The notes: generated by a model from the sequence alone, not told the origin. Positions 1-35,559 are shown, counted from the stretch's first letter. The stretch: 35,559 nucleotides of DNA from Nitratifractor sp. (GCA_015488535.1 WFNP01000059.1:1-35559); one strand, 5' to 3'. Translations and numbers: made by a program.

Positions 1-140
1 CAAACCTATAAAAAAGTGTTTCAAAAATCAAACAGTCCCAAGAGAAAAAATCTCTTGAAAGTGTTCTTTAAAATTTTAATGTTACAAGAGTATTGTCATT
101 TCCTATTTTTTCGCTCCGTTTAAGTTATTCTTTATAGGAT
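1..140 (+). mobile_element. Right end of a second IS110-family copy, cut by the window edge
   Basis: Bases 1-145 are an exact reverse complement of 24021-24165, the right end of the complete IS110-family element in this window. Only the noncoding right end is present; its transposase would lie upstream of base 1 on the plus strand. The identical stretch includes the TAAGTTATTC inverted-repeat box (121-130) and the hairpin CAAGAGA/TCTCTTG (39-58). The shared TGCTT at 141-145 may already be core or target sequence, so the true end is probably near 140. The histidine kinase gene stops about 25 bases further on, so the element inserted directly behind that gene. Confidence 0.85.
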
Positions 141-169
141 TGCTTTTGATTGATATATATTTTCTATAA

Positions 170-1393
170 TCAATTTATAATTATCTCAAATATATTCTCT
201 TTTGCATCTTCATCATATCTGTATTTAAATTCATATCCGAGTTTATCTGTAATGTTTGCTACTATATACAGCCCCAATCCAAATCCGCTGTTTCTCTTCT
301 CCTCCTGGGAAAAAGGTTCTATATAGTATGATATATCCTCTTTCAAAGGTTCTCCAAGAGAGTGTACTCCCACTCTGTTACTTCTTGCTCTTAGGGTTAC
401 ATGAGTGTCAGGACTGTATTTGATACCGTTATCCATTAGATTTTTCAAAACCAGTGCCAATAGTTTCTCATCTGTATAAAGAGGTCTATCCACAATATCT
501 ATATCTATCTTTTCAGGGTCTGTCATAAGCATTCTGATAGCATTATCCACAACAGCAGACAAAGTGGTATCACCCATATCAGGCTCAAAATTATACATCG
601 TAATTCTCTCTACTTCTGCCAAATCACTGATTAATTCATTCATCCTCTCAAAAGCATTTACCAATACCTGTTTTGCTATTGGGTCATCTATGGTTTCGGC
701 TATAATTCTACCTTTTGTAATAGGAGTTTTAAGCTCATGCATAATATTACGCATAAATAAATTTTTGGAAGAGATAAGCTGTTTGATATGTCTTATTGCT
801 TTGTCAAAACTGTGGGCAATTCTTCCTATCTCATCATCACCATACCCTTCTATCTTCAAATTTAAATCACCACCTGCAAACTGTTCTATTTGATTGTGAA
901 GCTTCTTTAGGGGATAGAGTTTTTTCAATACCATCATATACATCAGCAGCATAATAGCCAACATTATAAAACCAAATGACATCAAAAACCTATATGTATA
1001 ACCTTCAGGATGACGATCATGCAACATCAAATCGTAATCAAAACGCTGTATATAGATATAATAATTCTTTTTTGTTTTGAAAACCTTTACCATACCATAA
1101 ACAGAGCGACCGCTGAATATTGTAGTGCCACTCTTTTCTATTTCATCTTTTACACTCTTGGCATCTATAGGCTCAAGAGAGAAATTTTTATACAGTTTTT
1201 TTAAAGTGGGAGAGTTTTTACCCATATTTTCATTTGTCAAAAAAGTATCAGAGATTATTTTATAACGATTTACTTCCTGAAATTTTCTCTGGTCATTACC
1301 CGAAGAGAGTAGATAGTAAAATGCTACTCCCAATACCATAATTACAGCAATAAAAAGGGAATGGACAAAGGTAGTAACTGAAATATTTTTCAT
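170..1393 (-). CDS. Two-component sensor histidine kinase, ArsS-like
   Basis: Membrane sensor kinase of 407 residues, the cognate partner of the response regulator gene just upstream (5-base gap). A first membrane helix (about 10-30) and a second (about 135-156) enclose an extracytoplasmic sensor segment of roughly 100 residues. A HAMP linker (about 157-207) follows, then the dimerisation helix with phospho-acceptor His219 in the box MHELKTPITKGR. The N-box has Asn318 and Asn322, and the G-box (SGFGLGLYIV) has Gly370-Gly374. The HELKTPITKGRI form of the H-box is typical of the Helicobacter ArsS / Campylobacter CprS branch. In that family the pair responds to acid or envelope stress; the signal here is not known. 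The gene ends just inside the flank of the IS right end. Confidence 0.93.
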   Translation of the reverse strand: MKNISVTTFVHSLFIAVIMVLGVAFYYLLSSGNDQRKFQEVNRYKIISDTFLTNENMGKNSPTLKKLYKNFSLEPIDAKSVKDEIEKSGTTIFSGRSVYGMVKVFKTKKNYYIYIQRFDYDLMLHDRHPEGYTYRFLMSFGFIMLAIMLLMYMMVLKKLYPLKKLHNQIEQFAGGDLNLKIEGYGDDEIGRIAHSFDKAIRHIKQLISSKNLFMRNIMHELKTPITKGRIIAETIDDPIAKQVLVNAFERMNELISDLAEVERITMYNFEPDMGDTTLSAVVDNAIRMLMTDPEKIDIDIVDRPLYTDEKLLALVLKNLMDNGIKYSPDTHVTLRARSNRVGVHSLGEPLKEDISYYIEPFSQEEKRNSGFGLGLYIVANITDKLGYEFKYRYDEDAKENIFEIIIN

Positions 1394-1398
1394 ATCTG

Positions 1399-2085
1399 TT
1401 ATACCTTGTCAGTAAGCAGATATCCTATACCTCTGACAGGTTTTATATAACTCTTGTCAGGCTCGACTTCAGCCAATTTGTGTCTGATTCTGGAGATAAT
1501 TACATCAATATTTTTTATTGAACTGTCATCAGCTATATGCTCACTCTCATACAAGAGCTGTTCTCGAGATACTGCTCCGTTTATATGTTCTATGAGTATT
1601 GCCAGTATATCAAACTCGGCAGCTGTCAATTTCAAAGGTGTGCCTTTAAACAGAATTACTCTGCCTTTTCTATCTACAACAAAAAGTTTATCCTCTTTTT
1701 TATCTATCGGTCCTATTCGTCGAAGTATGGTCTTGATTCTTGTAACCAACTCTCGTGGGTCATAAGGCTTTGGCATATAATCATCTGCACCTCTTTCCAT
1801 ACCTATTACTTTGTCTGTAATATCATCTCTTGCCGAAGATATTATTATAGGGATATCGGATTTTTCTCTTATCTTCTCTATGACATCCAATCCATCCATA
1901 CCAGGAAGTGTCAAATCAAGTATTATCAAATTATAATCTTTTTGTGTGAGCATAGATAGTCCGATATAAGGGTCTTCGGCAGTATCTGATACCATTGCGT
2001 ATTTTGCCAGATATGCTCCCAAAACCATAGCCAATTCCGGATCATCTTCTATAATTAATATTTTTATTTTATCTTCATCCTGCAT
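1399..2085 (-). CDS. OmpR-family response regulator, ArsR-like
   Basis: DNA-binding response regulator of 228 residues. The receiver domain (about 8-120) has the acidic pair Asp14/Asp15, the phospho-acceptor Asp57 in ILDLTLPGMDG, and the conserved Lys106 in the MPKPYDP loop. A winged-helix domain (about 130-226) follows, with the usual closing motif VRGIGYLL. It is translated just before the histidine kinase, which it presumably receives phosphate from. In Helicobacter the orthologous regulator is essential; whether that holds here cannot be seen. A 62-base AT-rich gap separates it from the transporter gene upstream, so it may have its own promoter. Confidence 0.94.
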   Translation of the reverse strand: MQDEDKIKILIIEDDPELAMVLGAYLAKYAMVSDTAEDPYIGLSMLTQKDYNLIILDLTLPGMDGLDVIEKIREKSDIPIIISSARDDITDKVIGMERGADDYMPKPYDPRELVTRIKTILRRIGPIDKKEDKLFVVDRKGRVILFKGTPLKLTAAEFDILAILIEHINGAVSREQLLYESEHIADDSSIKNIDVIISRIRHKLAEVEPDKSYIKPVRGIGYLLTDKV

Positions 2086-2147
2086 ACAATATCTCCTGCT
2101 TTTGTAAAAAGTATATCCAAACTAAGCTGTATATATATCTGTGCTTA

Positions 2148-3170
2148 TTATAGTGTAACACCATATCTTAAATATACCCGTGTAGCTGCAAAAAGAAAAG
2201 TGGTAATTGCAGGTCCTAGTATAGTTCCCCAAAATCCGTAAGTACTCATTCCTGCTATAATAGAGAAAAATATCACAAGCTCATCCATTTTTGCCGCATT
2301 TTTGAGCATATCCTCTTTTATAAATTTGATTATCATAGGCTTCACAAATGTATCAGCCAAAATGGATATCACAATTACAGAGTATAATGCCACGACAATG
2401 GCTATATCAGCTCCCATTTTACTCCATGCATAAAATGCTACAGGCATCCATACTATAGCTCCTCCTACAACCGGTATCAAAGAGGCAAATCCATATATCA
2501 CACCAAAAAGCAGACCGTTAAAACCAAGATATCCTACAAATATTCCAAATAAAAATCCTTCAAAAAGTGCAGTGATAATAATGGAATACAGCACTACTTC
2601 CATCGTAGATACCAACTCTGATACCATACTTCTGCTATCCTCTTTTGGTGCAGGTATCAACAGTGTAAGCAATTCAAAAAATCTATCCTGATAATATACA
2701 ATTGCAGCATAAAAGGCTATGATAAAAATAATATTTTTTATAAATCCCACACCTTTGCTTCCCATAGTGGTAACATATAATGATATATCTTTAATATAAG
2801 GAGTAACTTTTTCCACTCGCAGATACTCTTGAACCCAGTCACCTATATATGGTATATCTTTGGTCATCGTTCTTGTACCGTCAAACATTGCCTTGATACT
2901 TGCTTTGTCAAGATGACTCAAATACTCTACACCTGTTGTGGCGACATAGAAAATGGGTGCCATTATCAACATTATCAAGAGTATTACCATTACAAGTGCC
3001 ACGATTTTTCTCGATTTCATAATATGAAGCATATGTCTGCTCATATTTGTCGTAGCCATTGCAAGCAACATCGCTACACTCATAGAGAGTAAAAAAGGTT
3101 GATATATCGTATATGCTCCCCACAATGCAAGAGCAAACAAAATAAATATAAAAATTTTTGGTCTATCCAA
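2148..3170 (-). CDS. AI-2E/PerM family transporter
   Basis: Polytopic membrane protein of 340 residues with the AI-2E exporter (UPF0118, PerM) pattern: two hydrophobic helices at the N-terminus (about 5-36), a third at about 60-80, a less hydrophobic middle (about 85-150), then a dense hydrophobic C-terminal half with GFWGTILGP near the end. Members have been proposed to export autoinducer-2 or to act as Na+(Li+)/H+ antiporters, so the substrate here is open. The start codon overlaps the end of ruvB by 8 bases, showing translational coupling. Confidence 0.88.
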
Positions 3171-4173
3171 AAAGCCCTCCTGCCGAAGGTGGTGTCAAAC
3201 GAAACATCTCATAAGTTTTTGGTGTGGCTATCCTGCCTCTAGCAGTCCTCTCTATATAACCATTGGCTATCAAATATGGCTCAAGGACATCTTCTATAGT
3301 CCCCTCATCTTCACTCATAGCAGCTGCAATTGTGCTTAGCCCCATAGGTCTGCCTTTTGCAGAAATCAACAACTCAAGCAACCTAATATCCTGTTCATCA
3401 AATCCCAAGTGATTTACTCCCAATCTGTCCAATCCAAACTTGGCACTCTCTATGGTAATAATATCTTCACCGGCAACCTCTGAAAAATCCCTGACTCTTC
3501 GTAAAAGTCTCAATGCAATTCTTGGTGTGCCTCTGCTTCTTTTTGCTATCTCAAGTGATGCTTTCTCTTCTATACCACACCCCAATCTATCAGCAGCTCT
3601 TCGGACTATTTCAGCCAACTCATCAGCTGTATAAAACTCCATCCGAAAATGCATACCAAATCTCTCTCTGAGAGGACTAGACAGCATTCCGGCTCTTGTG
3701 GTAGCCCCTATCAGTGTAAATCTGGGCAAATCTATCTTGACTGATTGGGCAGCAGGTCCGCTTCCTATGATAATATCGAGTCTGAAATCTTCCATTGCGG
3801 GATAGAGTATCTCTTCTATTGCAGGAGACATTCTGTGTATCTCATCTATAAAGAGTATATCCCCCTCCTCTATATTAGTCAACATTGCAGCCAAATCACC
3901 GGCTTTTTCTATCATCGGTGCCGCAGTGGTTTTTATATTTGAGCCCATCATTCCCGATATGATATTTGCCAGTGTTGTCTTACCCAGTCCGGGAGGTCCA
4001 AAAAAGAGAATATGATCAAGTGCTTCTCCTCTGGCAAGTGAAGCCTGTATAAATACCTCCAGATTGTTTTTTATCTTCTCCTGTCCGATGTAGTCATCCC
4101 ACCTGGAGGGACGCAGAGACTTTTCATAATTGCCTTCTGCTTCAAACTTCTCTATCTCTACTATTCTCTCCAT
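3163..4173 (-). CDS. ruvB: Holliday junction branch migration helicase RuvB
   Basis: RuvB is the hexameric AAA+ motor that, with RuvA, drives branch migration of Holliday junctions during recombination repair. At 336 residues it has the family's usual length. Visible motifs are Walker A GPPGLGKT (59-66), Walker B with Asp110-Glu111 in FIDEIH, the sensor GATTRAGML (156-164), the SPLRERFG arginine-finger region (166-173), and a C-terminal winged helix with the PRTARG-like segment ERTARGR. ruvA and ruvC are not in the window. panB ends 13 bases upstream. Confidence 0.98.
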
Positions 4174-4186
4174 CTATACTCCGATA

Positions 4187-5002
4187 CTATCCATAACTGT
4201 GCTCTTCATCTGGGAATATTCCATTTTTGACTTCATCTCTGTATCTCATTACAGCTCTTTTTACAATATCGGCACCATCTATATACTCTTTGACAAACTT
4301 TGGCTTGAATTTGTCAAAAAATCCAAGCATATCACTCCATACCAATACTTGACCATCTGTAGCATCTCCGGCACCTATACCAATAGTCGGTATAGATACC
4401 GACTCGGTAACTCTTTTTGCTGCTTCATTGCTGACACCCTCTATTATCAGAGTAAAGACCCCTGCACTCTCTAATGCTTTTGCATCTTCTATGAGAGTAT
4501 TTATATCCTCTTCACTTTTGCCTCTGACTCTGTAGCCACCTTCTGCACGGACAAACTGAGGCATCAGACCTATATGACCAACTACTGCTATGCCGTTATC
4601 GCACAGATAAGATATAATCTCTTTTTTCTCTTTGCCACCTTCTATTTTGACAGCTTCGGCACTTGTCTCTTTATATACTCTGATTGCACTATTTAGAGCT
4701 TCATCAGGAGTATTGCAAGAGCCAAAAGGCATATCTGTCACTATCAGAGGAAGCTTGGCTCCGTTGCATACTGCCTGAGTATGATATATCATCTGCTCCA
4801 AAGTCGCACTGAGTGTATCGCTCCGACCCATAAAACTCATATTCAAACTGTCACCCACAAGTATCATCTCTGCCTCTTTTTCAAAAATAGAGGCAAAAAG
4901 AGCATCATAGGCTGTTATCATAACAATCTTTTCAACCCCTTTCATCTTCTTGACAGAGTTTACGGTCACTTTCTTCTCTACAGGTTTGCTGTGAATGCTC
5001 AT
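4187..5002 (-). CDS. panB: 3-methyl-2-oxobutanoate hydroxymethyltransferase PanB
   Basis: First enzyme of pantothenate (coenzyme A) synthesis: it adds a hydroxymethyl group from methylene-THF to 2-oxoisovalerate. The frame opens further up at a TTG (5047). The ATG at 5002 (MSIHSKPVEK) is preferred because an AAGG box lies 8 bases before it and it gives the usual family N-terminus; the ATG at 5008 is too close to that box. From this start the protein has 271 residues. Metal-binding positions are Asp51 in VGDSLNMS, Asp90 in TDMPFGS and Glu121 in KIEGG; VGHIGLMPQ and GIGAGDATDGQ are also family signatures. It lies first in the run leading into ruvB. Confidence 0.96.
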   Translation of the reverse strand: MSIHSKPVEKKVTVNSVKKMKGVEKIVMITAYDALFASIFEKEAEMILVGDSLNMSFMGRSDTLSATLEQMIYHTQAVCNGAKLPLIVTDMPFGSCNTPDEALNSAIRVYKETSAEAVKIEGGKEKKEIISYLCDNGIAVVGHIGLMPQFVRAEGGYRVRGKSEEDINTLIEDAKALESAGVFTLIIEGVSNEAAKRVTESVSIPTIGIGAGDATDGQVLVWSDMLGFFDKFKPKFVKEYIDGADIVKRAVMRYRDEVKNGIFPDEEHSYG

Positions 5003-5053
5003 CGGCATATCCTTGATAAATGTAATTTCTAATTGGATTTTATCCAAAACAAG

Positions 5054-5091
5054 TATAATATTATAATTATATAATGAAACGGAGTAACAAT
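5054..5091. promoter_or_regulatory. Divergent panB/trpA promoter region and trpA Shine-Dalgarno
   Basis: The space between the two divergent genes holds three overlapping TATAAT boxes on the plus strand (5054-5059, 5062-5067, 5070-5075), any of which could serve trpA, and ATTATA on the plus strand (reading TATAAT on the minus strand) for panB. GGAG at 5081-5084 lies 7 bases before a TTG at 5092. No convincing -35 hexamer was found, as is usual for sigma-70 promoters in this phylum. Confidence 0.5.
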
Positions 5092-5832
5092 TTGAAAAAA
5101 CTTGTAGCTTATATCACAACTGGTTATCCGGATTTGGAGTTTACTGTAGATTTGGCAAAATCTTTGGCAGAGGCAGGGACTGATACACTAGAGCTTGGTA
5201 TTCCTTTTTCTGACCCTGTAGCAGATGGTCCGGTCATAGAAAAGGCAAATTTGCTCTCTTTAAAAAACGGATTTAAAATATCTCAACTATTTGAAGTATC
5301 TGCTCAGATAGCCTCTGATATAGATACTCTGTGGATGGGATATTTCAATCCTTTTTATCATTTTGGTATAGACAGATTTATAGAAGAAGCAAACAAAAGT
5401 GGCGTAAACGGATTTATTATTCCCGATTTGCCGTTTGAAGAGGCAAAACCATACAAAGCACAGATGAAAGAAAAATCACTGGCATTAATTGATTTTATAG
5501 CACCTACCGATCCTAAAGAGAGGATATCAAAAATAGCCAAAGATGCCGACAAATTTATCTATCTTGTAGCGTATGCAGGAATTACCGGCAGTGGCAAAAG
5601 CGAAGAACTCTCAAGCACAATATCATCTATACGGGAATTTAGTAATACGCCTGTATATGTAGGCTTTGGAGTCAATGCTGATACTGCAAAAGCCAAAGCA
5701 AAAGGTGTAGATGGTGTAATAGTCGGCTCTGCGTTTGTAAAAATTTTGCTTGATGATTCACTCAGCCATACTCAAAAAATAGAAAAAATTTCAAAAATGG
5801 CAAAAGAGATTAAAGAAAAAATCAACGAATAG
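5092..5832 (+). CDS. trpA: Tryptophan synthase alpha subunit TrpA
   Basis: TrpA cleaves indole-3-glycerol phosphate and channels indole to TrpB. The TTG at 5092 is preferred over the ATG at 5074 because GGAG sits 7 bases before the TTG, while nothing like a ribosome binding site precedes the ATG. The TTG gives MKKLVAYITTGYPD, the normal N-terminus. In this 246-residue product the catalytic pair is Glu34 (ELGIPFSDP) and Asp45 (VADGP), corresponding to Salmonella Glu49 and Asp60. The phosphate-binding GFGVN and VDGVIVGSAFV segments are present near the end. trpB and the other trp genes are not adjacent, so the pathway is split. Confidence 0.96.
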   Translation: MKKLVAYITTGYPDLEFTVDLAKSLAEAGTDTLELGIPFSDPVADGPVIEKANLLSLKNGFKISQLFEVSAQIASDIDTLWMGYFNPFYHFGIDRFIEEANKSGVNGFIIPDLPFEEAKPYKAQMKEKSLALIDFIAPTDPKERISKIAKDADKFIYLVAYAGITGSGKSEELSSTISSIREFSNTPVYVGFGVNADTAKAKAKGVDGVIVGSAFVKILLDDSLSHTQKIEKISKMAKEIKEKINE

Positions 5833-5838
5833 CTCTTA

Positions 5839-5866
5839 AATCAACCTCTCTATCGGAGGGTTGATT
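5839..5866. terminator. Hairpin between convergent trpA and pseudouridine synthase genes
   Basis: An 8-bp stem (AATCAACC/GGTTGATT) continues, after one bulged base, into CTC/GAG with the loop TATCG. It sits between two converging genes and could end either transcript. Neither side has a strong T-tract, so termination efficiency is uncertain. Confidence 0.5.
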
Positions 5867-5875
5867 ACAAAACTG

Positions 5876-6610
5876 TTATTTATATCTCAATATATCATTT
5901 GGAATAGGTGCTTCATATTTTTTGCCGAACAATTCGATACTTTTGGCATGTAAGAGTTGTCTTTTTGCCTGTGTAACACTGCCATATTTCTCATCACCCA
6001 CTATAGGATAGCCCATATGAGACAGATGCAGTCTTATCTGATGTGTCCTTCCTGTATCTATCTCTATACGGACTCTGCTCTTTTTACCCTGCACTTCATC
6101 TGGATAGACTCTGCTTATAGCCTCTTTGCCTCTTTTTTTGTCTATTTTTGAATATGCTGATGAGCCTCTTTTTACAGTGTGTATAGGCAAATCTATAAGC
6201 ATCTCCTCATATACCACTCCCTCTACCCATGCTATATACTCTTTTTTCACTCTTCGTTTGCGAAACTCATCTATAGCTCTTTTTTTAAACTCATCATCTC
6301 TTACTAGCAACAAAACACCACTTGTCTCTCTATCTAAACGATGTAGAAGTTCAGCTCCGTCTATGGCAAATTCAATATCTATACTCTCTATAAATGCCGG
6401 TTTGTTTACTGCTACAATCTTGTCATCTTGATATATGATAGAGATGTCAGCAGGTTTTTCTACCCTAAAGAGTGTATCATCAGGGAGTTCTGCTCTGGCA
6501 ATTTTAACCTTTTTGTCAGCTACATATACTAAACCTCTGTCTATCAACTCTTTTGCTCTTTTATTGGAAATTCCCTCTTGAATTGCCAACAGTTTATACG
6601 CTTTTTCCAT
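5876..6610 (-). CDS. RluA-family 23S rRNA pseudouridine synthase
   Basis: Enzyme of 244 residues that isomerises uridine to pseudouridine in RNA. An S4-like RNA-binding domain (about 1-50) precedes the catalytic domain. The catalytic aspartate is Asp93 in the box LLHRLDRETSG (88-98), followed by GRTHQIRLHLSHMGYPIVGD near the C-terminus. The NKPAG segment usual before the active site reads NKPAFIES, a small departure. The S4 domain suggests an RluD- or RluC-like rRNA target, but the exact uridine cannot be named. It is the last gene of the glyQ run, 11 bases after yggU. Confidence 0.92.
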   Translation of the reverse strand: MEKAYKLLAIQEGISNKRAKELIDRGLVYVADKKVKIARAELPDDTLFRVEKPADISIIYQDDKIVAVNKPAFIESIDIEFAIDGAELLHRLDRETSGVLLLVRDDEFKKRAIDEFRKRRVKKEYIAWVEGVVYEEMLIDLPIHTVKRGSSAYSKIDKKRGKEAISRVYPDEVQGKKSRVRIEIDTGRTHQIRLHLSHMGYPIVGDEKYGSVTQAKRQLLHAKSIELFGKKYEAPIPNDILRYK

Positions 6611-6621
6611 ATTTTACTCTC

Positions 6622-6906
6622 TTATATATTTTTTATAAACTCTTCAAATTTCTCAGTAAGAGGAAATTTTACTCGTTTTATTTTACTTGTTTCACCACTT
6701 ACAAATACTACAGCACTTTTGGGAACCTTAAAGCTCTTGGATATAAATTTGACCAACTCTTTGTTTGCAGCACCCTCTACGGCAGCGGCTCTTATTCTCA
6801 CCTTGAGAGCATCATCTCCATAGAGTCCGCAAAACTCATTTTTACTGGCTCCAGGTTGTGCCTTTATACTCAAAACTACCTCATTGTCTTTAATATTGTA
6901 ATACAC
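6622..6906 (-). CDS. yggU: YggU/DUF167 family protein
   Basis: Small cytoplasmic protein of 94 residues in the UPF0235/DUF167 family. The family signature is clear: VVLSIKAQPGASKNE near the start and AAAVEGAANKELVKFISKSF in the middle. Its biochemical function is unknown; structures show an alpha/beta fold. The start overlaps the end of waaA by 17 bases, and the pseudouridine synthase gene follows within 12 bases, so it is translated in the same message. Confidence 0.9.
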   Translation of the reverse strand: MYYNIKDNEVVLSIKAQPGASKNEFCGLYGDDALKVRIRAAAVEGAANKELVKFISKSFKVPKSAVVFVSGETSKIKRVKFPLTEKFEEFIKNI

Positions 6907-8101
6907 TCTCTATCTCCTCTACTATATCATCTATACCTGTGGCTTTGGCTTTGATTCTCGTATTTGGCAATGATTTATAATCTACTAACTTTTTATTTAA
7001 ATCTTCAGCAGTGGATATAACAATACCCTCTATACCTCCAAAAAGCTCTTTTTGATTGAAATAGTATTCACCAGAAATAATTTTACATCCAAACTGAGCT
7101 GCTTCTGCGGCATTGTGTCCGCCTACAGGGACAAATGCACCACCCAATATAACAATATCACTTATAGCATAGAGATTTACAGATTCTCCCATTTTGTCTA
7201 TGAGGATAATATCTCTGTCTAGTCTCTCATCTTCGCTAAATTTGGCAAAACTCAAATGATTATCTCGTGCAAACTCTGAAATGATACTATGTACCTTTTC
7301 AAATCGTTCAGGATGTCTGGGTATTACTATCAGTCTGGCTCTGCTTTCTTCGTTTTTCAACTTGGCAAAAGCTTTGAGAATTATCTCCTCTTCTCCCTCA
7401 TGAGTGCTTCCTGCCGTCACAATCAATCCATCAGGTTTTTCCAAACGCCTATTTGGCTCAGGAATAGAAGCAAACTTCAAATTTCCACATATTTTGATGT
7501 TTTTTGCTCCAAGAGAAGCCAATCTCTTTGAATCATCTTCTGTTTGTGCATATACACTGTCTATATATTTAAATATCTCTTTGTAAACAAAAGCAAATCT
7601 CATATATTTGGGATATGATTTTTCGCTAATTCTGGCATTTACCAAGATAGTCCTTGCTCCTTTGCTTTTGGCAATGGCAAAAAGCAGATACCAAAGCTCA
7701 GCTTCAAATACCACAAGGACTTTTTGAGGTTTTATCCAAAAGTATAACAGAGGCTCAAATGGCAGATATCTACTCTCTTTTGAGTATGATGATATAACAC
7801 TGTAACCGGTCTGGGTAGTGGTAGTAAAACGCAAAAGATTACTCTCTATTTTGCCAGACAAAGAAGTTACAGCCCTTGCCTCTCCAAAACTGCACAGATG
7901 AAACCACACACCATTGGGTGATAGCGGAGGATTTTTATATAAAAAAAATCTTGCAGGAAGAGAGTATCTGTATTTTTTCTTGAGCGACAGCAGTATCACC
8001 GCAGGAGATGCGATGATATATACAACTGCAAATATGAGGCTATAAATATATTTAAACAGCAGATTATGCCTCTTCTTCGCCACTTTCGTATGAGGCATCA
8101 T
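6890..8101 (-). CDS. waaA: 3-deoxy-D-manno-octulosonic acid (Kdo) transferase
   Basis: GT30-family transferase of about 403 residues that attaches Kdo to lipid A precursors at the inner face of the cytoplasmic membrane, a core step of lipooligosaccharide synthesis. A membrane anchor lies at about 17-40. Catalytic and family motifs are WFHLCSFGEARA (the glutamate of FGE is the expected general base), TAGSTHEGEE, VIPRHPER and GGAFVPVGGHNAAEAA. The ATG pair at the 5' end overlaps the preceding gene by 38 bases. A shorter start near LLFKYIYS would have to use CTG, so the longer form is kept with some doubt. Confidence 0.94.
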   Translation of the reverse strand: MMPHTKVAKKRHNLLFKYIYSLIFAVVYIIASPAVILLSLKKKYRYSLPARFFLYKNPPLSPNGVWFHLCSFGEARAVTSLSGKIESNLLRFTTTTQTGYSVISSYSKESRYLPFEPLLYFWIKPQKVLVVFEAELWYLLFAIAKSKGARTILVNARISEKSYPKYMRFAFVYKEIFKYIDSVYAQTEDDSKRLASLGAKNIKICGNLKFASIPEPNRRLEKPDGLIVTAGSTHEGEEEIILKAFAKLKNEESRARLIVIPRHPERFEKVHSIISEFARDNHLSFAKFSEDERLDRDIILIDKMGESVNLYAISDIVILGGAFVPVGGHNAAEAAQFGCKIISGEYYFNQKELFGGIEGIVISTAEDLNKKLVDYKSLPNTRIKAKATGIDDIVEEIESVLQY

Positions 8102-8795
8102 AATATATAATTCTACCGCAGTGAGGACATGTTACTATCTCTTCACCTTTGAGAACATCTGAATATGTTTTGTCATTTATTTTGAGGAAACATCCGTAAC
8201 AAGCCTGTTTTCTTACAGGAACGATTGCTGTATTACCTGCCCACTTTCTAATTTTTTCATAAAAAGCCAATATCTTTTTGTCGATATCTCTGATAATCTC
8301 TTCTCTTTTTTTGAAGAGTTCAGTCTTTTGCTTATCTATTTCGGCTTTTTCTTTCTCAGCCTCTGCCAAAATCTCATCAAGCTCTTTTTGAAGCTCTTGA
8401 ATTTTCTCTTCATTCTCTTGCAAAAGAGCTTTTTTTGTATCATTTATTTTGTTGAGTTGCTCAATTTCATCATTTGCAAACTTTATTTTCTCTCTTGCAA
8501 TCTCCTCTTCTACCTCAAGAGCTTTTATCTCTTTTTCGGTAGTTACCTCAGAGCTTTTTCTTTTCAGATCCTTGAGTTGCTCATTAATAGAAGCTATCTG
8601 CTCTTCATAGCTTTTGATTTTGGCAGTATTATCCTCTATCTTGCTTGTGATTTTTTCATTCTCACAAATCAGTTCATCTATCTTTTTTTTCTCTTTAGAG
8701 ATTCTCTTTTCTATCTGTTCGAGTTGTGGGTCGAAACTTTTTAACTGCTTGTCTATATCTGATAGAGCTACCAACTCTTTAATATATTTGTTCAA
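8064..8795 (-). CDS. Coiled-coil zinc-ribbon protein, HP0958 (FlgZ) family
   Basis: Protein of 243 residues with a long antiparallel coiled-coil region (about 15-180) and a C-terminal C4 zinc ribbon formed by Cys199, Cys202, Cys223 and Cys226 (KQACYGC ... VTCPHCGR). The build and the segment FYEKIRKWAGNTAIVPVRKQAC match the Helicobacter pylori HP0958 family, which is needed for flagellar assembly, RpoN stability and flaA mRNA handling. The start is a TTG with AAGGA 6 bases upstream. No flagellar gene is nearby, so a flagellar role is family knowledge only. Confidence 0.88.
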   Translation of the reverse strand: MNKYIKELVALSDIDKQLKSFDPQLEQIEKRISKEKKKIDELICENEKITSKIEDNTAKIKSYEEQIASINEQLKDLKRKSSEVTTEKEIKALEVEEEIAREKIKFANDEIEQLNKINDTKKALLQENEEKIQELQKELDEILAEAEKEKAEIDKQKTELFKKREEIIRDIDKKILAFYEKIRKWAGNTAIVPVRKQACYGCFLKINDKTYSDVLKGEEIVTCPHCGRIIYYDASYESGEEEA

Positions 8796-8828
8796 TCTTG
8801 ATCCTTTGATGGGGAAGAGTAGTTGAAA

Positions 8829-9560
8829 TCATCCATGAAACAACATGGTAAATGGATTTTTTGATTGCGTGATTATAGCTGAAACAGAGAGATTTTTCAA
8901 CTCTGCACTTAATGCATCACAAAAAAAGGATTCACTCTCCCAGTGACCGATATCTACCATCATCAAATCCTGGGAAAGTGCTTTCATTGCATCATGATAT
9001 TTAATATCTCCTGTCAGAAAACAATCTGCATCCACCATATCCATCAATGATGCACCTGCACCTGTAGTCAAAGCTACTCTTTTTATTCTCTCTTTTGGGT
9101 TTACCATTTTGAGATATTTCAAGCCAAAGATATCTTCAAGTCTCTCACTCAACTCTTTCAAAGACCAATCTACATCACTCTCACAGATAAAATCTTTTTC
9201 CACATCAGGAGTCAATCCCAATACTTTGGTAAATACATATCTGTTTAGATGAGTTTTGTCAAAATTGGTATGCATAGCAATTACACTCTGTCTTTTTAGT
9301 ATAAGCTTCTCTATCATATTAGATGGATATTTTGATGTATCAATAGCTGTAAGCTTACCGAAAATCAGAGGATGATGCAGTATAAACAGAGTGCCTTCTT
9401 CATAACTCTCTATCATCATATCATCCAAATCTATAGATATTACAATTTTGTCTATATCTCTGTTCATATCACCTATTATCAATCCGCTGTTATCCCATTT
9501 TTCCTGTAATTCAAAAGGACTGACAGAATCCAAAACAGAATAAATCTCTTTGAGTTTCAT
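8829..9560 (-). CDS. NIF3-like (DUF34) metal-binding protein
   Basis: Product of 243 residues starting at the ATG at 9560 (MKLKEIYSVLDSVSPF). The open frame runs 44 codons further up but there it lies inside glyQ. An AAAGG box lies 8 bases before this ATG, which also leaves a 4-base gap after the glyQ stop. NIF3 signatures are WDNSGLIIGD, FILHHPLIFG, AMHTNFDKTH and the C-terminal DIGHWESE. These supply the di-metal histidine/aspartate/glutamate ligands. The family is widespread; some members act as GTP cyclohydrolase-type or metal-dependent hydrolases, and the substrate here is unknown. Confidence 0.9.
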   Translation of the reverse strand: MKLKEIYSVLDSVSPFELQEKWDNSGLIIGDMNRDIDKIVISIDLDDMMIESYEEGTLFILHHPLIFGKLTAIDTSKYPSNMIEKLILKRQSVIAMHTNFDKTHLNRYVFTKVLGLTPDVEKDFICESDVDWSLKELSERLEDIFGLKYLKMVNPKERIKRVALTTGAGASLMDMVDADCFLTGDIKYHDAMKALSQDLMMVDIGHWESESFFCDALSAELKNLSVSAIITQSKNPFTMLFHG

Positions 9561-9564
9561 TATC

Positions 9565-10446
9565 CTAACCTTTGACTCTTTTGAGTCTCTCACTCTCCTG
9601 AGCCTTATAAAGTTCGGCACAGCCTTTGGATAAATCTCTGATTTTGAGTATATAGTTTTGTCTCTGTGCCTGAGAGATTGCTTTTCTGGCATCTAGGACA
9701 TTAAAAGTATGCGAAGCTATCATACACTGGTCATACGCCGGTAGTGGCAATCTGGCTTCTATACATCTTCTACACTCATTACTGGCATCTTCAAAGTGTC
9801 TAAAGAGCATATCAGTATCAGCTGTTTCAAAGTGATATTTACTGAACTCATACTCACTCTCTTTATGCACATCTGCATAAGTTACCTTCTCATTACCATT
9901 TTCATTCCATACGATATCAAATACTGACTCTACACCCTGTAGATACATAGCAAGTCTCTCTGTGCCGTATGTAATCTCCACAGCTACCGGATCACATGAT
10001 ATTCCACCTACCTGCTGAAAGTATGTAAACTGTGTCACTTCCATACCATCAAGCCATACTTCCCAGCCTAACCCCCAGGCTCCCAGAGTAGGAGACTCCC
10101 AGTTATCCTCTACAAATCTTATATCATGCTCTTTTAGATTGAGTCCAAGATACTCCAGAGATTTGAGATACAAATCCTGTATATTATCAGGTGATGGTTT
10201 TATGAGAACCTGAAACTGATAATAGGCTCCGAGTCTGTTTGGATTTTCTCCGTATCTGCCGTCTGTAGGACGACGACTCGGAGCCACATAAGCTGTAGCC
10301 CACGGTGTGCTGTCTAGTGAACGAAGCAGTGTAGCAGGGTGAAATGTCCCAGCTCCGGCAAATATATCATAGGGTTGCACTATTGTACACCCCTCTTTTT
10401 GCCAATACTGCTGAAGTTTTAATAACAAATCTGAAAATGTAAGCAT
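9565..10446 (-). CDS. glyQ: Glycyl-tRNA synthetase alpha subunit
   Basis: Catalytic alpha subunit of the bacterial alpha2beta2 glycyl-tRNA synthetase, charging tRNA-Gly with glycine. The 293-residue length is normal. Diagnostic stretches include [17 protein letters not shown] at the N-terminus, the [11 protein letters not shown] segment, the ATP/glycine site around [16 protein letters not shown], and [18 protein letters not shown]. The beta subunit gene glyS is not in the window, a common split in Campylobacterota. It is followed by the NIF3-like gene 4 bases away. Confidence 0.98.
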
Positions 10447-10522
10447 AACTATCCTTTTGATACAACGAATATAAAAACTGCTGGAAGTATATCTCTTATC
10501 TACTTATAAATATCAATAACAG

Positions 10523-10543
10523 TATGTTACATATAGTAACATA
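10523..10543. other. Hairpin in the 172-base rny-glyQ gap
   Basis: A perfect 8-bp stem TATGTTAC/GTAACATA with the loop ATATA, flanked by AACAG and CTGTT that could extend it after bulges. It lies downstream of rny and upstream of glyQ. With no T-tract it could be a processing or operator site rather than a terminator. Nothing else recognisable is in the gap besides AT-rich promoter-like sequence. Confidence 0.35.
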
Positions 10544-10618
10544 GACTCTGTTAATAGCTGACACAGTTATAATGCCAATAAATAAGAAGCAAAAAATCTG
10601 CCTCTTGCTGTCAAATCA

Positions 10619-12145
10619 TTATCTGGCATAATCTATTGCTCTGACTTCTCTTATGATATTTACTTTGATATCTCCTGGATACTGCACCTTCTCTTCTATC
10701 TCTCTGGCGATATCATGAGATATTTTGACTGCACCATTATCATCAATTGTTTCAGAGTTTACAAATACTCTCACTTCTCTACCGGCATTGATAGCATATG
10801 CCTGATCCACACCATCATAAGAAAGAGCAATCTCTTCTATCTCTTTGACTCTTCTTGTAAAACTCTCCAAAACTTCTCTTCTGGCACCTGGTCTGGCAGC
10901 ACTCAATGTATCAGCAGTGCATACAGCCGCACTCTCCACACTGTCTGGCTCTGCATGTCCATGATGAGCATATATTGCATTTATCACCGTAGGATGCTCA
11001 TTATATTTTCTGCATACTTCAGCCCCTAGTTCTACATGAGAGCCTCCAAAATCCTGAGTAAGAGCCTTGCCTATATCGTGCAGCAATCCTGCTCTTAGTG
11101 CCAGTTTTTCATCTCCGTCCATCTCTGCTGCCATTACTCTGGAGAGTCTAGCTACTTCCAAAGAGTGCGATAGAGCATTTTGCCCGTAACTGGCTCTGTA
11201 TTTGAGTTTGCCTATCAGTTTGATTAACTCTTCATGCATAGGAAAGAGTCCCAAATCTATAACAACATTTTCACCATCTTCATAGAGTTTTTGCTCAAAC
11301 TCCTCTTCGACTTTGGAATGCACCTCTTCTATTCTGCCTGGATGTATCCTGCCATCTTCTACAAGCAGTTGTATTACTTTTGTAGCTATTGCTCTGCGAT
11401 AGAGATTAAAACTGCTTACTACAATGACACCCGGAGTCTCATCAATGATGATATCTACTCCAAGTAACTGCTCTAGTGTCTTGATATTTCTGCCCTCTTT
11501 ACCTATAATTCTGCCTTTATGCTCATCTGAAGGCAGAGTAATAGTATTTATCAGTCTCTCTCCGGCAAACTCTCCGGCATATCTGGTAGTAGCCTGAGCC
11601 AATATATAATTGGCTTTTCGTTTGACCTCATCCTGGGCATTTTTTAACTGTTTTCTGACCATTAAAGCAATCTCTGCTGAACTTTTTTCTCTGATGATAT
11701 CAAATAGATACTCTTTTGCTTCACTCTGTGTCATAGATGCAATGGAAGCAATTTTATCTATATTTGCATCAAGTAACTGTTGTTTTTTCTCTTCGAGTCT
11801 GAGTATATGCTTTCTCTTCTCCTCAAGTTGAGATTGAGCCTGATGAAGCTTCTCTTTTTCACTCTCTAATTCTCTCTCTTTGAGAATGATATTTCTGTTT
11901 CTCTTTTCTACCTCATCTAACTTTTCAGATAATGTTTTTTCGCTCTCTATCTCTTTTCTTCTTATTTCAAGCTCAGCTTCTTTTAGTTTGTCTGAAGCCT
12001 CCTGCTCCAATGCCCTGGCTTTGGCTTTGGCTTGAAGTAGTACCATATCACTCTTTCTTGAGAGTATCACTTTTGCCGTAATATATCCAACTACAGGAGC
12101 AATAATCATCACCATCACACCTGTTACCACAATACTGCTTACCAT
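10619..12145 (-). CDS. rny: Ribonuclease Y
   Basis: Membrane-anchored endoribonuclease that initiates mRNA decay in bacteria that use RNase Y. At 508 residues it is family-typical. In order: an N-terminal membrane helix (about 4-26), a long charged coiled coil (about 30-150), a KH RNA-binding domain with GRIIGKEGRN (211-220), and an HD domain with His356-Asp357 in LLHDIGKAL and HSLEVARLS before it. The AAAGGA box 7 bases before the ATG supports this start. 5-formyl-THF cyclo-ligase ends 34 bases upstream. Confidence 0.98.
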   Translation of the reverse strand: MVSSIVVTGVMVMIIAPVVGYITAKVILSRKSDMVLLQAKAKARALEQEASDKLKEAELEIRRKEIESEKTLSEKLDEVEKRNRNIILKERELESEKEKLHQAQSQLEEKRKHILRLEEKKQQLLDANIDKIASIASMTQSEAKEYLFDIIREKSSAEIALMVRKQLKNAQDEVKRKANYILAQATTRYAGEFAGERLINTITLPSDEHKGRIIGKEGRNIKTLEQLLGVDIIIDETPGVIVVSSFNLYRRAIATKVIQLLVEDGRIHPGRIEEVHSKVEEEFEQKLYEDGENVVIDLGLFPMHEELIKLIGKLKYRASYGQNALSHSLEVARLSRVMAAEMDGDEKLALRAGLLHDIGKALTQDFGGSHVELGAEVCRKYNEHPTVINAIYAHHGHAEPDSVESAAVCTADTLSAARPGARREVLESFTRRVKEIEEIALSYDGVDQAYAINAGREVRVFVNSETIDDNGAVKISHDIAREIEEKVQYPGDIKVNIIREVRAIDYAR

Positions 12146-12179
12146 TCACTATTCCTTTGTGCCGACAGTATAGGATTAT

Positions 12180-12788
12180 CTATTGGGATATACTGTTTAA
12201 TACTCTGCTGTACCTGTATGATACGCTCTGTCTGAGTCTTTTCCTTATTATATCTTTTCCGGTTATAATAGTATGTGCAGATATATCATGCTTTTGCGTT
12301 ATAATATCTTTGCTAAAGCAAAAAAGTCTCTGAACAAATATAATATCTCTAATAAATATTCCATTTTTTTCAAAAAATCTATCATACATACCTTTGCCAA
12401 ATCCTACTCTTTTGAAACTCTTATCAGTTCCGACAATCGGTACAATAGCTATATCTATATATTTATCTCTATACTGTCTTGATATTTTAGGTTCATATAT
12501 GCCGAATTTTTTTCTCTGTAACGGCAATCTGTATTTTACCAGCCTGAAACTTTTACCCTCCATAAACGGAACATATACTCTGATACCTTTTTGACGAAGA
12601 TACTTAATCAAAGGTCTGATATCAGCTTCCAACTTCATAGGAGTATATAGCATTACACTCTTTGGCTTTTTTATATCTATAATCTGTTTTAACAGACTGT
12701 TTATCTTTTTGTCAAACAGTAATGCTCTTGATTTATCTATACTCTTCAAATTACAGATAGCTTCTCTTCTGAAACTGCTCTTATCCAT
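12180..12788 (-). CDS. 5-formyltetrahydrofolate cyclo-ligase
   Basis: ATP-dependent enzyme of 202 residues converting 5-formyl-THF to 5,10-methenyl-THF, which recycles an inhibitory folate. The 5-FCL signature is RVGFGKGMYDRFF (about 127-139), and MKLEADIRPLI carries the conserved Glu-Asp region; the N-terminal KSSFRREAI segment is the usual basic nucleotide-binding lead. It starts at an ATG preceded by AAGG and diverges from the TlpA-like gene. It probably heads the rny run. Confidence 0.88.
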   Translation of the reverse strand: MDKSSFRREAICNLKSIDKSRALLFDKKINSLLKQIIDIKKPKSVMLYTPMKLEADIRPLIKYLRQKGIRVYVPFMEGKSFRLVKYRLPLQRKKFGIYEPKISRQYRDKYIDIAIVPIVGTDKSFKRVGFGKGMYDRFFEKNGIFIRDIIFVQRLFCFSKDIITQKHDISAHTIITGKDIIRKRLRQSVSYRYSRVLNSISQ

Positions 12789-12896
12789 TTACTACCTTTT
12801 CAATATTTACTCTGCTATAATTACATTTCATCGGTATTATAATAGATATCTATGATAACATATGATGCTGACGGTTAGTGTTGGGTAGGAGTAGAA

Positions 12897-13499
12897 TTGA
12901 GAATTAATCTGTTTACAGTTGTTGTATCCATTTTTTATATTACTTTTATTGTCGGATGCAACAAAAAAGATAATAACAGCAAGAGTATGACAAACAATAC
13001 CACAATAGCAGTAAAAGCCACCGATATAAAGCCTAAAAACAGTTTTGTTATCAAAGATATCGATAACAGACAGACAACAGTAAAATTTGAAGAGGGCATT
13101 GTATCTGTAAAACGGGTAATTCAACCTGTAATAATATTTTATATTTTTACTCCATGGTGTGCCCCGTGTAGAGGAGTATTGCCATATTTGAGTATGTTAC
13201 AAAGGTCTGAAAAAGATAATATATTCATCATAGGATTGATTGCTCATGAGCATATAGACAATAATAAACTGAGAAATTTTATGAAGAGATATGATGCTAC
13301 ATTTTTCATATCAAACTCTTCAGATAATGACAAACTGATAAATACTGTTATAAAAGAGTTGTCTTTTTCACAAAATTATCCAATTCCTTTGACTGTAATA
13401 TACAATAAAGGAAAATTGGTTACAGATATAGAAGGGGCAGTTCCATATGAGATGCTCAAAACCATAATAAACGAATTAAAACAAGGAGATGCTAAATAG
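12897..13499 (+). CDS. TlpA-like thioredoxin-fold lipoprotein
   Basis: Exported thiol-disulfide protein of 200 residues. It has a hydrophobic N-terminus ending in the lipobox FIVGC (Cys21), so it is probably lipid-anchored facing the periplasm. A low-complexity linker follows, then a thioredoxin fold with the active site WCAPCRG at about residues 87-93, and the cis-proline region YPIPLTVI further down. The start is a TTG with AGGAG 5 bases upstream. TlpA-type proteins reduce or resolve envelope disulfides, often for cytochrome c maturation; the client here is unknown. The stop codon abuts the ftsY ATG. Confidence 0.88.
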   Translation: MRINLFTVVVSIFYITFIVGCNKKDNNSKSMTNNTTIAVKATDIKPKNSFVIKDIDNRQTTVKFEEGIVSVKRVIQPVIIFYIFTPWCAPCRGVLPYLSMLQRSEKDNIFIIGLIAHEHIDNNKLRNFMKRYDATFFISNSSDNDKLINTVIKELSFSQNYPIPLTVIYNKGKLVTDIEGAVPYEMLKTIINELKQGDAK

Positions 13500-14369
13500 A
13501 TGTTTGGATTTTTAAAAAAAGCTTTTGGCAAGACAAATAAGGCAATCAAAGAGGTAGTTCCCAAAAAACACAAAAAGATTGACAAAGATACATTTGAAGA
13601 GATATTACTAGAAGCTGATGTAAATTATGAATTGATAGAGAGACTGCTTGATGGACTTCCCAACACAATAGACAGGGTTCAGGCATTCAACTCTTTGATT
13701 ACAGTATTTCAATATCAGGCAAATTGGATAAATCCAAATGATTATGATACTTTTGTAGAGATGATTATCGGAGTAAATGGAGCGGGTAAGACCACTACCA
13801 TAGCCAAACTTGCAAATTTATACAAAAAAGAGGGTCACAGTGTGATACTTGGAGCAGGAGATACATTTAGAGCTGCTGCCATTGAGCAATTGACAAGATG
13901 GGCAGACAAGTTGGATATCCCTATAGTATCCACAAGACAAGGACATGACCCCTCTGCTGTAATATACGATACCATTTTAAAAGCCAAAACAAAGGGTTTT
14001 GACAGAGTTATCATAGATACAGCCGGCAGACTTCATACACAAACCAATCTGTCTGAAGAGCTGAAAAAGATGGTAAGAGTAGCCAATAAAGCACTCTCAG
14101 GTGCTCCTCACAGAAAAATGCTTGTATTGGATGGAACTCAAGGTAGTTCGACAATAAATCAAGCCAAAGCTTTCAATGAAATGATAGGTATAGATGGTAT
14201 TATCATTACTAAATTAGACGGCACAGCCAAAGGCGGTGCAATATTGACAATAGCAGATGAGTTGAAGATGCCTATATATTATATCGGTACAGGTGAAACA
14301 CCAGATGATTTAGCAATTTTTAAGGCAAATGAGTTTATTAATATGATTTTGGATGAAATATTTGAGTAG
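13500..14369 (+). CDS. ftsY: Signal recognition particle receptor FtsY
   Basis: SRP-GTPase receptor of 289 residues that docks ribosome-SRP complexes at the membrane. It has a short N domain (about 1-85) without a long acidic A domain. The G domain motifs are G1 GVNGAGKTTT (91-100), the insertion-box motif DTFRAAAIEQ (121-130), G3 DTAGRLHT (173-180) and G4 TKLDGTAKGG (237-246). The ATG begins directly after the stop of the TlpA-like gene, with GGAG 11 bases before it, showing coupling. Confidence 0.98.
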   Translation: MFGFLKKAFGKTNKAIKEVVPKKHKKIDKDTFEEILLEADVNYELIERLLDGLPNTIDRVQAFNSLITVFQYQANWINPNDYDTFVEMIIGVNGAGKTTTIAKLANLYKKEGHSVILGAGDTFRAAAIEQLTRWADKLDIPIVSTRQGHDPSAVIYDTILKAKTKGFDRVIIDTAGRLHTQTNLSEELKKMVRVANKALSGAPHRKMLVLDGTQGSSTINQAKAFNEMIGIDGIIITKLDGTAKGGAILTIADELKMPIYYIGTGETPDDLAIFKANEFINMILDEIFE

Positions 14370-14387
14370 CTATTTCATCTTTACTTT

Positions 14388-14517
14388 ATAATTGATGTTA
14401 CACACAAAAAATTATATTGAACAATATAGCATATGAGGCGAGATTTTAAGCTCACATTTTAGCATGAAATTGCACTTAAACAAGATTATGTCAAGGTATA
14501 TGCGTAACATCAGTTAT
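14388..14517. repeat. MITE-like inverted-repeat element, copy A (130 bp)
   Basis: A noncoding element between ftsY and sixA bounded by 17-bp inverted repeats: ATAATTGATGTTACACA at 14388-14404 and TGCGTAACATCAGTTAT at 14501-14517 (15 of 17 positions pair). Inside the left arm is a perfect small palindrome TATATTG-AA-CAATATA. Both ends and their inner flanks reappear at 16320-16410. It has no coding capacity, so it would be non-autonomous. No clear target duplication was seen. Confidence 0.6.
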
Positions 14518-14552
14518 TATCTAAAAAATATAGTATCGCACAAGGAGTATTC

Positions 14553-15095
14553 ATTAAAAAGTTATATTTAGTCAGACATGCCAAAGCTCTATGGAATGAT
14601 GGTCATATAGGTGATTTTGACAGAGAGTTGAGCAAAAAGAGTGAAAAAGGTCTGTATGCTGTAGGCTCTTATCTGATGCTCTCAAGCATCAATCCTGATG
14701 CAATACTCTCAAGTCCTGCTATAAGAGCCCAACGGACAGCAGAAATCTTGAGAGAGAAAATGCAAAGTGATACAAAAATCTCTTTTATGGAAGAGCTATA
14801 TCTAAGTAGTGCTGATACTATGAAAAATCTTTTGCAACATCAACAAAATGATATACAAACTATTATGCTAATAGGACACAATCCGGGTATTAGTGATTTG
14901 GCAGGCAGACTTACAGGCGGTGAAATACTGAAAATTCCAAAAGGTGCTGTATTGGCATTATCACTACCTATAGATAATTGGAATGATATTGCAGATGCTC
15001 AATCATCTGTAGATTTTTTCATAAATCCAAAACAGTTCAAGTATGCCAGACCTACAGCCACACTGAAACATTTGAAATATTTTATGGACGAATAG
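14553..15095 (+). CDS. sixA: Phosphohistidine phosphatase SixA, probably with an ATT start
   Basis: Histidine-phosphatase-superfamily enzyme of 180 residues. The phosphorylated His9 lies in LVRHAKALW, the second catalytic histidine in LIGHNPGISD, and SSPAIRAQRTAE carries the conserved arginine. These place it with SixA, which removes phosphate from phosphohistidines. A TTG at 14628 would cut off the essential RHAK motif. No ATG, GTG or TTG lies in frame between the upstream stop at 14505 and that TTG. An AAGGAG box (14542-14547) stands 5 bases before ATT at 14553, giving MKKLYLVRHAK. The MITE-like copy A lies directly upstream. Confidence 0.88.
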   Translation: MKKLYLVRHAKALWNDGHIGDFDRELSKKSEKGLYAVGSYLMLSSINPDAILSSPAIRAQRTAEILREKMQSDTKISFMEELYLSSADTMKNLLQHQQNDIQTIMLIGHNPGISDLAGRLTGGEILKIPKGAVLALSLPIDNWNDIADAQSSVDFFINPKQFKYARPTATLKHLKYFMDE

Positions 15096-15117
15096 TCTAT
15101 TTTAAACACCGTAAAAT

Positions 15118-15135
15118 GCAGGATTAAAATCCTGC
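15118..15135. repeat. REP-like palindrome between sixA and mnmH
   Basis: GCAGGAT-TAAA-ATCCTGC forms a perfect 7-bp stem between two converging genes. It resembles the dispersed GGACTTCAGTCC-type hairpin at 34469-34486. It could act as a bidirectional terminator, though no T-tract follows. Confidence 0.4.
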
Positions 15136-15169
15136 CTCCAAAACAGACTGACTTCAAATAAAAATATCT

Positions 15170-16285
15170 CTATCCAAAAGCATTCAAATAAGCCTTGACT
15201 TCATCACTGCTTCCTCTAAATACTATCCTCTCTCTTTTTTTTTCTATCTGATAATCATACATAGGGTCATAATAGTCTCTCAACAGAGCCTCTATCCACT
15301 CTTTGTGTCTGGATGGGTCTTTACTATTTTGCTGATATCTCCATGCACTCTCAAATATCTGTATAAATTTATCATATCTTTCATTTCCGAGACGCTTTTT
15401 GATTCTGCGAAAATTATGAAGCATAGTTTCATACCAATCATATTCACAAAGCCCACTTTTATATGCTTCATCATACTCTTTTTGAGCATACAAGACATAA
15501 TCATCATAGGTAATATCCACTCTTCTTTCAAGTGGAACCTCTACTATTACCACCCTGCCCTTTTGAAATATCTCAAACAATTCATGAGGTATGTATCTCT
15601 GACCTATATTTCGACTCTCATCTTCTATAACAAGAGCTTTATAATCTTTTGAATTATGCTCTATCTGTGCATAGGCAAGAGCATTTTCAAAAGATATTTG
15701 AGTTGGTTGAGGCTTAGCATATCTCCCAAATGCACTCCCCCTGTGTTTGGCAATACCCTCCAAATCTATCGAGCTTGGGATATCTTGTAATATAATTGTC
15801 TTGCCACTGCCTGTCCTGCCACCAAGTATATATATATCTTTGGCTTTGCCCAACTCTATAGAGCGTCTCATCAGATAGTTTCTAAAAGCTTTGTATCCAC
15901 CTTTGAGTTTAGGTACTTTTATGCCTGAAGATTCATAAATCCATTGCTGAACAATTTCAGAACGCATACCTCCACGCCAACAAAATATATGAGTATCTGA
16001 ATTTGCTTTTATAAAATCCACCCATGCTTTTACTCTACTCTCTTTAATTTCACCACTGACAAGATTGTAACCAAGTTTTACAGCCTCTTGCTGCCCTTTT
16101 TTCTTGTAGGTAGTGCCTACTTTTTCTCTCTCTTCATTACTCATCAAAGGCAGATTTACACTATTTGGAAATGAGCCTTTTTCATACTCTATCGGGGCTC
16201 TTGTATCTATCAGAGGATATCTGTGTATCGCAATCTCTTCAAAATTATCTACCAAAGGCAAATCTGTTTGTAAATCTTTATTCAT
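15170..16285 (-). CDS. mnmH: tRNA 2-selenouridine synthase MnmH (SelU)
   Basis: Enzyme of 371 residues that converts 2-thiouridine at the tRNA wobble position to 2-selenouridine through a geranylated intermediate, using selenophosphate. A rhodanese domain (about 10-130) carries Cys102 in HIFCWRGGMRSE. A P-loop domain follows with GGRTGSGKT (155-163), and DLEGIAKHRGSAFG is the usual family segment after it. selD is not in the window, so selenophosphate supply is inferred only. It stands alone, with MITE-like copy B in its upstream region. Confidence 0.95.
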   Translation of the reverse strand: MNKDLQTDLPLVDNFEEIAIHRYPLIDTRAPIEYEKGSFPNSVNLPLMSNEEREKVGTTYKKKGQQEAVKLGYNLVSGEIKESRVKAWVDFIKANSDTHIFCWRGGMRSEIVQQWIYESSGIKVPKLKGGYKAFRNYLMRRSIELGKAKDIYILGGRTGSGKTIILQDIPSSIDLEGIAKHRGSAFGRYAKPQPTQISFENALAYAQIEHNSKDYKALVIEDESRNIGQRYIPHELFEIFQKGRVVIVEVPLERRVDITYDDYVLYAQKEYDEAYKSGLCEYDWYETMLHNFRRIKKRLGNERYDKFIQIFESAWRYQQNSKDPSRHKEWIEALLRDYYDPMYDYQIEKKRERIVFRGSSDEVKAYLNAFG

Positions 16286-16319
16286 TTATAATTTCCTCTC
16301 ATTCCAAGCTCTGTATTAT

Positions 16320-16410
16320 ATAACCAACCTTACGCAGATAAAATTATGTTGAACAATTTATTCTACATTTAAATATGGTTATTTCAAGTAATATGCATAA
16401 CATCAGTTAT
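16320..16410. repeat. MITE-like inverted-repeat element, copy B (91 bp)
   Basis: Related to copy A at 14388-14517 in the same orientation. The right end TGCATAACATCAGTTAT (16394-16410) differs from copy A at one base; the left end ATAACCAACCTTACGCA (16320-16336) is more diverged. The inner flanks AAATTATGTTGAACAAT and TTCAAGTAATA also match copy A, while about 40 central bases are missing. It lies in the 136-base gap between mnmH and the NlpC gene. Confidence 0.55.
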
Positions 16411-16421
16411 ATAAATTAAAT

Positions 16422-17288
16422 TTAATCTTTTCTCCTCACAAATGCTTCAGGACTAAACTCATTTTGAACCATAGGCAATACAGATGTGGCTTCACTCTCG
16501 CTCTCAAATGGTCCAGCCAAAAGTTTCTTCATACCATCTTCTTCAATCACTTTATAATCAAATCCTGCCGCTTTTAGATGTGACAGATATGCACTGTCTG
16601 GATATCCGTTAAATGACCCTAACTGTATATAATAATCTCCACTCTTTGATGTTACTTTTTCAGGAGTAGCATAACAACTCTTACACTCTTTTGGATTTAC
16701 TACCAAAGATGGATATTTACTCTTCAAACTCGCAAACAACTCATGTGGAGATACAGGTTTATGCTTATATTTATCCATCTTATCTTCATTATCCAATATA
16801 TATCTTTTACAAATCCTCAAACGCTTACGATAGTATGGGCTGTTGAGTGATGATATCTTTACTCCATTTTTCTCATTTGAGGCATGCTGAAATTTGCCAT
16901 CTCCTACATATATACCCACATGAGTAATGGCTCCTCTCTTTTTGGCACTTGTATCGAAAAATACCAAATCACCATATTTTAACTCATCAGGGGATATTGT
17001 CTTGCCGATTTTTGCCTGTTCTCTTGCAGTACGAGGCACCTGTTTGTTCATAGAAGCATAGCAGTAATATACCAATCCTGAGCAGTCAAACTTATCCGGT
17101 CCCTCTTCTGCCCATCGGTAATCTTTACCCAGAGTCCTGCCTAACATTTTGTGCATAGCTTTACGACTGGGTTTATCAAACAAAACTTTTGGTTTATGCA
17201 GTGTATAGTCATATTTTGGTGAACAAGCCGATATTATCAGCAATATAACAATAAAAAAGATATTAAAGATATTTTTTTCCACTATCAA
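16422..17288 (-). CDS. NlpC/P60 peptidase lipoprotein with SPOR domain
   Basis: Envelope cell-wall hydrolase of 288 residues. The N-terminal hydrophobic stretch ends in the lipobox IISAC, so it should be a lipoprotein. The NlpC/P60 domain (about 45-150) has the catalytic cysteine in DKFDCSGLVYY and the histidine in THVGIYVGDG, with a further His in FQHAS. A SPOR domain (about 215-285, YYIQLGSFNGYPDSAY) would bind denuded septal glycan. The family cleaves peptide stems of peptidoglycan. The frame opens at TTG (17288); a GTG at 17282 is an alternative and neither has a strong ribosome site. It follows a small membrane protein gene. Confidence 0.92.
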   Translation of the reverse strand: MIVEKNIFNIFFIVILLIISACSPKYDYTLHKPKVLFDKPSRKAMHKMLGRTLGKDYRWAEEGPDKFDCSGLVYYCYASMNKQVPRTAREQAKIGKTISPDELKYGDLVFFDTSAKKRGAITHVGIYVGDGKFQHASNEKNGVKISSLNSPYYRKRLRICKRYILDNEDKMDKYKHKPVSPHELFASLKSKYPSLVVNPKECKSCYATPEKVTSKSGDYYIQLGSFNGYPDSAYLSHLKAAGFDYKVIEEDGMKKLLAGPFESESEATSVLPMVQNEFSPEAFVRRKD

Positions 17289-17294
17289 GCCAAA

Positions 17295-17459
17295 TCAATC
17301 TTTTAGCATATCATTCATTCTCTTTGTATCCGGGTCGTCATTTGGATCTTTTAACGGTTTTTTCATCTCATATATCAGTGTAGCTATCAAAGTAACAGCA
17401 ATAAATATAATAGCAATATGAAGAGTTAAATATCTAGGGTCCAAAAGCATTGATAACAT
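17295..17459 (-). CDS. Small single-pass membrane protein, 54 residues
   Basis: Unrecognised small gene between queA and the NlpC/P60 gene. It begins MLSMLLDPRYLTLH and ends KRMNDMLKD. One strongly hydrophobic helix covers about residues 13-29, followed by a charged tail (YEMKKPLKDPNDDPDTK). AAGGA lies 6 bases before the ATG. It starts 12 bases after the queA stop and ends 6-12 bases before the start of the next gene, filling the gap exactly as an operon member would. Function unknown; a role with the neighbouring envelope gene is only a guess. Confidence 0.72.
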   Translation of the reverse strand: MLSMLLDPRYLTLHIAIIFIAVTLIATLIYEMKKPLKDPNDDPDTKRMNDMLKD

Positions 17460-17471
17460 ATTTCATCCTTT

Positions 17472-18500
17472 TTATAAAATTAACATTGCATCACCATAAC
17501 TGTAAAATCTATACCCTTTATCTATGGCATACTTATATAGTTGCAGTGTCTTTTGCCTACCAATAAAAGCACTGACCAACATTATCAGAGTGCTTTTTGG
17601 CAGATGGAAATTGGTAAGTAGTCTTTTTACTTTAATGGGTGGATTTTTGGGGTGTAAAAACAGGTCGCACTCCCCTTCCAATTTACCGACTCTTGCATAA
17701 TACTCAATAGTTCTGGTTACTGTTGTGCCAACAGCCAATATATCACCACCCTCATCTATTGCTTTAGCAGCATCTTGTGGGATATGAAAATACTCTGAAT
17801 GCATAGGATGTTTCAGTATATTTTCACTCTCCACAGGTTTAAAAGTCCCTGCTCCCACATGTAGAGTCAAAGTATAATTTTTATGCTCACTCTTTAATCT
17901 CTCAAGAAGCGAATGTGTAAAATGCAAAGATGCAGTAGGTGCTGCTACTGCTCCGGCTTTACCTGCAAAGAGTGTCTGATAATCTGTTTCATCTTCTACT
18001 TTATCATCTCTATTTATATATGGAGGCAGAGGAATATGACCTATTTTATCCAATATATCTACCAACTCTTCAAAATTCAACTCTTTGCCACTTTGATAAA
18101 ATTTTACAACTCTTGAGCCATCGCTATTTAGAGCTATAACCTCAGCTTCCAATCCTTCATCAAACAGTAGTCTGCTACCCTCTTTTACTCTGCCTCTTAT
18201 CATTACAAGAGAGCTGTTATCTGCTAACTGTTTATTGAACAGTAACTCTACTTTACCACCACTGCTTTTATACCCAAATATCCTGGCTTTTATAACCTTG
18301 GTATCATTAAAAAACAGCAGAGTCTCTTTTGGCAAAATATCAGCAATTTGACTAAAAACAGTATCTGTTATGGTATCACTGACTCTGTCATATACCAAAA
18401 GTCGAGCAGAATCAGCCGGTTTGGCCGGAGAGGTGGCTATTTGGGATTTTGGTAACTCATAATCATAAGAGCTTGTTAATAAATCCAAATCTATACTCAT
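17472..18500 (-). CDS. queA: S-adenosylmethionine:tRNA ribosyltransferase-isomerase QueA
   Basis: Queuosine pathway enzyme of 342 residues that transfers and isomerises the ribosyl part of SAM onto preQ1-tRNA to give epoxyqueuosine. Typical segments are YDYELPKSQIA at the N-terminus, FNDTKVIKARIFG, GHIPLPPYI and HVGAGTFKPV, with TLIMLVSAFIG near the end. The ATG overlaps the tatC stop by 4 bases (ATGA type), so translation is coupled to tatC. Confidence 0.98.
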   Translation of the reverse strand: MSIDLDLLTSSYDYELPKSQIATSPAKPADSARLLVYDRVSDTITDTVFSQIADILPKETLLFFNDTKVIKARIFGYKSSGGKVELLFNKQLADNSSLVMIRGRVKEGSRLLFDEGLEAEVIALNSDGSRVVKFYQSGKELNFEELVDILDKIGHIPLPPYINRDDKVEDETDYQTLFAGKAGAVAAPTASLHFTHSLLERLKSEHKNYTLTLHVGAGTFKPVESENILKHPMHSEYFHIPQDAAKAIDEGGDILAVGTTVTRTIEYYARVGKLEGECDLFLHPKNPPIKVKRLLTNFHLPKSTLIMLVSAFIGRQKTLQLYKYAIDKGYRFYSYGDAMLIL

Positions 18501-19645
18501 CTTTCCAACTTTCCAAATTCCTCTTCGGCTTTTTCAAACTCTTTATCAAAATCTTCCTCTTCATCATCTTCATCATCTTCATCATCTTCTTCATCACTCT
18601 TATCAGGATTGACATATCTTACTATTAAAATAGAGATGCCATAAAGAATAATCAAAGGTGTAGCCATCAACAGCTGTGTCAGCACATCTGGAGGTGTTAG
18701 AAGTGCAGCTACCAAGAATATAATCACTATTGCATATTTAAAAAAGTTTATCAAAGTTTTATCTGTAACCAACCCTAATAGAGCCAAAAAGTATGCAAAT
18801 ACAGGCAACTCAAAAGCCAATCCAAAACCAAACATAATTTTGGTAAAAAATCCTACATAATCTTCTATATTTATAAGTGGCGTATAAAGAAATGAGCCAA
18901 ATGTTATGAGAAATTGAAAACCAAACGGAGTAACTACATAATAAGCAAACAATACACCAACCAAAAACATCACACTACCGCCTACAACAAACGGTAATAC
19001 CATCTTTTTCTCATTATCATAAAGTCCAGGGGCTATAAATTGCCAAATTTGCCACAATATAACAGGCAGTGCCATTAATAATCCTGCAAAAAATGACACT
19101 TTAAGTGCAACGAAGAATGCTCCCCCCACTTGATGGGTAGTAATCATACCCTCAAAGCTCTTTGCTCTGAGTCTTTCAGACTCTTGTCCTATTGTAATAT
19201 TTAACTCTTTGGATAGTGCATAAGCCAAATTTTTGCTATCTTTTGCAATAGCATCAGCAGATTTTGCCGCACTCATTAGCAAAGATGCCAAAGCTTTTTG
19301 GGTAGCAGTAGCATTAGTATCATTTAATACTGCAGAAGCCTTTTTAAGCGTTTGTGATAAGTTTTGAGCCTTTAAAGACTCTCTAAGTGCAATGTCGGCT
19401 GAAGTGCTTTTTATATTTGTTGTTTTTGTGGCATTACTCTCCTCTTTAATTTTCCAACTCTCATAATTTCTCTGCTCTACAATCTTGCCAACTTGCACCA
19501 AAGCATCATTAAGAGGTCTTGTCATCCATCCCAATATGGCATTATGAAATGTAAACGCCACAATAAAACCAATAAAAATAGCCAATACAGATTTGGCAAG
19601 TCTTTGCCTAAGCTCTACAAGATGAGGCTTGATACTCTCAAACAT
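18497..19645 (-). CDS. tatC: Sec-independent translocase TatC with a large first-loop insertion
   Basis: Core receptor subunit of the twin-arginine translocase, which exports folded proteins. The ATG at 19645 (MFESIKPHLVELRQRL) gives the normal N-terminus and an 8-base overlap with tatB; the frame extends 15 codons further up. The product has 382 residues where about 250 is usual. Family landmarks are HLVELRQRL, the APGLYDNEKK loop with Glu212, PFGFQFLITFG and LTPPDVLTQLLMATP. Extra length comes from about 105 alanine/lysine/serine-rich residues in the first periplasmic loop (about 52-160), between MTRPLNDAL and MITTHQVGGAFF, and from a very acidic C-terminal tail (349-378). Confidence 0.96.
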   Translation of the reverse strand: MFESIKPHLVELRQRLAKSVLAIFIGFIVAFTFHNAILGWMTRPLNDALVQVGKIVEQRNYESWKIKEESNATKTTNIKSTSADIALRESLKAQNLSQTLKKASAVLNDTNATATQKALASLLMSAAKSADAIAKDSKNLAYALSKELNITIGQESERLRAKSFEGMITTHQVGGAFFVALKVSFFAGLLMALPVILWQIWQFIAPGLYDNEKKMVLPFVVGGSVMFLVGVLFAYYVVTPFGFQFLITFGSFLYTPLINIEDYVGFFTKIMFGFGLAFELPVFAYFLALLGLVTDKTLINFFKYAIVIIFLVAALLTPPDVLTQLLMATPLIILYGISILIVRYVNPDKSDEEDDEDDEDDEEEDFDKEFEKAEEEFGKLER

Positions 19646-20096
19646 CTTTTTCTGCCTTTTTATCCAGATTTTTAAATCCCATAACTTCACTACTGTTTTG
19701 AGTAGTTTTATCTTCTATCTTTTCTTTTTTGGGTTCATCATCCCAATCATCATCACCCCATGGGTCTTTATCATATTTACTCTGCTGTTCAAACTCATCT
19801 TTTATATGTGAAAATTCACTGTTTAGTTGAGTTACAGGCTCTTGCATAGCATTTTTAAATCCACTTATATCTTCTTTGACTGTATCTAACTCCCTACGAT
19901 ACCCCATCGCCTCTTCTTTAAGCTCTTTTAGATGCACCTCTTCTTCAAAACTACTCTTTGCTTCATCTATTGTTCTTTTGACTGAGCCTATAAATTTGGC
20001 TATCTGCACCATAGCTTCCGGTAACTTATCAGGTCCCAAAAACAAAATTGCCACTATCAAAATCATCACTATCTCGGTAAATCCCATACCAAACAT
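19638..20096 (-). CDS. tatB: Sec-independent translocase subunit TatB
   Basis: TatB of 152 residues: one N-terminal membrane helix (MGFTEIVMILIVAILFLG), the hinge GPDKLPEA, then an amphipathic helix and a charged, partly acidic tail ending in a lysine-rich stretch. It pairs with TatC to form the receptor for twin-arginine signal peptides. It overlaps tatC by 8 bases. tatA is not in the window. The upstream region is AT-rich with AAGG before the ATG and probably holds the promoter for the tatB-tatC-queA run. Confidence 0.95.
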   Translation of the reverse strand: MFGMGFTEIVMILIVAILFLGPDKLPEAMVQIAKFIGSVKRTIDEAKSSFEEEVHLKELKEEAMGYRRELDTVKEDISGFKNAMQEPVTQLNSEFSHIKDEFEQQSKYDKDPWGDDDWDDEPKKEKIEDKTTQNSSEVMGFKNLDKKAEKDV

Positions 20097-20143
20097 ATAA
20101 ACGCCTTTTTAATTAGAAAAATTGGAGATATATTAGCATAAAT

Positions 20144-20193
20144 TTAGTATATTAGTGTATTGGTTATTGGATAAAAAGAAATTAGTATATTAG
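20144..20193. repeat. Short direct repeats upstream of tatB
   Basis: TTAGTATATTAG occurs at 20144-20155 and again at 20182-20193, separated by ATTGG-rich sequence. This low-complexity patch lies between tatB and the Uma2-type gene next to the heptamer repeat. It may be debris of past insertions or AT-rich promoter sequence for tatB. Confidence 0.4.
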
Positions 20194-20240
20194 CTATTTA
20201 CATATCTCCTGATAGGTAGCTAACTCTTTATTTGTAATTA

Positions 20241-20272
20241 GGCATTGGGCAATGCCCAATGCCCAATGCCTA
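20241..20272. repeat. Heptamer-type palindromic repeat containing the Uma2 stop codon
   Basis: Three head-to-tail GCCCAAT-type units preceded by the inverted GGCATTGGGC, so it can fold as a hairpin. Its last 22 bases (20251-20272) recur exactly at 22788-22809 in the same orientation. In both places the final CTA is the TAG stop codon of a minus-strand gene. Confidence 0.7.
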
Positions 20273-20803
20273 AATCTCAAACACCTCTTTTAACTCTATA
20301 AATCCATCTATACACTCAACAGGCAATTTATCATCCTCTCCAAAAGCTCCAACATACTCATACTTTTTATCTTTTAAAACAAATTTATCAATCACTCTAT
20401 ACTCGGCATTTACTAAAAAATACTCTCTTATTTTACTTCTTTCATATAAATCTTTTTTTACTGTTTTATCTTTGAGTGCAGTAGATGGAGACAATACCTC
20501 AAATACAGCACAAGGCTTTTTATCATCACAAAATAGCATAATATCTGGTTGGACTACATTTATAGTGCCATCAACTTCTAATTTCAAATCATATGGAGCT
20601 ACTCTTGGCAGACATTTTTGTTTATCTTTACTTAGGGATTTTAGATAAAAAAATATATTTCCTACTATATCTTGATGCAAAGCACTGGCTCCTGCCATCA
20701 TATAGATTTGTCCAAATATTAACTCTACTCTCTCTTTGGTAGAGTTTGATATATCTAAATAATCTTCATAACTGTAATTATTTAATACCCTTGCTTCTTG
20801 CAT
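20270..20803 (-). CDS. Uma2-family (DUF820) putative nuclease
   Basis: Protein of 177 residues in the Uma2 / DUF820 family, which has a PD-(D/E)XK nuclease-like fold. Visible core: VQPDIMLF with the aspartate, AVFEVLSPSTALKDKTVKKDLYE with the glutamate and downstream lysines, and YFLVNAE. The N-terminal YSYEDYL and ERVELIFGQIYMMAGAS match the family start. The family is abundant in cyanobacteria and often carried on mobile DNA; its function is unresolved. The gene is flanked by short repeats and sits between tatB and murC, which suggests acquisition by transfer. Confidence 0.85.
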   Translation of the reverse strand: MQEARVLNNYSYEDYLDISNSTKERVELIFGQIYMMAGASALHQDIVGNIFFYLKSLSKDKQKCLPRVAPYDLKLEVDGTINVVQPDIMLFCDDKKPCAVFEVLSPSTALKDKTVKKDLYERSKIREYFLVNAEYRVIDKFVLKDKKYEYVGAFGEDDKLPVECIDGFIELKEVFEI

Positions 20804-20817
20804 ACAAATCCTTTATT

Positions 20818-22137
20818 CTATTTCTCACCCCTTATTTGATATGTAATATCCCCTGCTCCAAAGGCTACTACAAGACCCTTATCATACTCTTTAATTATAT
20901 TGCTATCTTTTTTAATAACTACTGCTTCATTTTCTCTACCTACTCTATCAGCCATAATTGGTGAATATTTGCTAAAAGCTCCTTTTAAATCTATCGGGAT
21001 TTCTATCTCACCGGATGACCAGATAGGCAGTATTATAAGCTCATCTACTCCGTCAAAACACTCTACAAAACCTTTTAGATTATCCATTGTTCTGGTATAT
21101 TTATGAGGTTGCCAAATAGCATATATTTTATCTATACCTCTGGCATCTGCAAATACTCTAATAGCTTCTAATGTAGCTGATATCTCTGTTGGATGATGTC
21201 CATAATCATCTATAACAATAAAATCATCTTCATTATGCACTATATCAAATCGCTTTTTTATTCCACGATAATTTAACATTCTGGCTCTAACACTCTCTAC
21301 ATCTTCGCCTGTTTCAATAGCTCCTTTTATTGCAAGTGCTGCATCTATAGCAATATGCTCCCCAAATCCAAGCACTTCAAACTCACCAAGAGTATCTATG
21401 CCAAATCTTGTATAAGGCTCACCGTCTTTTAGTATATATGCTATATCACTTAACTCTTTTGATGGATAAAATTTGATTGTATCTTCAAACTCCAAACTAT
21501 CCAAAAATTCATCATCACCATTTAATACTCTAATATCAGCCAACTCTATAAACTTTTTGTATGCGTTATAAAATCTATCCAAATCATACTCATAATACTC
21601 CAAATGTTCAGGCTCTACATTGGTTACAATTGCCAAATATGGATTGGAGTTTAAAAAGCTCTCATCACTCTCATCTGCTTCAAATACCACACTGTTATTA
21701 TTACCTACTCTAACATTTGAGCCAAACTCTTTGCTGATTGCTCCAATAAGTGCATTGGCGGATGGAATTAGCGAAGAGAGCATTGCTGAAGTGGTGCTTT
21801 TACCGTGAGCTCCGGCTACTGCAAAAACTTTTTTATCTGATAGGATAAATTTTAGTGCCTCTTTGCGACTATATAGCTCAATACCCAACTCTTTGGCTCT
21901 TTTATACTCCACATTATTGGCTCTAACAGCAGCAGAGTATATTACAATATCAGCTCCCTCTACTGCATCTATATGGTGAGGTATTGTAATTTTTGCTCCA
22001 TAGTTAAGTGCCAAATCATCTGTAATTTCACTCTGTCTCATATCACTACCAGATATTGAGTACCCTTGTGAAGATAAAAATTTTGCTAAAGCAGATAATC
22101 CGATACCTCCAATTCCAATAAAATGCACTCTTTTCAT
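20818..22137 (-). CDS. murC: UDP-N-acetylmuramate--L-alanine ligase MurC
   Basis: Cytoplasmic ligase of 439 residues that adds the first amino acid (L-alanine) to UDP-MurNAc in peptidoglycan synthesis. The N-terminal UDP-binding segment HFIGIGGIGLSALA, the ATP-binding P-loop GAHGKSTT (109-116; usually GTHGKTTT elsewhere), FEADESDESF, VTNVEPEHLEYY and DDYGHHPTEI are all present. It begins 9 bases after the unknown 194-residue gene and ends 14 bases before the Uma2-type gene. Confidence 0.98.
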   Translation of the reverse strand: MKRVHFIGIGGIGLSALAKFLSSQGYSISGSDMRQSEITDDLALNYGAKITIPHHIDAVEGADIVIYSAAVRANNVEYKRAKELGIELYSRKEALKFILSDKKVFAVAGAHGKSTTSAMLSSLIPSANALIGAISKEFGSNVRVGNNNSVVFEADESDESFLNSNPYLAIVTNVEPEHLEYYEYDLDRFYNAYKKFIELADIRVLNGDDEFLDSLEFEDTIKFYPSKELSDIAYILKDGEPYTRFGIDTLGEFEVLGFGEHIAIDAALAIKGAIETGEDVESVRARMLNYRGIKKRFDIVHNEDDFIVIDDYGHHPTEISATLEAIRVFADARGIDKIYAIWQPHKYTRTMDNLKGFVECFDGVDELIILPIWSSGEIEIPIDLKGAFSKYSPIMADRVGRENEAVVIKKDSNIIKEYDKGLVVAFGAGDITYQIRGEK

Positions 22138-22146
22138 ATCACACCT

Positions 22147-22731
22147 TTACAGTTTTGCTAATAACTCTTGACCCTCTTTTACCTCTTTTGCAAACATTTG
22201 AAGCAAAATATCGGTTGGTTGAGCAAAATCTGTAATAAAAAATGCACTCGCATCATCATTATCTACATGTATATCACTAATTTGGGCAATATTTTCAATA
22301 AAACTATCAAAATCGTGTCCTGCCATAAGAGCGGCTGCATGCACCATCATAGCATCACTTATCTCTTTATGCTCAATTAAGTGATGAAGTGCCAAAAATA
22401 TCTCTTTGGCTCCTTTTAAATCATTCTCACTATATCGCTGTATTCCATGCTCATAAATTGCTCTTGCTGTCGCCCACTCTTCCGGATTACTCAAATCCAA
22501 TTTTGCTTTTTCACTGAGTTTTTGTGCCAAATTATCAAATGCTTTATTTACAATAAATGTAAAGATTTCATTAACCTCATCTTCGGGTGCTTCTGTAACC
22601 AATTTTGCATCAAGCAGTTGATAACCTCTTGCAATAGACTCCTGCTCTTTCATCTCTTTTTCAAGTAATTTTAAATTCTCTTGAAACTCCGGATTATTTT
22701 TTAACGCTTCTATCTCTTCTTGATTCATCAT
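22147..22731 (-). CDS. Conserved protein of unknown function (TPR-like helices)
   Basis: Acidic cytoplasmic protein of 194 residues with no signal peptide or membrane helix. The N-terminal 45 residues are charged and helical; the middle (ARAIYEHGIQRYSENDLKGAKEIFLALHHLI) looks like a TPR-type helical pair. I do not recognise a named family. The start MMNQEEIEAL is preceded by a ribosome site (AAGG) and a TATAAT-like box on the minus strand. It is 9 bases upstream of murC and probably co-transcribed with it. Confidence 0.75.
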   Translation of the reverse strand: MMNQEEIEALKNNPEFQENLKLLEKEMKEQESIARGYQLLDAKLVTEAPEDEVNEIFTFIVNKAFDNLAQKLSEKAKLDLSNPEEWATARAIYEHGIQRYSENDLKGAKEIFLALHHLIEHKEISDAMMVHAAALMAGHDFDSFIENIAQISDIHVDNDDASAFFITDFAQPTDILLQMFAKEVKEGQELLAKL

Positions 22732-22787
22732 ATCAATTTCCTTTTTTATATTTCAAATACGCTATAATTATAGTTTATATATAATAA

Positions 22788-22809
22788 AATGCCCAATGCC
22801 CAATGCCTA
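22788..22809. repeat. Second copy of the 22-bp heptamer-type repeat, containing the dapC stop codon
   Basis: Identical to 20251-20272 in sequence and orientation. Read on the minus strand it is TAG followed by GCATTGG units. It ends the aminotransferase gene, as its twin ends the Uma2-type gene. Confidence 0.7.
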
Positions 22810-23925
22810 GAGCATTAAAGCCACTTTTTCTAATGCCTCTTTGGTGGTATCTTCATCATATACCAGCGCAAGTCTAACATATCCTTTGCCTACTCCATCT
22901 CTACCCAAAAATGAGCCGGGCAAAACTTTTATATTATATTTTTGATACAACTCTTTTGTAAATTTCAGCTCATCACCAACCTCAAGCCAAATATAAAATG
23001 TAGCTTTTGGAATTTCAACTTCTAAAATCTCTTTGGCTATCTCAAAATTTTTGCGGTATGCTTTTCTAAAATCTTCTACATGACTTTGCTCTCTCCACGC
23101 CACAGCTGAAGCTTTTTGTAAGGGCAAAGGTGAAGCACACCCGATATAGGTGCGATACCTTAGATAATCTTTTAAAATCTCTCTATCTCCTGCTATAAAT
23201 CCACTTCTAAGACCGGGGGCTGATGAGCGTTTGGATAAAGAATTGGCAGTTAAAATATTTTTAAAACTCTTGTTTCCTGCTTTTATACTGGCTTGTAGTA
23301 TTGATGGAATTGGCTTATCATTATATAACTCTATATAACACTCATCATTTAAAAGTATAAAATCATATTTCAAAGCCAATTCTACCCACTTGAGCATCTC
23401 ATCTATATCCATTACTGATGCAGTAGGATTATTTGGAGTATTTAGTATAACTAAATCACACTCCTTTAATCTCTCTTCATCAATTACAGGTAAAAAGTTG
23501 TTTTTGGCTTCAAGATTGAGATGTATAATCTTAGCTCTACTTGCAATAGCCGCACCTTCATAGATTTGATAAAATGGATTTGGAAAGGCCATTACAGGCT
23601 CTTTTATATCGTGCAGTAAAAATTGTGGAAAATTAAAAAGCAACTCTCTTGTGCCAAATACAGGAATAAGCTCAGATTTATCCAACTCAATACCAAATCT
23701 GTTATTTACATAATAGAGCATTGACTCTTTTAGATACTCTTCTCCCGCAGTTTTAGGATATTTATTTAGTAAATCCGCACTATTAATCAACTCATCTTTG
23801 ATAAATTTGGGAGTATCAAACTGTGGCTCACCAATAGTCAAAGATATAGCAGGATATGAACTATTTGGCTCTATATCAGCCAACAGTTTATTAAGTTTTT
23901 CAAATGGATAATCTTCAAATTTCAA
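22807..23925 (-). CDS. dapC: Succinyldiaminopimelate aminotransferase (DapC-type)
   Basis: PLP-dependent class I/II aminotransferase of 372 residues, probably acting in the lysine/diaminopimelate pathway (N-succinyl-2-amino-6-ketopimelate to N-succinyl-LL-diaminopimelate). The PLP lysine is Lys232 in ANSLSKRSSAPGLRSGF; NTPNNPTA (162-169) is the conserved asparagine segment and GYVRLALV near the end holds the substrate-binding arginine. The overall sequence resembles the Campylobacterota DapC/PatA branch, so the substrate is assigned by family. Promoter-like TATA sequence lies in the 95 bases upstream, just ahead of the IS right end. Confidence 0.85.
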   Translation of the reverse strand: MKFEDYPFEKLNKLLADIEPNSSYPAISLTIGEPQFDTPKFIKDELINSADLLNKYPKTAGEEYLKESMLYYVNNRFGIELDKSELIPVFGTRELLFNFPQFLLHDIKEPVMAFPNPFYQIYEGAAIASRAKIIHLNLEAKNNFLPVIDEERLKECDLVILNTPNNPTASVMDIDEMLKWVELALKYDFILLNDECYIELYNDKPIPSILQASIKAGNKSFKNILTANSLSKRSSAPGLRSGFIAGDREILKDYLRYRTYIGCASPLPLQKASAVAWREQSHVEDFRKAYRKNFEIAKEILEVEIPKATFYIWLEVGDELKFTKELYQKYNIKVLPGSFLGRDGVGKGYVRLALVYDEDTTKEALEKVALML

Positions 23926-24025
23926 TCTATTGTCCTCTTCTATTAAGATAATCTATATTTTAACCAAAAATTACACTCTTTATATAAAACAGTTTCTAAT
24001 TATTGGATATAATCTAATACAAGCA

Positions 24026-24318
24026 ATCCTATAAAGAATAACTTAAACGGAGCGAAAAAATAGGAAATGACAATACTCTTGTAACATTAAAATTTTAAAG
24101 AACACTTTCAAGAGATTTTTTCTCTTGGGACTGTTTGATTTTTGAAACACTTTTTTATAGGTTTGAGATTGGATTAAACCCAAGTGTTTCAATGATCAAA
24201 CAGATGAAAGTCTGTTTGACAACGGTAAGGTAGAGAGACTTTGACTCTCTATGATGTTTACCAAGTTCTATAACAACTTATTGTTAAACAGTTGAATGAA
24301 ACAACAAGACTATGTTAC
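24026..24318 (-). ncRNA. Candidate bridge (seek) RNA in the IS right end
   Basis: The 293-base noncoding end downstream of the transposase is rich in structure. There is a 22-base imperfect stem (24131-24152 with 24182-24203), a 9-bp hairpin TCAAACAGA/TCTGTTTGA, a 7-bp TAGAGAG/CTCTCTA hairpin, and CAAGAGA/TCTCTTG. IS1111-group elements are known to encode their target/donor-guiding RNA here. The loop of the long stem holds CTCAAACCTATAAA on the minus strand, complementary over 13 of 14 bases to the predicted joined right and left ends. The transcript's limits and promoter cannot be read directly. Confidence 0.55.
24036..24045. repeat. IS subterminal inverted repeat, right end
   Basis: GAATAACTTA, exact reverse complement of TAAGTTATTC at 25656-25665. 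The same box is at 121-130 in the partial copy at the window start. It lies 7-10 bases inside the inferred right end. Confidence 0.65.
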
Positions 24319-25569
24319 TTATGAAGCATTTTTTCTTTGTGCCTGAAATACCCTTTGAGGATTATAAGCGACATTGTTTTTATAGATTGCCAAAACAATC
24401 TGGGCAAGCTTTCTTGCAACAATAATGACAGCCTCTTTTTTTGCTCTGCCTTGAGATATTTTGTCTCTGTAGAGCTTGTTAAGTTCGTTATTATGTCTAA
24501 TAGCGGCAATAGCAGCTTGATAGAGAGCTTTTTTTGCTAATTTGGCACCCCTTTTGGCAATATGACCATAAACAAGCTTGTTGCCAGATTGCTCTAATGT
24601 TGGATAAAGACCAAGATACCCTATAAAATGAGAAGCATTTTTAAACCTTGAGAGGTCACCACACTCACTCATAAGAGCAAAGATTGTTTTGTCACTGACT
24701 CCGGGGATACTTCTGAGATTGTCGATAATATCGATAACCTCTTGCTCATCCTCTTTGTCAAGCTCTGGTGCTTGTTTGAAAATCTTTAGCATCTCATTTT
24801 CAAGCTCTTCAAGCTCCTTTAGTAAAAGCTTGATTACTCTGATATGAGATTGTATAACATAGGCTCTTTCATCTTTACCATTGCCTTGATATATGGAGTG
24901 TTTGGCTAACTCTAAAAGTTTTTTAGCTTTTTCTTCATTAAAGTTGTTGCCTTTGATACCACGAAAGGTTTTTAAAATTCTATCCACACTAGCATATTCG
25001 TAATGCTTTGCTGTTGGATACTTTTGAAGAAGAGCTAGTCCTGTTACATTGAAAGGGTCTTTGATAACCTGTTCCATCTCAGGAAAGACAACGCTTAAAA
25101 GAGTGCTGATTTGGCGTTTATGCTTTTTCATCTCTTCAAGAAGGGATTGTTTGTGTCTGTAGAGTGCTTTGACGCTTTGATACATATCTTCACTTACATA
25201 AGCATTGGAATATCTTCCAGATTTAATAAGTGCTGCTATCATCAAAGCATCAATATTGTCGTTTTTAACCTTTTTCATACTATCCATCTCTCTAAACCTA
25301 TTTGTCTGATAAGGATTGAGTAATACTACCTTAAATCCTTTTTCTTTCAAATAAAGATAGAGATTTTCAAAGAAAAGATTGGTTGCTTCCATACCGATAG
25401 TAAAACGACTTGTATCATCGATAGAGTTTAACAGCACAAGAAGTTCACTAAACCCTTTTTCATCGTTATTGAATTTTAAGGACTTCTTTATAACTTTGTC
25501 ATTACTATCAACCACACAGGCAACATGAAAACTCTTGGCTATATCTATACCTACAAAGTAGTGCATCAT
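24319..25569 (-). CDS. IS110-family transposase (DEDD/serine recombinase)
   Basis: Intact recombinase of 416 residues. The N-terminal RuvC-like DEDD domain shows Asp9 in VGIDIAKSFH, Glu61 in GMEATN, and Asp104/Asp107 in KNDNIDALMIA. A coiled-coil middle (about 135-275) leads to the C-terminal Transposase_20 domain with IPGVSDKTI, FIGYLGLYP, the expected catalytic Ser328 in EQSGNK, and GHIAKRGAKLAKKALYQAA. In this family the enzyme excises a circle and inserts it with an RNA guide. AAGGA lies 6 bases before the ATG at 25569. No frameshift is visible, so it may be active. Confidence 0.95.
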   Translation of the reverse strand: MMHYFVGIDIAKSFHVACVVDSNDKVIKKSLKFNNDEKGFSELLVLLNSIDDTSRFTIGMEATNLFFENLYLYLKEKGFKVVLLNPYQTNRFREMDSMKKVKNDNIDALMIAALIKSGRYSNAYVSEDMYQSVKALYRHKQSLLEEMKKHKRQISTLLSVVFPEMEQVIKDPFNVTGLALLQKYPTAKHYEYASVDRILKTFRGIKGNNFNEEKAKKLLELAKHSIYQGNGKDERAYVIQSHIRVIKLLLKELEELENEMLKIFKQAPELDKEDEQEVIDIIDNLRSIPGVSDKTIFALMSECGDLSRFKNASHFIGYLGLYPTLEQSGNKLVYGHIAKRGAKLAKKALYQAAIAAIRHNNELNKLYRDKISQGRAKKEAVIIVARKLAQIVLAIYKNNVAYNPQRVFQAQRKNAS

Positions 25570-25655
25570 TGCATATCCTTGTTGTTTGTTTGATTTTACT
25601 TACAGCCTCGTTCCTATTGAGAGTTGGTATAAAAACCACTCTGGCATCCTATAGG

Positions 25656-25665
25656 TAAGTTATTC
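25656..25665. repeat. IS subterminal inverted repeat, left end
   Basis: TAAGTTATTC, the partner of the box at 24036-24045. It lies 10 bases inside the inferred left end and about 87 bases upstream of the transposase start. Confidence 0.65.
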
Positions 25666-25806
25666 AAAGTCAAACGCAGTATGCTTTCTTAGATGTTAGC
25701 TCAATGCTTTCATAAGGAGAAACGACTGTCATTCAACTTTTTAACTGTAAATTGTTTTAGTTCTTGGTGAACAGATAAAACTTTACCGAAGAAACTAAAA
25801 AAATAT

Positions 25807-25841
25807 TCAAACCTTTACTCCTTTTGGATGTAAGGGTTTGA
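25807..25841 (-). terminator. Intrinsic terminator on the minus strand, upstream of the NagZ-type gene
   Basis: A 12-bp stem (TCAAACCTTTAC with GTAAGGGTTTGA, one wobble pair) is followed on the minus strand by ATATTTTTTT, the classic form of a Rho-independent terminator. No minus-strand gene ends here. It may insulate the IS and dapC from antisense transcription, or form an RNA structure in the leader of the plus-strand gene. Confidence 0.6.
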
Positions 25842-25866
25842 TAATTTATTATACGAGGGATTACTT

Positions 25867-26985
25867 ATGAGAAAACTACTTGTGGCAATGAGTCTGACAA
25901 GTGTCATACTGAATGCTCAGACATACAATCTAGATAAATTGGCAGGTTCTACATTGATGATAGGCTTTTTTGGCACCAGTGCCAAACCTGAGAGTAAAAT
26001 ATGCAAAGAGATAAAAAAATATGATTTGGCAGGTGTGATACTGTTTGACAAAGACCCTGTGCATAGAGGAAAAGCCAAAAACATATCATCATCTTCACAG
26101 CTTCGCAAATTGACAAAGGAGCTGAAATCATGCTCACCTGATGGCAGACTGCTGATAGCAGTAGATCAGGAGGGTGGTATTGTGCAGAGGCTCAAGAGCA
26201 GATACGGATTTTACGGCAGATTCCCAAAAGCTTCTGATATCTCAAAAACAGGTAAAAAAAGAGCTAAACAGATATATGCAAAGATGGCAAGAGAGTTGAA
26301 AAATACAGGTATAAACTATGACCTCGCCCCTGTAGTAGATTTGGCTCTCAATCCCAAAAACAGAGTAATTGTAAAACTTGGCAGAAGTTTTTCAGACAAA
26401 CCTGAAATAGTAAGCAGTTATGCTGAAATTTTCATCAGACAGATGCACAGATACGGTATCATCACATCACTCAAGCATTTTCCCGGTCACGGCTCATCTA
26501 CAGGAGATACACACAAAGGCTTTGTAGATGTCACAAATCAGTGGAAGAGCATAGAGTTACAGCCTTACAAAACACTCATCAACAAACATTTGGCAGACAG
26601 TGTAATGGTAGCTCATATCTTCAACAAAAAACTAGACAGCCGATATCCTGCCTCTTTATCTCATAATATTGTTACAGGGTTACTTAGAAACAAACTTCAC
26701 TTCAACGGTGTAGTGATTACCGATGATTTGCAAATGGGAGCTATCAGCAAACACTACAGTCTCAAAGATACAATCAGCTTAGCTCTCAATGCCGGAGATG
26801 ATATCCTGCTTTTTGGCAATCAACTCGACCCAAGCAAAATATACAGTGCTGATAAACTGGTAAAAGTTATCAAAGAGTTAATCAAAGAGAAAAAAATTTC
26901 TATATCCCAACTAAAAAAGGCTAAACAGAGAGTAGATAGACTCAAAAGAAGAGACTATAGCAGTAATGCAGGTGATATGTATTGA
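25867..26985 (+). CDS. Exported glycoside hydrolase family 3 beta-N-acetylhexosaminidase (NagZ-type)
   Basis: GH3 enzyme of 372 residues expected to remove beta-linked N-acetylglucosamine from peptidoglycan fragments. Conserved parts are AVDQEGGIVQRL (98-109), the catalytic His/Asp loop KHFPGHGSSTGDTHKG (203-218), and the nucleophile segment VVITDDLQMGAI (282-293). The N-terminus MRKLLVAMSLTSVILNAQ looks like a cleavable signal peptide, so it should act outside the cytoplasm, unlike the enterobacterial enzyme. GAGGG lies about 8 bases before the ATG. It converges on dusB with 3 bases between stops. Confidence 0.9.
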   Translation: MRKLLVAMSLTSVILNAQTYNLDKLAGSTLMIGFFGTSAKPESKICKEIKKYDLAGVILFDKDPVHRGKAKNISSSSQLRKLTKELKSCSPDGRLLIAVDQEGGIVQRLKSRYGFYGRFPKASDISKTGKKRAKQIYAKMARELKNTGINYDLAPVVDLALNPKNRVIVKLGRSFSDKPEIVSSYAEIFIRQMHRYGIITSLKHFPGHGSSTGDTHKGFVDVTNQWKSIELQPYKTLINKHLADSVMVAHIFNKKLDSRYPASLSHNIVTGLLRNKLHFNGVVITDDLQMGAISKHYSLKDTISLALNAGDDILLFGNQLDPSKIYSADKLVKVIKELIKEKKISISQLKKAKQRVDRLKRRDYSSNAGDMY

Positions 26986-26988
26986 AAT

Positions 26989-27951
26989 TTAATCACTCTC
27001 CACAAGTAGAGATTGAGAAAAAAATCTATCTATAGCCTCTCTCATCTGTATAGGTTCTGAGATAGTGTTTATCTCATTTCTGAATGCTCCGGCTCCTCTG
27101 AATCCGGCTTTGGAGTAGGTATGAAGATGTTTTCTAAATAGAATTACACCATAAGCGCCGTAATGCTCTATCATTCTGTCAAAATGCTCCAAAACAGCAC
27201 TTTTTATCATATCACTGTCAGGATTGTCTATACCATCTTTTATCATCTTGAATATCCACGGTTTGCCGACTGCTCCTCTGCCAATCATAATACCGTCACA
27301 CTTCGTATGCTCTAGCACCCATTTGGCTTTTTTGGGGGAGTCTATATCACCGTTGGCTATTACAGGGATATTTACTGCCTCTTTCACTTCAGCTATAGCA
27401 TCATAATCAACAGGAGCTTTAAATCTGCCACTTCTGGTTCTGCCATGCACTGCTATAAAATCTGCACCACTATCTTCACATACTTTGGCTATCTCTATAT
27501 GGTTTTTTTCACTAAAGCCCAATCTTATTTTGACAGATGTCAAAGGTTTGTTTGAGTATTTTTTTATTGTCTCTATCGCTTTGCCCATCTTGTTTAAATC
27601 TGTCAGCAGTGCGCTTCCCTGTAGATTGTTTACCACTTTTGGCACAGGACACCCACAGTTTAAATCCACAATATCCACGCCTTCCTGGGCATTAATCACA
27701 TCCAAAGCTCTTTTTAGTATTTCAGGCTCTGAACCTGCTATCTGTATAGAGTATGGTATCTCCAACGGACTTTTTTTGAGCATACCTTCAGTCTTTTTGC
27801 TACCATATGCCAAAGCATTTGAGCTAATCATCTCACTCACTGTCAAATCCACTCCAAACTTCTTGACTACAGAGCGAAATGGCAAATCAGTAAATCCGGC
27901 AAGTGGAGCTAAGGCATATACAGGTTTGGAAAAATCTAATATCATTTGCAA
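26989..27951 (-). CDS. tRNA-dihydrouridine synthase (DusB-like)
   Basis: FMN-dependent reductase of 320 residues that makes dihydrouridine in tRNA. Signatures are LAPLAGFTDLPFRS at the FMN site, VDLNCGCPVPKVV with the catalytic cysteine (Cys99-Cys101 region), VKIRLGF, AVHGRTRSGRF, VIANGDIDSP and GIMIGRGAVGKPWIF. The DusB assignment rests on general resemblance; the exact tRNA position is not known. Its start overlaps the upstream gene by 10 bases; a second ATG two codons in is equally possible. It is the last gene of the long operon. Confidence 0.93.
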   Translation of the reverse strand: MQMILDFSKPVYALAPLAGFTDLPFRSVVKKFGVDLTVSEMISSNALAYGSKKTEGMLKKSPLEIPYSIQIAGSEPEILKRALDVINAQEGVDIVDLNCGCPVPKVVNNLQGSALLTDLNKMGKAIETIKKYSNKPLTSVKIRLGFSEKNHIEIAKVCEDSGADFIAVHGRTRSGRFKAPVDYDAIAEVKEAVNIPVIANGDIDSPKKAKWVLEHTKCDGIMIGRGAVGKPWIFKMIKDGIDNPDSDMIKSAVLEHFDRMIEHYGAYGVILFRKHLHTYSKAGFRGAGAFRNEINTISEPIQMREAIDRFFSQSLLVESD

Positions 27952-28973
27952 ACTACAGCTGTATCTATCAAATCATCTATTTTGAAGTTATACTTGTTTC
28001 TCTTGAGTATCAAATAGGCTCTAAATGGCTTAAATTCATACTCGTCATGCTCTTCTAAAAATGTCTGCACTCTATCAAGCATCTCATACTCAAACAATAG
28101 ATACAAATAGGCATTTGATGCCGACTCATCTTTTTGAATTAACTTTTTAAACATAGCAAGATTTTCATCAGGAGAGAATCTCTTCAATATTGATTTTGCC
28201 AAAAACATATATCTACTGCAATCCATCTCAAACAGAGATATAAAATACTCTACCATCTCCATAGATGTAGTATTATCCTCTTTATCGCACAATCTCTTAA
28301 TCAAAACAGAAAAATGCTCATCTCTCAGTAGTGCAGAGTATTTCTTTATCTTATACAGCTCCAGTCTTGATACTGCTATATCCATAGCCTCTTTTAAAAC
28401 CTGCTCATTATAATTTTCTTTTGCAAAGAGTACCTCTTCTACATAGTTTTGTGTAGAGTGCAATCTGTTTATCTGATTTTTTACAACCCACGGATTATCA
28501 TTTGAGAGCTTTTTATCAAGCTTCTTTTCACTCAAATTTACATATTTGCCACTTTTTATATCGTCTATCGTTTCAAGTGTATCAGCAAACTTCTCACTCA
28601 ATCCCTGTATATTGCCTGTCACATTCAATATAGAGGCATTCAGTAAAACAGCTCCCTCTTTAACCTTTTCTATTGAGTATGTATGAACCTTTGGCTCATG
28701 CATCAAAGACCAAAAAAGTGCATCTTTGAGTGTTTCTGTATCTTTTGCCCACTTTCTATTATAAAAATAGTTTCTTGTTCCATGATATGCTATATGCAAG
28801 ATAGTCATAAAATAGAGCAAAAGCAAAGGAAGTGCTATCCAACCGGCTATGGGCAAAGTAAGTGTATAACCCATCATAGTGATAGTATGAGAATCGGGAT
28901 AGAGCATATATACCCCTCCTACAATAGCTACAATCAACGCAAATGCCGATACCATATATGTACCCAGATTCAT
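27942..28973 (-). CDS. Membrane-anchored protein of unknown function
   Basis: Protein of 343 residues with two N-terminal membrane helices (about 7-25 and 40-62), followed by a charged, mostly helical soluble region of about 270 residues. Segments such as DALFWSLMHEPKVHTYSIEKV and YLLFEYEMLDRVQTFLEEHDEYEFKPF suggest TPR- or HEAT-like helices. I do not recognise the family. AAGGAG stands before the ATG. It lies between the DksA-like gene (9-base gap) and dusB (10-base overlap). Confidence 0.8.
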   Translation of the reverse strand: MNLGTYMVSAFALIVAIVGGVYMLYPDSHTITMMGYTLTLPIAGWIALPLLLLYFMTILHIAYHGTRNYFYNRKWAKDTETLKDALFWSLMHEPKVHTYSIEKVKEGAVLLNASILNVTGNIQGLSEKFADTLETIDDIKSGKYVNLSEKKLDKKLSNDNPWVVKNQINRLHSTQNYVEEVLFAKENYNEQVLKEAMDIAVSRLELYKIKKYSALLRDEHFSVLIKRLCDKEDNTTSMEMVEYFISLFEMDCSRYMFLAKSILKRFSPDENLAMFKKLIQKDESASNAYLYLLFEYEMLDRVQTFLEEHDEYEFKPFRAYLILKRNKYNFKIDDLIDTAVVCK

Positions 28974-28982
28974 ATCTTCTCC

Positions 28983-29342
28983 TTAGTTATTTTGCTCTTT
29001 TTCATTTATCTCTCTACATGCTATACAAAAACGGGCAAAATTTTTGACCTTCAGCCTCTCTATACCTATAGGCTCTTCACACATTTCACATATGCCGTAA
29101 GTTCCGTTTTTGATTTTATCCAAAGCTACTTCAATTTCATTCAATTCTTCTCTTTGTGCTTCCAAAATTCTGCTGTCAATATCTGTCTGCATTGACAAAA
29201 CAGCAAAATCACCCTCATCTTTTGGCTCTTGATTTCTCATCATATTCAGCTTCTCATTGGCTTTTTGAAAATTGTTTATAATCTTTGATTTTCTATCTTC
29301 AAGCTGTTGTTTAAACATAGCTATCTCTTCAGCTGTCAACAT
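28983..29342 (-). CDS. DksA/TraR-family zinc-finger protein
   Basis: RNA polymerase secondary-channel regulator candidate of 119 residues. The coiled-coil hairpin (about 5-78) bears DEGDFA (42-47), which fits the DxxDxA tip motif of DksA, and the C4 zinc finger is Cys85, Cys88, Cys106 and Cys109 (YGICEMCEEPIG ... FCIACREIN). It is a little shorter than Escherichia DksA. With ppGpp, family members tune stable RNA and amino-acid promoters; that is assumed here. Confidence 0.9.
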   Translation of the reverse strand: MLTAEEIAMFKQQLEDRKSKIINNFQKANEKLNMMRNQEPKDEGDFAVLSMQTDIDSRILEAQREELNEIEVALDKIKNGTYGICEMCEEPIGIERLKVKNFARFCIACREINEKEQNN

Positions 29343-29381
29343 ATCTCTTTACCCTCTCTTTAAACTCTGTTATTTCAAATT

Positions 29382-29843
29382 TTATTTATGATATGGATGA
29401 TTGTGTATTATACTCAACCCTCTGAATATCTGCTCTAGTAAAACTACTTTTACCAGTTTATGTGAAAGTGTTATTTTACCAAATGATATGGATTTATTAC
29501 TTTTATCTATAAAACTCTTTTCAAAACCGTATGCACCACCTATAAAAAAATTTATTCTTGATTTGTCTTTCAATATATCAGCAAACTGATAACTATCCAC
29601 CTCTTTGGATGATGGGTCTAAAACTACATTGTAAGCATTTGGTATATATTTTGTAAATGCCTCTGTATATGATGCTTGTGCTGTTTTGGCAGATATGTCA
29701 TGAGCTTTGGCTATATCTTTGGTATATATTTCATGCAGTTGCACTTTGGCAAATGCTTTACAACTTTTCAGATAATGCTCTATCAATGGCTCATATATAG
29801 AGTTTTTGCCCTTTTTGTCAATAATATATATATCTATTTTCAT
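29382..29843 (-). CDS. rlmH: 23S rRNA pseudouridine-1915 N3-methyltransferase RlmH
   Basis: SPOUT-class methyltransferase of 153 residues that methylates pseudouridine 1915 in helix 69 of 23S rRNA. The SAM-binding knot is shown by INFFIGGAYGFE (about 96-107), the segment ISFGKITLSHKLVKVVLLEQIFR, and the C-terminus HNHPYHK, which is invariant in the family. The ATG overlaps the helicase stop by 4 bases. Confidence 0.97.
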   Translation of the reverse strand: MKIDIYIIDKKGKNSIYEPLIEHYLKSCKAFAKVQLHEIYTKDIAKAHDISAKTAQASYTEAFTKYIPNAYNVVLDPSSKEVDSYQFADILKDKSRINFFIGGAYGFEKSFIDKSNKSISFGKITLSHKLVKVVLLEQIFRGLSIIHNHPYHK

Positions 29844-31156
29844 TCACTTACTCTCTTTTTTATACTGTTTTCCCACTCTGTTACTCTCCTATCTACTCTA
29901 ACGACTCTTTCAAGATATGCTCTAAAATCAATTCCACCAAACTCTATAAACAGATTTTCAGGAGTAATGGCACGGGATATAGCTACATAAAACTGACTAG
30001 GAGCAAAAATAGCATCTATATTACAAATCAGATTCTCTATACCCATTCCCTGAGATTTGTGTATAGTCACAGCATAGGCGGGTTTGACAGCAAATTGTGA
30101 CAGTGTAGCCACTACCTGGGTATTTATTTCCAAACCATCTGTATTTATCTCTACCATATCGAAATCATGTCTTTCTACTCTGAGATATTTGTCATCTTTT
30201 TCTATCAGTAGAAAATCATCTTCTATTTCACGCAATACTCCCCGCTCACCATTGTAATATCTACCCCATTTATTTACAGTAAACAACAAAGGAGTACCGA
30301 CTTTTAAATCCAGTATATCATTTACAGGCAGTGCCTCTTTCCATTTTTGTATTCGTGAGGGATATATACTCTTTTCACTTTTGAATATCGAAGATATGCT
30401 TTTTAAATCACCATCCAATCTGTCGATATTCTCTCTGTTTATACGGTTTACATCTATATTGCGACTGTATAATCTCGTATAGTGATGACTCTTTGCAGGA
30501 ATAGCTCTGTTTTGTATATCGCTAAGATAATCTACTGTCTCATTGTCCAACTCTCCTCTGCGAATTTTGGAGAGTATATTGGCAAAATAGTCATCTTTTG
30601 TTCGTTTTGACTCTCTCAACTCCAGCACTACAGGCTCAAAAAATCTCCATGCATCACTCTCAAATGCAAAAACTCTGTCTCCAAACAGACTATTTGAGAG
30701 TGTTGAGCTTTTTATTACAGGTGGTAATTGATAAAAGTCTCCTACCATCATTATTTTGCCTGAAAAGCCCAAACTAGTAAGACGATAGCGAACCATATCC
30801 AAAAGATTTGCAGATACCATACTAATTTCATCTATTATTATCAAATCTGTAGCAGAGATGATTTTTTTTAATTCTGACAATCGTTTTTTGTTTCGTCTGT
30901 CATGCTCTCTAAGCTCTTCAAGATTTGAGCTTATACCAAATGCAAAAAAACTGTGTATGGTAAGACCACCTATATTTACCGCACTAATCCCGGTAGAGCC
31001 AAGTGCCACCACATCTAATCCCACCTCTTTATAGCTGGATATAATATCTCTTGTCAGATAGCTTTTGCCTGTACCAGCTCCTCCGGTAATAAGCAAATTA
31101 TCATTTTTGAGTATATCAAGAGCCATATCTGTAAGATTGCTGTTTTTTTCAATCAT
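29840..31156 (-). CDS. PIF1-like superfamily 1 helicase
   Basis: AAA/SF1B helicase of 438 residues. Walker A is GGAGTGKS (25-32) and Walker B IIIDEISM (Asp109-Glu110). Motif III reads MVGDFYQLPPV, and C-terminal motifs include AVTIHKSQGMGIENL and QFYVAISRA. These fit the PIF1/RecD2 group, 5'-3' helicases that unwind G-quadruplexes, forks or recombination intermediates. There is no RecB/RecC partner in the window. It is coupled by 4-base overlaps to the small basic gene upstream and rlmH downstream. Confidence 0.9.
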   Translation of the reverse strand: MIEKNSNLTDMALDILKNDNLLITGGAGTGKSYLTRDIISSYKEVGLDVVALGSTGISAVNIGGLTIHSFFAFGISSNLEELREHDRRNKKRLSELKKIISATDLIIIDEISMVSANLLDMVRYRLTSLGFSGKIMMVGDFYQLPPVIKSSTLSNSLFGDRVFAFESDAWRFFEPVVLELRESKRTKDDYFANILSKIRRGELDNETVDYLSDIQNRAIPAKSHHYTRLYSRNIDVNRINRENIDRLDGDLKSISSIFKSEKSIYPSRIQKWKEALPVNDILDLKVGTPLLFTVNKWGRYYNGERGVLREIEDDFLLIEKDDKYLRVERHDFDMVEINTDGLEINTQVVATLSQFAVKPAYAVTIHKSQGMGIENLICNIDAIFAPSQFYVAISRAITPENLFIEFGGIDFRAYLERVVRVDRRVTEWENSIKKRVSE

Positions 31157-31353
31157 ATATGATGCTCCGATTTCAACATATCAAGCAGTTTTGACAAAAA
31201 TCCCCTTTTTGTTTTTTTGTGATGCTCTGTTGCAGTATCTACAGACCTCTTTTCTCTAAACTCTTCCTCCAGCCACCTCGATACATAATCCAGCCTCTTT
31301 ACAGCTCTTTTCAATCTTTTTGGCTCAAAATATCCCGTCTTTTCCATTATCAA
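31153..31353 (-). CDS. Small basic protein between the MotB-like and helicase genes
   Basis: Product of 66 residues (64 if the second ATG is used), rich in Lys/Arg/Glu and mostly helical: EPKRLKRAVKRLDYVSRWL at the start, KKTKRGFLSKLLDMLK near the end. No known family recognised. It overlaps the MotB-like stop by 29 bases and ends in an ATGA overlap with the helicase start. These junctions argue for a real, translated gene rather than a chance frame. It may be a nucleic-acid-binding or helicase-partner peptide, but that is a guess. Confidence 0.65.
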   Translation of the reverse strand: MIMEKTGYFEPKRLKRAVKRLDYVSRWLEEEFREKRSVDTATEHHKKTKRGFLSKLLDMLKSEHHI

Positions 31354-32716
31354 GTATCCTCTCTATCTCATCCATGGCATCTCTGTTTTTGAGCTTGAAT
31401 TTAATCTCTATTCTTCTTGAAGCCTCTTTATCCTCTACACCATTTTTCATTACAGGGTCAAGATATGCTCTTCCACTTGCTACAAGATACTTTTTCAAAT
31501 CATACTTCTTGGATACAGGCAGAGTCAAAAGATAATTCATCACAGCAAGAGCTCTTTTTTGTGATAGTTCCAAATTATAAAGATAACCTCCGTCACTGTC
31601 AGTATGCCCTTCTATCACTATTCTCTCTAGATGGGGTCTGATTGCCCGGTTGCTCATAAGTGCAGCTATATAATCTTCAAATATAGCTCTAAGCTCACTT
31701 TTGGCTTCATCTTTGAGTTTGGCACTGCCCTTGTCAAACAAAATATTTGAAGAGAGTCTAAGAGAGCCTGTTTTCTTATCGATATCGATTTTATTTCCCA
31801 AAGTCTCTTTGAGTGCGGCAATTACTTTCAGTCTGATACCTGTCAATGTCTTTATTTTTGCTTTTTGTTTTTGGAGTTTGGCTATCAAATCATCATACTT
31901 TGTCTTCTGCTCATCCAATGCTTCCAAAAGTTCTGTAAGTTTTTTATCTTTCAATTTCAACTCATCTTCTACCTTTGTCAATTTACCGGATAAGACTATG
32001 ACTCTGTTTACATATTTTTGTATCTTTTTTTGCTTATCTTGCATTGTAGTATTTGTATCTTGAGTCAGATTTTGCAATACAATAATTTTTCTGTTTAACT
32101 CATCTATCTTTGCGTTCTTTGCCAAAAGCAATTGATTTAATTTTTTTAGTTCATTCTCTTTAAGCTCAAGCTCATTATCTTTTAAAGTTATGGTTTTGTT
32201 ACTGTCTTTCATGATACTTTGGAGTTTGGCTTCACTATTTGCAAGTTTGCGATAGAGTTGTTTGTTACTGTTTTTCTCTGCTCTTAACTTCAATTTCAAA
32301 TCAGCCAAAAGCAGATGCAATTTTCTTACCTCATCCTCTTTGAGTCTTATTTTATGTATAGCTTCTTCTATTTTCTTTTTCTGTTTTCTTATAATTACGC
32401 TCTGTTTTCCTATTTTACTTTTACCACTAGCAAGAGCCTTTTCTCTATCTTTCAATTTTGCTTTGAGTCTGTTGAGATTGGCTATTTTCTCTTTTAGTAT
32501 TCTTTTTTTCTCACGCAAATCCCTGCGGGTCTTTTCTATCTCTATTCTGGCTTGGGAGAGACTTGTTTTCTTGTTTTGTAAATCTTCTCTCATTATGATT
32601 GATTTTGAGACTATTGCACCTATTAACAGGATAAATACGAACAATAATCCAGCCATCAAATCAGCGTATGATATCCAGAAGTTATTGCTCTGCTCAGTAT
32701 TGTTTTTGCGAAACAT
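31325..32716 (-). CDS. MotB/OmpA-family motor protein with long coiled coil
   Basis: Inner-membrane protein of 463 residues. One N-terminal membrane helix (about 20-42) begins with the motif SYADLMAGLL, in which Asp19 matches the proton-carrying aspartate of MotB/ZorB. A very long coiled coil (about 45-300) follows, then an OmpA-like peptidoglycan-binding domain (about 310-450: NILFDKGSAKL, VIEGHTDSDGGYLYN, LSQKRALAVMNYLL). It would bind the cell wall and form the stator's B subunit with the gene just upstream (2-base gap). It is not the flagellar MotB: the coil is far longer and no flagellar gene is near. Confidence 0.9.
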   Translation of the reverse strand: MFRKNNTEQSNNFWISYADLMAGLLFVFILLIGAIVSKSIIMREDLQNKKTSLSQARIEIEKTRRDLREKKRILKEKIANLNRLKAKLKDREKALASGKSKIGKQSVIIRKQKKKIEEAIHKIRLKEDEVRKLHLLLADLKLKLRAEKNSNKQLYRKLANSEAKLQSIMKDSNKTITLKDNELELKENELKKLNQLLLAKNAKIDELNRKIIVLQNLTQDTNTTMQDKQKKIQKYVNRVIVLSGKLTKVEDELKLKDKKLTELLEALDEQKTKYDDLIAKLQKQKAKIKTLTGIRLKVIAALKETLGNKIDIDKKTGSLRLSSNILFDKGSAKLKDEAKSELRAIFEDYIAALMSNRAIRPHLERIVIEGHTDSDGGYLYNLELSQKRALAVMNYLLTLPVSKKYDLKKYLVASGRAYLDPVMKNGVEDKEASRRIEIKFKLKNRDAMDEIERILDNGKDGIF

Positions 32717-32718
32717 AA

Positions 32719-33828
32719 CTATTGTCTGTCCCCTCTTCTTCTCTCTTCTATCTCTCTGTTGAGTTTTGCCTGAACTCTGCCGATAGTCTCTGTCATTCTG
32801 CCAAGTTTGTCTATGGCTTCTGCCAATTCATCATCAATCTTGTCAAATGTATAATTGACACTCTCATCAAATCTCAAAAGATTTCTATCAAGCTCCCTAC
32901 TGGCTCTGATAAACAAATCTATATTCCGACGCATAGCTTCTTCGGCTCTCATGGCATCTGTTTTGCTCTCCAATCTATCCAGCGTAGCTGACAAATCTTT
33001 TGAAGCCTCTTTCAGATTTTTGGCAATAAGAGACATACTCTCTGAAGATTTATCTATCAACTGTTTATAACTTCTTATATAATGATTATTCAAATCTTTT
33101 ATAAAATCCAAATTAAATGTCTCTCTCAAAGTCTCGACTATCTTATGATCTTTTAGTTCACTCTGCATATGCTCATGTTTTATCAATTCACTCTTTTTCC
33201 ATATTCTTGAGTCATACAGATTCTCCAACTCTATGACTACTCTTTCTATCTTTGCCAAGCCTCTTCTTTCAAAAAATGTCCACCACAGCGATAGAAAAAT
33301 ACCATAAATAGATGCATAAAATGCTGTCCCTATACCAGAGAGTAGCACTGATATCTGCTCATCTAGTTTTTCACTGCTTTGCACAGTAAAATCAGGCATA
33401 GATATGGCTATTGCCAAAAATGTACCCAAAATACCCAACATAGGAAAGACCATAGAGGCAATTTTTGCATAATTATCTTCTCTGATGTCCTTGAAATAAT
33501 CCTCCATAAACTCTCTGACAGTGAGTGTAGATTTGGTCTTTCCCATTATAGTAAGAGCATTTCTTTTGAGAGCATCCTGCAAATCACTCTCCATAATAGC
33601 AAAATTATTTGATATGACACATACTGAATAACTTGCATTATGTTTGACAAAAAGCAGAAAAATAAAGAAAATCACCGATATAGTAATTAATGTATGAATA
33701 CCTACTTTATATGGTATATAACCAAAATAACCAATCACTAAAACAATAACAGCTATCAACGGCACTGATACCATCATCAAAAATACACCCGGACAGTGGA
33801 CATCACTTCGACTTAATCTATCTGACAT
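32719..33828 (-). CDS. MotA/TolQ/ExbB-like proton channel protein with cytoplasmic tail
   Basis: Membrane protein of 369 residues. Helices lie at about 13-36, 43-62, 143-163 and 180-203. The third contains MLGILGTFLAIAISMP, the MotA/TolQ/ExbB signature, and the fourth GIGTAFYASIYGIFLSLWW. A charged helical tail of about 165 residues (205-369) follows, like that of ZorA. With the MotB-like partner it should form a proton-driven 5:2 motor. No flagellar, Tol or Ton genes accompany it. It is the first gene of the long operon. Confidence 0.9.
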   Translation of the reverse strand: MSDRLSRSDVHCPGVFLMMVSVPLIAVIVLVIGYFGYIPYKVGIHTLITISVIFFIFLLFVKHNASYSVCVISNNFAIMESDLQDALKRNALTIMGKTKSTLTVREFMEDYFKDIREDNYAKIASMVFPMLGILGTFLAIAISMPDFTVQSSEKLDEQISVLLSGIGTAFYASIYGIFLSLWWTFFERRGLAKIERVVIELENLYDSRIWKKSELIKHEHMQSELKDHKIVETLRETFNLDFIKDLNNHYIRSYKQLIDKSSESMSLIAKNLKEASKDLSATLDRLESKTDAMRAEEAMRRNIDLFIRASRELDRNLLRFDESVNYTFDKIDDELAEAIDKLGRMTETIGRVQAKLNREIEERRRGDRQ

Positions 33829-33859
33829 TACAAACCTCTATTTAATGATATTACAAACG

Positions 33860-33865
33860 ATTATA
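33860..33865 (-). promoter_or_regulatory. -10 box of the motor/helicase operon
   Basis: TATAAT on the minus strand, within GGTATAATCG, lies 31 bases before the MotA-like start codon. CTCTATTT/AAATAGAG (33836-33843 and 33868-33875) form inverted repeats around it and could be an operator. No clear -35 is seen. Confidence 0.5.
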
Positions 33866-33906
33866 CCAAATAGAGACTCTATTTTTGACTTTTTTCTGTT
33901 TTACCC

Positions 33907-33935
33907 TTGCTTTTAACAGATTTTACAGTTATAAT
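33907..33935 (+). promoter_or_regulatory. Promoter of the cold-shock gene
   Basis: TTGCTT (33907-33912), a 17-base spacer, and TATAAT (33930-33935). Transcription would begin near 33942, leaving a leader of about 130 bases before the ATG at 34073. The leader can form a 7-bp hairpin AAGATGA/TCATCTT. Such long leaders act as thermosensors in other cspA-type genes. Confidence 0.5.
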
Positions 33936-34072
33936 GCTCTCCGAAGAAAGATGAGGTTAGAGTTCATCTTAGCAGTGTTACATGTGTTACTCCGCTATAC
34001 CCGAAAGACTCCTCGATTATCGACTTCCACTTATAAAGTGTAAAATAATATCAATACAAAAAAGGTACAAAA

Positions 34073-34291
34073 ATGGCAGAATTGCTTCAAGGAACAGTTA
34101 AATGGTTCAACGACGAAAAAGGTTACGGATTTATCCAACAAGATAATGGTGGAAACGATGTATTCGTTCACTTCAGACAAGTAAATAATCCTGATGGTGG
34201 TAGAGTATCTCTTCAAGAAGGTCAAAAAGTGACTTTCGAAATTGGAGAAGGTATGAAGGGTCCTCAAGCTGAGAATGTAACAGCTCTATAA
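34073..34291 (+). CDS. Cold-shock domain protein (CspA family)
   Basis: Single-stranded nucleic acid chaperone of 72 residues. RNP1 is KGYGFIQQ and RNP2 DVFVHF, in the usual five-strand OB fold that starts [18 protein letters not shown] lies 9 bases before the ATG. A promoter with a long leader precedes it and a strong terminator follows, so it is a single-gene unit. Confidence 0.96.
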
Positions 34292-34302
34292 TCCCAAACT
34301 CC

Positions 34303-34321
34303 GCCGTCCTTTTGGGACGGC
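34303..34321 (+). terminator. Intrinsic terminator of the cold-shock gene
   Basis: GCCGTCC-TTTTG-GGACGGC, a 7-bp GC-rich stem followed by ATTTTAAAAA, begins 12 bases after the stop codon. Confidence 0.85.
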
Positions 34322-34468
34322 ATTTTAAAAACTCATTTACAATCAAAATCACACTTTTTTACTATATATAATTAAAATCTCTGAATATGTAGAGAAAAAG
34401 CTATAAATCTGAACATTCCACTGTCTGTCAAACCAAAAATCGATTGTCCAGAAGCTCTATTTCAGGGG

Positions 34469-34486
34469 ACGGGACTTCAGTCCCGT
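34469..34486. repeat. REP-like palindrome downstream of the flavoprotein gene
   Basis: ACGGGACT-TC-AGTCCCGT, a perfect 8-bp stem in the 226-base gap between the cold-shock and flavoprotein genes. Palindromes of the type GGGACTTCAGTCCC are dispersed in many genomes. The rest of this gap holds AT-rich sequence with no recognisable gene. Confidence 0.45.
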
Positions 34487-34517
34487 ATAAAAAAGCTTTT
34501 ACAACAGCTCAATCCCA

Positions 34518-35531
34518 TCATTTACATTCATTTTCATCACACTCTTGCATAGGCAGAGGTTTACACTCTTTGCAGTCTTTCATCTGAGACATTATATGAT
34601 TGGCTATATGATAACCATGATTTAATCCAAGTGCAATAGAGCCTCCACTCTCTTGAGTAATATCTCCGGCTACATATAGCCCTGGAACATCACTCATATA
34701 ATTTTCATCATGCACAGGTTTGCCATCTTCTACTTTGATACCGGAACTCTGTAAAAATGCACTTGGAGTTGTGCCTCCTATTGCATATATCACTCTGTCA
34801 AATATTTCCGGCTCTTTATGCTCAAATATCACTTTGACTTTACTATCTTCATCTTCAAGAGCAGTAATATCCTCACTCAGATAAGGTCTTACTGCACCAT
34901 TAGCGATAGCATCAGCTATATCTTGCTGATTGGTAGGATTTGCTCTATGAAAACTCTCTCTTCTATAACAAATTGTTACATCATTTTTATCTGCCAAATC
35001 CACAGCATACTCTATGGCTGAATCCCCTCCTCCTACTACCAGTATCTTTTCGCCTTCACTGCAATTATCAAGAGTAAAATTGACTCTTTTTCTGATAGAA
35101 GCTGGTATTTTATAGCTAGGTTTGTTTGGCTTGCCCATTCTGCCTATTGTAACTGCTACAAATTTAGCTTTGACAGAGCCTCCTGCAAACTGCACTTCAA
35201 AATAATCATCTTTTTTTACAATTTTTTGCACCTCTGTATGTGTTCGTAACTCTACTGAATGATGCTCTAAAACCTGGTCAAAAAAATCAAGAGTACTCTC
35301 TTTGGTTCCATCAACAAAATATATATTACCATCAAGCTCTACCTTTTGACCTTTCCAATCTTTATCCACCCTTTTATTGTCTTTATAATATTTTCTGATA
35401 GTAGAGTTGTGATTGGCATCTTTTTCCAATAGTAATATATCTCTGACACCAAGGATATAACTCTCAATAGCCGTAGCTATTCCTGCTGGACCTGCTCCTA
35501 TAATCACAAGGTTATAAATTTTATCTTCCAT
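34518..35531 (-). CDS. FAD/NAD(P)-dependent oxidoreductase, YpdA/thioredoxin-reductase-like
   Basis: Flavoprotein of 337 residues with two Rossmann motifs: IIGAGPAGIA (FAD, about 10-19) and VVGGGDSAIE (NAD(P)H, about 165-174). The C-terminal VAGDITQESGGSIALGLNHG closes the FAD site. The CxxC redox pair of thioredoxin reductase is absent between them, which fits the YpdA-type branch (low-molecular-weight thiol disulfide reductases) or ferredoxin/flavodoxin reductase. The last 20 residues hold several cysteines (CKECK ... ECDENECK) that could bind metal or act in redox; this tail is unusual. It seems to be a single-gene unit. Confidence 0.85.
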   Translation of the reverse strand: MEDKIYNLVIIGAGPAGIATAIESYILGVRDILLLEKDANHNSTIRKYYKDNKRVDKDWKGQKVELDGNIYFVDGTKESTLDFFDQVLEHHSVELRTHTEVQKIVKKDDYFEVQFAGGSVKAKFVAVTIGRMGKPNKPSYKIPASIRKRVNFTLDNCSEGEKILVVGGGDSAIEYAVDLADKNDVTICYRRESFHRANPTNQQDIADAIANGAVRPYLSEDITALEDEDSKVKVIFEHKEPEIFDRVIYAIGGTTPSAFLQSSGIKVEDGKPVHDENYMSDVPGLYVAGDITQESGGSIALGLNHGYHIANHIMSQMKDCKECKPLPMQECDENECK

Positions 35532-35559
35532 AAGAATACCCCTTTTTTGTGTATTATAT

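Follow-up and report, generated by a model that had tools for sequence, protein, structure and literature searches.

In the genome of Nitratifractor sp., genes for a motor of the MotA-MotB kind lie in one tightly packed run with a gene for a small basic protein and a PIF1-like helicase gene, which raises the question of whether motor and helicase form one machine of the Zorya type or whether some of these genes are neighbours by chance. The window, i.e. the whole stretch of DNA analysed here, comprises 35,559 nucleotides (GCA_015488535.1 WFNP01000059.1:1-35559). According to the ORF map, the genes on its minus strand follow each other in the order A, B, S, PIF1-like helicase, rlmH and dksA-like gene. 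The MotA/ExbB-type A subunit gene (32719-33828, 369 aa; Pfam MotA_ExbB, 34.1 bits) and the MotB-like B subunit gene (31325-32716, 463 aa; Pfam OmpA, 53.9 bits, and a weak MotB_plug match) do not overlap and are spaced by 2 bases. The basic microprotein S is encoded at 31153-31347 (64 aa, ATG start) or at 31153-31353 (66 aa, TTG start), the ATG at 31347 being the likelier start, and its gene overlaps B by 23 bases from the ATG or by 29 bases from the TTG. The helicase gene (29840-31156, 438 aa; Pfam PIF1, 91.9 bits) overlaps both S and the downstream rlmH (29382-29843) by 4 bases, and rlmH is followed by the dksA-like gene (28983-29342). The original prediction had described the first four of these genes with the overlaps of 29 and 4 bases, and all positions and overlaps were confirmed. 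The intergenic stretch between A and a divergent cold-shock gene (33829-34072) is the presumed promoter region of A-B-S; it contains a promoter-like match of 10 of 12 positions (34044-34016, minus strand), the total count of such matches being not above chance. Further along the minus strand, a 343-aa membrane protein (27942-28973) with no significant Pfam match is encoded, whose gene accompanies rlmH and dksA within the genus. An intact IS110-type transposase-like ORF, identified by eye, was located at 24319-25569 on the same strand, approximately 4.3 kb beyond the helicase gene; it is a possible agent of local rearrangement.

The linkage of motor and helicase was examined in relatives. Among 41 related genomes, a strong match to A was found in 27 and a helicase match in 33, and A-B-S and the helicase are adjacent only in the genome studied here and in its nearest relative (G003), where S and the helicase gene overlap by 11 bases. 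In the 80 named loci, taken from GTDB genomes of Nitratifractor, Sulfurovum and other Sulfurovaceae, the helicase was located near A once (L165), and this locus is G003 itself. The order pif1-rlmH-dksA is kept in many family members that have no A-B-S beside the helicase, the helicase lies hundreds of kb from A-B in closed relatives, and some genomes without A keep the helicase, the converse also being seen. The helicase is a member of an older pif1-rlmH-dksA cluster and not a part of A-B-S, and its junction with A-B-S is a recent chance rearrangement in one small lineage; as a component of the system it was ruled out by these gene neighbourhoods. That motor, S and helicase nevertheless work in this lineage as one functional operon and a new motor-helicase machine, for which the S/helicase overlaps of 4 and 11 bases in the two genomes speak, is extremely unlikely in view of a linkage confined to these two genomes, of rlmH-dksA neighbours that persist beside the helicase elsewhere, and of a motor and a helicase that occur without each other or hundreds of kb apart. 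The coupling of motor and helicase put forward in the original prediction, which had itself named a lack of linkage in relatives as contrary evidence, was therefore abandoned, and its milder option, an envelope motor with chance neighbours, proved correct for the helicase but wrong for the small basic protein. From the predicted unit of A, B, small basic protein and helicase, the first three remain as the conserved unit A-B-S, in which S is a true partner of the motor pair.

S was found directly behind B in 63 of the 65 informative Sulfurovaceae loci, i.e. those in which B is complete and sufficient DNA follows, and a short basic ORF follows B in nearly every relative. In 35 of these 63 loci the S gene begins 11 bases before B ends, which suggests translational coupling; the assigned start codons are approximate, as are a few of the frames that were picked automatically. 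The S proteins (median pI 10.0) share a layout consisting of a conserved N-terminal segment, a linker of variable length and a basic/aromatic C-terminal segment or helix (e.g. LWKKFLxLFK), the amphipathicity of the C-terminus being only modest. The N-terminal segment reads F-[EK]-P-x-x-[LI]-x-x-A-x-x-x-L, with F in 89%, P in 78%, A in 79% and L in 83% of the sequences. Close pairs gave pN/pS values of 0.14-0.46 (median 0.24), i.e. purifying selection, and S is therefore a real gene. Moreover, matches to the S profile above chance occur only behind B in 298 Campylobacterota genomes. S is a microprotein that is not listed in the family libraries used, as it has no match in Pfam, NCBIfam or PHROG families. 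Since it is absent in Campylobacteraceae and a few other groups, it is not required everywhere.

The distribution of the motor pair is wide. A is present as a single copy in 146 of the 298 Campylobacterota genomes and in 19 of 58 genera, including nearly all sampled members of a family taken to be Campylobacteraceae (an inferred assignment), and the conservation of the pair across genera excludes chance. The gene order in this family is PEB4-like isomerase, class II aldolase (fba), A, B and PLP-dependent deaminase-like gene. By synteny, we take A-B to be Cj0598-Cj0599 of C. jejuni and the whole order to be Cj0596-Cj0600. Cj0598-Cj0599, a hypothetical and an OmpA-family protein, would be the same A-B pair behind peb4 and fba, differing from the one studied here by a longer A tail, a shorter B coil and the absence of an S gene. 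The order Cj0596-Cj0597 in C. jejuni has been described (PMC2782263), and a 'hypothetical protein Cj0598' is mentioned in the literature (PMC5841378); the literature searches retrieved no functional study of the A-B pair or of Cj0598-Cj0599. The present results provide a testable home for an uncharacterised gene pair in Campylobacter and in much of the Campylobacterota. The neighbours of A-B-S are housekeeping genes that vary between families, and none that would hint at the driven process is constant, the commonest being present in 24 of 100 loci. This commonest neighbour after A and B is a protein starting with M-x-H-x-E-K-L-x-K-A-K-x-K-L-M-L-E-H-P-Y-I-G (e.g. L158:9737-10927).

The AlphaFold (AF2) model of A consists of four TM helices and, after approximately residue 206, a helical tail (mean pLDDT 77); this cytoplasmic tail comprises 164 residues and is heptad-patterned. 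The model of B comprises one TM helix, a long helix that is interrupted at 208-225 (with low confidence) and an OmpA fold. In B, the aspartate D19, part of a YADLM aspartate helix as in ZorB, does not vary among 40 homologues, and residues H371, L384, R388, R434 and R435 fall within conserved peptidoglycan-binding motifs. Mutants of ZorB in the matching motifs lose binding (PMC11890865).

The nearest known motors were identified by sequence, fold and phylogeny. In the profile search of the PDB with A, ZorA was the nearest real relative (37 bits), the other high scorers being artificial helical bundles; with B, ZorB reached 95.9 bits versus 37 bits for MotB. Foldseek placed ZorA first for the A model (E 4e-5 versus 0.05 for TolQ), and VIA-align gave Z values of 10.2 for ZorA, 9.1 for TolQ/ExbB and 6.7 for MotA; these margins are small, and middling Z values are easily reached by helical models. 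In a tree of the TM3-TM4 core, the A family forms one clade at 82/79, and the A family together with ZorA is split from TolQ/ExbB/MotA at 99/98; since this tree comprises 102 columns only and its ZorA rows are long-branched, a position beside ZorA is safer than one inside it. ZorAB is thus the nearest characterised motor by sequence, fold and tree, and not TolQR, ExbBD or MotAB. A-B shares with ZorAB (PDB 8QYD, 8VVN, 8VVI; PMC11890865) a MotA-type A subunit with a coiled cytoplasmic tail and a B subunit with the aspartate helix and an OmpA/Pal-type wall-binding domain. In contrast to ZorAB, the A tails of the A-B-S family are shorter (149-270 residues), B has a long register-locked periplasmic coil, and the motor is coupled to the microprotein S and not to ZorC, ZorD or ZorE, in single copy on the chromosome and in a housekeeping context.

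It is very improbable that A-B is an ordinary TolQ-TolR or ExbB-ExbD pair or a flagellar stator paralogue. The MotA_ExbB domain is common to all of these, A-B has the superfamily of 5:2 proton motors and the conserved TM3/TM4 in common with TolQ-TolR and ExbB-ExbD, and the Z values of TolQ and ExbB are only about 1 below that of ZorA; likewise, flagellar MotA-MotB has an A subunit with four TM helices and a B subunit with an OmpA wall-binding domain. However, the TolR/ExbD fold and the TolA/TonB partner of the former systems are replaced by an OmpA domain in B, three other PF01618 proteins in the genome are all of ExbB/TolQ size, and the tree separates A from all these motors, with MotA having the lower fold score. 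FliG_C was not found in this 100%-complete genome, while four control genomes were positive; together with the three other PF01618 proteins, this shows that A-B is not a flagellar stator. The original prediction of an ion motor that is non-flagellar, anchored to the wall and Zorya-like in its logic agrees with the nearest solved relatives, ZorA and ZorB, and with a genome that lacks FliG. Its details also agree with the models, i.e. an A tail of about 165 residues and a B subunit with Asp19, a long coil (about 255 residues in the prediction, approximately 260 here) and an OmpA domain, and the firm placement in a TolQ/PomA clade that it had named as contrary evidence was not observed.

A-B-S would work as the ZorAB motor does, yet it is not a Zorya system. 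Two features of Zorya are present, namely an A subunit with an elongated cytoplasmic tail, albeit shorter than in ZorA, and a B subunit with a TM aspartate and a peptidoglycan-binding domain. The PADLOC ZorB1 model matched B with 196 bits, but the curated NCBIfam cut-offs were missed by far (ZorA 49.8 bits versus 500; ZorB1 69.6 bits versus 400). As the original prediction had stated, ZorC, ZorD and ZorE were not found at the locus, where the neighbours in the window are the PIF1-type helicase, RlmH and DksA; moreover, no Zorya effector was detected among 80 neighbour proteins in relatives (E 1e-15), while the control loci L245 and L246 do carry Zorya effectors. Zorya membership was rejected on the missing effectors and the unmet cut-offs. 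A Zorya-type anti-phage system with other effectors, with the motor as a sensor of wall damage and with S or a distant protein, for instance the helicase, as the part attacking phage DNA, would fit with ZorA and ZorB as nearest relatives, with the ZorB1 match and with the 4-base S/helicase overlap in this genome. It is nonetheless quite unlikely: effectors are missing beside the motor in relatives as well, the helicase is linked in 1 of the 80 named loci, A, B and helicase have no relatives on viral contigs, and instead of a patchy spread in defence islands or a mobile context, the genes occur as a single copy across whole families and among housekeeping genes. EH_Signature gave no match in this genome, in a search without a positive control, as the control genomes gave none either. 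A warning for annotation is that PADLOC-type ZorB models match core motors that are not Zorya.

The segment of B between the TM helix and the OmpA domain varies from approximately 120 to 284 residues by species and comprises 260 residues here. A hydrophobic repeat every 3.5 residues was detected in this coil, beyond all 500 shuffles, and likewise in the A tail. The distance from D19 to the first OmpA strand was determined alignment-free in 93 distinct proteins and ranges from 168 to 353 residues; it equals 3 modulo 7 in 68 proteins, 0 modulo 7 in 19 and another value in 6. Among the 33 distinct lengths, 19 share one class modulo 7, which was not equalled in any of 200,000 random draws, and the other moduli from 3 to 12 gave no signal. 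As a control, the length of the A tail from the TM3 motif to the C-terminus was not quantised. In the main class (3 modulo 7) the core positions hold one register along the coil, and the coils of the second class (0 modulo 7), which includes the B protein of this window, contain a stutter, i.e. a shift of the register by four, which accounts for the offset of this class. On a coil-free tree, 56 length changes but 15 class changes are needed, which are rough numbers from a poorly resolved tree. A coil length that varies almost only by whole heptads implies a register-locked shaft between membrane and wall, and judged from sequence, the register of the predicted shaft is fixed from one to the other. 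Removals of whole heptads from the coil are predicted to be tolerated and other deletions not. To our knowledge, based on a narrow search, no heptad-quantised ion-motor shaft has been reported. Heptad-spaced linker lengths are known in rigid signalling coiled coils, such as the phytochrome-regulated diguanylate cyclases (PMC9587094), whose linker lengths also differ by multiples of seven, although these are signalling enzymes and not shafts of ion motors. As a straight coil, the 260 residues would measure approximately 39 nm, longer than a typical periplasm, so that the shaft must bend (AF2 predicts a break at 208-225) or the picture of the shaft is incomplete. Long B coils go along with short A tails (Spearman -0.51, 38 species), a correlation that is confounded by shared ancestry.

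We consider it fairly probable that A-B-S is a proton-driven rotary motor akin to ZorAB, encoded on the chromosome and without Zorya effectors, with a lineage-specific envelope or wall task as its likeliest function and with the helicase as a mere neighbour. By analogy to the superfamily, five A subunits would surround a B dimer (5:2), and protons, the ion being assigned by homology, would pass at Asp19 of B and at TM3/TM4 of A, which are conserved. Via a parallel coiled-coil shaft, the B dimer would hold on to the peptidoglycan with its OmpA domains, as the residues shared with ZorB suggest. A would then turn against B, swinging or twisting the bundled cytoplasmic tail, and the fixed register may define the angle between membrane helices and wall-binding domains, which would allow tension or torque to be transmitted from one to the other. 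The A tails would turn or gate something cytoplasmic, for which S is the best candidate contact. The most likely location of S is the cytoplasmic face, where its N-terminal segment would contact the A tail or the N-terminus of B and its amphipathic C-terminal helix would lie on the membrane, and S may act as cap, gate or adaptor; this placement is a guess from the make-up of S, and the direction of work is assigned by homology. Since the genes are core, single-copy and effector-free, this lineage-specific task at the envelope or cell wall, i.e. sensing or working the wall, is favoured over phage defence as the role.

The motor could also deliver its torque outward via the coil, anchored by the A tail, and perform mechanical envelope work such as outer-membrane tethering, wall remodelling or surface movement. 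In favour of this explanation are the length and locked register of the periplasmic coil and a few wall genes among the neighbours (L,D-transpeptidase, SLT and MreB). It is unlikely all the same, because OmpA domains as a rule attach a protein to the wall, so that B is the fixed part, and the wall genes are too few for significance.

The preferred reading is a motor of the ZorAB kind that turns against a wall-anchored B subunit. A-B-S is real, conserved and under-described, and it includes S as a new microprotein and a shaft whose locked register is unusual. More tentatively, and with somewhat less than even chances, A-B-S might constitute a third branch of the wall-anchored rotary motors that is distinct and core and stands alongside flagellar stators and Zorya, characterised by a tailed rotor, a heptad-locked periplasmic shaft that passes wall state or torque over approximately 18-40 nm and a dedicated microprotein subunit, and the Zorya motor may have been recruited from such a housekeeping machine. 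A relative of ZorAB outside defence helps to ask where the Zorya motor originated and how wall sensing works.

Several additional loci were noted in the searches. In the control locus L246, on a P. aeruginosa plasmid, a ZorB-like ORF of only 191 aa (L246:7704-8279) is flanked by the gene annotated as ZorA and the EH-signature gene; this ORF is absent from the gene table and possibly truncated. Two matches to A were discarded, that in G019, for which PADLOC gave nothing, and that in G036, which is a ZorA2/ZorB2-like pair instead. The latter pair (L057:8806-12224, G036:C56; PADLOC 190 and 256 bits) includes an A protein of 890 aa and lies just behind an ExbB-type gene, and PADLOC gave no match for the two neighbour proteins examined. 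This pair, from a family without A-B-S, may be a further ZorAB motor that lacks effectors.
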